The position numbers and the translations under genes were made by a program. 64,000 nucleotides of DNA from Craspedostauros australis (Eukaryota > Bacillariophyta > Bacillariophyceae > Mastogloiales > Achnanthaceae): contig JAMXDE010000011.1 of assembly GCA_026770025.1 (NCBI GenBank), positions 2,108,001 to 2,172,000 of the forward strand. Reading direction: 5' to 3'. The notes below the pieces were generated by a model, which did no database searches, was not told the origin of the DNA, and saw only the letters and a list, made by a program, of their open reading frames with translations. Positions 1-64,000 of this stretch are shown here, one piece after another. How positions within the stretch are numbered: the stretch's first letter is position 1; each line of letters starts with the position of its first letter.

Positions 1-72
1 AATCCGATCGTTGGTCTCGTTCCCATTTTGGCCCAGTTGGGCACCTCCCAGGATCTGCGCAACGTCCCCCAT
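1..72 (-). CDS. 5' end of an unidentified protein-coding gene (partial)
   Basis: Reading leftward from the ATG at 72-70 gives 24 open codons to the window edge, beginning MGDVAQILGGAQLG. The ATG has a favourable context (cacaATGG). Too little is visible to name a family. If real, the gene is divergent from RFC5, and the TA bordering the large inverted-repeat element lies about 80 bp upstream of its start codon. The short length is the main doubt; the good start context and position beside an insertion are the support. Confidence 0.4.
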   Translation of the reverse strand, partial: MGDVAQILGGAQLGQNGNETNDRI

Positions 73-151
73 TGTGATTGCGATTCAAGTCAATTGTGCT
101 GGTGAGAGTGTGATACTCCGGTCTGCGAGGCCATGTGCATGTGCATGGGTA

Positions 152-201
152 CGACCTCCAGGTCGCAGTTGATGCACTCACGATAACACTAGTTGTGGAG
201 T
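152..201 (+). repeat. Left terminal inverted repeat of the element
   Basis: Inverted copy of 9744-9793, with one mismatch at the second base from the outer end. A TA sits immediately outside at 150-151. Confidence 0.85.
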
Positions 202-1760
202 GTTTTTTGAGTTTTACTCGTGATGAGTCGTGATAAAGTAGACTAAATTAGAGCACACCCAAAACCATCCAAACAACTGCTTATGATGTTATATCTCAAC
301 AACGCACCATTTAAAATTAAAACTAGACAGTTCATTCGGACGCTTGGCTATCGTTTATTCTGAATATCTTAGTTAAATTTGTATGAACTTTATTTTTAAT
401 GTCGTTTTGGCTTGCTGTCTGTCAGGTGGTGGGTGCAAAAAATTCTCGATGGCACCATGCTGCCCTACCTTCAGCACCCATGATCATCATTATCATCCCT
501 GGCATTTTCACAATCTGCGCACCACACTGGCTCCGGATACCCCCCATCTATCCACTCCATGAAGATCCTGCGCAGATAGCCGCATCTCATACTCCAAACT
601 GTCCCTGCACTGAAACGCAGAATTTTCGAACACCCGATTCCGACACGGATGCCGTTCGGATTTGGATCCGTATCTCGTCGATACGATCCTTGCAGCTCCT
701 TCACATGCCCCTCATGCGTTCCCACATTCTCTGGCGACACACTGATGTGTTCAGAATGGGTGGGGCGCTCATACCTCCAAAGGTGCACCTCCATGTGATG
801 ATGCCATCATGATGTTTTTCCGACACCCAAAAAAATCCCTTTCGTGTGCATCCCAGGCTGCAGCCTCTTCCAGACCGTATCTGCGCAGGATACTTCGCCA
901 TGGCCATCTTGAGTTGATTCCTAACACATCTTGAATGGGTGGTTTGGCGATATGGGTGACTTTTCAATGGCACCCATCACCAGCGAAGTCACGTGATGTG
1001 TCCGCCGCCACCCGCCAAAAAACTCTTGCCCGCCACTTGTTTCTTGCGGAGGGCACCTTCCAGGCCACCCCCGACCCTCAAACTTCGTGTGCATCTTCAC
1101 CGTATCCTCTTGGATACGTCTTGCCCATCCATGGTCGTTGGAATGGCCTGTGCATTCCAGGCAGAGACCATATCCAATGAGCATATTTTCCTCCGAATCG
1201 TGCCGTGTGCGCGTGGGCCTGCCACGGCCCCAAATAAGCCAAGATGACATCCCGCTCTCGCTCATCCACCAAACTTTCCATGGCGGTTCCGCCTATGCCC
1301 TCAGATCTTGCACTGGACCGCTGGTTGTGGCAGTGCCGTCGATGCCATTCGACAGCGCTTGTGGAGTTTTGTTGTGTTTCTCCATTGTCGTGTTGTTGTG
1401 TTGTGTTTGGTGTTCTCAAACAGTTTTTGCTGTTGGGGGCCATGGAGATTAACCACAATTCTACCAAATGCGCCCATCAATGAGAACACTTTGCGAGTCC
1501 CGAATTGCACCTCCATTCCACAACGACACAGCGAAGGCACAAAATCCTCCTCACAAAATGGACAACGGAAACATTGCGCATCTGCGACGAGCTGCTGTTG
1601 ATTCTCTGCTGCTTGTAGTCATAGCTTACACAGAATGTAGAATGACTGTGACCTTCCCACAAAGGAAAGAGTGGATGGTACAAGGCACCTTGTGACCATC
1701 CTCCTGTGTTGTTCATGCCGTTCTGTGGTGCGCTGCGCCGTGCTGCGCGTCAATGACTGG

Positions 1761-1820
1761 TGCTGTGCTGTGCTGTGCTGTGCTGTGCTGTGCTGTGCTG
1801 TGCTGTGCTGTGCTGTGCTG
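1761..1820. repeat. (TGCTG)12 pentanucleotide array
   Basis: Twelve perfect copies of TGCTG, 60 bp, inside the left arm of the element. It creates artefactual repeat ORFs in several frames. Confidence 0.97.
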
Positions 1821-2109
1821 TTCTCCTTGTGTGCCTGGTGTGCGTCGCGACCAGCCAATCTCGTACAATCAGCTTGCAACCTCTATTGACACACAGCTAG
1901 TATTCACCATGAGTTCCCTTGTTGTTAGACCATGTGTGCTGAATCAATCCAATCGTTGTTCGAGTTTTGAGTCCTTTGTGTCAGTCACACTTCGTTTCGA
2001 AAGATCCAAGAAAACTACTCGATAGAATTCGGAAAATGTGATGCGGGTTTCAGACCCAAGACAAAATTAGGAAGATGATCCAAGAGGATCAAAGAGACTC
2101 TATTAGACC

Positions 2110-2139
2110 TCCAAACATGTGTCATTGCACATGTTTGGA
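2110..2139. repeat. Perfect 12-bp inverted repeat with 6-nt loop
   Basis: Arms 2110-2121 (TCCAAACATGTG) and 2128-2139 are perfect reverse complements around the loop TCATTG. It lies about 270 bp upstream of the transposase start and could be a hairpin or a binding site in its promoter region; the function is not known. Confidence 0.8.
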
Positions 2140-2406
2140 CACAGATACACTAATTAGCAAGAGTAACCAGAAGTTTGGCATGGTTACAACACGATGGACA
2201 ATGGTGAATAGCACCATTAGTGGAGCCAAGAAGTAGAAAACAGGAAGATGATGAGCTCTTATTGATGAGCTCATAATCTCAACAAACTTAACTTTGTAAA
2301 CCATCACTTCAAACAAGCACACACAATAACACAGTTCTATCAACCTTCACCAACATTGGACGTAGTTGTATCATCCCGCAACCACTGAACTCTTCACCTC
2401 GCAAGC

Positions 2407-4953
2407 ATGCTGCGCGCTGGTGACTGTGTGAAGGTGGCATCCCACCAGAGCTCAAGCGGCAGGGTCCATGACCTGGGCGTATGTCATGTTGATTTTGCAA
2501 TGAAGCAGACCACGGACGGCGCTACAGTCAAACGCAATGGGCCTCTTGCACCAGGAGAGGTGGCAATGGTCATGGTGACCCCAGTGATGGGGCAGAGCCG
2601 AATGTATGTTGTTCGCGAGGATCTGTGCACACCACACAGCCTCGCTACCTTCGCACGGACTCGCACTGCTGGAGGCCTTGCTAAGCCTTCCCTCCTTTCT
2701 CCCCAGCATCACTCCGTCGCTGCCACGCGTGTCAACAACAAGGCTAAGCCCCCCACACCATCCCCAACTACCACAGAATCGCAAGAAGCCAAAATCGCCG
2801 CTTTTCTCGAGGTCTCGCGGCGTCAGAAAGCAACAGCAATCGCCCAGCTCACGAACCAGATGAAGAAAGGCGCGAAAACAAAAGGATGGTTGCGAAAGGA
2901 TGGAGGGCATAGTATTGCTAAGCCTGGTAATCTTAGCAAGCGCCTTGACAAAGAAGACAATCGGAACTACACTGTTCTCTATTTCAATTTGGGTGGGATT
3001 CCTGAACATGCAGAGTTGATTGCCCATGCATGGGGTATCAACCGCACCACAGTGGGGCGCAACATTGTGAAATTCCAAACGGAGACGCTCGAATGCAAGA
3101 AGCGAAGTGACGCAGGCAGCAGCATCTTCACCTGCCCCATCAAGCAACGACAGTACTTCACGCAGCGCGCAGCCTTTGAGAAACAACTACGTCTTCGACA
3201 TCCAGAGCAACAGTTCAAGAACGACGAAATTGATTCTGCCTATGCCTCTGCTTCACCGGAAGAGCTGGCATCCGCAAAAGTGCTGGCTGATTTGTGGTTG
3301 GAGCGTGGTCCCTTCCTGCAATTTGAGCTCCAGGATGTGTTGCGACGGTGCAATGGCGCAATCTCGTGGGACAGAATTGCATGGAAACTGGCAGGCAGCG
3401 GAAACCCGCAAGTCGTTGGTCCGAAGTGTATTCGCAAATTCGTCATGGGATTGGAAGGCAGTGAGTACCGTTCTACAACAATACTCCCTCTGATCAATGG
3501 CACCACTACAGCAAAGCGCGACATCTGGGCTCAGGACTTCTGTGTGTTCTGGGAATCAGCTGAGCTGTTTGAGAATACGCAAGTTGTCCTTGTCCACATG
3601 GACGAAAAGTGGTTCTACTCCATTGTCGCTCGCATGCATCTGAAACATGTGCCCCAGATGGGAGTTAAGCCTGTGAAGCAGACTGTGCATCACAAGTGTC
3701 ACATTGACAAGACCATGGCAATTGCATCAACAGCATTTGCCCCAACAAATAACTGTTTTGCGAAAGGAGGAAAGGCGTATAAGGTGAACTTCGAACGTGT
3801 TGGGCGCATGGTCCGAGCGCAGAAGACCACGTACAAGCGAACTTGGGTCTCGCCGACCAAGTACAAGCACCTTCCTGATCCCGAGAAAATCTCTCGCAAG
3901 AAGGGTGAACTGTACTTCCAACCACTGGAAATCACGGGCAGCAAGGAAACAGATGGTCATCGTGTTAAGCCCAAGCCGAAGTACAGCCTCAAGAAATTCT
4001 TCCGCGAAAAAGAACTCCCCGCACTGGATTCGCTCGCCAGCAAAATCAAGGCCGAAACCGGAAAGAACGTGGTGATTCGGTACCAGATGGATGGCGCAGG
4101 GCCACACAGAGACACGGAGCTACTTAGATTCATCAACAAGGAGTTCGACAGTCGCGGATGGCACTTACGACTGCAACCACCAAATTCTCCCATCACGAAT
4201 GTGAAAGACGATGCGATATTCCCAGCGATGTCAAAACACGTGTCAGCGTATCAAGGTGAGCACCATGGAAGCCGATTGCTTACCACTGAGGCATTGTGGA
4301 ATGCTTGTGGAACCTGTTGGAAACAATTCAAGCTGGACAAGGTGGCTAGCGCGTATGTTCGCCACAATCAGATTGCCTACGCAATTTGTGCTGCAAAAGG
4401 AGGTGACGAATTTGTGACGGAGCGCAAGGGACTGCACATGAATGTGCGGAAACAAACGTCCACGGAATTCGACAAAGAGGGCAACAAGATCGGCGTTACC
4501 GTGTCTCACACGGACTTCGTGTTGGAGGAGGATGAGGCTACCCGCGCGACCACCAACAAACCAACTGCAACAGACAACAAAGGCAAATCAGCTGACTTCA
4601 AATACGCCAAGCCCGACATCAAAGGTATGTACGATGATGCGCTCAAGGTGATGGCTGTCAGTGGACTGCAGTGCCTGAAAACGAATCTGCCAACAACCAG
4701 CAGCCTCATTCCGTTGCTGGAGAAGCAAATCGTTGCGACAACCAGAGCCAACGAGGAGGCTGAGCAACAGAAGAAAGACGAGAAGAGAAAGAAGCAACCC
4801 AGCAAGAGCAAAGCCGACATCATTGAGCCTTGCAACAACAACAGCAAAGCCAAAGCAGCACCCACCATGAACACATTCGAAGTGGCCATGTTCGTTGGCA
4901 AGGACGAGCATCACAGCAAAGCAGAGCAGGATACCAACACAGCAGAGATGTAG
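2407..4953 (+). CDS. Mariner-like DDE transposase
   Basis: An 848-residue uninterrupted frame ending in TAG. A helix-turn-helix-like segment near residues 205-225 (AWGINRTTVGRNIV) would bind the TIRs. The catalytic triad is visible: D399 in HMDEKWFY, D562 in YQMDGAGPH and D601 in PPNSPITNVKD. The spacing is DD38D to the first aspartate of the final DD pair. These motifs match the plant/protist mariner-like group (IDEKWF; DNAxPH; NSPDxNVLD). The length is well above the usual 350-450 residues. The extra sequence is a long N-terminal region (about 150 residues, Pro/Ser/Thr/Lys rich) and a Lys/Gln/Asn-rich C-terminal tail. All three aspartates and the open frame suggest an active or recently active enzyme. 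The first ATG was used; the true start could be further in. Confidence 0.9.
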   Translation: MLRAGDCVKVASHQSSSGRVHDLGVCHVDFAMKQTTDGATVKRNGPLAPGEVAMVMVTPVMGQSRMYVVREDLCTPHSLATFARTRTAGGLAKPSLLSPQHHSVAATRVNNKAKPPTPSPTTTESQEAKIAAFLEVSRRQKATAIAQLTNQMKKGAKTKGWLRKDGGHSIAKPGNLSKRLDKEDNRNYTVLYFNLGGIPEHAELIAHAWGINRTTVGRNIVKFQTETLECKKRSDAGSSIFTCPIKQRQYFTQRAAFEKQLRLRHPEQQFKNDEIDSAYASASPEELASAKVLADLWLERGPFLQFELQDVLRRCNGAISWDRIAWKLAGSGNPQVVGPKCIRKFVMGLEGSEYRSTTILPLINGTTTAKRDIWAQDFCVFWESAELFENTQVVLVHMDEKWFYSIVARMHLKHVPQMGVKPVKQTVHHKCHIDKTMAIASTAFAPTNNCFAKGGKAYKVNFERVGRMVRAQKTTYKRTWVSPTKYKHLPDPEKISRKKGELYFQPLEITGSKETDGHRVKPKPKYSLKKFFREKELPALDSLASKIKAETGKNVVIRYQMDGAGPHRDTELLRFINKEFDSRGWHLRLQPPNSPITNVKDDAIFPAMSKHVSAYQGEHHGSRLLTTEALWNACGTCWKQFKLDKVASAYVRHNQIAYAICAAKGGDEFVTERKGLHMNVRKQTSTEFDKEGNKIGVTVSHTDFVLEEDEATRATTNKPTATDNKGKSADFKYAKPDIKGMYDDALKVMAVSGLQCLKTNLPTTSSLIPLLEKQIVATTRANEEAEQQKKDEKRKKQPSKSKADIIEPCNNNSKAKAAPTMNTFEVAMFVGKDEHHSKAEQDTNTAEM

Positions 4954-5075
4954 CTGCAAATCAAAGTAGTAGTATTATATGTTATAGGCACACCTGTGAT
5001 TGGAGTGCCTGTGTGCACATCGTCTGTTTGATGGCATGGAGGATTGTGATGTGTGATGTGTGATGTGTGGTGTGT

Positions 5076-5140
5076 GGTGTGGTGTGGTGTGGTGTGGTGT
5101 GGTGTGGTGTGGTGTGGTGTGGTGTGGTGTGGTGTGGTGT
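5076..5140. repeat. (GGTGT)13 pentanucleotide array
   Basis: Thirteen perfect copies, 65 bp, about 120 bp after the transposase stop, with related GTGTGAT units just before and after. Confidence 0.97.
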
Positions 5141-5606
5141 GTGATGTTTGTTTTGTGTTTTGTGACGAGTGGTGTGAATTGTGTGACGCGGACCGTATTT
5201 TTGTGTCGTGAATGGTGTGCGTCGTGGAGCCATCGCGTCGTGGAGCCGGCACGTTGTGTTGTGCCGTTCTGGTCGGAAAATTTCCATCCGAACCACACAC
5301 AAAAACGCTCCAAGGCCTCAACTGCGTCGATCGGAGCGCCAGCACAATCGGTGTGTGTCGCACAAACCAATCGAATGGCAAAGCCTCCTCTTGGTTGGTA
5401 CCGCACTCGTACATCTGTACCACATCGTGCCATGCCAGTATTCCGCTTTCTCTTCATCACACATGTGCAACCCTCGCGATCGTTGCTGCCATCAAGTCCA
5501 AGCGTCTGTACTCGTCACTGGAGCACCAACGATGCATCCTCTGATCATTCATCTCTGCTCGTGCCCTGCCGACGGCGCTGCCACTAGCACAATCGTCATG
5601 TATTGG

Positions 5607-5631
5607 TAGAGTAGAGTAGAGTAGAGTAGAG
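5607..5631. repeat. (TAGAG)5 pentanucleotide array
   Basis: Five perfect copies. Shorter TAGAG runs recur elsewhere in the window (for example near 23545 and 11661), so this unit is common in this genome. Confidence 0.95.
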
Positions 5632-6317
5632 CGCAACGAATCCACACCATACCATGCTCATATGCTATACTATGCTATGTTGTGATGTGCTAGTGCAGCT
5701 CCTATAATATGTTACATTCGATGAGCTATTCCGTCGTCTGCGTGCTGAAGACGAACACGCAGGACGCCCCCTTCTGCAGATACAGACGTTCTGGGTAACC
5801 AAACGTGGCATCACCGAGTCTTCGTTTTAGTTCGCACATAACGTTTCCTCGCTGAGCTGGCCTCGAACAAGACAAGTTTAGAATACTCGACGAGTTGTAC
5901 GACAAGAACGCAAGTGCACTCGTATGGATGTCTGGACGGAGTGGTTGAAACTGTAGTCAAGTTGTGTGGTTCATCTTCGGATATGCTCCCTTGAAGTCAT
6001 GGGCAAAGGTACCATATCATGCTATACTAGCACATGGAAGTACGAGAATGCACAACTGGCAAGGCGCAGCACAGCACAGGATGCAAACGATTGTTCCATG
6101 ACTGTATTGTAACATGTATTCTATTCTTCGATCATCGTGCCATATGCAACGATGGAGTTGAGTTGAGCCATTTGTTCTGAATATGGATCGCATCCATGCT
6201 GTCTTGCCGCTGCGGAAGATGCGACCGTATGAGCATGGGCGTACATGTGGATACGTCGTGATGTTTGTACTCCCACTCCTGTTCGCGCCCTGAGAGTGCG
6301 GTCAGCCATTTCATTTT

Positions 6318-9039
6318 TCAAGAGCATGCATCGTTATTTTGTCCAGGGCAGTCGTTGGATGGGCTGTCGATGGTGTAGGTCCAGCCAGGAGAGCCGCTGC
6401 ACATGTCTGTCGCCATGCAGTCCTGACAGTTGCTTGGAGCCGCGCAGGTGTTCGCCGCCACGACCAGATCATCAACCGCCAAGTTGGAGTTTGCAACACC
6501 GTTACAGCTGTCTTGTGACAAGCATGTGCCACTGCCGATGGTGATACAACCGAGAGTCTTGAACGGGCCAGCGTGAACATTCTGACTAGCGCGTTGTCCC
6601 TCACAAGCGTTCATCCCCACGTCGATGTTGGCAAGCGTAGGTGTGGCGATACTGGGAGACTGGTCGGCGCAAATTCCAAGGCCTTTGCAGCCGTCCCCGC
6701 CATTTCATCCTGCGTGTTGGGTCCAGATGTTACCATAGATGTTCTGCCCAAGATTCTCGCAGCTGTTTGTGCTGGTTCATGCGGCTGGCCCGATGATCTG
6801 GTAGCCAATGGTGGCCGTGGCACTGGGAGGGCTGGAAAAAGATCCAAGATTCTTGCAGGATTTTGGTCCCAGACAGCTGCTGAGGATGATGGCATCCTTC
6901 GAAACCTCTTCGCAGGAACTATCACTTGCACATGAGTCCAGGGTGATGATGATGTCGCCCCTGAGAGTCCAACTGAGAGTTCCTCAGCGGCAGGCCCCGC
7001 CCACAGCACCGCATCTCGTGGATAGGCTTGCGGCGTTCGCAGTGAGAAGGATGCCATCGCCTTCGAGAGCAGTGAGGATGGCTGCGATTGCTTGGGGGTC
7101 ATTCTTGATGCGATCAAATCGTACCTGCGCCTGTTGCTGCGACGTCCGGCTGCCTTGGTCGTCATCGCATCCGAAGATGCTTTTCACGAACCTGTCCTTG
7201 TTCATTGGGAGAGACTCGTTGTCGTTGACGAATTGTGCGCATGTGCCCACATCATCATCGCAGAGGACGACTTGTCTGGAGGTGAAGCCCGCAGTAACCT
7301 CCCCAGCCTCATTCAAGCAAAGGGTCTGCAGGGTGGTCTTGTTGATGGTTGGGGAGTTTGTTGGAACAAAAGTTGACAGATCGGATGGCTGCTCTGTCGG
7401 AATCATCGTTGGGGTATCGCTTGCCAGCGGAGAAGGGGGCGAAAGTTGGGCAATCTGTTGGGCGTTGGTCTTTGTTGATGCAGAATTGATCGACCCTTTT
7501 CACTGGTTGGGTCGCCATCGACGTCTTTGGGGCAGGCGACGGCAGCATTGTAGATAATGAAGACTTCGTCGCTGTCGCAGTTGGTTTTTGTCATGCATTC
7601 GTAGCATGCGCCGCTGCTGTCACAGCCATAGTCTGGCACAATGATGTCAGTTGTCACTGAGTCACCGAATCCCAATCCCGGGCAAGCGTAGGCTGCGGCG
7701 CAGGCATTGTCGCCGATGCTCAAGCTGCCCTGAATCTTCGCAGGTGATGGCAACGAGTGCATGTGCAGTCGTAGTAACCGCTCGCATGTGCTGCGGTGCA
7801 TGCATATTCACCAAGGCATGCGTTGAACCCAATTCTGACGTGGCTCTGGGAACGGCTGGGCCCGTACTGTTCAACGCGGTAGCCAACGCTCGCACAGGCG
7901 TAGGGTCCAACGCAGGCGCCGCTTTGTATGATGGCGTCTCTGTAGGAGTATGTGCCAGCAAGGACGCAGGAAAGATAATCAGTGCAGGCCAGTTGACCAA
8001 TGAAGGTGACACCGTATGTTGGGTGAGGACCATAGCAATTGGAAACATAAAGAGAGTTCATGCCGGCGCATACCCCTTTGCTGGTACAGGATGAAGCCAG
8101 GACCAATGTGTTTCGTCCCATCCTGTCGCAAGATCCAGACCCAATGCAGGCAGTGGTGGCAATGGTCATGAAACTGTAACCGTCGGCGCTGGTACAGTGA
8201 TACTTCTCTGCACAGCTTGGAGCCCCAGCGTCCTGGCACATGTAGTAGATGTCCTCGCCACCGAGAGCTGTGAGCAGAGTGGTGCCGGCGGCGGACAATA
8301 GCTTCAGCTCCTCAGCTAGCAAGGGGCTGGACGCATATTGGTTGAATAGCTTGTGCGCATCCCCCTTGGTCAAGAGGCCAGCGCATGCAAAGTAATTCTG
8401 CAATCCTGGTGTGCTTCGAACAGCAGTGACGGCCTCGCGGTACGATGTCTTGGATGGATTGCAGATGATGGTCTTTGGCTCGGATGCCTCCGGCGGAAAG
8501 CATGGCGGCGCAACATCTGGCTCGCAGGCCACGGAGATGCTGGAATCAAATGCAAACGAGATGGTTGTCGGTGCAGATGTAGGCCCTGATGTCGGCATGC
8601 TGGTTGCTCCGCCTGTTGGCTGGTCGGTCGGTGATGAGGTAGGCCTCAGGGTTGGATTGCTGGTTGGCAAGGCAACTGGCCGCCCAGTTGGCCTTGAAGT
8701 TGGTGCCCCAGTTGGTGGCAAGGTTGGTGTAGAAGTCGGTGTTGTCGTCATTATTCAGGCCAACGCAGTTGGTGCCAATGTAGGAGAGCTGGTAGGCGAA
8801 CTGGTTGGTGCCACACTGGGATTGCTGCTTGGATTGTTGGACGGTGCTCCCGTCTGTTTGTTACCCTTGACGTTCTTTGGAATGAAACCGCCGTCGCCCT
8901 TCAGCAGTCTGGTTGCCTGCATCGCAACATGAAGTTCGTTGGTTGGGTCAATCAATCTATGGCCGCGAAGGATGGCATCGATCGTCTTGCATTCGGCGAG
9001 CAAGATCGCCGTGATGGTAACTGCCTTGAAGTTGAGCAT
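6318..9039 (-). pseudogene. PT-repeat / Cys-rich secreted protein gene, disrupted
   Basis: It begins at ATG 9039 with a plausible signal peptide (MLNFKAVTITAILLA), followed by PTxxPT repeats. It continues as a Cys-rich repeat domain with motifs such as IGFNACLGEYACTAA and IGDNACAAAYACPG, a second PT stretch (IPTEQPSDLSTFVPT) and a second Cys-rich stretch. Such PT-linked Cys repeat proteins are typical of diatom secreted or cell-wall proteins. The frame is broken. In-frame TGA codons occur at 8755-8757, 6984-6986, 6777-6779 and 6705-6707. Frame changes occur near 7750, 7500 and 7420. The last segment ends in TGA at 6318-6320. No typical GT-AG introns explain the breaks. It is most simply a decayed cargo gene of the element. 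A low-quality assembly or unusual recoding cannot be excluded; all in-frame interruptions are TGA. Confidence 0.7.
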
Positions 9040-9743
9040 CTTCGGTTTCCACGTGATCTTTGCTTGGTTGTGGTTTGCTGGAATGCTGTTTCTTTCCTCT
9101 CGAATTTGGACGAGCGGTTTACTATTGCTCGTATTTGCTTCGAGGCTCCTTCACACTCGTGGCTGGATCGGTACTTTTGGTTGTGTTGATGTCGTCCCTT
9201 GCGCCTTGGCGTTCATGCAGGAGGATCGTGCTGCACGGTTGCGCAGGATGCATACCGTACCACGTTGATCATGTGCGCACCGCATGTTATCGGAGAAGAA
9301 AAATGGAAACAGCAACAGTGGCAAGAATGTGGATTGGCTGAGCTGTGCATGCATCATTCACAGGATTGGCAGCCGAGGTGAAGACGATGTTGTGGTGATT
9401 GGCGAAGCACTGTCGTCTGCGTCGGACAGCTCGCCAATGCGCTTCGTCGTATTCCGAGACGATTGGCTGTTGCTGGTTTCCATTGTGAGACTGGTCAACG
9501 TGGAGTGTTGTTGGCTGTCCTGGCCTGGCACATTCTGTTGTCGCCGCGCGCAGTCATCATCTTGTCTTGCGGAGGAAGAGTCACACGATGTCTCTTCCTC
9601 TGTTGTGACTCGTTTTTCATGACGTGGAATACGTTCCCTGTGACGTAGAAGACGGATCAGCGAGAGCAAACACACAATAGCTCTAAATATCCAATCGCCG
9701 TTTCTCCCAAAAGCAAGCAAACCAGTGACAACAAGGGGCCAAA
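9040..9743. other. Right arm of the element
   Basis: Upstream of the PT/Cys-rich gene and inside the right TIR. One minus-strand ORF (9834-9358, 158 codons) starts outside the TIR, crosses it and encodes two hydrophobic stretches then a polar tail. It has no recognised motif, and I regard it as chance or an insertion-created frame. Confidence 0.45.
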
Positions 9744-9793
9744 ACTCCACAACTAGTGTTATCGTGAGTGCATCAACTGCGACCTGGAGGTAG
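9744..9793 (-). repeat. Right terminal inverted repeat of the element
   Basis: Inverted copy of 152-201, with a TA immediately outside at 9794-9795. Similarity stops sharply on the inner side. This is what a TIR looks like, as opposed to a long segmental inversion. Confidence 0.85.
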
Positions 9794-9795
9794 TA

Positions 9796-10151
9796 TGATG
9801 GGAGTATCGTCAGACAGAAAACAGATCTCCACACCAGACTGCCTCATGTTGCGTTTGTGCGGCCAATCCTCGTTGTGCATGTTTTGAGTTGTTGTTGTTA
9901 TAGTCGAAGTGGTCAACAGTTAGGACATGAATATTCTGAATTACCGCAGCTTCTGGGGATCGTTGTTGGTCCAAAATTCACACCAACAGAAGCGTGTGCG
10001 CAACAACTGTGAAAACACACGAGCTCATTGACGATCTTCATCGCATCGCGAGTCCAACAACCGATACGAATTGATGTCTGTACCATCACTTGGACAGCAA
10101 GCCAGAAAAGCACCCTCCATCATTCGCCCTTTCCATCTCTGAACCATCGCA
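9796..10151. promoter_or_regulatory. Upstream region of RFC5, beside the transposon end
   Basis: These 356 bp separate the right TA flank of the element from the RFC5 start. Before the insertion, this stretch plus 73-149 would have formed a divergent promoter of roughly 430 bp. No specific motif was identified. Confidence 0.4.
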
Positions 10152-11662
10152 ATGAGCGCCGAAGATTCGAAACATGATGCTGGCACCGAGCTGCCCTGGG
10201 TCGAAAAGTATCGTCCGTCAAGGTGAGCGCAATCCATGAATCCTTGGTGATTGGCGTGTGTGCATTGGCTGTGCTTGGCGATTCCATTGCGGTGTGTTGG
10301 CGTTGGCGTTGGCGTTGGCGTTGGCACCCTGCGATGAAAGCTTGGGCGACCCGGGTTTTGATGTGGCAACAGGCGTGGCAACAGCTGTGGAAGATCACCC
10401 AACCATCCTCTCATCTCTCCCTTCCATACACATCGTGCACTTTCGCACACTTTCAAACTATGTATTCTATACAACACCAGACTCGAGGATCTGGTCGCCC
10501 ATGAGAACATCATCAACATCATCACCAACCTCATCGACAGCGACAACCTTCCGCATCTGCTGCTGTATGGACCACCGGGAACGGGAAAGACCTCGACCAT
10601 CGTCGCCGCGGCCAAGCGGATGTACGGCAGCAAGGCGTACTCGAGCATGACGCTGGAACTCAATGCCTCGGATGCTCGTGGAATTGACGTAAGTGCGGGC
10701 GTACCAGTACTCTCTCGGGTGACATGATGCGCTCTGCTCTGCAATCACTACGAAATCGACAATGAATAGTGCTGCCGCTGGCTACTGCTGTGTGTGTTTG
10801 TGAATGTGCGTTCTGCCATCTTCACCAACGTCACTCACTGCCAAATCATGCATACCAACCCATGCTCCAAACTCTAAATTCCATTACATATAATACCTCT
10901 CAACGCTCCTATCCCATTCTGAAACGCATGCGCTTGCAGGTCGTCCGCAAAGAAATCAAGGACTTCGCGGGCACCCAGCAGCTCTTCAAGAAGGGAACGA
11001 AGCTCATCATCCTCGACGAGGCCGATGCCATGACGAAGGATGCGCAGTTTGCTTTGCGACGCGTCATCGAGCAGTACACGAAGAATGCACGCTTTTGCTT
11101 GATCTGCAATTACGTTTCCAAAATCATCCCCGCCTTGCAATCGAGATGCACGCGATTTCGGTTCGCGCCGCTCAACCGGGATCAGATACAGGGCCGGTTG
11201 GAAGAGGTCGCCAAGATGGAGAACTGCGACGTCACGGCGGATGGGATCGACGCCATCCTGCGTCTGGCTGGTGGCGACATGCGGCGCGTTCTCAACCTAC
11301 TGCAATCCACCTCCATGTCCACGAAGACCATCAGCGAAGAAAATGTGTACTTGGTATCTGGAGCACCGTCGCCACTGGACATGGACACGATACTGCACGT
11401 TCTGCTAAACCAACCCTTCAAGACGGCCAACAAGACCATTTACGATCTGTGCACAACGAAGGGATACGCCATCGTCGATGTCATCCAGGAACTGTCCCTG
11501 CGAGTGGTGTCATTGAAATTGGACGGCCAGATGCTGGGGCGCTTGCTCGACGGGATGAGCGACGTCGAACACCGTCTGGCATTCGGAACTGAGGAACGGA
11601 TACAAATCGCGTCGCTCGTTGGCGTTTTCGTGCAAGCTAAGGAACTTTCCAACAAGCAATAG
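10152..11662 (+). CDS. RFC5: Replication factor C small subunit (RFC5 type; yeast Rfc3)
   Basis: Three exons: 10152-10222, 10481-10688 and 10940-11662, with GT-AG introns of 258 and 251 bp, giving 333 residues. It is a subunit of the clamp loader that opens PCNA and loads it at primer-template junctions in the nucleus. Visible motifs: the RFC box near the N-terminus (PWVEKYRPS), Walker A GPPGTGKT (54-61), the ELNASDARGID segment ending exon 2, Walker B LIILDEAD (115-122) and the SRC arginine-finger motif (161-163). The run VVRKEIKDFA, FKKGTKLIILDEAD and LICNY fits the RFC5 paralogue better than RFC2 or RFC4. Length matches the family. The first intron contains a (GTTGGC)5 array. Confidence 0.95.
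10296..10325. repeat. (GTTGGC)5 hexanucleotide array in RFC5 intron 1
   Basis: Five perfect copies within the intron 10223-10480. Confidence 0.95.
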
Positions 11663-12398
11663 AGTAGAGCCGACGGGGGACAAAACGATGGAACATTAGC
11701 GTGTATGTCAAGATCCGTGCCGATGCGAACAATTTGTACTCTGTTGAGTATTACCTGTACGCACAGCCAACAACAAGCAACAACATGACGACAAAGCACA
11801 ATGAAGAACGAGAGTGCAACAACACAAGATTTGAGTACTCTACGATGAGATAGATCATCATGTCTCCGGTCTCTTACAGTGGCTGGATGATAAGCATTCG
11901 CTGCTTCGGAGGTTGCAGTGCTGCGCTTGCTTCCTGTCAGCATGTCCTTGTCTTCCCTCAGGAAAATCTGCGGATGTTGGTTGGAGCTGATTGTGTCACG
12001 ATTGGTTGATGCTCCGCCGCTTCGGCGCGCCGCCTTTCGGGTATCGTCCTTGTTCTGTCCGCTTGCTTGGAATTGGTCTCTCAGGACTTTCGTTTGGAAG
12101 TTTACCCACTCCCACAGTATCGGTATACTCGTACAAACATTGCAGGAAACCGTTTGACGCGCTGCTCGCCGCATCGCTTCGCCTCGCCTCTGCTGCTTCG
12201 ATTTCTTCCGCTTCTGTGGGCGAGGATAGCAAACATGATGGCCCGGAATTGCTCGTGCAGCTTCCCCCCTACATACTTGTGTAATACGTATCCACTCCTG
12301 CCTCAATTCGCCGTATTGTACCCTCCCACTGCACGGTGCCAATATCATTGCTCCCGTGCCAGTGTTTTAACTGGCACGATGAACTCTTGCCATGGATC
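11663..12398. other. Convergent 3' region between RFC5 and GOT1
   Basis: 736 bp containing both 3' ends. A long minus-strand ORF here (12348-11440) runs back over RFC5 coding sequence and has no family motif, so it is rejected. No RNA gene was recognised. Confidence 0.5.
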
Positions 12399-13256
12399 TT
12401 AGACTGGCGCACGTCGATCTCCTTGGGTGCTCTTGCCGAAGCTGGAAAAGAAGTTTTCGATCGCTGGCATTCGGAGGATCTCACCAATGACGGGGATGTT
12501 TTCCAACGACTGCGCGACGATCGGGAAGAATTGTCCAAAGAGGTATATCAGACCGTACAGCTGGCATATCATGCCAATGACCGGCCATCTGAGCATGACC
12601 AAGACGATGCCGCCAAAGAACGACACCATGCCACGCAACCTGTCTGGCTTGGCGAAGAATCGCATCGTTCTTGACACGCCTGAGAAGAAGGGAAATAAGA
12701 TGGAGTCGTCGTTGCGTCAACGCGGTGGAATGTACGTGCGAGCAAAGAAAAGTGAGCAAGTTGAAGGGACACGCCACATCGCAATACCCTACACATCAGC
12801 AATCATCGACGCGGCAAGCCATTCGCCTATCGGAGCGACTTACCGATGGTCAGTGTCAATCCAGTCAGAAACAGGACGTCTCCGAGCGCGAGCAAAGTCG
12901 AATCAAACAAGAAGAGCACCCCCAAGAAGAGGAAGCCGCATCCCTACGATCGCAGCACAAAGCAACGACATGTGACGTAGAGCATTGCAATGCAAGAAAA
13001 CAAGAAGAAGGATCAGTGGATGTAAAGCATATGATCGGAAATGGCGTGGCACGGCATAGTCGATTGTGAACGCAATCAAACAGATCCACAGCACAGAATC
13101 CAACAGAAAGCAGCGCAGAGCAACACGAACCAAACAACAGAACATGACTGGGACTTTACGGCACGAATTCCAACAGCATCCGAGGGACAGTTGCACAACA
13201 CAGGCACGCACCAATGCGAGCAACCCCGTTCCAATCTTTGTATTGTCGCCAACCAT
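12399..13256 (-). CDS. GOT1: Got1-family vesicle transport protein
   Basis: Three exons on the minus strand: 13256-13212, 12943-12844 and 12679-12399, totalling 141 residues with TAA stop. Donors are GTGCGT and GTAAGT; acceptors are CGTAG and TTCTCAG. The protein is the size of human GOLT1B and has four closely spaced membrane segments: [43 protein letters not shown] and [26 protein letters not shown] lies between the second and third, as in the family, followed by the conserved NIPVIGEIL end. Got1 proteins act in ER-Golgi and intra-Golgi traffic. The first exon (15 codons, [11 protein letters not shown]) has no matching long frame and was found by homology of KIGxGL; the first junction is the least certain. 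Confidence 0.88.
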
Positions 13257-14319
13257 GATGAAATGAAGTGATCTTCTCGAGAGTAGTCTTTATTATGACG
13301 GCACGAGTGGGGTGGATGTAGGCGTGGATGGAGATGTCAATGTATTAGTAGGTGCACAGCAGTCCTTCGTTTGATTTGGATGTGGGTCGAGGAAGTAGTT
13401 CTGTCGTTGCTGCCAAGGGGTTGTGCCCTGTGTTGTTTTGTGTTGTTCCTCGAAGTTTGTGTTGTGACCGTTGCGTTTTGTCGTGCTTGTTGTAATTTTG
13501 ATTTTGTGTGTGAATCCGAGTTTGGAATCAAGTCTTGTGTTTGAGCAGTCGTGGATCTGGACAATGCCGAAATCGGTCAAACCAATCAAATGAACACACA
13601 AATGGCTCCACAATACTGGTACTATTTATTGAGTGAGTACCTGTGTTGGCATATCTTAATTACGAGGTCTCACCAACGTCCATACGCCTTCCGTATGACA
13701 GTTATTTCATTTCAAGTGATTCCGATGAACGAAAATCTCGAAATAGAATTGAGGTACCTGGTCTTCGCATAATATTCACTTCAATAGCTAGAAATATGTC
13801 ATAGGTACTAAACTTCGGAGAGAGGCTTCGTGGTTCGAGCTCACAGAACGAAGTGAGGACATTCGGGTTTGGAACACAATTATCATACCAAACCGCAGAT
13901 GACTGTATGGAATAGACTAATTATGCTGTGCTGTTTTTGCGTTGCGCGATCCCGTGGAAGTGTCGCTAGGCATCATTGATTGTGCGATTGGGCTGGTTGC
14001 AGAAAAAGTCCCTTTCGTTTGTTGTGGGGTGATGTTTTTGTTACTCGTCTTCGCCCGTCTGCAGTGTTTCAGATTCTCCGCTCACCTCGCTGCTCGTGTG
14101 ACCGGTATCCAAGTGTGTTGATGGAACAGTTCCAGGAAGGGTGGAGAGGCAGAGAGAGAGGGAGGGAGACTTGCACTGCATCTGTGGTCTGCACTCGCAC
14201 AAGTAATGGCATCGAACGGAGCCGCTTTTGCTTGTCGATCATTTTAGAGAGGCAACCTGGAGCGCACATAAACACAGACCAACGAACCCGATCACAACCA
14301 GCACCCGCGCCGACAACCA
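13257..14319. other. Divergent intergenic region, GOT1 / STAND ATPase
   Basis: About 1.06 kb. The part near 13600-13930 is AT-rich compared with its surroundings and has no ORF of note. A small inverted pair GGTACT...AGTACC lies near 13617-13640. It may be a remnant of a small repeat; no tRNA could be folded from it. The last 200 bp before the ATPase start are purine-rich. Confidence 0.45.
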
Positions 14320-17300
14320 ATGGATCACACCATGGACCAAGCAATGGACCACACGATGAATCAAGAAACGGATCGGCCACAGAGGTCCAGCAAGACTCCG
14401 CAAGTCAGCGCTTTCGACGTCCTAACTTCCGGGCACGAGTTCTATGACCATGGTTACACAGAAGAAGAACAAAACGCCGCAGATCTGCCGTCCACCTTCG
14501 AGCCCGTTTCTGCCAACCTCCACAACAGCCTCAGCAGACTCCAAAGCAATGGCGAGAACAACGAAAGCGTCAACGACAGTGATGGTGATGGTGTTGGCCC
14601 TATTCAAAAAAGCCGCAGTGCCAGCACTACAGCGCAGCATTCCTTTCCATCCTTTCTTCCGTCATCGTCATCGTCTTCGTTGTTGGCACCATCTTCTCCG
14701 TCTCCATCTGTCATGTCGGCCGCTGCGAACCGCGTCACCGCCACCATGCTGGGGATGAGAGCAACCTCGGGGACGACCAACCACTCATTCTTCGGGAGGA
14801 CCAAAGAACTCATCAAGCTCAAATCCATTCACAGTATTGTCATGCAGAAGAGAAGTCTGCAAACATACACGAATAACACAAGTGGTGACGACCAACAAGA
14901 ATCGCCACCCATTTATCCAGCCGTTCTGGTGTGGGGGAAGAGCGGAACAGGCAAGTCCTGCCTGATCGAGCAATTCATCGACGAAGCCTGCTGCACCTGC
15001 AACACAAACGTCATCAATTCATCAGCTCCACCACCACCATCGGCAAGGATAGACAATGGTAATATCCATACGAGGAGCAACGGTGCTGGAAGACGCAGCA
15101 GCAACAGCAGTACCAACACCAGCAACAGCAACAGCACCAACACCTGCGACGGGAAAACAAGCCCTCGACATTGTTCCTGTTGCTATGTGTTGCGTGGAAA
15201 GTACGATGAAAGCACAGGTGGAAGCGAGCCATTCTCTGCCATCATCCAGGCTCTCAATGATCTCGTGATGCAACTTCAGCATGGACCACCCGAAGAGCTT
15301 GATCGGATGCGGTCGTTGATTCGAAATGCGTTCGACAGCGAGGGTTCCAACGTGAACACAAAACAAAGCAACATGAGCTTCACTCATGCCGATAGCACCG
15401 GAACCGCCGAAGCTACCGCCGCCGCCGTCACCGACAACAGCGACGGCGGCGGCAATTGCGAGACAGAGAAATCAACTACGAGTTCCCAACTCGGACTTTC
15501 CCAGTTGATCTCTTTGGTCCCATCTCTCTCCATTCTCTTGAGCGATGACACCAACATGTCAAACCCACCCATCGTCCCGAACCTGGAATCGCCGACGGCA
15601 TCGGATGATCAAGCGCCCATGGCATGTACCCGCATGTCGGTATCGTCGTCCGAATTATCAATTGCACAGCGACCCAATGCATACGACGAATCATCGCCTG
15701 CCCGAGGTTCTCAGAATTCATGGAACCGACTCCGGTACATCTTCATCCAATTCATGAAGACCATCTCGACACCGACCAAGCCAGTGTATCTGTTCCTCGA
15801 TGATTTGCAGTGGTCGTCCTCTGCTGGGTTGGAACTCGTTGCCATGCTGATCTCTGATCCCGAGATGGGCAATTTCATGCTGCTTGGCGCCATCCGACAA
15901 GACACGGATCCTCAAAACGATGAGGTCGTCGATTTGAAGATGGACGCACCTCTGAGGACTTCGTTCTTCGATCGATTGGTCCCACCTGATGGGGATAGAG
16001 GTGATGGGAATGGAGGTAACGACGGTGGTGATGACGATAGCAATGATGGCGGCAGCGGCAGCAGTCAAATATCGAACGGAAAGGATCACCTGGAAGACGA
16101 AACAAAGCAAGATCACCATCTGCATCTCGAGCAAATCACCATCACAAACCTCTCCCTCGACGACACAACACAATGGCTGTCCGAGATGTTGGACCGACCA
16201 TGTGATGACCCTGATCTGATGGTTCTCACAAGGAAGCTGCACAAAAAGACGGGCGGCAACGTCTTCTTCACAATCAAAGCCATCGAAGAACTGAAGCGCA
16301 AGAATATCATCGTGTTCAGCCGCATCACATTCATGTGGGAATGGAACCTGCGAAGTAAGAGCAAGAATCGTATCTCGAGCGCCCCACTTGGCTTCGGGAA
16401 GCATCACGGCTTCCGTGGCGACAGCAATGATAATGACAACCACAACGACGACAGCGACAACGACAGAGACTCCGATGATGATCTTCCCATCAGCGACAAC
16501 ATCGTCACTGCCATCGAGAATCAGCTCCGACAGCTATCGCAAGACCTGCAACATGTGCTCTCCATCGCTTCATACATCAGAGCTCGCTTTGCCCTCTTCG
16601 TTCTACAAAGAGTCATGGAACAGGAGCAGGCGTATGCCAATTGCACGAATGCGGACAACACGCTTGAAGATAGTCAGGCAAATCAAGCCAATGCAAATGA
16701 CAGCGACCAGCAACCCGCACCTAAATCTACATTCGCATCCGCATCAGCACCCGCATCCGCATGGACAAAAGCCAGATTGATCTCAATCCTACAACAGGCC
16801 ATCGCCGAGAGGCTTGTCATCCACTCCACTACCTCCAGGAACACATACCAATTTGCTCATGATCGCATCCAGCAAGCGGCATACGGGCTCGTTCCGTACG
16901 GTGAGGTCAGGGACAAGCTGAGAGTGAGGATAGGCCGCTGCCTCCTTGACATATACGCGGAAACACACCCGATCGACTGTATGAGTACTTGGGGCGAAGG
17001 CAATCGTATCGATCCCAACGATCATGGCAAGCAACGCATTCACACCGAGCGCACTGAGCAGGATGGCGGGACAACCGTCGTCGAATCATTGCAGAGGGAA
17101 GGGCCACAAGAACATCCCCCGCACCAGCGCGCGCATGCATTTCAACAGGATGATACGCTCCTCTTCGTTGCGGCAGATCATCTCAACAGCGTCCAAACCA
17201 AAGACCACATGTTCTCTGCCACCATGAATCTACACGTCGGTGAAACAGCCCTGGGCATGGCTGCTCTTGCATCTGCTGCCGGATACTTGCGCAAGGCATC

Positions 17301-19044
17301 CAATGCACTCCAGCGGGTCCGGAAGCCATGGGAAGAGCACTACGGCATCTCGCTCCGGCTGCATCAAGCCAGAGCGGAGGCCGAGCTGTCGCTGGGGCAC
17401 TTCGAGATTGGATACAGGCTCGGAAACGAAGTCATTCATCATGCGAAGACAGTGGACGACAAGATTCAGGCGCACCTTTCCATGGCGCTCGCGTTGGGTC
17501 GGGAGGATAAACATATCGAGTCACTATCGATGAGTATGCGCTTGGGTCGCATGCTCGGCATAGTTCCCCGTCGGTTTTTCCTCGCGCACATCGTCAGGGA
17601 CATACTGACGATCAAGGCCTATTTCAAAAGCCACACGGACGATGACATCTTGGCTTTGCCCCTTGTGGAAGATTACAGAACGACCATGGCCATGCGGACT
17701 GGTTGCGAAATCGGGGATAGAACACTCGTGGTTGGAGATCCTATTCCATGGATGCTCGAAGTGTGCAAATTGTTCAAGATGACTATCAAGTGCGGGATTT
17801 CCGCTTCGTCAGCCGCGTGCTTCACTGCGCTGGGGATATTCTTCGATGTAGTTTTGAATGATTACGCTTCAGCGTTGCGATGTGTCAATATTGGGAGGCG
17901 CATGCTGGACTTGACGAAGAACGATGAACTCCGAGGATTGGTGGGCGTAACTGCCAATGAATTCATTCTCCGCTACAGTTTACCGACTGAACAGATTGAT
18001 CCTATGGTCAGCGAAACGCACCAATACGCAATGCAGGCAGGGTGTTTTGAAGTTGGAATCAGAACGCTCCAGTTCCGCTTCATCGCACGCTACTTCCAGG
18101 ACTGCACCCTTCCAGAGTTGAGCAACACAATCAACAATGTAATACGGCAGTCTCGAGTTTATCGAGTTGCTGCCCTGGATGGAGTTTCCCGTGCAACCCT
18201 TCAACTTTCCCAACTCCTTCAAGGGATACAGAAGGTAGACTGGACAGATATCGTGGCACAGTCGCAGAAAGATCTGAAGAAGAACCCACCACATCCTACA
18301 CGAGTATTCGAAGTGAAGTTCGACTTCTTCACTTCGGCTTGTGCGGCCTATTACTCCGAGCGGTACGAGATCGCAGATCGTTCGATGAAGAAATTCCGAA
18401 GCATAGGAGACAAGAGTGAGGCGTTCATCTTGGTGCAACAACGCTTGTGGATGTCAGGTTTGATAGCATCTGCTATGTACAGGACCACCAAGAAGCGGAA
18501 GTACAGAAGCAAGCTCAGGTCCCAAGTCGCCATCCTTGAATCCATGGAGAAGACCAAAGGCAACGGCCTTCGTCTGTGCAGGCTACTCTTGGAAGCGGAA
18601 TACCAATCCTTGGCGCATACCAAAGGGGATCCACTCAAGGTTCAGCGCGTTTTGGATGCGTACGACGCAGCCATCGAAGCAGCGCTTGATGAACCGTCCA
18701 CGCAAATCATTGCGTTGGGGCACGAACTTGCCGCAGAACACCTGATCCGAAGCAAGGAAGAGGGAGGAAACAAACCCACGAGCCGCAACGATGATGGCCT
18801 GAAACTGGAAGAGGTTGCGTCGGACGCGGCAATCAGCAGGTATTTGCTGCAGGCATTGGAGCGTTACCATGTGTGGGGATGCCGATTGAAGATCGACTGT
18901 ATCCTGCGATCACGATCCCAATACGTTCAGGATTGGGAACCCGTCAAGGAGCAACCGCAGACAAAGACAAGCAGAACAGCAGTGGGCAAAACGATAGGAT
19001 CTGTTCCATCAGCATCGAATCGGGCATTCTCGGGCGATCAGTAA
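14320..19044 (+). CDS. STAND/AAA-type signalling ATPase with helical C-terminal region
   Basis: A single exon of 1574 residues ending in TAA. Walker A is GKSGTGKS (206-213) and Walker B is VYLFLDDLQW (acidic pair at 494-495). Between and after these lie long Ser/Asn/Asp-rich inserts (for example 240-300 and 560-620). The region after the ATPase core contains AHDRIQQAAYGLVP, a signature of the large 'predicted ATPase' module found in bacterial and algal multidomain kinases. It is followed by several hundred residues of TPR-like helices. In bacteria this module is usually fused to a Ser/Thr kinase N-terminally and a GAF/histidine kinase or cyclase C-terminally. Neither effector is present here. 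The N-terminus is a short Met-Asp-His-Thr-rich repeat. A nucleotide-driven signalling scaffold is inferred; the ligand is unknown. Confidence 0.8.
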   Translation: MDHTMDQAMDHTMNQETDRPQRSSKTPQVSAFDVLTSGHEFYDHGYTEEEQNAADLPSTFEPVSANLHNSLSRLQSNGENNESVNDSDGDGVGPIQKSRSASTTAQHSFPSFLPSSSSSSLLAPSSPSPSVMSAAANRVTATMLGMRATSGTTNHSFFGRTKELIKLKSIHSIVMQKRSLQTYTNNTSGDDQQESPPIYPAVLVWGKSGTGKSCLIEQFIDEACCTCNTNVINSSAPPPPSARIDNGNIHTRSNGAGRRSSNSSTNTSNSNSTNTCDGKTSPRHCSCCYVLRGKYDESTGGSEPFSAIIQALNDLVMQLQHGPPEELDRMRSLIRNAFDSEGSNVNTKQSNMSFTHADSTGTAEATAAAVTDNSDGGGNCETEKSTTSSQLGLSQLISLVPSLSILLSDDTNMSNPPIVPNLESPTASDDQAPMACTRMSVSSSELSIAQRPNAYDESSPARGSQNSWNRLRYIFIQFMKTISTPTKPVYLFLDDLQWSSSAGLELVAMLISDPEMGNFMLLGAIRQDTDPQNDEVVDLKMDAPLRTSFFDRLVPPDGDRGDGNGGNDGGDDDSNDGGSGSSQISNGKDHLEDETKQDHHLHLEQITITNLSLDDTTQWLSEMLDRPCDDPDLMVLTRKLHKKTGGNVFFTIKAIEELKRKNIIVFSRITFMWEWNLRSKSKNRISSAPLGFGKHHGFRGDSNDNDNHNDDSDNDRDSDDDLPISDNIVTAIENQLRQLSQDLQHVLSIASYIRARFALFVLQRVMEQEQAYANCTNADNTLEDSQANQANANDSDQQPAPKSTFASASAPASAWTKARLISILQQAIAERLVIHSTTSRNTYQFAHDRIQQAAYGLVPYGEVRDKLRVRIGRCLLDIYAETHPIDCMSTWGEGNRIDPNDHGKQRIHTERTEQDGGTTVVESLQREGPQEHPPHQRAHAFQQDDTLLFVAADHLNSVQTKDHMFSATMNLHVGETALGMAALASAAGYLRKASNALQRVRKPWEEHYGISLRLHQARAEAELSLGHFEIGYRLGNEVIHHAKTVDDKIQAHLSMALALGREDKHIESLSMSMRLGRMLGIVPRRFFLAHIVRDILTIKAYFKSHTDDDILALPLVEDYRTTMAMRTGCEIGDRTLVVGDPIPWMLEVCKLFKMTIKCGISASSAACFTALGIFFDVVLNDYASALRCVNIGRRMLDLTKNDELRGLVGVTANEFILRYSLPTEQIDPMVSETHQYAMQAGCFEVGIRTLQFRFIARYFQDCTLPELSNTINNVIRQSRVYRVAALDGVSRATLQLSQLLQGIQKVDWTDIVAQSQKDLKKNPPHPTRVFEVKFDFFTSACAAYYSERYEIADRSMKKFRSIGDKSEAFILVQQRLWMSGLIASAMYRTTKKRKYRSKLRSQVAILESMEKTKGNGLRLCRLLLEAEYQSLAHTKGDPLKVQRVLDAYDAAIEAALDEPSTQIIALGHELAAEHLIRSKEEGGNKPTSRNDDGLKLEEVASDAAISRYLLQALERYHVWGCRLKIDCILRSRSQYVQDWEPVKEQPQTKTSRTAVGKTIGSVPSASNRAFSGDQ

Positions 19045-19750
19045 GGGTCCGCTGTCTCGTCTCGTAGAGCAGATACTCTCTAGCTCGTATAATAGGACAC
19101 TTCGATGGTTAAAACACGCCAAGCAATGCCGTCGCGGAGTGATATACTCTACACGATTACTAATCGTAGGTAGTATGCGAGGTGATATCCCTGCACACAC
19201 CCTGCCGAACTGCGTCGTGTACGAGCTGCTCGCACCCAAGAAGAGCCACAAGCTAGAGTAGAGGAATAGCTGGTGAGTTGTGCTGAGTGACGTCACACGA
19301 GCGCACAAAGTTTGCTCAGAATTCGACACGACAATTCTCACCACAAAACGGACCTCGCAACAACACACGACACAACACGATGTGAGACAACCAACCAACT
19401 CCAACAAGGAGGGAGAGCCATGATGACGACCATGATGCACAATGGACATGCTCCGCTTCCAACCATAGGCATGCGTCAAGCATAAAACGAAGTCAGCCAT
19501 AGACTCAAGCAGGCACTGCGTCGATTAAGCAACCATCAATGCAAACAACAAACTGATTGCCAATCCTCTTGTCGATTGTTAACACCATACTGGTGCACGT
19601 ACAACGAGAGACCCTTCAACCACGATTGCTCCAATTTGATCCAATCCGTGCTGTTCTGCAATCGCGAGGTGCGACGGAATCCACGTTGCACCACATCCCA
19701 TCACAACACAACACTCAAAGTACGCATCGTACCACAGCTATCGACTCATC
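19045..19750. other. Intergenic region, STAND ATPase to D-glutamate cyclase-like gene
   Basis: 706 bp in tandem orientation. It contains CTCGTATAATAG and TAGAG-rich words soon after the upstream stop and the 5' leader of the next gene. No gene was seen. Confidence 0.5.
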
Positions 19751-21162
19751 ATGACAAAGCATGCCCACTCATCAGCAACACCGTCGACAATTGCGACAGC
19801 GCAATGTGACTACGATGAACTGTCGAAGCAGGAAAAGAGCGAGCTGATCAGGGACGTTCTTCCGCAGTGTCAGCCACAAGAGGGATCACCACCCAACACA
19901 TTCACGCCATCTCAGTTGGCGGAGTTGAAGGATGCTCTGCCTGGATTCCACTGTCAATCTGCTTTCGACCAGAAGATTGCGCAGGATCGACACACAGAGC
20001 AGCACACAGAGCAACAAGACGTTGACCATGTCAAGCCAGTGGAGGGCAGCGTTGGCAACTCTCAAGATGGTTCTGATCATGACAGGCAAAACAACAAGCA
20101 GGTCACCATCACAGATTCTGCATTCTTTGAACCGGATTCATCCCTTCCAGCAACACAACCAGGTGCTGACGAGGTGCTTGGCTGGCATGGCGCACCGCGC
20201 TTTCATCGAGAGGCGCAGTTGGCCAGAGACTTCCGAAGTCGAGTGCGTTCTGGTGCATTCACTGCACCAACCAACGGAGTCTGTCCTGGATTCATGCAGT
20301 GTAATCTGGTGGTTCTTCCGGAAGGCAAGCACGCATTCGACTTCTTGCTGTTCTGTCAACGCAATCCGCGAGCCTGTCCGTTGGTGGAGGTGTGCGATGT
20401 TGGATCGCCACATCCTCACGGCCTTGCGAAGGGCGCAGATCTGCGCACGGACGTTCCAAAGTGAGTAAACTCTCCACAGGACTGTTTTGTCGCATACATC
20501 CACGTTTATTGTTGGTTACGCGTGCATGTGTGGATAGACTAATGCTTCCTACGCACAGCCCTCCACCCATCATCCTCACATCTCTATCTCCTCCCTCGCT
20601 CACCTATCTGTCCACCCGCTAACCCACTGGTTCCAGGTACGCAATCTATCGCGATGGGAAGCTGGTGAAGGAGGTTACTGATGCCACAGAAGACTGGCCG
20701 GAGAGGTCGGTGGCCTTCCTCATCGGATGCAGCTTCAGCTACGATGGCGCGTTGCTCGATGCCGACATCCCGCTGCGAAGTGCCGAACAGGGCAAGAATG
20801 TCCCCATGTACAACACCAGCCTCAAGTGCCGATCATCTGGTTCGTTGAATGGAACCATGGTCGTGTCGATGAAGCCGATCCCTGCACTCAAGATCTCCAA
20901 GCACATCGAGATCACATCGAAGTACACCCACGCCCACGGAGGTCCTGTGTGCGTTGGCAGCGCGGAGGCCATCGGCGTGAAGGACATTGCGAAGCCAGAA
21001 TGGGGAGATGCAGTCGACATCCGTGCGGATGAAGTGCCTGTGTTTCACGCATGCGGTGTGACGCCACAGAGCATCCTCATGCAGTCGAAGGTCCCATTCG
21101 CCATCACGCACAGCGCCGGCCACATGTTCGTCACGGATTTGCCGTCGGACATGGGATTGTAG
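19751..21162 (+). CDS. D-glutamate cyclase-like protein (DUF1445 / UPF0317 hydro-lyase)
   Basis: Two exons, 19751-20460 and 20637-21162 (intron 176 bp), encode 411 residues. Family signatures run in order: GVCPGFMQCNLVVLPE, FDFLLFCQRNPRACPL, LAKGADLRTDVPKY spanning the splice, VAFLIGCSFSYDGALL, NVPMYNTS, VVSMKPI, AHGGPVCVGSA, EVPVFHACGVTPQS and ITHSAGHMFVTDL. The bacterial family is about 265 residues. The extra 140 or so N-terminal residues are Gln/His/Asp-rich, with no clear targeting signal. The mammalian homologue DGLUCY converts D-glutamate to 5-oxo-D-proline in mitochondria; the same chemistry is inferred here from family membership. Its 3' end is convergent with the NusG-like gene, 304 bp away. 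Confidence 0.88.
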
Positions 21163-21466
21163 GATGGATGGAATGCCGTCAGCATGGACGCTGCTCTGAT
21201 GCAAAGATTAATAGAAACTGGAACGTAGACCATCCACCCACATACGAGTACAAGCGCGCATTTGCAGGCATGGAGAGTGTTCAGTGTTTTGTGGTTTGTG
21301 TGGACTGAAACCGCTTATGTTTCGTTCTTTCGTGAACTACTCACGCGATTTCGTAGACAGATGTTCGACAGCCACTACGGGCATGTGACGCTGAATCAAT
21401 TGTACATACTATTGCTCGTAGTACTAGTAGCGGTGCTTCAGTATTACTCCCGCCATCTCTCTCTCT
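21163..21466. other. Convergent 3' intergenic region
   Basis: 304 bp between two stop codons. Contains TTGTACATACTATTGCTCG and GTAGTACTAGTAG near 21400-21430, the kind of TAC/GTA-rich words seen after many stops in this window, and a short (CT) run. Confidence 0.5.
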
Positions 21467-24370
21467 CTAGCTTTGCTGCAGTCGTTCGATCAACTCGGCC
21501 TTCTTCCCCGACACCTTCATGCCGCGCTCACGCAGCAGATCCTTCAGGGCCGGCACGGTCAACGACGAGTACGAGCTGCCCGTGCTGGGCGCAGACTTCT
21601 CGCTGCTGCCAGTCGCACGGGTGATGGTGCTCGACGTCGCCGCTACTTCCGCTCCCGTTTCTGTTTCCATGTCCATATTCATGTCCATTGCTGTTAGTAG
21701 TCCTGTGGATACTTCCGGCTTCGCTTGCGCACCAACCTGCGCTTCCACTTCTGCCAGAGTCTGGCTGATTCGGGATGCTGCTTCCTCCATGCCCAACGTG
21801 GTTGTAGGTTCCGACTCAAAGTCGAAGTCGTCTCCGAGCTGATCGAAGAAGTCGTCAATGCCGCCTGTAATACCATCGTTGCCATTGGAGCCTGTGAATG
21901 GGTCAGAACTGCCCGCCAGGAAGTCCTCCACATCATTCTCAAGTTCCAAGGAGAATGCAGCTTCATCGTACGCACCTGCGCCTTCTCCATCGCCAACACC
22001 ACCATTCGCACCACTACCAGCACCATCGTTCAGACTTTCACTGACGGTACTGGACAGGGATGCGAAGAAATCGTCATCGGAGTCACTGTTGCTGTCGCGT
22101 GAGTCGCCAATATCGCTGTTGGCAGCACCATCGATGTTGGTGTTGGCGTTACTACTGCTGTCAGTTTGTGTGGATTCGGTATCGGATATCTCCGATGCCA
22201 ACGATGCGAAGAAGTCCGAGTCATCGAAGAGATCATCCTGATTGTTTCCATCATCGAATCGTCGGTTGTTGAAGTTGGTGTTCATTCCACCACCAGCACT
22301 GCCACCGCCACCATCACCATCACGGCCACGAGCGCCACCGCCATTGTCTCTCCCCCTGCCATCCCCGTCAAGATCGTTCGATAGATCACTCATGAGTGAT
22401 TCGAAGAAATCAGATGAGTCATTGGAGCTTGCATCGCCACCGGATGAAGGCCGAGACCTCGATGATGGCTTCGCAGACGCCGGTGACTGTGCTGGCGAGA
22501 CGAACGAGCTCCAATCATCTGCCCCATCCAAGGCCCGTTCCACATTCCTGTTGTCTGCTCGGTTCTTCTGTCGATCGTTGCGTCGCTCCTGCCGTCGAGA
22601 GCTCAAGCCTCGTACCTGACCATCTCGCACGCCACTCTGCCATCCATCACCGTTGTTTCTATTGCTGTTTCTGCCGTTGTTATTGCGTCTGTCCATATCA
22701 TCTCGCGAATTTCCGCCACGGAAGGTCCATTCACCATCGGAGTACCCAGAGTCATTATCACTCCGTTTCTGGTCCTTGTACCAATCCCAATTGTCGGCGT
22801 TCTTCTTCGCTTCCCTCGCATCCATGTCGCTGCCGAACTTGCGGACCGTGTTGTCCTGTCGTCTCTGACGCATGAAGCGGCTGGAACCGCGCGTGCTGCG
22901 GTCCACTGTGTTCCGCATGTCCGATCCGGAGTTCCTATTAGGCTGCTGCGCCTTGTCAAGGTCGTACTGCGTGATGGGTTGCACGGGTCCTCCAAGACCG
23001 TCCAAGGCCTCCATGTCGCTCATCTTGCGCACGTCGCCAGGATTGAGCCAGTGATCGTAGACGGTACCGTAGGTGTAGAACCGAACCAGGATCTTCCCTT
23101 CCTTCAGACGTTTGACGATACCATCCTCACCAAGGAACTTGCCTTGGGCCGTCACTTTGATCATGTCATCCACACGGAGCTCGCCGTACGTGCGAGTGAC
23201 CTCCTCTTGCAAAGCCCTATCCTCGGCGGCCTGTTTCGCATCTGCCTCTTGCGTGTCCATGATGATCTCTTCTCCATCTTCCGTCAGCATTGGGATTGGC
23301 ATTCCGCTATCCCCTGCACCACTATCCTCGCCGTCCTCCTCTTCTTCCTTCTCCAATCCGAACTTTTCGATTTCATCCTCGTTCAGAATGACGGGAGCGG
23401 GAGGGAGCTTCTTGTATCCCTTCTGGTTAACGGTTCCCATCCAGGATCGGCACAGATCGAGTCCTGTCCGAGCGTGAAAGGATGATGCAGCATAACAGCA
23501 ACAGCACAAACGTGTGTAAAGGAGAGTGGGGTAAGGCAGTAGAGTGGAGTAGAGTAGAGCATTGATTTGTGTGAGTGTGGAATGGATGGAAGCATTCATA
23601 CTCGTAGAACGCAGCCGCCCATCCTTCGACCGACCAACTCACTGCTCACCCAACAAACCACTCAACGAACCACTCAACGAGCCACCCAACCAACCAACCA
23701 ATCACATCACATCACATCAAGACACAGGGCCACTTGTCCACCTCTGCATTGTTTACGTACCTTGGATTGCTTCGTAAGTCTTCTCGCAAAGACGGAGCTT
23801 GGCGAAGACGTAGCCCAAGTACTTCACCTTGGTCTCCGTGACGATGCGCTTGGCACCATGTGACCTCGTCTTCCTCTCCGTCGGCACCAGGAACTTGGTG
23901 ACATCCTCCATCTCTCCACAGCGCTGCTTGCATTGCTCCAACAAGTCCATCTCGAGCCCTGCCACGCAATTGAGGACATACCAAAAGTGCTCCTCGTCCT
24001 CCTCCAGCTCCATTCTATCCCACAGCTTTCCAAACAGAGCGGTGGATGTTGTCTTTGCTGTCAGTGAAACCGTTGGCGACGATGGCGACAACGATGACGA
24101 TGTAGTAGTCCACGACCATGTCCACGATCGTGGGACGGCCGCATTTGAACGCGAGAGTGGCCGATGCTGGTGTTCATACTGCTGCTGTTGCTGACGCTTT
24201 GCGGATGACAACGATGATGGCACAAATGCCGAAGTCAACGAACAACCGCAACAGAGCAGCAGCATGAAAAGCGCGCAGAACGCGTGCTCCCGTTGCTCCG
24301 GTTGCCATTGTGGTCGCCATTGTGGTTGCCGTTGCCGCTGACGTTGATGGACTGATGATATCCCACTCAT
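21467..24370 (-). CDS. Plastid-targeted NusG-like transcription factor with KOW and SAP domains
   Basis: Two exons, 24370-23761 and 23463-21467 (intron 297 bp), encode 868 residues. The N-terminus has a hydrophobic signal (FCALFMLLLCCGCSL) followed by TSAFVPSS (46-53), matching the stramenopile bipartite plastid signal with cleavage before Phe. A NusG N-terminal domain follows (HFWYVLNCVAGLEMDLLEQC, KYLGYVFAKL). A KOW-like segment comes next (LRVDDMIKVTAQGKFLGEDG, ILVRFYTYGTVYDHWL). Then come about 500 low-complexity Asp/Gly/Ser/Asn residues, and a C-terminal SAP motif in the last 35 residues (LTVPALKDLLRERGMKVSGK). NusG proteins couple RNA polymerase to elongation or ribosomes, and plant plastids have the NusG-like pTAC13. 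A SAP DNA-binding tail is unusual for NusG. A role in plastid nucleoid transcription is inferred. Confidence 0.85.
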
Positions 24371-25845
24371 GATGGTTGTTGAATCCTGGTGTACCAGTAT
24401 GGAATCAATGAGTGCATGCGAGGCGTCCTTCTGAGATTACTTGATGATTGTCGTCTTCTGTCTTCCTTGCTCGGTACTTCCTCCCTTCTTTGATGAGTGT
24501 CGGCGAGAGCGATGATGTGTTGGTGAGTAGCGTTGGTCTGTTGATCTGCCGCGCAACACATTTGTTCGTTGATCTTTGTTTTTGGAGGGACACGATTGAG
24601 TTTGTGATGTGTGGTCTGGTCGTCGTGCCGTGAAGGTGATTCAGACATGCTTAAATAGTCCATGTAGTCGTCTAGTAGATAGCATGATAGACCCTCTCTC
24701 CGGAGAGGAGGTCGAAGACCCTCGATGATTCCATCTCCAGAAATAGATCATTCACCGCATCCTAATAGGAGGTAGTCTTGCAGATGGCTGTTCCTATGAA
24801 TCTTGATCCTGTGTGTTCTGTTGTTGCATGTTTGGCATTGAATTCGCGCAGCGATCGGTACAACAATGGGTGTCAAAATCCAGGCGCGCCAAATTTCGTC
24901 TCATCCATCAGATTTATGATTCTGTGCCACAAAAGGATGGCCAACAACATTGGATGTTCACCTGCGCTCGTGAGAAACTCCGTTACGAGAGAGGGCTCGT
25001 ATCTTGTGAAAGAATCGACTCGTGAAGCATCGTCCCTCTTTCTTGTCCTTGTGATTTGGCTGCATGCCTCCAAACAGACAGACGAAAGCAAACATGCATC
25101 TTGGGTGCAGCAGCACACTATCGGAAGCCGAGGATGTGCGCGTTTGCGGCGACCATATATCTCAAAGGGTGATGCATCATGTCACCAAGACCGAAGGCAT
25201 CACATAGGTTGAAGGCACGTTCCCCAGGGGTACTTCATTGGAAACTGAGCAAGAATGATCTTCGACTCTCATACTCTGTTTTCGGTGCAACAATGCGAAG
25301 GTCAGCCTTTCGGTCAACAACAGTGATGGAACAAGGGATCGGCGACGCAATATGGTACATGCAGAATCGCGCCGAATGCTGTCAACACAGGATCGATCAA
25401 GATTCATGTGGCCGATGGTGGCTGACAACCTAGTACTTGTACGTACTTGTACGTACTCGTACGTACTTGGAGCGTCAGTCGGACTCGAAGGTCTTAGTAT
25501 CGCAAGCTACGACTGTGTTTGGTCGAAGCGCTGGATTGGTTCGTTGTTTCTCATCTGAAGCGTCAATCAGTTGCACGGTCCTTCACATTAGAGATTGAGA
25601 GCCTTCGACAAAAGCAGAACTTCAGTCGAGTATTGGTCGAGTGCAGTGAAGTCGAATGGAGTCGAGTGGCCAACATCAACAACCAAATGTGAAATCGTCC
25701 CCGTCCAGCCGTGGGCGCTCGCAGTCGTTTTCGCGTACTCAGCCAAACTGCTTCGATCTACGTCTCACAATTCTTATCTTTCTCACAAAAAAGCAACAAA
25801 CAACAATCTGAACTCACTTGCCATTCATCAAAACATAGATCAACA
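24371..25845. other. Divergent intergenic region, 1.5 kb
   Basis: Between the NusG-like gene and the secreted protein gene. It includes a palindromic CTCTCCGGAGAG near 24695-24706 and the 10-bp repeats listed at 25433. ORFs on both strands are short and motif-free. Nothing else was recognised. Confidence 0.5.
25433..25462. repeat. Three 10-bp tandem copies of GTACTTGTAC
   Basis: Two perfect copies and one with a single change (GTACTCGTAC), followed by a partial fourth. The unit is itself near-palindromic and resembles the GTACGAGTA words scattered in intergenic DNA here. Confidence 0.9.
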
Positions 25846-27532
25846 ATGAAGATCACCGCCGCCGCAGCTATCCTTTGGTGTCTTGTCGTGTGGGATACCA
25901 CTGCGATCGGTAAGAACAATCAGCATCGTGCTACTGCTGCCAACTCTCTTCGTGAGAACTCTGATAGCCTCAATGACATTGGTACCATCAGCAACCCGAC
26001 CCGGCCAAGCGTCCCCGGCGGTTCATCGACGGGCGGGAACGCTGCTCTGATTTGCCTGTCGCCGTTTGAGCTACTTAGCAACGACCCATGCAACTATCAA
26101 TCCATTTACGGGATGGTTGACTCTCGTCTCAGAAGTGCAGGGGCCGTGTGCAATGGCCACACTGCGAGGAGGGAGTTGTCCATGATGCTCGCCGTTCGTG
26201 AAGATGACGTCGAAGACGAAGTTGCGAGCCGTTGCCTTGCGGCTTCCAACTCGTACTTCACAAACTACGGTTTGACCATCGACGAAGCGTTGCGGTACAA
26301 CCGCGCACAGACCAAGGAGTTCTTCGACGGCGGCACCATTATGAATGGAGGTCGTGAAACCATCGTCGAACATCAACATGTCGACGATGATCTCGAAGAC
26401 CTGTACAAGGAGACAATCGAACGCGTCCACTCAATTCATGCTCAACAAGGTCTAATCCATTGGCCCGGTGAACCCACAAGCCAACTCGGAGGCAAACCAG
26501 GAATCAGCAACTTCCAGGATTGCGAACTACGTGCTGCCATGTGCTGCTGGGTACAAGATCGGCAGGCCGACGATAACAACGGCGATTGCGCGCGTCCGTA
26601 CGATCAGAACTGCGTCGACGCCGATCCAGCTGACAACACCGACATCTGCTTGGTGGACATGTCCAACGCTCCTGATTCTGCCCGTGTCAAGAATGGCTAC
26701 GCGTTGTATCCTAACGATAACGACGAGGGCGAAGGTCCAGCCCATTGCCATGGATTCGCATGGGCATCGAACGCAAAGGATCCTTCGGCAATTTACAAGG
26801 GGAACAACTTGTACCACGTGAGCGTGTAAGTATTCTCGATGACGATGCTGTTGCTGCTGACGATGACGATGGTGCTATCTTTGCTCGTCGTCAATGAGTC
26901 ATTTTTCCCTCCATGATCGACATCAGTCATCAATCATGTGTTGTATCGTGTGATAATTTGCTCGTATCATCTTCTCGATTGCTGTCGACATGCAACTATC
27001 ATCAGTGAGGAACTCACAGCTCTGTCCATGTCCTGCTCTTTCACTCCTTTTCGTTGCCTTTCATTCTTGTTGCCCATATGTTTGTGGTGCAACTTTCACC
27101 ATCATTTTGTGGTCATTGCTGCCAACGTCGCCATCAATCATTTCCTCCGTCGTCGCGGCTACCAACAGATATGACCACTTCATGAAACGTGGGTATGTCA
27201 GGAACGTCCCCGGCGCACCGATGTGTGGTTGCATTGAGAAGATGCCAGTCGTGAGTCGATCCGATTGCACTCAGGTGAATCCAGGTAACTCCTACTTTCG
27301 GTTCGAGTACTCGCCGCTCGGAGGGTTTGTCTGCACACTGTCTTACGTCGACGTAAGCTTCGGCGCATGTGAGGGCATCAATCAGAACAATGATCTATAC
27401 GACCACTACAAGAAGCTGCGCACCGAAGGGAAAGTGACCAGCACTGAGTTGCAAAAATTGTCGAACTATCTTGTTGGTGGTGGGTCTGGATGCAGCAACG
27501 CAATCAGGAGCTTGGTCAACGAGAAACTTTAG
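25846..27532 (+). CDS. Secreted Cys-containing protein, unknown function
   Basis: Two exons, 25846-26825 and 27169-27532 (intron 343 bp; donor GTAAGT, acceptor ACCAACAG), encode 447 residues ending in TAG. The N-terminus is a signal peptide (MKITAAAAILWCLVVWDTTAIG). The mature protein has paired cysteines, including CELRAAMCCW, and an acidic DNNGDC...DQNCVDADPADNTDIC segment that looks able to bind calcium. It also has HCHGFAW. Exon 2 gives the conserved-looking MCGCIEKMPVVSRSDC, a second Cys segment with CEGINQNNDLYDHYKKL, and a final GSGCSNAI. I do not recognise a named family. An extracellular or endomembrane role follows only from the signal peptide and cysteines. Confidence 0.8.
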
Positions 27533-27609
27533 GGCAACACGCTGTGCTCCTATCATACCGATTTAGCTTTAGGGTACCATAGATAGGAGCCTCTCAGCCA
27601 CTGACAGCA

Positions 27610-27631
27610 AGAGAGAGAGAGAGAGAGAGAG
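27610..27631. repeat. (GA)n microsatellite
   Basis: 22 bp of alternating A and G about 80 bp after the stop of the secreted protein gene. Confidence 0.9.
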
Positions 27632-28460
27632 CGGGGAAGCATAACTTTGCTTGGAAAACCGATGGAAGGAGAATGCGATGTCAACCTCGTCGACTGCCAC
27701 GCTTCCCAAACTACATAGTACGATGCATAAATTTAGTCTACATGAGCGACCACTCTCGTTCTCTCTGCTTTGCCGCTGCATATCTCCAAATTTTCCACAC
27801 TTGGTGGTGGTTATACAAATACCATTGGAGTACTTCATGTTCTTGTCAGAGTACTCGTGGCTTGACTGCTCCGCAAATTCGTGCGCAGATGCTCGTAGTT
27901 GTGTGCTATGTTTCATTTGTAGTCTTGGTTCGACTCCGTTTGGTCCAATTGTTTGGATGCTTGGGCAGAGGAGAAGACGGAAAAAATGACCTTCAGAAAC
28001 GTTTGCGATCGATGACGTCGTCATGTTCCGATCTCGTTGCTCGATTGTCACATCGACGCACAAATTCTGTTCGACAATCGGATGTCCGATATGTATATCG
28101 GACAAACGCTTGATGGTTGTCTTGCGACGGACAGTGTTTCAAAGAGTAAACACGGCACGAAACTCGCACTTGATGATCACGAACATCAGTCCAGCCAACG
28201 TTGAAAGCAATGGGGTTGACGACGTAGCAAACGGACAAAATATGGAAAGGACGAACCGAGACGAATCCAAACCCATGGCACACACGCAACAGCGTAATAC
28301 GAATCTTCGTGTTTGGGAGAAACAAACGGAGGTGACGACACATCACCTCATTGGATGGCGATCGATCTGGGCTCCACATCCGCACAATTTGGGCAACGTT
28401 TGGACCAAACACAGACAGATCACTCTCTGACTCTCCGCTGCATCGTATCACAAGAGCGCT

Positions 28461-28474
28461 TACTCGTACGAGTA
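28461..28474. promoter_or_regulatory. Perfect 14-bp palindrome TACTCGTACGAGTA upstream of LETM1
   Basis: Exact palindrome centred 71 bp before the LETM1 ATG, a possible dimeric factor site. Partial matches occur elsewhere in non-coding parts of the window. Function is inference. Confidence 0.4.
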
Positions 28475-28538
28475 TAACAGGATACAATCTCGCAATCGCC
28501 GCACTGAACGACCAGATCAGGAAGGCAGTAGCGGCAAG

Positions 28539-31500
28539 ATGAATGGGCTGTTGCGAACAACGCTCGCTGCATCGCGATCTCGGGTCTTGATCCGCGGACG
28601 CCATCACCCTGGGCAACTACTCCTCTCCGCTGCGAAGCCTCTGTCTGCGGAGAGTTCGGTGCCGTCTCTTTCCACTCTGACTGCAGCAAATCTCAAAGGC
28701 AGAGGTGATGCGCTTCGTAACGCTCGATCGTCTCTGGGTGTCGCCGCATGCAGCGGCACCATGAAGGAGTCCAACAATCCAAGCCGCCCGCAGCTACGCA
28801 CCCACGCGTATTTGGGGTCGCAAAACAGTTCTGACGTCTTTTTGTCTCACCCCAGTCTGCAGATGCGGTCTCTCTCATCAATGACGCTGCAGTCGTCCCG
28901 CCATCTATTCCATGGCAGCCGTTACTCGATCCCGCCGCCGCCGCCGCTATCAAGCCTCCAGAATCAACATATCTCATTCTTCTCTTCGGTCGGGACGTCG
29001 CAATCGGATGAAACCAAGGACCAGAAACCTGACCCCAAAAAGCCTTCCATCTCGGCCAATGCGCGCACGAAGGTCACAACGCGCAAACCATATGCCACAA
29101 CCGCGAAGATTCCGACACCCAAGACATCCTCCTCCAAGTCCGGCTCGACCAACGGCTTCGATGTGCAGAAACTCATGTCGCAGGCCACCAAGGTGTCGCT
29201 TTCGGCACTCAAGGCGATCTTTTCCTTCATCATCAATACACCCAGCACTGCGTGGTACTACCTCTCGCATCCTGCCGAACGGGCGAAGAAGGTGGCGGAA
29301 ATCAAGGAGCTGGCACAAAAGGAATTCGATCATTATTGGATGGGGACCAAGGTAGGACATTGTATGTTGTCTTTCATCGTATGTTTCATGATTCGGCAAC
29401 TGTGCATGCTGCAAGGGCAATATTTTTGCACCTTCTCTTCATCTCAGCATGGATGGATGAACGTGTGGATGAGGAGCAGGAGCACACGGCATATGTTGCT
29501 GGTTCATGTCTTGCCATTATTCTGAGCATGACACAAACCTTGAGATTGATGCGTAGGATGGCAATCCGTCGGAAAAGCAATGCTCCGCGCAAACGCAACC
29601 AACCACTTTATCAACTGCCCGTACATAGTACTCTTGCTGAAGATCTCGCCTTCTCACCTTGTGGTCGTTACTACTGTCGCCGTTGTTGCCATTGTGAATA
29701 TCCCCTGCTTCACCTCTTCTATTCGCAGCTCCTCATGGCGGATGTGAGGACAGCCAGACGACTGCTGGCAAAGACTTTGGGTGGGTCACCGTTGACACGC
29801 CGTGAGCGTAAGCAGATGCTGCGCACAGTCTCCGATCTCTTCCGCATCGTGCCGTTCTCCATGTTCATCCTCATCCCGTTCATGGAATTCGCGCTGCCCT
29901 TTGCCTTGCGCATCTTTCCCAACATGCTCCCCAGCACCTTCCAGGACTCCCTCAAGGCAGAGGAGACCATGAAGCGTGAACTTCAGTCTCGTATCGCCAT
30001 GGCACAGTTCTTCCAAGAGTAAGTCGGCCTTGTTCTGCTGCTGCTGCTGCTGCTGGTAACAATATGTTGATTTGTCGCTTTGCTGTGCACTGTTATGGTT
30101 GTCTATCCGTCTGATGAATGAGTTATATTGTATATCAACCAAAATTGTGCTTTCTCACCTCGACACTCTTCTACCGTGCCATGTGTGCCTTTACTCTACA
30201 TGGGTTCTGCATGGGGTTTGCACGGGTTTTGCAATCGATTGACGCTCACGCTCTCAATACCAAAATAGGACGCTGGAAGAATTGGCAAAGGAGCAAAAGC
30301 AGATCGCCCAAAAGCGAAAGGAGAAGGCCATGCCAGGCAAGGAACAGGACGGATGTGACGAGGAGGCCTCCATCGCAAGCAAGCAGGAAGAATCTGCAGC
30401 ATCAATGCTGGAGTTTCTAGAGAGAGCACGCAGTGGCGAGGCGCTGTCGTCCGACGCCATCGTCCAGTACGCAACCTACTTTCAAGACGATCTTACACTG
30501 AGCAACATGCCTCGCATGCAGCTCATCAATATGTGCAAGTACATGTCCATCCCACCCTACGGGTCGGATACGTTCCTGCAACTGCAGCTGCGTCACAAAA
30601 TCCGTTCGCTCAAGGAGGATGATCAGCGCATCCTGTGGGAGGGAATCAAATCGTTGACCAAGATGGAGCTGCGCGAAGCCTGCCAGGAACGCGGCATGCG
30701 TTCCACCGGGATGAGCAAGGATTCGTACAGATCCGCACTGCAGCAGTGGCTCGATCTCAGTGTCAACAAGAACGTGCCGATCGCGTTGCTCATCATGAGC
30801 CGCATCTTCTACCTCCAAGAAGAGCTCGTCATGTCCTCGGCGGACTCGAGCGACAAGACAGTCGGGGCCATCGTTGACGCCATCTCCGGCCTCGACAAGG
30901 ACGTCGTCAACGAGGTCGTGCTTGAGGTGGCGACGTCCGAAGAGAAGAAGTCAGACCCCAACGTTCAGAAGATCAAGCTTGAGGTTGTCACGCATCAGAA
31001 TGAGAAGATTCGGCAGGAGCAGGCCGAGCGTGAGGCGGCCGCAAAGAAGAAAGAGACTGCCGAAAAGAGCGATTCTACCGCTGCCATCGTCAGCGAAGGT
31101 GCGCCCGCCGTCGAAGAGATAGCTGATTCGTCTTCAGCGAATACGGACGTGGAACCTGCAGCAAGTTCATCAGATTCTGCCGCAGCAGGCACAGATCCCT
31201 CGGGCACATCTTCAACAGTCACAGCAACCGCCGACGCAGAATCAACGGCGATGGTGTCGGATAAAGTCACAGAATCGGATCAGTATGACGACCACGACCT
31301 GTCGTCGCAAGAGATGGATGCCCTGTCTCAGCTGTTGACACCAGATCCCGTGAGCAAAGAGAAAGCGGATTTGGAAAGGCTCAAGTCGGCCATTCAGGAT
31401 GATAAGCAAGACAAGATATCGTCGGATGCCGAAGCCATCGAGGAAGTCGCCGATGATACAACGGTGCCATCAGCGACGGCGGAACGTGTTGATGCGAATG

Positions 31501-32465
31501 AAGCCGAACTGCAGCAGCAGCAGCAGCAGCAGCAAAAATCGGAGTCTGACCAAATCGCGGACAGCCAATTTGATGACACAGCCGTTGCCGCTGCAAAGAT
31601 CACTGAGGCTGACGAAGCAGCCAAGGCGGAGGCTGAGGCGAGCACCACCTTTACAACCGATGCTCATCTGCGGGATGCATCGAACGCAGGTGATACGCTT
31701 GCTGCTGGAGACGCCCAGGTTGTTCCACAGGCTGAAGATGACGTTGATACCGCCCTCGTTGATGACGAAGTCGAGGAGGAAGAGGACGTGGTCGTCGATC
31801 CCGTTGTTGATCGGTTGAGACAGCGCATCGAATCGATGGTGGACAAGATCGAGGTACAGCTGTCGGCTGTGAAAATCAAGATTGGTGACAAGCTCCACTT
31901 CCTCGACAAGGACATGGATGGCATTTTGTCCCGCGAGGAGATGGCAGACTGCTTGCAGCAGGTTCTCAAGCGTGAGATCACTCTCGAGGAAGCCATGGAA
32001 ATCGCTGCGGAGATGGTAAGTGATCAGTGACGATAAGTGTTTGAATGTGCGACATGTCTGCAGGCAATGAATGAATGAATCGATGAGGAAGAGACGCGCG
32101 CAAGAATCCACAGCGTTCCGTCTCCCAGTTCTTCCTGCTATGGTGCACTCGACACTTGAATTTGTACTAACATGCACGCATCGAATGGATTTCAAACAAA
32201 CAAACCCACCAACCAACACACGCTACTCCATCCAAACGAACTTGACGGTTATCCATCTCAGGACGAAAACAAGGATGGGTTGTTCACAGTGGGGGAACTC
32301 ATCCAATGGATCGAAACGAACAAGCTTGTCCAGTTCGTGAAGGAAGGCCGGGATGCTGAGATGGAGGAAATCATCGTGAGCCATGAAAAGGACAAGGATG
32401 ACGACAACAACAAGATGGATGTTCTGGAGGATACGACGGCAAAGTCATCCAGCAAATCGAAATAG
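28539..32465 (+). CDS. LETM1: LETM1 mitochondrial cation/proton exchanger family protein
   Basis: Four exons, 28539-29351, 29729-30018, 30269-32015 and 32262-32465, encode 1017 residues. LETM1 proteins sit in the inner mitochondrial membrane and control K+/H+ or Ca2+/H+ exchange and organelle volume. The N-terminal 100 residues are Arg/Ser/Leu-rich with few acids, as in a mitochondrial presequence. The LETM core includes LTRRERKQMLRTVSDLFRIV, a membrane segment around 308-333 (FSMFILIPFMEFALPFALRI), FPNMLPSTF and later LSNMPRMQLINMCKYM and ILWEGIKSLTKMELREAC. A Glu/Gln/Ala-rich coiled region with a (CAG) glutamine run follows. Two EF-hand loops end the protein: DKDMDGILSREE (914-925) and DENKDGLFTVGE (951-962). 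The second opens exon 4, so the open frame ending at 32030 is intron read-through. Confidence 0.92.
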
Positions 32466-32902
32466 GAATTAGTGGAGTCCGCGTGGAGCAACCGTAATCT
32501 CAACGAGCCATGACCAACAAATCCAAAAGAGACGTTTAGGAGGCATGTATTCTTCCAATGTATTATACGAGTGCAGTTTTTGTATGTTGAGTGTGATGCC
32601 GTTGCTTTCACTGGTTCTCTTCCGCCGCAATTTGCCCATGCTCATGATGTTCATAACGATGTTCATGGGTGTGTTCGAGTATTGTGCTGTTGGTATTGTA
32701 TTCGTAAATGGTGCTGTTCATGTTAATGTCGGTATTTGGGTTGTCGTGTGTCTTGATTGTGCAATTGATGAGGTTTGGATCTTAGCTTGTGTTGTCACAG
32801 GATATCGATGGGCCACTTCCATTCCGACGGGAAAGTTGTTGCAATTTGGGGCGAGGCCAATTGGTCATACACTGCTCTACTCTGGAGAGCATTCCTCAAG
32901 GC
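32466..32902. other. Convergent 3' region between LETM1 and the IQ-repeat gene
   Basis: 437 bp. Contains TATTATACGAGTG about 95 bp after the LETM1 stop. The plus-strand ORF across here continues antisense into the IQ gene and is rejected. Confidence 0.5.
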
Positions 32903-35900
32903 TTACACCTCACCATATTCATCACCCAATTCTTCTCCGAGCAAATCTAGGTGCTCCATGTGATCTCCGTGATAGCCCGAAAGCATTTTCACGGGGCTGC
33001 TGCGATGTCTCGCGCTCACGCTGCCGCTACCACCAACGATTGTGGTTCCGTGCGTTGAAGAAGTTGGTGTCATGGTCGTGTTCTGGGTCAGTGCAGTGTC
33101 GAGTGTTTCCAAGTGGTATGGACTGCGCGTTCCTGACGACTTGGAATGCCGTGGCGGCTGCGAAAGTTTCGATGAAAATTGTTGATGTTGCTGTTGATGC
33201 TGTTGCTGTTGATGTTGTTGCTGTTGTTGCTGCTGGCGTTGCATGTGCGAGGAAGAGGAAGAAGATGGCGATGTCGCAGAGGGGAAGAAGGATCCGCTGT
33301 TATTGCTTTTCGTGCTGCGCGCAGTTGGTGAGGGTGGCACGTTGGATCGCTGAACCGGCATGTGCGGGCTGGCAACAATGGCTCTTGGACTTGCGCGTTG
33401 GTGGCCGGTGCTGCTGCTCATGCCGGGTGCAGTGCTGTTGGAGTTGCGTGGCGAGCCGCTGGTTCGTGGACTGGGAACATGAGAGCGCATAGATCGTGGG
33501 TTTCCGCTCGACGAATGCTTTGCGGACGAGACCGACGACGAAGCGTGGCGGGCGCTGTGGTTGCTGCTGGAACTTGATCCAGCAGCCTTCTTCGAAGCGT
33601 CGTCGAACGAAAAGTGCGTCGGTGGTCTGTTGCTGTGCTGGTGCTTGCCGACCGCAGCCGAGGCGGTGGATGTTGGTGTCGAGTAAGGAGCTCCGGTGGC
33701 TGCGGCGACCATCTTCTTGGTCCTTTCGGAGGTTTCGCCGGTACTGCGCTTGCTGTACTTGCGAATGTAATCTTCAGTCGTCATGGGCTTCGATCTTGGC
33801 TTCAAATCCAAAAAGTCCTCCTCATCAGCAAGCGACGATTCCTCCGCCTGCGACACAGGCTGAAGGCGGCTCCGGTGCCGTGATTGACGGTGCTGATGCT
33901 GATGCTGGTGCTGGTGCTTATGCTTCATGGATGGTGACACCTTGGGTTCCATCCTCTTCGATGACGGAGACGCCGATTTCGCTGGTTGGACCACCCGCTG
34001 GGCGCTTTGCGCGGTCGAGCTGGCTGGCGGTGCCTGGGGTTTGTGGAAGACGCTGGGGTTGGTGATGTTGGAAATCTCGCTTGCGTCCTCGCTTGGCGCA
34101 ATCTGAACCGTGTCTGTTGGCATTGTGTGCTCGTGCGCAGTTCTTGCGCCGACCGGCGGCGCAAGGTGGGGTCTGACGACTGGGCTTGCCTGGCCGCTGC
34201 TGCGGCCCATGGCTGGGCTTGTATTCCCTGAACGATTCGTCCTGTTACGCATGTTGGTTGGGCTGCTGGCAGTCCGGTGTCCCACCACAGGAGACTGCTG
34301 CTGCTGTTGTCTCGAACGTGGCGAAGTCGCGGTCCTTGGTGATGACATTCCCATCGCGTTGGTTTGCACCATCGGTGAGCCACGTCTTGCCTTGCTCGGG
34401 CTGCTGCCCGTATTCGAGGTGTTATTCGGCGTCGTTGGTCTAGGGGTGGTGATGCTGCTGCTGTTGTTGTTGTTGTTCCTGCTGCTGACGCTGTTGGTCG
34501 GTGTTGCACGGCTGCTGGATGTGGTGTGGATGGGCCTGGGGCTTGCAGTCATGCGTGGACTGGGCATGGGGCGCGACAGCGGAGGCCCAGCAGATGTGGA
34601 CACAGACCCGGACGTGTTTGTCACGATGGCTGTCGGCGTTGATGCGGATGCACCAGCAGTCGCAGTCGCAGCTGCCGTGGCTGCTGCTTTGGCCGCTGCG
34701 CTGCGTGGCGTTTTTGTGGCCTTCGGGCTGGCGAGGTTGGACTCGGAGGCTGCCAAGATCTCTTCGCCGATGGTATCCACCATGGTCTCTTCATCCACAG
34801 TCTTCAACCAAACACGCTCCAGCAGCTGATCCTCGCTCTGCTTTTTGCGCCTGCGCTTCTTCTCCTTCCTGGACTTGCGTCTGCGCTCCTTTTGGATCAC
34901 AGCCTGCTTCACATCCTCGAGGAGATTGTAGAAGAAGCGTTCGATGACGAGCGCTGCCTTCTTCTCCCTCGTCCAGTCCATCACGATTCGCCACCAGAAC
35001 TGGATCTTGGTGGCCGCGCTCTTTTCGCGAAGGGCGAGAACGTCACCAGCGAACATTAGCTCGTCAATCTTCTTGCGCTTCACGAGGTTCTTGGCCTGGT
35101 GCTGTCGGACGGTCGCCTGGATGATAATCGCGCAACCCAATCGCAAACCGTAGCTCTGCCTTGCGAGCTTGCCACGGATCGCCGCTTGAATGCGCGTGAT
35201 CTCGTACTGCATGATGATGTAGTGCGAGAATCCCCAGAATCCACGCCACACTGCTTGGATTTTCGTCACCGCCCGCTCCTTGTTGAGCTCCACCTGTCTC
35301 TCCGCCTCCTGGTCGGCATGGCGTTCTTGGATGCGGTACCTCGAGTTGTACCGTCTGGCGACGCTCTGCGTGATGATGATCTGCGCCATGGTGTACACCA
35401 GCTGGGTCTGCGCCCTGTGCCTGCGGTATTCCCTCTGAATTCGCACGGCTGCATGCTGCTGCCGCATGGTGTGTGTCTTGCGTGCCGCGATCCACTGGCG
35501 CACGGCACGCTGGATGACCAGCACGTCGACCAAGCAGAAGATGTAGTCCGTGTAGCACTGGAATCCTCTCCATGCCGCCTGGATCTTCGTCACGGCCTTG
35601 ATGCGTTGGAACTCAGAGTATTTCACGTGTCCTCTCCATGCTGTCTGGATCTTGCGTGCCGCCTTGAACTTGGCCAACTTGGCGGACTCCTTGTGTCCTC
35701 TCCACTTGCTCTGGATCTTGCGTGCCGCCGTGAACCTGGAGTAAGTTTCGAATTCATGATGCCCTCTCCACGTCGCCTGGATCTTTCGCGCTGCCTTGAA
35801 CTGGACGTATTCGTCAAAGGCATGATGGGCTCTGTACGCGGCCTGGATCTTCGTGGCCGCGTTGTACGTCCTGTCGAACTTGAGCTGCTCGACAATCCCT

Positions 35901-38900
35901 TGCGCATACCAACGACGGAAGGTGCTCTGCACAATGATGACGTCCACCACGGTGAACTGGAAACCTACGCGTGCCTCGTACGATCTCCATTGCGACTGGA
36001 TCATCGTCACGGCCGCCGTGGCGGTGGCCAGGTTCTCGCGGTATGCTTCACGACATTTGTATCCGCGCCACTGTGCCTGGATGCGCGGCACGGCGGTCTC
36101 GATGCGTCGTTTGTGCAGCTTGGCCCTCCGCTTGCCGAGGAACATGCGGACGGTGGATTGGATCTGCACGAGAAAGTACATCTGGTCGTAGACGTGAGCC
36201 GACGCCAGGTACCCGCGAATGATCTTTTGGATGTCGGTCGCCGCGAAGTGCATCTCATCGATTCGCTTGCGGGTGAGGTAGCTTCGGCAGTGGCTCTGGA
36301 TGATCGTGGCGGAGTGCGTGTATGCCTGCAGATTAGTCTCCGCTCTCCATCTGCGGAAGTACGATTGGATCTCAATCAGTGCCCACATGCGATCGACGGC
36401 GTCGCGCTTGGCGATGAAGCGTCGTGCGGCGCACTGGATTGGAATGGCTGCCTTGGACAGCAGACGTCGCCCAGCACGTTGGATGGGATCCTTGATCTCG
36501 GATTCGTCGGCAGGGACGAAATTGAACCGATTGCCGCCCGTTGGTTTGGACCTTGGCGTCAGGATGACCGGCGTGGACCGACCGCTTGCGATGTCGTCAC
36601 ATCGCTTTTTCTTTCGCAGCTTGATGCCCTTGGAAACAGCGAGCGAAGTGATTGCACCGCGGAAGTTCTTTGGAGGATTGTGCTTCAGTAGCGCAGCCAT
36701 GAGGTCGTTGTCGAGAACGATGTTGGGGTTGGATCTGTTCGCACCGCCGTACAGCCTGTTGCCGAGGGTGATGCCATTCTCATCCGGGACAGCATCGATC
36801 GTCAGCTTTTCGTCCGCGGTGGCAGAAGGTTCGGCGGTAGCCGCAGCATCTGCCTTTTCCTTTTTCTTGCCGGGACGGCGGCCCTTGAAGTTCGACCTGT
36901 ATCCACGTAGCTTGGATCCAACGATCCTGTTGGTGACATCTTCCGGCGTTGGTGGGGCTGGTGGGTAGAGATCCTCCTTGAAGATGACCAGATCCTTTTT
37001 GTTCGGTGGGAATTCGCGTTGCGGATCATCAATCTCGGTTCCGGCGTACTTGTCTTGCCATCCGTAAGGCGAAGGTGGTGGGATTGGTTTGGAAGGCGTC
37101 GCTTTAGCCGCCGCTTCGCTGTTCTTCTTCGCTTTTGCGGCAGAGTTGAGCTTGCGATGGGCGTTTGTGAGCTCCTGCACACGCTTGCTCTCGTCTTCGC
37201 TGAGCTGCTGCTTTGGCTTGTGCCACGAATGCCTTGGGGATGGAGAGCCCTGCAGCTTGTGAAGGTACGCGACGGCCTTGGCGTTGGTGAATGCCGCAGC
37301 TGTGACAGACAGCTGCTTCTTGGCGGTTGACTCCTCCGTTTCATTTTCGATATCCGCTGCCGTATCGATCTGCAACTTGGACGCCCTCGTGTTGCGCGGA
37401 GGTGTCTTCGCAGGCGTTCTGTGGGTCTTTGAGACTTTGGACTCGGACTTGCCGCCATCCGCGACGGGTGCGGATCCAACTCGACTGTCGTCGTCGTGCT
37501 TGGGTGTGGGAATTTTGTCGAGCTGATCCTTGAGCGAGTCGATCGCTGGTGCCTTCGTCAATCGCAGCGCTGCCAGGGTCGCCTTGGATGGTGGCTTGCT
37601 GTTGTTGCCTGACTTGGGCCTGGCGTAGAATCTGCTCTGGAAAGTCGCCGTGCTGTTGCTGGACTTTGGTGTCGGATCCCTCTGCTTCGTTGCCTCCTGA
37701 TCCGGTGGGTTGGCAGCGGCAGCGGCCGCCGGGGGTGATGGCGGTGTCGTTGGCCGGGATGTGTCAAGCTTGCCTGGCATTGGCGCGAGTTTGTTGGTGA
37801 CCGGCGTCGGAGGTTCGACTGCCATTCGTTGTTGGGCCAGATCATCGTCGTCTTCCTTCTTCTCTTCGCCCCCGTTGCCCATTTCCAGCATGATATCTGT
37901 TGAATCCTCGGAGATGTACCCATCAAAGAGTTGCAGGGGTGGATCGTCAACGATGCTGTGATTGACGTTGTTGCCATCAGCTGCAGCTGTGTTCCTGGGC
38001 TCGAGCTGACCGCGTTCGGCTGGTTCTCCGACTGGATCGAAGTGATTGACGCCGGTATGCACGAAAGCATCGGAAGCCATGGGAGAATCACCCAGCGGAT
38101 CAAGGATGAAAGCGTTGGGTTGTGGTTTTGACTTGGCGACCTTGGATCCAGGCGTGGCCAGGGTTTCGTGCATCGGTGAATCGCCTGCCGGGTCGACGCT
38201 CTTCATGGAGTTGACATTGAGGGTCAATCCAGCCGATGGCGTCGCTTGGGTGATCTGGCTGAACCGCGCAGAGAGTGGGTGGACGTACTCGCCACCTGGC
38301 TCTCCGTTTGCATCCAGCGGTGAGGATGCCTTTGCCGCGAATGATAGCGATTCGGCAAATACAGGCGTGGCGGCCGCCGGTTCAGATGGGGCGTTGGTAG
38401 CCTTGTTGGACGCGGCAAACTGTGGCGTCATGGCAAATGCGTCTTTGCTGCTGAAGAAGACATCACCGTTGGAGTTTTGCGCATCGGCATCCATCGCATG
38501 CTGGTGGTTGGTGCCCGTGTGCTGCTTGTAGATGCCCGAGATTCTGGAACGCACGGATTCGATGCGTCGCATCTCCTCGTCATCGTCGTCATCATCCTCC
38601 GAAAAGTTGAGCTGCAAGGGCGGGTCGTTGTTAGCGAGCGAGAGGATGGGTGGATCCGCGTGGTCCTCAGCCAGGTCTGGTGGATCCATGGTGAGCGTTG
38701 GCTCGAGGTCGAGGAACTGATCGTTGGACTCAGCGTTGGACTCAGCGCCGGACACGTGCGAGGCAGATGCTGCTGAGTGTGCTGCGGATTCATCTGCCAC
38801 CGAAACGGACAGAGACATCGACATGGACATCTGCTGTTGTAGTTGTGTTTGCCTGCTTGCATTGGCTGCATTGGTTGGAGAAGGTGACGGTGTGCGGCGG

Positions 38901-40483
38901 TTTGCGGCCTCGACTGGCTTTGCAAGCGGTTTGATGGGAGTGTGCCTCTTGGCAGAAGATGCTTTGCTGCTGCCAATGCTGCCAATGCTGACGACGCTTT
39001 GCTGGGCGTGAGGCTTGGTGTTGCTGTTGCTGGTGCGAGTGGTCTTGGCGAAGTTCGCCGACGGTGTTGATGCTCTGGTTGGAGCGGATGCAACCGGAGT
39101 GGTGGGGCGTGGTGAGCGTGCACCGCTGACATCCTTCCTGGTGGTGTCCTTGGTGTCCTTGGCATCCTTAGGCTCTTTCGACTTTTTGGAACTGCCACCT
39201 CCGAAGATCTTCTTGAGAAAGCCGCGCTTGGCTTTCTTTTCTGGTTTTCTTGTGGTCTGCGCCACTGTGTTGCTCCTGCTGGTTTTAGTGTTGGTGTTGG
39301 TGCTGGTGCTGTTGGTCATTGTGGTGGTGACGGTGGATTGCTTCGATGGTTGCATGTTGTTGGGACTTTTGGCAAGGGCCCTTCTGTTGCTGGTGTTGCT
39401 GGTGTTGGGTACCGTGGTGGGTGCGGGTGCGGTAGTTTTCCTGGAGAGCGCCACAGGTTGGGAGGATAGCCTGGAGGTCTTGTTGCTGTGCTGCTGGGTT
39501 GCGGCGCTTCGTGGGGATGCCAGAGCTGCTCGGTTCTGCTGCGTCTTGAGGGCTGCTGCCTTCGCCATGGTCCCGTTCATGCTTGTTGGGGCCTGATGAG
39601 CTTCGAAGTCTCCGTCCGTCGGCATCTTCTCGGGCGTCGTGTTTTCAATGTCTTCGGAGTAGGAGAGACCGAAGGAGAAGTCCTTTTTGAAGGCGGATCC
39701 CGCAGCCGGTGATTGCATGGTCTCGTCGTTGTTGATGGAGGGCGCAGTGGACGGGGATGCAGATGCAGACGCAGCCACAGAGGGCGCGTTCTGATCGAGC
39801 ACCAGGGCGTCGCTTTCGTACATCGCCAATGCTGCGCGGCGTCGCTCCTCTGCCACGGTGGGCTTGGCGTTGGAAGTGACTGCGGAAGACGGAGATGCTG
39901 CGACAGATCCAGATGCTTTGGATGCCTCCGTTCCGAACTGGGAGGCCGACAAGGGGCTCAGTCGGGATGCGGCCGATGAAGGCGCAGCAGCCGAAGAGAG
40001 CTTCCTGTTGACGACTTGCGGCACTTCGACGTCGATGACGGCCACGGGCTCGTCCGCTCCGAAGGGTTGGAATGCATCCTCAGGGCGTGGACGAGGGCGC
40101 TGCCTCTGTCGCGAGCGGCTTCTGTTCGGCGGTGGCATGGGAGGTGGTGGCGGAGGCGCGCCAACCAGCTTGGCCACATCGATTGGGTTGTTCGTCCTTG
40201 TCTGAGTTGGCGCAGCAGCCTGTGTGGGGGCGTGGATGTCAGGGGCATTCGTCAGATCGATCCAAGCAGAAGCCTGCTGTTGGTTGCCACCGTGATTGCC
40301 ACCGTGATTGACATCGTAATCGACATCGTAATCGACATCGCCGAACTGAGGCTCCTCGTTGGGAGAAAGAGGGTGGGATGGGCGGAATCCTGTTGGATCC
40401 AGACCCACGTTCTCCTCGAAGCTGAGGTTGAAGCCGTCAGGATCCTTGGACAGCGTCTGGAAGATGTCGCTTTGGTGCCTCAT
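32903..40483 (-). CDS. Giant IQ-motif protein (20 IQ repeats), calmodulin-binding scaffold
   Basis: One uninterrupted frame of 2526 residues, the longest in the window, ending in TAA. The N-terminal half (about 1-1300) is disordered Ser/Thr/Ala/Pro/Asn sequence. Residues about 1340-1830 hold 20 IQ motifs, for example ATKIQAAYRAHHAFDEY, ARKIQATWRGHHEFETY and VTKIQAVWRGFWGFSHY. A Lys/Arg-rich coiled segment follows (KERRRKSRKEKKRRRKKQ). The C-terminal 600 residues are again low complexity, with Gln/His runs. There is no myosin motor, calponin-homology or kinase motif. IQ motifs bind calmodulin or EF-hand light chains; arrays this long are known in ASPM and myosin necks. A cytoskeletal or centrosomal scaffold is a reasonable but unproven role. 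Start at ATG 40483 has no upstream in-frame competitor seen. Confidence 0.85.
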   Translation of the reverse strand: MRHQSDIFQTLSKDPDGFNLSFEENVGLDPTGFRPSHPLSPNEEPQFGDVDYDVDYDVNHGGNHGGNQQQASAWIDLTNAPDIHAPTQAAAPTQTRTNNPIDVAKLVGAPPPPPPMPPPNRSRSRQRQRPRPRPEDAFQPFGADEPVAVIDVEVPQVVNRKLSSAAAPSSAASRLSPLSASQFGTEASKASGSVAASPSSAVTSNAKPTVAEERRRAALAMYESDALVLDQNAPSVAASASASPSTAPSINNDETMQSPAAGSAFKKDFSFGLSYSEDIENTTPEKMPTDGDFEAHQAPTSMNGTMAKAAALKTQQNRAALASPRSAATQQHSNKTSRLSSQPVALSRKTTAPAPTTVPNTSNTSNRRALAKSPNNMQPSKQSTVTTTMTNSTSTNTNTKTSRSNTVAQTTRKPEKKAKRGFLKKIFGGGSSKKSKEPKDAKDTKDTTRKDVSGARSPRPTTPVASAPTRASTPSANFAKTTRTSNSNTKPHAQQSVVSIGSIGSSKASSAKRHTPIKPLAKPVEAANRRTPSPSPTNAANASRQTQLQQQMSMSMSLSVSVADESAAHSAASASHVSGAESNAESNDQFLDLEPTLTMDPPDLAEDHADPPILSLANNDPPLQLNFSEDDDDDDEEMRRIESVRSRISGIYKQHTGTNHQHAMDADAQNSNGDVFFSSKDAFAMTPQFAASNKATNAPSEPAAATPVFAESLSFAAKASSPLDANGEPGGEYVHPLSARFSQITQATPSAGLTLNVNSMKSVDPAGDSPMHETLATPGSKVAKSKPQPNAFILDPLGDSPMASDAFVHTGVNHFDPVGEPAERGQLEPRNTAAADGNNVNHSIVDDPPLQLFDGYISEDSTDIMLEMGNGGEEKKEDDDDLAQQRMAVEPPTPVTNKLAPMPGKLDTSRPTTPPSPPAAAAAANPPDQEATKQRDPTPKSSNSTATFQSRFYARPKSGNNSKPPSKATLAALRLTKAPAIDSLKDQLDKIPTPKHDDDSRVGSAPVADGGKSESKVSKTHRTPAKTPPRNTRASKLQIDTAADIENETEESTAKKQLSVTAAAFTNAKAVAYLHKLQGSPSPRHSWHKPKQQLSEDESKRVQELTNAHRKLNSAAKAKKNSEAAAKATPSKPIPPPSPYGWQDKYAGTEIDDPQREFPPNKKDLVIFKEDLYPPAPPTPEDVTNRIVGSKLRGYRSNFKGRRPGKKKEKADAAATAEPSATADEKLTIDAVPDENGITLGNRLYGGANRSNPNIVLDNDLMAALLKHNPPKNFRGAITSLAVSKGIKLRKKKRCDDIASGRSTPVILTPRSKPTGGNRFNFVPADESEIKDPIQRAGRRLLSKAAIPIQCAARRFIAKRDAVDRMWALIEIQSYFRRWRAETNLQAYTHSATIIQSHCRSYLTRKRIDEMHFAATDIQKIIRGYLASAHVYDQMYFLVQIQSTVRMFLGKRRAKLHKRRIETAVPRIQAQWRGYKCREAYRENLATATAAVTMIQSQWRSYEARVGFQFTVVDVIIVQSTFRRWYAQGIVEQLKFDRTYNAATKIQAAYRAHHAFDEYVQFKAARKIQATWRGHHEFETYSRFTAARKIQSKWRGHKESAKLAKFKAARKIQTAWRGHVKYSEFQRIKAVTKIQAAWRGFQCYTDYIFCLVDVLVIQRAVRQWIAARKTHTMRQQHAAVRIQREYRRHRAQTQLVYTMAQIIITQSVARRYNSRYRIQERHADQEAERQVELNKERAVTKIQAVWRGFWGFSHYIIMQYEITRIQAAIRGKLARQSYGLRLGCAIIIQATVRQHQAKNLVKRKKIDELMFAGDVLALREKSAATKIQFWWRIVMDWTREKKAALVIERFFYNLLEDVKQAVIQKERRRKSRKEKKRRRKKQSEDQLLERVWLKTVDEETMVDTIGEEILAASESNLASPKATKTPRSAAAKAAATAAATATAGASASTPTAIVTNTSGSVSTSAGPPLSRPMPSPRMTASPRPIHTTSSSRATPTNSVSSRNNNNNSSSITTPRPTTPNNTSNTGSSPSKARRGSPMVQTNAMGMSSPRTATSPRSRQQQQQSPVVGHRTASSPTNMRNRTNRSGNTSPAMGRSSGQASPVVRPHLAPPVGARTAHEHTMPTDTVQIAPSEDASEISNITNPSVFHKPQAPPASSTAQSAQRVVQPAKSASPSSKRMEPKVSPSMKHKHQHQHQHQHRQSRHRSRLQPVSQAEESSLADEEDFLDLKPRSKPMTTEDYIRKYSKRSTGETSERTKKMVAAATGAPYSTPTSTASAAVGKHQHSNRPPTHFSFDDASKKAAGSSSSSNHSARHASSSVSSAKHSSSGNPRSMRSHVPSPRTSGSPRNSNSTAPGMSSSTGHQRASPRAIVASPHMPVQRSNVPPSPTARSTKSNNSGSFFPSATSPSSSSSSHMQRQQQQQQQHQQQQHQQQHQQFSSKLSQPPRHSKSSGTRSPYHLETLDTALTQNTTMTPTSSTHGTTIVGGSGSVSARHRSSPVKMLSGYHGDHMEHLDLLGEELGDEYGEV

Positions 40484-42101
40484 GATGCCTCGCTTCGAAT
40501 TGTGATCCGTTGTAGAGTGCTGTGCTTCTGTCCTGATTAACTACTGTTCCAACAGGAGGATGTCGCTGCTGTCGCTGCTGTCACTGCTGTTGCTGCTGTC
40601 ACTGCTGTTGCTGTTATTGTTGAAAGGCGCTTCAGAGCACTGTCGGAGAAGCGCCGTGATGTGAGTTGGTTGACACGGAAATCTCTTCTCTTGGACTCCG
40701 TCCTCGCGTCGTCTGTTGCTAATGGTACTTGTCTTGTGTTGTCTGGCGGAGTCAAACTACGCGAAGTTAACTTTTTCGCTGCGATGGTCCAAACAGTGAA
40801 AAATGGGACCTTCTTCGATGATGTTGTGCCTTGTGGAGCTTCGATAAGTGTACAGCCACGGACCTGGTGGAGGTTGCAACGGTGGCGAGGTGGATGTGTG
40901 TTGTCCAACAGCCAACCCAACCCACCAAGTCAAATTAAAGTCTGATGCCCTGGCCGAAAATGATCCGCTTGGCCTTCCCTTGTTCTGTTTGCGCGATCGC
41001 GCAAGTGCGCTCCTTGTCTGCTCTCTGTACGAATAAACACCGATTATCGTGCCAATGCTGAAATACGAATCCAAAGAATGTTGTTATCCCCCGCGGCAAC
41101 AGGGCACAAACCTTCTTGTTCCAACTTCTCTTCCCTCACTCGTTGGTCGTGTTATCACGCTGTTTCGTATTGCACGTTTGGTGAGTTGGTCGTGTGTTGG
41201 AGATGAAGATGGCGCCAAATCGATTGTTGCATCTGTCGACTGTGGTGCTGTTGCTGATGCCGTCGCTGTCGTCGTTGCTGTCGTTGCTGATGTCGTTGCT
41301 GTTGTCGTTGTCGTTGTTGCTGTCGTTGCTGTTGATGATGATGATGTCGATGGCGAACAAAGACACAATTCACGTTGTTTCTCTCTGCTTGCTCCGTGTG
41401 TGTGTCCGCCTTTTTCCTTCACTCACGCCTCACATCGCAACGTCTCTGCGTGACGAGCCAACGGATAGTTGTTGGAGGGCTGGCGACAACAACGATGGTG
41501 TTGGTTTGGCACACTCCTGTGGCGCCACAATTCCCGCAAGTCTTGCAAATGCCTCCGTGTGCGAGGCAGCAAATCGCAACGAGCCAATCGCTCATGTCAT
41601 ACGGTCTGTTGTTCGTAACGGTCTCACACGAATTTAGTGAATGGGCAAGATCAACAGACAATTTCGCAACGTGTGTGACATATGATACATTCAGACTCGG
41701 ATAACATTATCAGGCGCCAAGAATGGTTGGCTTTGCCATTGGGTCATTGAATGGGGTTAACGGACACTTTCAATCCATTTAATCGTTCATGTGTAGTTAT
41801 GGTAATTTACTATTTTCTGTAACTTTGCTCTTGGCTCTTCTGTTTGGAACACAACAAAAAAGTGAGGAATGATGCAGTCGTGGATCGAGCATTGCAACGA
41901 ACAAAGCAAACACGGAAAGACGAACAAAGAGCCACAGATGATGAAGAACAACACATCCTGACATCGTCAGCGTGAGTCAAGAGCGTTCAGAGCATAGCAA
42001 CATCTCCGGTCCTCTGTCTCATCGTCAAGGGAGGATCATAACAGATCAACAGGAGCAGGAATAGCAATAACATCAGCAATAGCATCAACGGCATCAGGAC
42101 G
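40484..42101. other. Divergent intergenic region, IQ protein / adenosine deaminase
   Basis: 1.6 kb. Near 40560-40625 is an imperfect TGTCGCTGC/TGTTGCTGC trinucleotide-type repeat just upstream of the IQ gene. Near 41230-41340 is a second GTTGCTGTC-type low-complexity run. 41700-41900 is AT-rich. ORFs through the repeats are compositional artefacts. No RNA gene was seen. Confidence 0.5.
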
Positions 42102-43641
42102 ATGAGAGACTTGAGTCCCAACAGCACAGTTTGCCTTGGTGACGATGCGGCGCAGAATGACCGTAACGACGTCACCTCGCCAGGCAGAAGACCAAAAGAT
42201 ACCACCACCACCACAACCACCACAGAAGCAGAAGCAATTCACAACAGTCGCAAGAACGACAACGACGATGATGGTGACATCTGGAAGTTCATCAAGGAAC
42301 TTCCAAAGGTTGAGCTCCACGTCCATCTCGATGGATCCTTCGATTGGAATCAGTTGTGGAAGCATCTGCAGGACAATGACCATCTCCTGCAGTGCCTGCC
42401 AGTTCAGAAGCACCTGCCGTGGCTTGATCAAAGCGATCCTCCCATGAAGCTCAGGTAAGCCAGATTTATGGCGTTTACTATATCATTCAACACCTTTATT
42501 GCATCCAATCTGTGGCATCCAATCTGGTGCATCCAATCTCAAAATCATCGTCAACGCGGATACTGACACCGACATTGGCACCATTCATTTCAGATCCCTG
42601 GTTGCAGCGTGCAAAACGGAGGATGATTTTCGGGATCTGTGCATTTGCACCAAAGAACGACGGCCCAATAAAAACAAGCAGAGCGCATCAACGCAAGAAA
42701 CAAACGCTGATATCCAGGACGCCAAGACCGACGACAACAGCAACGACAAGCCAAGCTTGCTTCAAATGCTGGAGTGCTTCGAAGTCTTTCTGCCGTTGGT
42801 CAATGACAACTTTGAACTCCTCGAAAAGCTCGCCCACGCGTTTGTGCGGAAGCAGAAGGAGCAGAACGTCGTCTACACCGAGGTGCGGTACTCCCCGCAC
42901 ACATTCTCTGCCACCGATGCGCGTGGTGCGCACGCAGCCATCACCCGTGGTCTTCGGAAGGGATGTGCGGCCCATGATGTCACCGTCAATCAGATCCTGT
43001 GCGCCATCAACTTCCGACCAGAATGGTCACAGGAGGTCGTGGAGATGGCGCACGAACTCCGTCATGATTCCCCTTGCGCCGTGGTTGGCGTGGATGTTGC
43101 AGCAGGCGAGGATCATTTCCATCCAAACTCACCCATCCATAAAGGTCATTTCGACATGTGCCGTCGTGCGAAGGAGCTCGATATCAACATCACCATCCAT
43201 GCGGGAGAAACGCCCGGATCTGCAGAGAATGTTTGCAAGGCCGTCGAACGTTATGGTGCGCAAAGGATCGGACATGGCTATCAAATCGCGGATCAACCAG
43301 AACTGCTGCAGCGCATTCGACAGCAGCAGCCATCGCAAGTGCATTTTGAGATATGTCCCACCTCGAGCGTGCAGACGGGCGCGTGGGATGAATCCGACCA
43401 GTGGATCAACCATCCCGCAACCGAACTGCGAGATGCAGGCTTCCCTCTCTCCATCAGCTCGGACGATCCCTCCGTATTTGACACGACGTTGGAGTCTCAG
43501 TATCACATTGCAGCGAAGGAGATGAAGTGGAGTCGCGACGACATCCTCCAGTCGGTGAGACATGCCATCGACGCAGCGTTCATCCCGGAAGATGAGAAGG
43601 ATCGACTGCGGAGGATGGTGGCAATGCCGGCATCCGGTTAA
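42102..43641 (+). CDS. ADA: Adenosine deaminase
   Basis: Two exons, 42102-42454 and 42594-43641 (intron 139 bp), encode 466 residues. The enzyme hydrolyses adenosine to inosine and ammonia in purine salvage, using one zinc. The zinc-binding HxH is in ELHVHLDGS (H73, H75). The catalytic HAGE is at 320-323. RIGHGYQI and FEICPTSSVQTG follow, and the SSDDPSVF motif supplies D408 and D409. The order and spacing match ADA, as opposed to AMP deaminase (much longer) or adenine deaminase. The first 58 residues are Thr/Asn/Asp-rich, without a clear targeting signal. An extra low-complexity insert lies just after exon 2 begins (NKQSASTQETNADIQDAK). The frame open before 42594 is intron sequence. Confidence 0.93.
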
Positions 43642-44019
43642 AACTTGGACGGCAGAAATACATGATCGAATAGGCAGTGGTTTATGCAGACTGTTGTTTT
43701 CCTTCATCTCTCTCTTTCTTCGATTTTTGGTTGTCTCACTGGTGGGTTTCACGGCAGCACAACACACCACGATATAAATACGAATTCAATGAAGTACTCC
43801 GTTGCTCACACTGCCAAACATAGTTTTATTCCTCTCTCTCTCTCTCTCTCTCTCTAGAGCCTTACACATTAAATGGGGTAGAGTATCCACTCTTTGTTCA
43901 TCATAGCTTGCTAGTACTGGCACGTCGGCATCAGGAAAATATCATCGCGTTTGATCTGAATGGAACATCCCATTCATGTACGAGCGTGGTAAGTACGAGC
44001 ATTGTGATGGAGCAGATGT
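43642..44019. other. Convergent 3' region, ADA / lipoyl synthase
   Basis: 378 bp with a 24-bp (CT) run at 43832-43855 and the word GCTAGTACTGGCACG. No gene. Confidence 0.55.
43832..43855. repeat. (CT)12 microsatellite
   Basis: Perfect dinucleotide run between two convergent genes. Confidence 0.95.
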
Positions 44020-45646
44020 TCAAGGCTGTGCCTGTTTGCTCGCTTCTTGCTCTTGCTGTTCCTGTTCCTTCTTCTTTCGCTCCGCCTTCAGCATGTGCTC
44101 GAGATAGAATTCACCGGCCTTGTAGGAACTTCGCACCATCGGCCCGCTCGCCACGTACTTGAAACCCATGCTCTCGCCCACCTCGCGATAATGATCAAAA
44201 ACCTCCGGTTTGATGTACTCAACGATGGACAGATGGTGCTCCGTCGGTCGGAGGTACTGCCCGAAGGTCACGACGTCCACATCGATGTCGCGCAGATCCT
44301 GCATGGTTCGTCGCACCTCGTCTTCCGTCTCGCCAAGTCCCAGCATGATGCTTGTTTTGGTGTACAGCTCAGGGTTGGCTTTCTTGGCATGCTCCAGCGT
44401 GGACAGGCTCTGCTGGTATCCAGCTCGGGGATCGCGGACGAACTAAGGGCGAAAGGTGGCGGGGGGTCGTAATGATGATGACGATGATGATGAATTGGAA
44501 TCAAGTGAATGAAATTGCAGTCGAATTCAATTGCATGCGATTGCAGGGGGGACCAGATTTGAGTGTTTTGGGTTTGGTTGGTACAGCTGGTGCACACGCC
44601 CTCAAATGCTGCATGAAACAATGCCGCACTTGCACTTGTACCAGCACCGTAGCATAGTACATACATAACCAGCGCATTGAACTCACCTTTTGCAATCGCT
44701 CCACCGTTTCGACGTTGTGCGCATACACATCCAGGCCCGAAAATGCCAAGGTCTCCACGGCCTTGAGGTCGCCCTGAAAGTCCGACACCAGGCACTCCAC
44801 CAGCAGTTCCGGTTTCTTGTTCTTCATCAATTCCACCGTGTGGGCGAAATGCTGCGCCCCGCCATCGGGGATGTCATCGCGATCGACGCTGGTGAGGACG
44901 ATGTAATCCACGCCCCACTCGATGACAGCCTCGGCCGTCTTGAAGGGTTCGAATGGATCCGGCGGCGGCGGTTTGGAATCGGTGTTCACGGCGCAGAACA
45001 TGCACCCTCGTGTGCAGGTATCTCCCAGCAACATGATGGTGCCGGTGCCGCCATTCCAGCATTCGCCAATGTTGGGGCACTGCGCCTCTTCGCACACCGT
45101 GTTCAAGCTCAAACCTGAAAGGGATTCCTTCACTTTGGCGTATCGCGATTGTTCCAATTGCGATGGTGCCGGAACGCGGAACCAGGATGGACGCCCCTTT
45201 GGCATTTCCGCACCAACTTTGGGACGGACCAATTCTGTGTCTGCATGTGCTTCTGCATCTGCGTCTGACACCACGTTCGCCGCCAGCGATTTTGGCATCG
45301 GGAGCCCACCTCCGCCCTCAGATCCATCTCCGCGGCTGATCGAGTACGGAACTTCACCAACTGCATGATCATTACTGCCATTGCTGTCACCACTGGCATC
45401 GTCTCTCTTCTGTTTGTTAATTTTGCTTTGGGATTCCTCCGTGTCCATGCTTGCCACCCACAGCACTGGTCGGTGGCGGCTATTGCTTTGGATATCCAGC
45501 CGTGGCATCATTGTTCTTGATTCGGAAGCATCGATGCGAAAAGATGAGGATGCTCTGCCGTTGCTGCTATTGATGTCAAGTCCGCTGAACGCGTCCGCGG
45601 ATTGGATGGCCAACATCCAAGCGACGCAGCATAATCTCATGTTCAT
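44020..45646 (-). CDS. LIPA: Lipoyl synthase, plastid-type (radical SAM)
   Basis: Two exons, 45646-44687 and 44442-44020 (intron 244 bp), encode 460 residues ending in TGA. The enzyme inserts two sulfurs into octanoyl groups on 2-oxoacid dehydrogenase and glycine cleavage proteins. The auxiliary cluster cysteines are C185, C190 and C196 ([13 protein letters not shown]). The radical SAM CxxxCxxC is C211, C215, C218 (CTRGCMFC). [37 protein letters not shown] and the C-terminal RSSY follow. The N-terminus has a signal peptide-like core ending ADAFSG, which fits secondary-plastid import. The family is usually 290-380 residues; the excess is the leader and an acidic linker (80-140). A mitochondrial isoform would be expected elsewhere in the genome. 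Confidence 0.93.
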
Positions 45647-46109
45647 TGCCTCTGTGGTTGCCTCTGTGGTATTATCGTTGTTGGAGTACTGTCAGAAATG
45701 AACAGAAGAGGGGCTCAATCCAGGAATGGCTCTGCGGCGGTATCCTGTTGTGTGTGGTACTTGCGATGCTCGCGATTGTGCTTTGGGCAAGGAGTTGATG
45801 TCTCAGCCAAGATCCACCTCGAGGGATGGTTGTTGCCGCCATCGTTGTTGATGTCCAAAGAATTTGTTGATGGCAGAGAAGGTTGATTGACTTTGAAGTG
45901 CGTATCTGATTGGTCCGATGAGTCGATCCATAGGCTATGGATACGATCTAGAGAGAGACGTGGAGGAAACAGGGTGCGCATGGGCACAGTATTGGAAAGC
46001 TACTCTGCATCACCTTTAGTCTCCTCGAATCGATCCATCGCAGGCTGCATGTCCACACGCACGCTTGTTTCAAGCATGCTTGGTGCATCGTCGTGACTGT
46101 TGGCTATTT
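45647..46109. other. Upstream region of lipoyl synthase and 3' region of the ankyrin gene
   Basis: 463 bp. No ORF with a motif, no RNA gene and no notable repeat was found. Confidence 0.5.
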
Positions 46110-48161
46110 CTACCTCAACCTCATGCGATTCACCCCAGCGTATGGCTCCCACCTGTAGATATCCTTCTTGAAGGAGTCAACGTCTGGGTAGCTGACAGGT
46201 TGCAGCAGCCATGTTGGAATGCTGAGAGCCTGAGCTAATATCTCCAGGTGCTTGTCTCCCGTGGATTTGTCATTGGATTTCTCGTCGCCTCTATTCGCCC
46301 GTTGGCCAACATCGTGTGTACCACCATTATCATCATCATCATCATCATCATCTGCATGTCCATCCGCTTGTTCCAGTTGCCGCAGCTCGTCGTGAGCCTT
46401 TTGTGCGAGGGCCATTTCCATATCGGCCGCAGCCTTCCCAACCTCGACATGCCCTTCAACTCCCGCCAAATCGGATGGGCATTGTCCCTCGGAATCCGGA
46501 CCCACCAGTTGCAATGCCTTCCCAGCGGGTTGCCGATGCAGCACCGTTTCAACGTACCAAAGAAGCACGTCCATGTGACCACGCTGCGCGCACTTGTGAA
46601 GGATGGAATGCCCGTTGTTGTTGACGGTCGCCAGATCCACGCCGACCGAATGCAGCCACCGCAGACAATCCACGCCGCCGACGCCTTGCGCGCACCAAAG
46701 TGCGGCGTTGCAACCGAACTTGTTCGTGGATTGGACATCGCATCCATGTTCCAGCAGCAAGCGCAGGACGTCCAGATGGCCTTGCCAGGCCGCCCAGCAA
46801 AAGGCGCTGGTGCCATCGATGGTCAGCTTCTCCAGGTTCACCTTGCAATCCGTGATGAGGTACCGCACGATGTCCAAATGCCCGTTACGTGCGGACCAAT
46901 GCAACGGGGTGCGTCCCACGAAGGACCGTTTGCCATGCTGGGGTTGCTCCGCATCGCAACCGCACGTGGCGATGAGGTATTTCAGAATCTCTAATTCTCC
47001 GCACCCCGCTGCCCAGTGCATGAGGTAGGAACCATTGCGATCCTTTTCGCTGGCAGGATCGAAGTTGTTGTGATGAATGTGATACTGCAACGTCGTCATG
47101 TCACCGTCGCGGACACATTCGAAAGGATCCTTTATTTGCTTGCGTCGCTGTGGCGTTGGTGCATTGGTTTGGGCGCCGTCGTTGTTTGGCGGATCATCGC
47201 TCGTGCCGGGACCGGTTGGCACCATGAACTGGTCCAGCGTGGACTGCGGGGTGTACGGAATCATTGCCAAACCATGATTCCCGATCGATGCCGCATTGGA
47301 TGATGCATCGGAATGTTCGAGGCTGTGCGCACGCTGCTGGTGCCACCATAACCCCTTGCTGCCCTTGCACCACTTGGTGCAGTACGGGCATGGCAGTTTG
47401 TCGGCATTCCGCAAGACCTGGGCCCGGTAGTTGGTGACGATGAAGATAATGCCGGATGGATAGCAACGCACATCATTCGCGATGGCCTCATCGTGCAGCA
47501 GCTCCTCCAAATGGACAGCAAATAGCTCGCTGAACTGCCTCGGCGATGACAAGGTGCGTCGCAAACCCAAGTCAGACAGTGTGTAGATTTGTTGTTGTTG
47601 TTGCTGCTGCTGCTTCTGTTGCTGATCATTGGCGTTTGCCGTCCCAGCACCTCCCTCGTTGTTGCCATTGCCATTGCCATTGCCCTTGTTCTTCCTCCGT
47701 CTCCTTCTTTTCGTGGCCTTGGCGTCATCTTCGTTCGTGTTGCGATCATTGTCATTGTCGTTGTTGCCACTGTTGGCATTGTCACAGCTTTCACCTTGCG
47801 GCTGCGGCTGCGCCTGCTCTGGTACAGGAGTACGAGGATGTTGATGTTGATGACCTCGCCTTCGCTTCAGTCTGTGGAAGATGGTCGTGCAAATGCGCAC
47901 CTCGACATCATGCGGTGTGCCTTCCGGATCCGATGGATTCTTGGTGGTGAAGCTGATGGACTTGTCGATGATCTTTGGCAACGCCTCTGTCCTGTCCGCC
48001 TCCCAATCGTTATTGCCACCCAGAAACCGATCGAGCGCCTGCAGCACACATCGTCCCACTGTCTTCTTCACCACCGCAACGTCGTGAAGGGGCGATGTAT
48101 TAGTAACCGTATCTGTGCTTGTGGTTCCTGCCGAAGCAGCTTGTGCTGTCTCTTCCTGCAT
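46110..48161 (-). CDS. Ankyrin-repeat protein with a C2H2 zinc finger
   Basis: A single exon of 683 residues. The N-terminal 190 residues end in a basic, Asn/Gly-rich linker and a glutamine run. At about 255-277 is CPYCTKWCKGSKGLWWHQQRAH, a C2H2-like finger (C-x2-C, H-x4-H). From about 350 to 560 run ankyrin repeats, clearest at GRTPLHWSARNGHLDIVRYLI, GTSAFCWAAWQGHLDVLRLLLEHG and NNNGHSILHKCAQRGHMDVLLWYVE. A poly-Asp run precedes the C-terminal tail. This ankyrin type, with Trp in the repeat core (HWAAGCG, CWAAWQG), is frequent in diatoms. The finger suggests nucleic acid or protein binding; no target can be inferred. Confidence 0.8.
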   Translation of the reverse strand: MQEETAQAASAGTTSTDTVTNTSPLHDVAVVKKTVGRCVLQALDRFLGGNNDWEADRTEALPKIIDKSISFTTKNPSDPEGTPHDVEVRICTTIFHRLKRRRGHQHQHPRTPVPEQAQPQPQGESCDNANSGNNDNDNDRNTNEDDAKATKRRRRRKNKGNGNGNGNNEGGAGTANANDQQQKQQQQQQQQIYTLSDLGLRRTLSSPRQFSELFAVHLEELLHDEAIANDVRCYPSGIIFIVTNYRAQVLRNADKLPCPYCTKWCKGSKGLWWHQQRAHSLEHSDASSNAASIGNHGLAMIPYTPQSTLDQFMVPTGPGTSDDPPNNDGAQTNAPTPQRRKQIKDPFECVRDGDMTTLQYHIHHNNFDPASEKDRNGSYLMHWAAGCGELEILKYLIATCGCDAEQPQHGKRSFVGRTPLHWSARNGHLDIVRYLITDCKVNLEKLTIDGTSAFCWAAWQGHLDVLRLLLEHGCDVQSTNKFGCNAALWCAQGVGGVDCLRWLHSVGVDLATVNNNGHSILHKCAQRGHMDVLLWYVETVLHRQPAGKALQLVGPDSEGQCPSDLAGVEGHVEVGKAAADMEMALAQKAHDELRQLEQADGHADDDDDDDDNGGTHDVGQRANRGDEKSNDKSTGDKHLEILAQALSIPTWLLQPVSYPDVDSFKKDIYRWEPYAGVNRMRLR

Positions 48162-48646
48162 TGTGCGGTGGCAGAATGATGGACAGGGTGTTGCTGCGAT
48201 GGCTCAGTCAGTTGTCAGTCGTTGCCGATGGTTGGTTGAAGTTTGGTTGTGAGTTGGAGCGCCTCCGATTGGTGTTTGCGGAACACTTGGCTTCGTTCCT
48301 TGTCATGAGTACGGCCTGGTTACGACTATGCGAATGAGCACCCGCGCTCCACAAAAACCAGCATCACCTCTCGATGTCATCACTCGACGAGGAGTGTTCC
48401 ATGGTGCAGCACCATCCAAACAAGGCACAAGGGTGGAACAGTTCATTTGATTTGATTCGCTGTAACCGAAGTGGTATTATAGTCGTACATGTTCCCCTTT
48501 TAACTATTATACGGAGCATTGCAAGTCATGACTAGAGTTTTAGTATTGCTACCATTCACCCCCCGACAGATTGAGACCATCGCCGCACATGCTTCCGCTT
48601 GCTCGTCTTTGCTTTCGTTTGTTTGTTTCATTGCCGTACCGCACAC
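48162..48646. other. Upstream region of the ankyrin gene and 3' region of uS15
   Basis: 485 bp, with AT-rich stretch near 48470-48540 (TATTATAGTCGTACATG). No gene. Confidence 0.5.
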
Positions 48647-49102
48647 TTAGGCGACAAGGGTACTGGCGGTGGCGGACTCGTACTTCCAGTTAGCGGGAAG
48701 CTTACGGGTGGTACGGTAGTAACGCGCGAGGCGGTGGATTCTGGATTCGATGAGAATCAGACGGAACTTGGAGTCCTTGTCCTTGCGGTTCTTCTCCAAA
48801 TGCTTGCGGACCTGGACGGCCTTCTTGATGAGCATGTAGAGGTCCTCTGGGATCTCTGGGGCGAGTCCGTTGGCCTTGAGGATGCGGACAACCTTCTGGC
48901 CTGTGACGGACTTGACCTGGGCGATACCGTGGGAGTCACGAAGGATGACACCGATCTGGGATGGGGTGAGTCCCTTCTTGGCCAGCTTGCAGATCTCCTT
49001 CTCCACGTCGGTGGCGGAGATCTTCAACCATGATGGTGGTGTGCGCTTGTATGGGAGGGCACTCTTGGAGATACCCTTTCCTGGTGCGTGCATGCGACCC
49101 AT
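48647..49102 (-). CDS. RPS13: Small-subunit ribosomal protein uS15 (RPS13)
   Basis: 151 residues, exactly the usual eukaryotic length, from [12 protein letters not shown] to the TAA stop. Conserved blocks: [73 protein letters not shown]. It binds 18S rRNA in the 40S subunit. The frame stays open upstream of the ATG, but that stretch has no homology, and CCAAACAG just before the ATG could be the acceptor of a 5' UTR intron. Divergent from eS4. Confidence 0.97.
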
Positions 49103-50364
49103 TCTGTTTGGCAGCAAATATAGTGTAACAGGACGGCAGACCAGTTTGATGTTTTGTGTGGGCGTGTGTCGTTGGACGTTTGGGTGATGAAAGGCAAGGG
49201 TTAGCATTCGTGCATTCCGATTCCAACTCTTCTTTTCCTTCCTACTGAAAGCCACTTGATCAATGGATCTCGTCTCTGGAAACAGTCCACAACACAGGAA
49301 CGCAAACACGTGCAGCCTCATGTTGCAGATGCGCGCCATGACGAGCACCGCCACACACTCAACCAAGCTTTCCCAACCACCACCATCTGTCATGATGTCA
49401 TTCATTGCACGCACAACTCCACCCCGTCTCCAACACATTTGCATTGGGGTGAGGTGCGTTGCGGTGAACGACCAGAAGCCGATGCTCATCGCATGAACCA
49501 CAATTCAGCCGCGCTGTATGCGGAGCTGATGTTTTGCTGAACGTGGTCTGATGGGCTTGCAGGATCATGATCTTGATGATGGTGGCGTTGCCCCGAGGAG
49601 CAAGTCACTCCATCACCACTGCGGTGTGGGTGGATGCATGGAGTCCATGCCTGCTCGCTTGGTTGGCTGATTATCGGTAGGCTGGCTGTGTGTGTGTGTG
49701 CGTGTGTGGGTGATCGTCATAGTGCAGAAGGCAGCAAACCTGCATCGCCGATGCCTCAATTCATCAACCAATCCACAGCCTGGCTGTTGGCGTTGGTGAC
49801 TTCATGATCGCATCGTAAGCAATGCAGCACTGGCTCGACTCACTTGATGTAGTGTTGGTTGTTGGTGGTAGAGGGGGGAGGGGGAGAGGGGAAAAGGCAA
49901 GGCAAACGATGCAAGTTGCTTGGTTGTTGTTTTGTGCGATGGATCGTCGTGCCGCAACACCGCAGAACAACGCGCAACCAACAACACCAGACGCAACGAA
50001 ACAAAGCAAAGGGGGTTGGTGATGTCGATGTCGGCGTCCAGAACGGCTCGACACACACGGACTTCGACGAGTCGTTGTCCACCCTTTTTTGCTCGTGTTG
50101 CCGACCAGCGCGGATTTTTACCGTCCTACTAAAACATGGTCGACGGACAGACGGTGCCTAATTTTGCGTGTTGTTTTCGCCAATTGGGGCGTCTGTTGTG
50201 GTTGGTTTTGGTGGAAGGCGTGAGAGAGAGCAACAACAACGAAGGGATCTGCGACCGCTTCGCAACAACAGGCACCGCCATCGTCAGGTTGCCCAAAACG
50301 CGTCAAGAAAAAGCCCAACCAGGACACTCCACATCGTACCAGTCGGAAGAAGTCAAGATCAACC
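49103..50364. promoter_or_regulatory. Divergent promoter region of uS15 and eS4
   Basis: 1.26 kb. Includes a TG-rich run near 49688-49712, a G-rich purine stretch near 49869-49905 and the leaders of both genes. ORFs here are short, without motifs. A shared control region for two ribosomal protein genes is inferred from orientation. Confidence 0.5.
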
Positions 50365-50792
50365 ATGTGAGTGGAGGTAACGATCATGCTCCCTTGATGC
50401 ACGGTTGGATGCAGGCGTGCAAGAGACGATGAGAATGAGACTTCGAATGACGATGGGGATTGATGATGTGATGGAGCAAATGGGGGCGCAGTGCAACAAG
50501 ACAACATGCTGGATGGCCTCAAGTTGTCGACAACGAGGCGTACAGCAGCAGGACCACCAGTCAAGCCAGCGCAACTTGCCCAACTCGATGTGCGCAACCG
50601 AAACGCTCCACCAGCATGGCCATGTTTGCTCACGCTATTTCCTGTTCCGCTTCTTCCGTTCCGTTCTCGCAAACGCCACGCCCGTTGTTGCTGTTGTTTG
50701 TTATCGCGTTGACGTCCCGACACCTACGATCACGATGAACAACATCGATTGGCTGAACATCTGCTCTGCAACCATGTTCCGATGCACACAGG
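50365..50792 (+). other. Initiator codon of eS4 split by a 425-bp intron (AT|G)
   Basis: Intron 50367-50791 has donor GTGAGT and acceptor CACACAG. Splicing creates ACCATGCCACGC. Confidence 0.85.
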
Positions 50793-51575
50793 CCACGCGG
50801 ACCACGAAAGCACCAGAAGCGCCTCTCGGCGCCAAGCCACTGGAACCTCGGAAAGATGGGAGGTGTCTGGGCACCACGCCCATCCCCAGGTCCACACAAG
50901 CTCCGTGAGTGCATCCCAATGAGCATCATCCTGCGTGATCGTCTTAAGTACGCCCTCACAGGAAAGGAGTGCATGCAGATCTGCATGGAGCGCTGCGTCA
51001 AGGTCGACGGCAAGGTCCGCACCGACCACAACTACCCAGCAGGTTTCATGGATGTCATTGAATTGGACAAGGCCAACGACCGATTCCGATTGCTCTTTGA
51101 CACCAAGGGACGTTACGTTCTGCACAGAATCGAGAGAGAGGAGGCCCAGTACAAGCTGTGCCGCGTCAACAAGGTTTACGTCAGCGCCAACAAGATCCCT
51201 GTCGCTGTCACACACGACGGACGCTCCCTCCGATACCCTGATCCAGATGCCAAGGTCAACGACACCGTCAAGGTCGATATCAGCACAGGAAAGATGTCTG
51301 ACATCCTCAAGTTTGAATTGGGCGCCCTCGTCATGATCACCCGCGGACACAACGCCGGACGCGTTGGATCCCTCATGCACATCGAGAAGCACGACGGTTC
51401 CTTCTCTATCGTCACCATCAAGGATTCCAAGGGTAACTCCTTCGCCACCCGTCTCGGAAACGTTTTCGTTATCGGAACCGGCACCAAGCCACAGGTTTCA
51501 CTGCCAAAGGGACGCGGAATCAAGAAGACCATCCTCCAGGAAAGAGACGAGCTCATCAAGGCTGGTATGATCTAG
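50365..51575 (+). CDS. RPS4: Small-subunit ribosomal protein eS4 (RPS4)
   Basis: Join of 50365-50366 and 50792-51575 gives 261 residues. The first two bases of the start codon (AT) end exon 1 at ...CAACCAT|GTGAGT, and the G opens exon 2 after CACACAG. The result reads [18 protein letters not shown], matching the family N-terminus. Without this join the frame starts only at an internal Met (MGGVWAPRP) and lacks 21 conserved residues. Other blocks: [60 protein letters not shown] and [15 protein letters not shown], the KOW/S4 core. It is part of the 40S body. The stop is TAG. Confidence 0.95.
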
Positions 51576-52846
51576 ACAAACATAAATAGTAAAGAAACAA
51601 GCAAACAAACAAATACCCAAAAGTTGGATAAATTAGAATCACCTACGAGAAGAGCATAGTACAGTAGCTTGGATACAACACATGCTTGCTTGTTCGGAGA
51701 TGTTGTTTGCCATTCTGGGGTGGTAGAGGATGGCCCCAGGGCAGAAGCAAACTCCCACAGTGAACGATCTACTCGCTGCAGAAGAGGTATGCGCTCTATT
51801 CGTCATCGATGCTACTTTGACCACGCGACCTCCTCGGAAGAGCAGTGATCACAGGAACAAGAATAGCTTTCTCTCCTTTCTCTGGAGAGAGGCAGAGGGA
51901 GCCAGGAACCCAAGTACCACTACTGCTGTCACCCTACGGACGTTCTATCGTCTTATACATGAGATAGTCGTCCTCTACATGGTCCAGCATTGCTTATTTT
52001 GTGAATAGTAATAGTATAGTAGTAGTAGTAAAATGCAATAGTTATGTGCACGAGTATGCACAAGAGGTGCCAACATTTCGCTCTGCATCTCTCTAGAGAC
52101 ATGCGGAAGTCTACAATCTTCTTTCGGCGATTGCGAATCGACTCGGTCGACTAGTCTTACCACTTCACTTCGTACTATTTTCGTGACAGCCGTGGAAGAA
52201 CGGACAGACTTGCGATTGCGGTCTCGAGTTTTGCCTTGGCTGTTTTCCTTTGTCGACGAATGTCGCGATGGTCTCAACCGACGTTGACAACCGCAACAAG
52301 AGCAACACCAACAACGGCGCCGACAACGACAAAAGCAGATTGCCTGTGTGAATACCCCCGCAGGTACGGAACGAACGTGGTGTGTTGTGACGGATGACGC
52401 CGACCATGGCGGTGCCAACGATTGCGGAGATGCAGATGGCTTGGATCAATCCATCATGCAACGCTGTTGGGTGTTGGATGTAGCCAGACGCGTCGTTCAT
52501 GAAGACGGCCTGGATGGGAACGAAGCAAGCAAGAAGCAAGAGCTGCGTGACACTCGTTAACGGCCCAGTGACCAACGCACACGCCCCATCTCCAAAGTGC
52601 GCTGCGATGATATGGCCCAAAGTCCTTTCCAAATGCGATGCAACATGATGCACAACCAGCGAGAACCAAAAACTCATCATTGATCCTGTTTGCCTCCTTG
52701 ACTATTCCCATCGTTCACATGCGCACTTTCACGCATACTCGTTCATCCACTGACGACAACACTCGCCTGGGAAACGCACGATCAACCAAAACGAACGGAC
52801 GGAACCAACTTGCGCAGATAGCTCATACACAGTACAAACAGAAAAG
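51576..52846. other. Region between eS4 and eS19
   Basis: 1.27 kb holding the eS4 3' end (AT-rich; TAGTAGTAGTAG near 52014-52030) and the eS19 upstream region. A possible minus-strand membrane protein ORF is listed separately. Confidence 0.5.
52165..52680 (-). CDS. Possible small membrane protein (hypothetical)
   Basis: A 171-codon frame, divergent from eS19. It has three hydrophobic stretches (VTQLLLLACFVPIQAVF, GLIQAICISAIVGTAMVGVI, LLLSLSAPLLVLLLL) and a polar C-terminal tail. No family was recognised. It starts at a pair of ATGs (MMSFWFSLVVHH). Residue composition is more protein-like than the neighbouring chance ORFs, but there is no homology support and it could be noise. Confidence 0.3.
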   Translation of the reverse strand: MMSFWFSLVVHHVASHLERTLGHIIAAHFGDGACALVTGPLTSVTQLLLLACFVPIQAVFMNDASGYIQHPTALHDGLIQAICISAIVGTAMVGVIRHNTPRSFRTCGGIHTGNLLLSLSAPLLVLLLLRLSTSVETIATFVDKGKQPRQNSRPQSQVCPFFHGCHENSTK

Positions 52847-53317
52847 ATGTCTGAAGAACGTGGAATTTGCGTCCGTGATGTCGCGGCGGCTGACTTCATC
52901 GAGGCATATGCCGAGCACTTGAAGAACTCTGACAAATTTGAATTGCCAGTGTGGTCCGACACTGTGAAGACCGGCGTGTTCAAGGAGCTTGCCCCATACG
53001 GCGATGACTGGTACTACATCCGCGCCGCCTCTATCGCCCGCAAGGTGTACTTGAGACCTGGAATCGGAATCGGAATGCTCCAGAAATGGTACGGAGGTGG
53101 ATACAGACGTGGAACACGATGCGTCCACTTCCGCAAGTCCGCTTCTGGTGTTATCAGATCCGTCCTCATTCAGCTGCAGGAGATGAGAGTCGTCGAACCG
53201 CTCCCAGACGGCGGACGCCGAGTGACAACCGTTGGACAGCAGGATCTTGACCGTATTGCCGGATCCGTCTTCAGAGCAGGAGAAGAGGACGAAGACAGCG
53301 ATAGCGACGACGAGTAA
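52847..53317 (+). CDS. RPS19: Small-subunit ribosomal protein eS19 (RPS19)
   Basis: A single exon of 156 residues ending in TAA. Conserved blocks: VRDVAAADFIEAYAEHLK, KFELPVWSDTVKTG, ELAPYGDDWYYIRAASIARK, YLRPGIGIGMLQKWYGG and RKSASGVIRSVLIQLQEM, then the final QQDLDRIAG. It ends in an acidic Glu/Asp/Ser tail that is longer than usual. It acts in 40S maturation and sits in the subunit head. The third small-subunit ribosomal protein gene within 4.7 kb, same strand as eS4. Confidence 0.97.
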   Translation: MSEERGICVRDVAAADFIEAYAEHLKNSDKFELPVWSDTVKTGVFKELAPYGDDWYYIRAASIARKVYLRPGIGIGMLQKWYGGGYRRGTRCVHFRKSASGVIRSVLIQLQEMRVVEPLPDGGRRVTTVGQQDLDRIAGSVFRAGEEDEDSDSDDE

Positions 53318-53844
53318 ACTAAAACCTGAAGAAACAAAGAGCCCGACAAGACAATCCAACTCTTTCTCTCTCCCTCTCTGGAGACTGTGCTCCACGCGAT
53401 CATGCTTGAAGTGCTTCCATCGCTGCGAATGTTTCGATGTTGTACGAGTATTAGTATGTAATGGCGCTGGGCAGAACCTAATAGTATCCTGACTTTCCGA
53501 ATGTTTCGCCTGAGGTCAAGTGCCGCGTGCAGGAAGCACCGCGAGTCCGAAGCATCATCATCTGCAGACAAGAGGCTCTCCCTTTTCCCTCATGAGAGAA
53601 GAGTGGTAGATACCATAGTTCACAAAGTAGAGTACGTAGAGTACTTCTACCTGCCGCACTCATGAGTGCCTCTCGCGTTGTGAAGTATTCGTACGGCTCT
53701 TCATGTCCTTCATGTGCCCTGTATTATCACCAGGACTATCACTTTCACTCGAAGATGTTGTATTCTTACTCTCCGTCTTATGATTTTAGTCTTTAGTCTC
53801 ACTTACACTTCCTCCCACTCCATCCCGCTGCACTCCGATTCAAC
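53318..53844. other. Convergent 3' region, eS19 / TPR protein
   Basis: 527 bp with TTGTACGAGTATTAG about 125 bp after the eS19 stop and GTAGAGTACGTAGAGTACTTC near 53627. No gene. Confidence 0.5.
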
Positions 53845-56535
53845 TCACTTCCTTCCACTGCTGCTACGCCGGTGCATGCTGCCATTGCCAACGCCGCTGC
53901 CACTCACACCACCGGCACCATTTGCGGTGCCACCCATGGTGCTCATCTTCTTGCTCTTGCCCGCCGTGGTGGCGAGCAGGGTCACGCAGGGCGTGGCGGA
54001 GCACTTGGACGTGCCTTCGCACTTGCACGAATGACCAAGCTTGCGGAGCTTCTTCGCCGCCTTCGCCAGGTGCGGGTGATCACGATCGTACCCGTGCTCC
54101 GTGAAGATCCTGGCGGCCTCGAGGAAGGCATCGTACGCTCTTGGCTTGTTGCGGATGGCCTCGAAGACCAGGCCCGTGTTGTACAGAACCTCCGCGAAGT
54201 CGATGCCGACCTCCGTGCCACGCTTCTCGTAGATCGTCAGCGCCTCCATGAAGTAGTTCAGGGCCCGGTTGTAGTTCTTGATGTCGAACTCGGCGACCCC
54301 GAGATGGTTCAGCGTCTGCGCGATGAGCGGGTACTCCGGCTGTCCCAGCTTGCGACGCACCGCGATCTCCTGCTTGAAGGTCTTGATGGCGTCGTTCATG
54401 TTGTTGTTGGCACGGTGGATGATGGCCAGCTCGTGCATCACCTCCGCGATCATCTCCACATCATGCATGTCCTTGCCTTCGCCCACGTAGATGTTGAGGG
54501 CCTGCTTCATGCACTTCAACGCCTTCTCCTGCTGGCAGCTCTCGCGCAGCGACACGCCGAGGTGGAAGTAGGTGTCGGCCACGGTGGGGTGGGAGTCACC
54601 CAGCGCACGTTTGCGACCACGCAGCACACCAAGGTAGGCGATGGCGGCCTTCTTGAACTGTCCCGTGGCCTGGTAGATCAGAGCTATTCGTTCCAGGGTC
54701 AGGATGGCCTTCTCGCCGGACTCGCCGCTGATGTCGGCGTAGATCTTGTACGCCTTCTTCAGGTTCTTCATCGCCTTGCCATACTGTTCCGCGCACTCGT
54801 AGCACGTCGCCAGCTCGCACAGACTGGCGGCCACCTCCTTGCTGGCCACGCCCAGCGTCGCCGCCTTCAGCTTCACCACTTCTTCCAGGATCGCTGATGC
54901 CTTCGTGAAGTCGCCGATCGTGACGTAGAGGGATGCGATGGAGTCCACCGTGGTGGACACGCTGGGGTGCGAGTCGCCCAGGATGTCACGGTACGTCTTC
55001 AACGCTCGTTTCAGGGTCTTGATGGCAAGCTCGTACTTGCCCTTCTTCTTCAGGATGGCGGCGATCTTCGCCATGACGTCTGACACCGAAGGATCCTTGT
55101 CGCCCTTCATGGCCTTCGTCATGCACATGATGCCGTGCAGACAACCGATGGCCGCGTCGTACTCGGTGGCGTTCTCGTAGACCTGCGCAAGTCGCATCTT
55201 CGCATCCAGAGTGGATTGGTGATCATCGCCAAGCTTGATGCTGTAGACCGAGATGGCGTCCATGTGCAACTTTGTTGCCTGCTTGTACTCGCTGTTCTCG
55301 TCGTACAGATCACCCAGCGCGGCTGTGATGTTGGCGCACTTGACGTGCCACCTACCATGCTTCTCGATGGTCTGACGCAGTTCTGTGACCAGCATCTGAC
55401 GTCTGGTCTCCAGCACATTCTCCTCGTCCGTGAGCTCGCCAGACTGATTCTGGGATCTTCCCGAGATCTTGGGGAACATCTTGCGACGCAGGAAGGGGAC
55501 CGTCTTGGTGTCGTCCTTTCCTTGACGTTCCGATTTCAGGTTGCTGATCTTCTTCTCCACCACGGACTCCACTGTCTCCGCTTTCTTGTTCCCACCGCCG
55601 TCGCCTCCACCACGCTGCTTCCGGCCGTTGCCAAACGTCTTCCGGCTGCTGCTGCTCAGGGTCACCAGGTCCTTCTGATTGTCTGTGTGCAAGGAGACAT
55701 TGTCGAGTGATCCCACTGATCCGTCTTCGCCTGGGAGGATCGTCCCAGGTACAGACGGCAGCGACTTCAAGTCATCTCCCAAGCCCTTGCCCAACGAGGA
55801 GACGTCCTCGCTGTCGACAGAGTCGTCGTCGCCTTGGAACCTGGCCTCGTCATCGCCGTTTGCGTTGCCGTTCGTCACCATCATGTCGGTAGTCGTGTCG
55901 TTGACTCCGCTGACATTGTGGACGCCTGTGTTGTTTGCTGCTGACCTCGCGGATGTGCTCGTGGAGATGAGGATTCCGGATGAATCGCGGGGAGCGGTCC
56001 CGCAGATGTTGAAACCCTGGGCGCCGCCCTCTTCGCCACTAGATGCGTTGGCGGAGCTGAGGGGACCGCAGTTTCCGTCCGCGACACTCAGCATGCTGAG
56101 CATGCCAGAGTACCACGCATCAGCTTCCATCCCTTCACCCGTTGGACATGTGATGGATTCGGTGTTCAACTCCCGCTGGCCTCCTCCATCGCGCCCTCCA
56201 TCTGCGCCGTTCGCGATGGATTGATGTTCGTTGCGCTGTTCCGCATTCTGTTCTCGGTCCTCCGTAGTTGCTTCGCTCTCTCGTTGCAGTTGCGGTTGCG
56301 GTTGCGGCTGGGTTTGCAATTGCTGCTGTGCTTTCTGAGGTTGCTGCTTCACCTGCTTCTGGGGTTGCTGTGCCACCTTGCCGCTGCTCTTGGTCTGCGT
56401 GTCCTGCTTGGCAGAGGATGACCAAGAAGACGGCATGAGCTTCCGTCGCGGCAGCCTCGGCTTGCTCTTCGTCAGCGGCACCGTTGCGTACGTAGACTGC
56501 TGCGCTGAGGCATCCTCCGCTTTCGTTCCCGCCAT
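53845..56535 (-). CDS. TPR (kinesin light chain-like) repeat protein
   Basis: 896 residues from ATG 56535 (MAGTKAEDASAQQ; context cacgATGG), which is preferred to the first in-frame Met 53 codons upstream because the intervening sequence is leader-like. Residues 1-400 are Gln/Ser/Gly/Asp-rich and disordered. From about 400, at least ten 42-residue TPRs of kinesin light chain type follow (for example LGDDHQSTLDAKMRLAQVYE, LGDSHPSVSTTVDSIASLYV, LGDSHPTVADTYFHLGVSL). The Cys-rich tail is HSCKCEGTSKCSATPC. Many diatoms have large families of such proteins. A protein-interaction scaffold is inferred; linkage to kinesin is not shown. The stop is TGA, followed in frame by TAA 18 codons on. Confidence 0.82.
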   Translation of the reverse strand: MAGTKAEDASAQQSTYATVPLTKSKPRLPRRKLMPSSWSSSAKQDTQTKSSGKVAQQPQKQVKQQPQKAQQQLQTQPQPQPQLQRESEATTEDREQNAEQRNEHQSIANGADGGRDGGGQRELNTESITCPTGEGMEADAWYSGMLSMLSVADGNCGPLSSANASSGEEGGAQGFNICGTAPRDSSGILISTSTSARSAANNTGVHNVSGVNDTTTDMMVTNGNANGDDEARFQGDDDSVDSEDVSSLGKGLGDDLKSLPSVPGTILPGEDGSVGSLDNVSLHTDNQKDLVTLSSSSRKTFGNGRKQRGGGDGGGNKKAETVESVVEKKISNLKSERQGKDDTKTVPFLRRKMFPKISGRSQNQSGELTDEENVLETRRQMLVTELRQTIEKHGRWHVKCANITAALGDLYDENSEYKQATKLHMDAISVYSIKLGDDHQSTLDAKMRLAQVYENATEYDAAIGCLHGIMCMTKAMKGDKDPSVSDVMAKIAAILKKKGKYELAIKTLKRALKTYRDILGDSHPSVSTTVDSIASLYVTIGDFTKASAILEEVVKLKAATLGVASKEVAASLCELATCYECAEQYGKAMKNLKKAYKIYADISGESGEKAILTLERIALIYQATGQFKKAAIAYLGVLRGRKRALGDSHPTVADTYFHLGVSLRESCQQEKALKCMKQALNIYVGEGKDMHDVEMIAEVMHELAIIHRANNNMNDAIKTFKQEIAVRRKLGQPEYPLIAQTLNHLGVAEFDIKNYNRALNYFMEALTIYEKRGTEVGIDFAEVLYNTGLVFEAIRNKPRAYDAFLEAARIFTEHGYDRDHPHLAKAAKKLRKLGHSCKCEGTSKCSATPCVTLLATTAGKSKKMSTMGGTANGAGGVSGSGVGNGSMHRRSSSGRK

Positions 56536-57297
56536 CGTGATTCTTCGTCTTCCTGTTGCACTTCTTGTTCCACTTCTGTTGTCGATCGTCGATGGACACA
56601 CAAGTATATAGTCGTTGTATGTAGGCGTGTGAATGGGCGACGAGGCGTTCCGTATTGATGGCAACGCAAAGGAGTGTACGAATAAGTATCGCAAGTGGTT
56701 CGATGCGCTGTTGTCGCAATTGTCGGTGCTGTTGCTCCTTCAACCAACGGCACCGTTACGAAGTGCTCTGCTCTCCTCCACTTTGCTCTGCTCTGGTAGG
56801 AATACCGGAACCGCAATGCTCTGTCACGACGATGCAGATACTGTCCAACTTCTCTGCCCTGTCCGTGTCGAGCTGTTCCTTTTGTTCCAACCACGACAAC
56901 AACCAAAACAACAAGAGGTTACAGGCACGGCACCGTCATGAGTATGGTTCATGCGGTTGCGCAAGTATGGCATCGCGAGGTTGGCGTTGTGTGATGTTGG
57001 CGGCAGATGCGGTGTCAACTTGTGAGCGTTGAGAAAATAATATATGTATTCATTCATGAGTGTTTCGAGTACAGTACGCCAATGTATTGGATGGCCCGCT
57101 TGGAAGATGCTCGCTGAATCCTGATGTTGGAATCGGCTGGTTCATGTGAGTGTTATTTGACGTTATTTTGTTCTCCACGCTTCTCCGCTCACTTTTTCGC
57201 TGGACGTGAACAATTCGGCAAGTCCGAGCCGTGCGTGTGGCGGTCGGAACATTGTTCGTTTGCTTCAACATCCACATAGTTATGTTGCAGCCTCTCG

Positions 57298-57341
<44 letters not shown>
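57298..57341. repeat. (CT)n(TA)n(AG)n perfect 44-bp palindrome
   Basis: A CT run, an 18-bp TA run and an AG run form a perfect inverted repeat centred near 57319. The AG run continues to 57346. Confidence 0.95.
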
Positions 57342-57346
<5 letters not shown>

Positions 57347-59190
57347 CATGTATGGATATGCTCTGCCTGGAGAGTGTTCTACTTACCCTCCCCTGTAGTG
57401 GCTTGCACTGCTCTGTGCCGAACTCTCCTATTCTTTTCCAGCCAATTCAACCATCGTGGAGTACTGTGTTCTGCGAATGTGGTGATCATGCAACTTCAAC
57501 ATGTTCTTGTGCATACAATCGACGTCTCGAAATTCAAGTCCAGTGGAGTAATCTACTATGTATGCTTCATTTCCAGTCTCTTGCGCTAGTCAGATATGGC
57601 ATCATCAATAACAACACCGGTACTTCTGCATCCTTGCCACTGCTTTGCGGGGAGAGGAGTGTGCCTGAAAAGTTTGGTGATCTTGCCCCCTCCCCTGCCT
57701 TAATCTTCGGACCTCTGTTCACCTGGAGACAATCTGCTAAGGGACTTACGAGATGCTGATGTAGCACTCCTTTTATCGCAATGCGCAAGAGTCCCATTCC
57801 TATTGGATGGAGGCTGCCCCTAAACTTGCAACACCATTGGAGAGGAGGAATGTTGTGTAGAGAAGAGGATTGTACTAGAGTGCGACGTGACTGGTCGAAC
57901 TTTGCAAGGATGTTCGCTATGAGCGTCCACAAGCGGAGCAAACATCGAGTGACAACTTGTTGCTGGCAATAGAGAACAACACTACACTGACAGCGATCGG
58001 GCCAAACCTATGGTGGCAGCCAACCCATCCTGCCCAATCTATCCTCCCAGCCAGAAGACACATTGATCCAACTTGCACCGTCCGATTGATGCAGATCATC
58101 CAATGCCGATACGTCGTCCGATCTAAGCACGGTGCCGCACAAGAACATATATATAATAACATGATGTTCTGCGGCGTTTTCGTACACATTCTATTGTCGC
58201 AGGGTAGAGCACTCCATCTCCTCGTCTCCAGAGACCAGTGGAGTGCGATACTCGAAATGTAGATGCTCTATTAGAGCAGAGCAGTGGACTCTCTCTCTCT
58301 CTCTCCACATAGAGAGCACTCCAATGAGCCGCCCTCTGCGTGGCAGATTGATGAGGGGTGCTCGCACAGCGCATGCACTTGCGACCAAATCCTCATGGTG
58401 CACCATCTGCTCGACAAAGTCCCGATGTTGGATTGTATTGTGCACGCCATGCGAAGAGAACACGCAGTTGCATCATCCAGTCGCTTCACTTCGCTCCGCT
58501 CAGGTAATACGGTAATACGGTAATACGCGGAGTGAACGAGCGAATTCTTCGCCATCTCGCCGTGCGATCGCCTTCGTCTTGATCGTCGCAAAGCGACACT
58601 GGCGCGACACACACGATCGAGATTCTTGGGGGCAGCTGCGTTCCAAGACACGATCACCATTGTGTTCAGAGTTGGCATGGTCGTGCTCAACGCACGTCTT
58701 GGCATTCGCCAATCTCCAACTCTTCTAAATAGAAGTAGATAATTGTATTAATGCATGAATACAATTAATAATCAGTATGGACTCTGAGGGAGGTGCTCTG
58801 TGAACGGCGGACTCGCCGCATCGCTCACATCTTCACCTATTGCCATGGCGCAACGAAAACTTCAGAGGTGCTCTCAACACACGATAAGGTTTTTGGTTGA
58901 TTGCGCACGGAGGGTGGATCACTGCACTGTTGGAGTACTCCACTCTGTGAACACATCGTTGATTTGGCAGTGCTCGTCGATGCCAGAAACGAGACAACGA
59001 ATAAAAAGAAGCCGTCGCCAGATTCTTCGCGAGGACATCCTCGTCGCCATCAACAATCGACTTTGGCAGCATCGCCTTCTTCACAACTTGCTTCCCAGTG
59101 ATTGGTTTGGCACAACAACAAATCACCCGCACGCTGGGCGTCTCTCCTCACCCACCTTGTGAGTGGATTCTTCCAATTGCTCATTGTCCA

Positions 59191-59250
59191 CATCATCGAT
59201 TGAACCATCATCGATTGAACCATCATCGATTGAACCATCATCGATTGAAC
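59191..59250. repeat. Four tandem copies of CATCATCGATTGAAC
   Basis: Four perfect 15-bp copies ending 158 bp before the start of the C2HC-repeat gene, then a partial CATCATCATCAAC run. Each unit contains the palindrome ATCGAT. Confidence 0.97.
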
Positions 59251-59408
59251 CATCATCATCAACATCATCAAGCAACCAAACAAAGAAAGCAACGACAAAG
59301 CAACAAGCGCAACAATCCAGCGAGTTACTCCGACGTCGCAGCTGACCGAACCGCTCCGGCACTGCTGACTTTTCTCGGTGACAAACAGCAGAAGACATAG
59401 TCGCAGGA

Positions 59409-62400
59409 ATGACGACGACGACAATGGAAGGCATCACAGCAGCCGCACCAGCTCCGACCCAAGCGCCGAAACCACCGCCGACCATGACGGCGGCCGCGGG
59501 AGGGCATGGCAACGTCAGTCCCGGCGAAGGCATGAACGCAAACCAACAGGCCTCGCCAACAACAGCGCCCGCACAGCAAGCGGAAGGGGAGACGTTCCAA
59601 TCGCCCAAGCATTCACCGCAGATGCATGGATATCACCACCCATACGGCAGCGCGTTGGGTATGGGAATGGCACTTTCGTACCGCGACAGTGGCGAGCAGA
59701 TGTCCCCGCATGTCATGAAGAATGCCACGCACATGCCGCACCCTACGGCAGCATACCGAGGACCAAGACATCCTGCAGCGGGAGGATACGGCTTGAAGCC
59801 AACCAGGCCGCCTACTCTGCCACAATCACAACTTCAGGCACCTCCGCAGACACAAACACTTGCGCCGCCGCCACAGCCACATCACAACCAAGCACCTGAG
59901 ATGCCGTATGCCAATCGTCCACCAACTATCACGGGCGGCCTTGGAAGAGAGGGTCATAACGAATACCCTCCAGAGGCATTCAACAGCAACATCAACAATG
60001 ACCCCGCCATGGGAGGCGGCGGGCACCACCTCCGAGGAAAACAGGGCGGAACCCAGGGCTACCACCAGTACTCTTCTTCTACCTCTTCTGCTTCTCCTAG
60101 GTATCCATCGTCGCCACAGCCACCACATCGTCCCGTTGCGCATCACCCACCTTACAGCCAGCATGATCAATACGGTGGCCAGTTCAGGCAACAGCTTCTT
60201 CCTCAGCAATCGTACGCACCCAACGATCGCCGTCCACCCTACGCGCACGAGCGACAATCACATCTTGGCAATCCCCATTACGCACGTCCACCACCAAAAT
60301 ACACTTACCCCCATATGAACGGTCATTCCCTCGGGCATCCCCACAACCGCCATGATGCCCACCAGCATCACGGCAAAGCCAGCACCGAGATTCCAAGCCA
60401 GCGCAGACTTCACGGGAGGCCTCAACTTCCCATCCAATCAGTCGTCACATCATCCTTCAGCATGGATGAGGAGAGGGATTGCCGAGGAGCCTCGTCGGAT
60501 CCACGCAGTGGGGGCCGCAGAGAGGACATGAAATTCCCCCCACGCCCACGAGACCAGCCGGCGGAGCCGAATCATGCAACTGCAACCACATCACCTGCGC
60601 CCGCGCCCGCACCAGAAGCGGCACTAGGAGTGTCACAACCAGCCACCTCAGCCGAAGCAGCATCCACGCAATCTCCAACAACCACTGGTAAACCGACGGG
60701 AAACAACGTTGCTGCCCAGCAACCGCAAACGCAAACGCCGTCACCACCACCGCCACGGACAACAGCCGCAGGAGCGCAACCAGGAGAGACAGCGGGCACC
60801 GCCCAGCACACACTCTCACCTTCCATCCCGCAGCAGATTCAGCAGAAGCAGTACCAACAGCAAACGCCGCCAGCGCTAGGACAGCAGGTGCAGTACCATC
60901 CACATGGGATGCCACCTCAGCCTCCTGCGCAAGCACCTGTCAATTCGTATCTCCAGCAACAGCAGCAACAGCAGCAGTACCCTCACACCGCCCGTGAGCT
61001 GCCATCGATCAGCGAGCATGCCCCGACGACAACCGCCGATCCACGCATCACCCAGCAGAACCCGACTGCTGGGCCTGATAGGGTCCCGCCGAGTCCAAGG
61101 GTTTTGCACGATCGCATGCAGTTCCACCGGACCATGTCAACCTCCTCCTCATCGACTGCATCAAAGCCGCTCAAGCGAAGTTTCTGGCATCACTCGAGGC
61201 CCGACGACGAGTACCAACCAGGCATCCCATCCGAGTTCATCCCACCAAAGCGAACCAAGGTCGGTCGACCCAGCCAGATGCGCGGCATGGCCGGCCCAAA
61301 CATGGAACATAATCTCGCAAGCCGCTCTTCCAATCGTGATGGATTGAGGGGCGGCAATGGTGGTGTTGGTGGCATGCCCCCGCGCCATCACATGCACGCT
61401 CCTCCTCAACAACAGCAGCAGCAGCAACAGAGCTTTTTGCATCGTCACATGTCCATGTCCACTGAGACTGCTCCGGTCGCCGCCGCCGCTTCTGAAAATG
61501 GACAGTACGCCCACTTCCACAGGAGAACGTACAGCGACAGCTGGGACAAGCAGCATCACTCACCACCATCGTTCAGGGAGACGAACTACACGGTCTGGCC
61601 AGAGTCGCCGTCCATCACGTCCCCATCGTCGCGCTTCGTGTCGCCGGAAAGTGGCATGGCGGGTTGGAATGGCTCTCGGTCGAACTCCTGGAATCCCCAT
61701 TCTCCTAGTGATTACCCCTGGAACTCACAGCATCTCCCCTCCTGGTACGAGTCACGCGACGATGCCGAGATGCGTCGACAAGGCACCTTCGATTCTGTCG
61801 AGTACGGCTTCAACCCTGCGAATGCTAACCAACAACACTTCCAACGCTCACCGTTCCCATCCATGCCGCATCAAAAGGACTTTGGCTTGGGTGGCGGTGG
61901 TCCGCACGCCAGCATGCCGTCCCCGCCGCATCCCTTCCGAGGTTTGGCTCCGGTGAACGGTTCCAGACTTCCACCGCAAGGCAGTCAGTCAATGGCGCAT
62001 CAACAGGGATCGAATCCTGCAGCGCCGGGCATCAAGGCCATCCCGACAGAGAAGTACAGGCTTCTTGCGCTGCCAGAAGACCGCATCTCTCTCAGCGAAA
62101 CGCTCTGCTTGGTTCGAGAGAACATCGAGGTGTTCACAGCCACCACGAAAGACGTGGAGGCACCTGCACCAGGTCGGAAGCATCCCGTCCAGGTGGGTCA
62201 GGTTGGGTTACGCTGCGTCCATTGCCGACACACGACGAAGGCAAGCGAACGCGTCAAGCGTGCGGTGTGTTACCCATCCTCCATCCGCAGGATCTACAGG
62301 ACAGTCATCGACATGAAGCTGGACCATCTGCCACGGTGCAAGTTCGTCCCCGACAGTCTCAAGGATACCCTGCAGGCCATGAGAGCGAACACCACGCGCA

Positions 62401-64000
62401 GCACGGGCACCACGATGCAGTATTTCATCCGAGCCGCCAACAGCATCGGCATGGTGGATTGCAAGACCGGTGTCCGCATGGTGGATGGAAGCATCGGCAA
62501 CGCTTCCGAAATCAACAGCACGAGCACCAGCGTCTTCAAACCCGTCAGAGTGATCTCCAAGGTGAGCGTCCAGGAGCAGCCGGTTGCCGGGGCATCGCCA
62601 GGTGCTGCAGGTGCGGGCGCCAACACCCGAACACTTTCCGTGACCAACAGCCCAGGAAGCAGCGGCAGCACCAGCACCAGCGGCCGAGCAAAAAACCGTG
62701 CAGGAAGCACATCCGACATGGCGCTGGTCCGCAACGCGTCCATGGCCTCCACCGGCATTGACTCACTATCACCAGGCGCCACCAAGGACACTGGAGCCAA
62801 GGCTGGCACGGGAACCGACAGCGACAGCGAAGGCAACATACCACAAGAGATGTTCATGGGCAAAGCCAGCCTATCCCAACCCGAAGACAAGCAGTCGCTG
62901 AGCCCGCTGCGTTGCTTCCTGCGTCAGCAGGTGTGCGCCTTCACGGCAACCGAAGAAGACATCGCCGTCCGAACTCCAACCAGCTTCTCCGTCACCGTCG
63001 GCCAGGTCGGCATCGCCTGCGTCCACTGCCTCAACCTTCCGCCCAAGCAGCGGACCAACCGCGCCGTGTGCTTCCCATTCTCCGTCACGCGCATCTACCA
63101 GTCAGTCGCCGACATCCAGCGATTCCACATGCACGAGTGCAAGCAAACCCCGCCCGAGGTGAGGGCAAGATTCATCCAGCTGCAGGAGGCCAGCTCCAAG
63201 GGTTCAAAGGGTCTGGCAACTCGTCAGTACTGGATCACCTCCGCCAAGAAGATCGGCCTGGTCGACACACCCACCGGCATCCGGTTCAACCGCGATCCGG
63301 AGCAACCGGAGGCCAAGCCGTTCTCGCTGGACATCCTCGCGCAGGTGGCATCCAAAGTCAAGACGACGAACAAGCCTTTGGTGATGCCAGAGGACAAGCC
63401 GCGCATCGCCGAGTTCCTCTACGTCGTCATGGCGCAGTTGCAACCGTGCCGTTTCACGGAGGCGGACAGGAACAAGCGTCGCTTGAAGGACGTCGGCTGC
63501 ATCGGCGTCGAATGCAAGCACTGCGCCGGCACGGTGGATGGACGCAAGTTCTTCTGGTCCAGCGTCAGCGCCGTCGAATCCAACTTCGTCTCCGTCCACA
63601 CCCACATGATCGAGTGCAAGGCGGCTCCACCGGAGCTCAAGGACCAACTGACGAGATTGAAGAAACTCCGCAAGCAACAAACGGCAGCGTTGAAGACAGG
63701 ATCTCAGAAGGCCTTCTTCACAAACGTGTGGAATCGATTGCATCAGGAAACCACGACAGTTCCCAAGCAGGAAGACAAGCACAATGAAGACAAGAAGGAC
63801 AAGGAGGAAACTGGTGATGGTGGTGGTCGTCCGGACAGCGTCAAGAAGAAGGAGGCTGCTGATGTGACACCAATCACAGCAACCTCCTCCTCCAACAAAA
63901 ACGAAAGCGAAAGCGAGGTGAACAACAGCAGCACCGACAAGGACAACACGATGATAGAGGTGTCCAAAACGCCATCTTCCGACGTGGAAATGAACTCCGC
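59409..64000 (+). CDS. Large protein with three C2HC zinc-finger-like repeats (3' partial)
   Basis: Open without a stop from ATG 59409 to the window edge (1530 codons visible). Residues 1-850 are Pro/Gln/His/Ser-rich disordered sequence. Three related modules follow. Module 1 has C936 and C939 (VGLRCVHC, then AVCYPSSIRRIYRTV and DHLPRC). Module 2 has C1204 and C1207 (VGIACVHC, AVCFPFSVTRIYQSV, FHMHEC). Module 3 has C1369 and C1372 (VGVECKHC-like: IGVECKHC, KFFWSSVSAV, HMIEC). The common pattern is C-x2-C-x(26-33)-H-x3-C. Modules 1 and 2 are followed by a matching tail (YFIRAANSIGMVD; YWITSAKKIGLVDT). Similar GQVGIRCxxC segments are, to my knowledge, widespread in diatom proteins without a described function. 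A zinc-stabilised DNA- or protein-binding role is inferred. The C-terminal tail is Lys/Glu/Ser-rich. Confidence 0.85.
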   Translation, partial: MTTTTMEGITAAAPAPTQAPKPPPTMTAAAGGHGNVSPGEGMNANQQASPTTAPAQQAEGETFQSPKHSPQMHGYHHPYGSALGMGMALSYRDSGEQMSPHVMKNATHMPHPTAAYRGPRHPAAGGYGLKPTRPPTLPQSQLQAPPQTQTLAPPPQPHHNQAPEMPYANRPPTITGGLGREGHNEYPPEAFNSNINNDPAMGGGGHHLRGKQGGTQGYHQYSSSTSSASPRYPSSPQPPHRPVAHHPPYSQHDQYGGQFRQQLLPQQSYAPNDRRPPYAHERQSHLGNPHYARPPPKYTYPHMNGHSLGHPHNRHDAHQHHGKASTEIPSQRRLHGRPQLPIQSVVTSSFSMDEERDCRGASSDPRSGGRREDMKFPPRPRDQPAEPNHATATTSPAPAPAPEAALGVSQPATSAEAASTQSPTTTGKPTGNNVAAQQPQTQTPSPPPPRTTAAGAQPGETAGTAQHTLSPSIPQQIQQKQYQQQTPPALGQQVQYHPHGMPPQPPAQAPVNSYLQQQQQQQQYPHTARELPSISEHAPTTTADPRITQQNPTAGPDRVPPSPRVLHDRMQFHRTMSTSSSSTASKPLKRSFWHHSRPDDEYQPGIPSEFIPPKRTKVGRPSQMRGMAGPNMEHNLASRSSNRDGLRGGNGGVGGMPPRHHMHAPPQQQQQQQQSFLHRHMSMSTETAPVAAAASENGQYAHFHRRTYSDSWDKQHHSPPSFRETNYTVWPESPSITSPSSRFVSPESGMAGWNGSRSNSWNPHSPSDYPWNSQHLPSWYESRDDAEMRRQGTFDSVEYGFNPANANQQHFQRSPFPSMPHQKDFGLGGGGPHASMPSPPHPFRGLAPVNGSRLPPQGSQSMAHQQGSNPAAPGIKAIPTEKYRLLALPEDRISLSETLCLVRENIEVFTATTKDVEAPAPGRKHPVQVGQVGLRCVHCRHTTKASERVKRAVCYPSSIRRIYRTVIDMKLDHLPRCKFVPDSLKDTLQAMRANTTRSTGTTMQYFIRAANSIGMVDCKTGVRMVDGSIGNASEINSTSTSVFKPVRVISKVSVQEQPVAGASPGAAGAGANTRTLSVTNSPGSSGSTSTSGRAKNRAGSTSDMALVRNASMASTGIDSLSPGATKDTGAKAGTGTDSDSEGNIPQEMFMGKASLSQPEDKQSLSPLRCFLRQQVCAFTATEEDIAVRTPTSFSVTVGQVGIACVHCLNLPPKQRTNRAVCFPFSVTRIYQSVADIQRFHMHECKQTPPEVRARFIQLQEASSKGSKGLATRQYWITSAKKIGLVDTPTGIRFNRDPEQPEAKPFSLDILAQVASKVKTTNKPLVMPEDKPRIAEFLYVVMAQLQPCRFTEADRNKRRLKDVGCIGVECKHCAGTVDGRKFFWSSVSAVESNFVSVHTHMIECKAAPPELKDQLTRLKKLRKQQTAALKTGSQKAFFTNVWNRLHQETTTVPKQEDKHNEDKKDKEETGDGGGRPDSVKKKEAADVTPITATSSSNKNESESEVNNSSTDKDNTMIEVSKTPSSDVEMNS

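Follow-up and report, generated by a model that had tools for sequence, protein, structure and literature searches.

Ends and transposase of the element

The window analysed here is a stretch of 64,000 nucleotides of Craspedostauros australis DNA, and it contains, at positions 152-9793, an element that is bounded by a left terminal inverted repeat (TIR) at 152-204 on the plus strand and by a right TIR at 9741-9793 on the minus strand, both delimited by inverted-repeat comparison and by TIR matches in the genome. The two copies of a TA target-site duplication lie immediately outside, at 150-151 and 9794-9795, both being placed from the flanks of inverted TIR pairs and from empty sites. Over their 55 nt, the two arms (150-204 and 9741-9795) show 96% complementarity, and in the first 52 nt they differ at position 4 only (G/T). 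They stand well above every other long inverted repeat of the window, where the 17 other pairs listed were matched at 70-82%, bar one palindrome. Two rows of one microsatellite palindrome in the window were matched at 87-90%. A sequence-only reading of this DNA had proposed inverted 50-bp TIRs, 49/50 identical and 9.6 kb apart, which the inverted-repeat comparison bears out; it had also set a TA at each end, correctly, but its span of 150-9795 takes in the two TAs. Both ends are flanked by TA in all 31 inverted pairs for which both flanks were read; the TA was part of the left-end search query, yet all 40 left-end rows listed start at TA.

Between the TIRs lies a transposase gene (2407-4953, plus strand), recognised from the list of open reading frames and from matches in the genome, that encodes 848 aa in a single open frame. 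Its catalytic core (3601-4209) would consist of D399 (codon at 3601), D562 (4090) and D601 (4207), which were assigned by eye after the motifs of plant mariners; 162 residues separate D399 from D562 and 38 separate D562 from D601 (DD38D), in agreement with the DDD transposase that had been claimed from the letters of the window. Considering that Tc1/mariner elements are recognised by a TA target-site duplication, TIRs at both ends and a DDE/D triad with a spacing of DD34-41, all of which are found here (the triad by eye), we use the label "mariner" because of the TA, the TIRs and the DDD motif with its spacing. Plant DD39D mariners have ~38-39 residues between their last two aspartates and motif blocks that the blocks HMDEKWF and QPPNSP..N..D of the transposase resemble. 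Among diatoms, mariner-like elements were reportedly found in Amphora acutiuscula by Nguyen et al. in 2014.

Profile and structure searches lent no support to this part of the sequence-only reading. The transposase had no match among Pfam profiles (a missing match being weak evidence) and chance matches only in NCBIfam; against PDB sequences, the whole protein had none at E up to 10 and its core a single chance match. The PF13358 profile had no match in the whole genome, and no relatives were confirmed in the viral and prokaryote contigs in which they were sought. Two AlphaFold models made without alignment were too poor (pLDDT 39.5 and 38.3) to show an RNase H-like fold of the catalytic domain, and Foldseek found no match at E 0.001 with the first of them. 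The element might then belong to another TA-targeting superfamily and only resemble a mariner, as the absence of matches to mariner profiles, the 848-aa length of the transposase and the 162 residues between its first two aspartates would suggest, but the TA duplication is exact and the DD38D spacing and both motif blocks are like those of plant DD39D mariners, which makes such an assignment unlikely.

The transposase frame was without internal stop in 45 of the 53 genomic matches scored from 216 candidates. Among 10 copies, 14 of its codons vary, five silently and nine with an amino-acid change, so that selection on the transposase is only weakly visible.

Copies and empty sites in the genome

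A genome search with a 23-mer of the TIR gave 84 matches with at most two mismatches, and its reversed-pattern control gave none. Exact matches to the 23-base end, which were paired by hand, formed 36 inverted pairs, 27 of them spaced 9.3-9.7 kb; inverted TIRs at similar spacing, put forward earlier as a check, are thus present in the genome. Whole-element copies at 99-100% identity were found in the window and at a minimum of nine further places, together with at least three long partial copies, when 13 of 602 candidates were scored. The ten copies that were compared diverge by at most 0.4%, and nearly all their length differences fall in two microsatellites inside the element, one of GTGCT (1760-1821) and one of GTGTG type (5058-5141). 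Two copies, at C20:219895 and C20:239235, do not differ anywhere over the whole body, but their flanks are different.

Uninterrupted empty sites with a single TA are present for four other insertions: C47 (35 of the 42 matches listed, 96-100% identity), C34 (7 of 42, 98-99%), C16 (3 of 40, 84-91%) and C22:348856 (11 of 40, 83-90%, the unit being incomplete in the query). For the window's own insertion, which lies between a DMAP1-like gene and an RFC gene, the same search of the genome returned its own two halves only and no empty site, so that the precise empty site foreseen by the sequence-only reading exists for other copies and was not found for this one.

The 9.6-kb element has moved recently, as shown by the four single-TA empty sites and by the large number of near-identical copies found at separate places. 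Recent movement had first been proposed from the near-identity of the two TIRs, which is not the appropriate evidence because the same position-4 mismatch is common to all 10 full copies checked; the identity from copy to copy is. Since Tc1/mariner elements are usually one-gene units, 1.3-2.5 kb in length according to PMC8533490, one could imagine two short elements that face each other by chance at a distance of 9.6 kb, with ordinary host DNA between them. There is practically no probability left for such an arrangement: the entire 9.6 kb recurs as one unit at different places and four other copies have single-TA empty sites, which rules out two separate short elements and establishes the single cargo-bearing mobile unit that had been claimed. 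As a separate observation on this genome, PF03842 (silicon transporter) had 88 matches, 32 of them covering at least 480 of its 513 positions, which speaks for a diatom, although some other protists have this family as well.

A cargo slot with alternative host-like genes

Comparison with the sister element C10 defines a cargo slot at 5821-9459: the window and C10 have in common the left end, the stretch that follows the transposase and the right end, but their inserts differ, the one of C10 measuring 1.43 kb. In the window, this slot holds a segment (6155-9412, minus strand) whose matched parts, 6155-9065 and 9134-9412, are ~89% identical in DNA to C13:873850-878700. Two pieces of the slot, window positions 5821-6154 and 9413-9459, are without a match in C10 and in C13, the two sequences compared, and neither microhomology nor a footprint is evident by eye at the cargo junctions. 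Within the segment, frame comparison and a Pfam match to the PF04886 PT repeat identify a pseudogene of a secreted, PT-repeat, cysteine-rich protein (~6318-9039, minus strand; the signal peptide was read by eye) that is split into several frames. Its intact relative at C13 encodes 907 aa and is without element ends; neither TIR nor transposase lies nearby, and neither side of the locus has similarity to the middle or the right end of the element. Judging from these comparisons, the secreted-protein cargo is a captured host gene.

The opposite direction, in which the "host" genes at C13 and C24 would descend from cargo of the element, either abandoned or adopted, is very improbable. It could draw on the identity of only ~89% between C13 and the cargo, too low for a fresh copy in either direction, but the flanks of C13 are without similarity to the middle or right end of the element, and 72 further loci listed for the cargo family (43-51% identity) have open frames, of 538-1,571 aa. 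Paralogs of the cargo at C5 and C31 (44-48%) were considered as further elements and rejected: the neighbouring DNA, read on one side each, is without this transposase, which also argues against an origin from cargo. The 3.2 kb read on the side expected to carry the transposase contained, as judged by eye, a phosphatase-like ORF at C5 and a copia-like fragment at C31.

The captured gene is broken in all nine copies compared, which have two frameshifts and four stop codons in common (one further frameshift occurs in five of the nine, the window among them), and it was therefore already broken before those copies spread. Thus, the sequence-only reading was right that a secreted-protein gene is carried, but that gene is a captured host gene and is most likely a dead passenger in the window's family. 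Relative to C13, the overall dN/dS is 0.59 and that of the second half 0.47, values that imply constraint during much of this divergence, the host branch being the simplest place for it. Between the window and C52, the cargo has 11 amino-acid-changing and two silent differences.

The insert of C10 matched N-acetylglutamate synthase (NAGS) models of NCBIfam at E 2.3e-18, short of the curated cut-off for full-length proteins, and gave only a weak AA_kinase match in Pfam (E 0.081). NAGS was found in the slot of C10 and of seven further elements, in antisense orientation. Its match lies 1.3-2.1 kb beyond the transposase (at 1299-1407 bp for seven of the eight, at 2114 bp for C33) and, in the three sister elements C33, C52 and C72, falls in a frame that stays open for 617 aa. 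The presence of a second host gene in the slot of sister elements goes beyond what the window's sequence alone can show. Compared with the NAGS of C10, the one insert read at base level, the other matches are 92%, 85-99%, 80% and 78% identical, and the gene at C24 (C24:209017) is 79% identical.

Of the 53 transposase loci scored, 35 have the PT cargo, eight have NAGS and 10 have neither. Four PT and four NAGS cargoes fall in the class of 94-95% transposase identity, and two PT and four NAGS cargoes, with the 10 loci having neither, in the class of 82-88%. Each of these two transposase classes contains both cargoes, which suggests, on the basis of identity classes and not of trees, that cargo was replaced or exchanged between elements. 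Many independent captures or losses instead of exchange are a possibility, if a doubtful one: C10 is the sole NAGS insert read at base level, and the spread of identities among the NAGS matches and the C24 gene would be compatible with it, but the match to the PT cargo lies at a distance of 2917-2996 bp from the transposase end in each of the six PT-bearing elements outside the 98-100% class and NAGS keeps its own position in all elements except C33, constancy that repeated independent captures would hardly be expected to produce. For the element at C4:3241892, a grouping with C10 by left ends was not supported, the left ends of the window, C10 and C4:3241892 being about equally distant (126/1527, 141/1527 and 134/1541 differences). 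At C3, where a third cargo was sought, no gene was recognised in the 600 bases read, about half of which are minisatellite; further cargoes may be present in two elements of 8.8 kb, C17:895838-904668 and C23:238139-246972.

That the slot is occupied by an antisense PT or NAGS cargo at 43 of the 53 scored loci, and that a 617-aa frame is kept in three NAGS copies, could also indicate an accessory gene that aids a functional two-gene element and is no passenger. This is improbable, however, for 10 of the 53 loci have neither cargo, the differences between the window and C52 in the cargo are mostly amino-acid-changing, and the cargo of the most numerous family carries the same disabling mutations in every copy compared, so that the burst happened with a broken cargo.

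A probable giant mariner-like transposon and its precedents

Altogether, we propose, with a probability of roughly 80%, that the element is a giant DNA transposon of mariner-like type that was active recently and is probably autonomous, with a cargo slot set between a conserved left part (left TIR, leader of ~2.2 kb and transposase) and an equally recognisable, conserved right end. What is observed is one 9.6-kb unit in many copies, with a TA duplication and an open transposase frame, a cargo related to host genes, and sister elements with a different gene in the slot. In the proposed mechanism, the transposase would bind the 50-bp TIRs, cut out the whole element and join it to a TA, while repair of the donor gap would raise the copy number. 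Host genes would have been acquired in the stretch that separates the transposase from the right end, probably when gap repair went wrong and a host locus was copied in, and the cassette would later have been replaced or exchanged by recombination in the common flanks.

The closest precedent is that of the virus-borne mariners of Bao and Jurka (2013), which have the same TIRs and transposase half, different 3' halves and TA duplications; a common transposase half with different 3' cargo is also what the window and C10 display. Those mariners are described there as single copies associated with viruses, and their genes are of endonuclease, methyltransferase or Fanzor type, whereas the element described here forms a high-copy nuclear family with host-like genes, the two cargoes read being the PT protein and NAGS. 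Plant DD39D mariners (Soymar, Osmar, Ppmar) are alike in TA target, TIRs and three aspartates; compared with them, this element is far longer (9.6 kb), encodes an 848-aa transposase and carries captured genes. Its TIRs of ~50 bp may be set beside the 12-28 nt given as typical of the superfamily in PMC4054914. Pack-Mariner elements of rice and maize likewise carry host coding DNA between mariner TIRs (Gisby and Catoni 2022, PMC8903248), but Pack-TYPE elements are described in that article as non-autonomous, with examples that carry short fragments. Here, by contrast, nearly whole genes are carried and the transposase frame is intact, in the window as in most scored matches.

A review states that DNA transposition is less effective above 6 kb of cargo (PMC6431247); the 9.6-kb, high-copy and near-identical family described here, with its alternative host-gene cargoes, indicates that a mariner-type element can carry several kb and still spread. 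Because donor-like genes, captured copies, sister elements and empty sites coexist in C. australis, gene capture by TIR transposons becomes testable in one genome. More tentatively, diatoms may harbour a class of autonomous giant mariners that take whole host genes into a fixed antisense slot and swap these cassettes between transposase lineages. If that is true, functional host genes, NAGS for instance, could be duplicated and dispersed by a cut-and-paste mariner.

Copies, ends and target sites of the element

The two inverted arms (TIRs; 150-204 and 9741-9795) are a real inverted repeat with 1 difference in the first 52 positions, so the near-identical arms of the sequence-only reading held, but its flanking TA did not quite, as the TA of each end falls within 150-9795. 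The DNA between the arms holds a plus-strand ORF of 848 aa (2407-4953) and a minus-strand gene, spread across several frames, for a secreted, PT-repeat, cysteine-rich protein (the PT cargo), whose signal peptide and cysteine pattern were seen by eye. Two genes transcribed away from each other flank the element (window 1-149 and 9796-10700). On the left is a DMAP1-like gene (PF16282, E 3.1e-25), its start codon ~77 bp away, and on the right one for a replication factor C subunit (PF08542 and others), whose likely start codon, picked by eye, is ~357 bp away.

Searching the genome (G000; 74.8 Mb, 90 contigs) with the whole element (9646 bases) returned the window copy, at least 9 more full-length copies at 99-100% identity and at least 3 long partial ones, counts that are a lower bound (13 of 602 candidates scored). 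An exact 23-base TIR occurred 73 times without mismatch and its reversed control 0 times, and hand pairing gave 36 inverted pairs plus 1 unpaired end truncated where its contig begins. These pairs were spaced at 9.3-9.7 kb (27), 10.2 kb (1), 7.0-7.2 kb (4) or 17.6-18.8 kb (4). The further full-length copies and the 27 pairs bear out the 9.6-kb mobile unit first proposed. Three of the four widest pairs match the query over 1307-9646, 1-7494 and 3713-9646, and such split matches look like element copies broken up by insertions. Contigs C75 and C61 seem to carry the same region in two versions, so that independent insertion sites are slightly fewer than pairs; both show (C75:2639-22016, C61:1-17789) a pair of elements in tail-to-tail arrangement, their right ends 47 bp apart. 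A 2.5-kb TIR pair at G000:C17:433405-435926, with the transposase absent among the matches listed, is probably a deletion derivative.

A TA borders both ends in 31 of the 31 pairs with both flanks read (of 36 pairs), the TA having belonged to the TIR search query. Since the match begins at the TA in 40 of 40 left-end and 41 of 42 right-end matches listed, the TA is not optional. Flanks differ from locus to locus in the 31 pairs, except at C75/C61 and for one repeat common to the C47 and C22:348856 neighbourhoods. For each of 28 insertions, we then reconstructed the empty site as left flank, one TA and right flank, and searched the genome with it. Uninterrupted single-TA sites were found for four insertions, all into repeated DNA: C47 (35 of 42 matches listed, 96-100% identity over ~114 bases), C34 (7 of 42, 98-99%), C16 (3 of 40, 84-91%) and C22:348856 (11 of 40, 83-90%, the query being 97 of its 112 bases, junction included), indicating that the TA is a target duplication. 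The empty-site check proposed from sequence alone thus succeeded at these four sites but not at the window's own, for which the matches listed were confined to either half of the occupied locus itself. The remaining insertions gave self matches or none among the matches listed, as each search scored 40 candidates and two repeats (C47, C34) filled one list.

Transposase and divergence among copies

The ORF carries D399 (HMDEKWF), D562 (QMDGAG) and D601 (NVKD), the last two separated by 38 residues, motifs and spacing that we take to resemble plant DD39D mariners. Pfam, NCBIfam and PDB sequences, a PF13358 search of the genome, and two weak structure models with one fold search of the transposase did not confirm the mariner family; we call the element mariner-like and regard membership of that family as likely. 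At least 53 transposase loci were found (53 of 216 candidates scored), 45 of them without internal stop, falling into identity classes of 98-100% (29), 94-95% (8) and 82-88% (16).

Divergence among the 10 copies compared (945 bases of one were unread) is 0-0.4%, in agreement with the recent movement proposed earlier, and nearly all their length differences come from two microsatellites within the element. Two copies on C20, 9.7 kb apart, show zero differences over the whole body and unlike flanks, which, from sequence, suggests a local hop. Mean divergence among the ten rises about tenfold across the element, from 0.06% over the leftmost 2.2 kb through 0.22% within the transposase to 0.57% over the rightmost 0.7 kb, and this unevenness may reflect recombination between copies. 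Selection is weakly visible at this ten-copy depth, since the 14 variable transposase codons split into 5 silent and 9 amino-acid-changing.

Alternative cargoes past the transposase

The PT cargo belongs to a large family of at least 118 loci (118 of 1315 candidates scored), 46 at 76-100% identity and 72 at 43-51%, their open frames measuring 538-1,571 aa. Three paralogs at G000:C73:7550, 16265 and 24980 have an exact 8715-bp spacing, suggesting a tandem array. The silicon transporter family of this genome is also very large, with 88 PF03842 matches over many contigs, 32 covering at least 480 of 513 positions, a sign that the DNA is a diatom's. The DNA read a few kb from two 43-51% PT loci, on one side of each, held, by eye, a phosphatase-like ORF (C5) and a copia-like fragment (C31), and the element's transposase was not found there. 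An intact 907-aa gene at C13:874739-877462 shows ~89% DNA identity to window 6155-9412 (68 bases, 9066-9133, unmatched); the similarity ends at 6155 and 9412 on both sides, and the TIR core is absent from the 3.65 kb examined. Relative to this frame, two frameshifts and four stop codons are common to all the element copies that could be compared (9 of 9, bases of the tenth being unread), showing that the burst took place with the cargo already broken; 5 of the 9, window included, have one extra frameshift. The secreted-protein gene of the sequence-only reading is therefore present, but as a broken, host-type gene. Cargo differences between window and C52 are 11 amino-acid-changing and 2 silent, and the overall dN/dS of 0.59 against C13 indicates that part of the longer history was constrained. 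Six more cargo-like loci (76-89%), with no transposase or TIR nearby among the matches listed, may be host genes or old remnants.

In a 7-kb sister element on C10, the match to the window runs to position 5820 and resumes at 9460; between these points lies a different 1.43-kb insert, likewise coding on the minus strand. A 165-aa stretch of this insert matches models of N-acetylglutamate synthase (NAGS, amino-acid N-acetyltransferase; E 2.3e-18, below the whole-protein cut-off) and the solved NAGS structure 2r8v (E 1.3e-4). The NAGS candidates, 11 of 11 scored, comprise eight elements (C64 in two rows), a C24 gene and a distant relative at C8. The C24 gene, an 891-aa frame with the transposase absent among the matches listed, is probably the host gene. 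A 617-aa frame is kept in three elements (C33, C52, C72), two of which are, judged from their TIR positions, ~7.8 kb (C72) and ~7.7 kb (C52) long. The distance from the transposase downstream to the near end of the NAGS match is 1299-1407 bp in seven elements and 2114 bp in the eighth, C33. The family has at least two alternative cargoes in one slot. Two 8.8-kb TIR pairs (G000:C17:895838-904668 and C23:238139-246972) have neither PT nor NAGS among the matches listed, the C23 pair likewise lacking the transposase there; a third cargo is possible.

Using 53 transposase loci, 46 PT loci at ≥76% (of 118) and 11 NAGS matches, we assigned a cargo when it was antisense and at most 12 kb downstream of the transposase. 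Among the matches listed, 35 of the 53 loci had PT, 8 NAGS and 10 neither: 29 of 29 PT in the 98-100% class, 4 PT and 4 NAGS at 94-95%, and 2 PT, 4 NAGS and 10 neither at 82-88%. C1 and C10 share 92% identity in NAGS, yet the C1 transposase is only 82% identical to that of the window; C31 and C38, conversely, have 94% transposases and NAGS only 78% identical to C10's. Being out of step, these identity classes, rather than trees, suggest that the cassette was replaced or exchanged between transposase lineages. The left ends of the window, C10 and C4:3241892 are about equally far from one another.

Precedents and a possible route of capture

The closest precedent, from the excerpted text of Bao and Jurka 2013 (PMC3627910), is a set of virus-borne mariners with a common transposase half but different 3' genes; the present family likewise has alternative genes past its transposase. 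In similarly partial texts, Pack-Mariner elements are non-autonomous (PMC8903248), typical lengths are 1.3-2.5 kb with Sailor up to 7 kb (PMC8533490), and no word starting with Tc1 occurs in what was available of a review of giant eukaryotic transposons (PMC6431247). Among the open-access titles and abstract starts listed, none reported a mariner with NAGS or PT-protein cargo, most subscription journals lying outside this literature; the sole paper there to combine the words "mariner" and "N-acetylglutamate synthase" deals with mutagenesis in bacteria.

In this superfamily, the transposase acts on the TIRs and moves the element to a TA, and the donor is restored by gap repair. Here, the transposase would act on the long TIRs and carry the whole element to a TA, the donor site being refilled by gap repair. 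Host genes would have entered between the transposase and the right end, probably through gap repair switching to a host template, and the cargo junctions show, by eye, no signature that would prove such a switch. Cassettes may then have been swapped by recombination within shared flanks. We conclude that this is a genuine, recently active giant mariner-like element carrying captured host-type genes.
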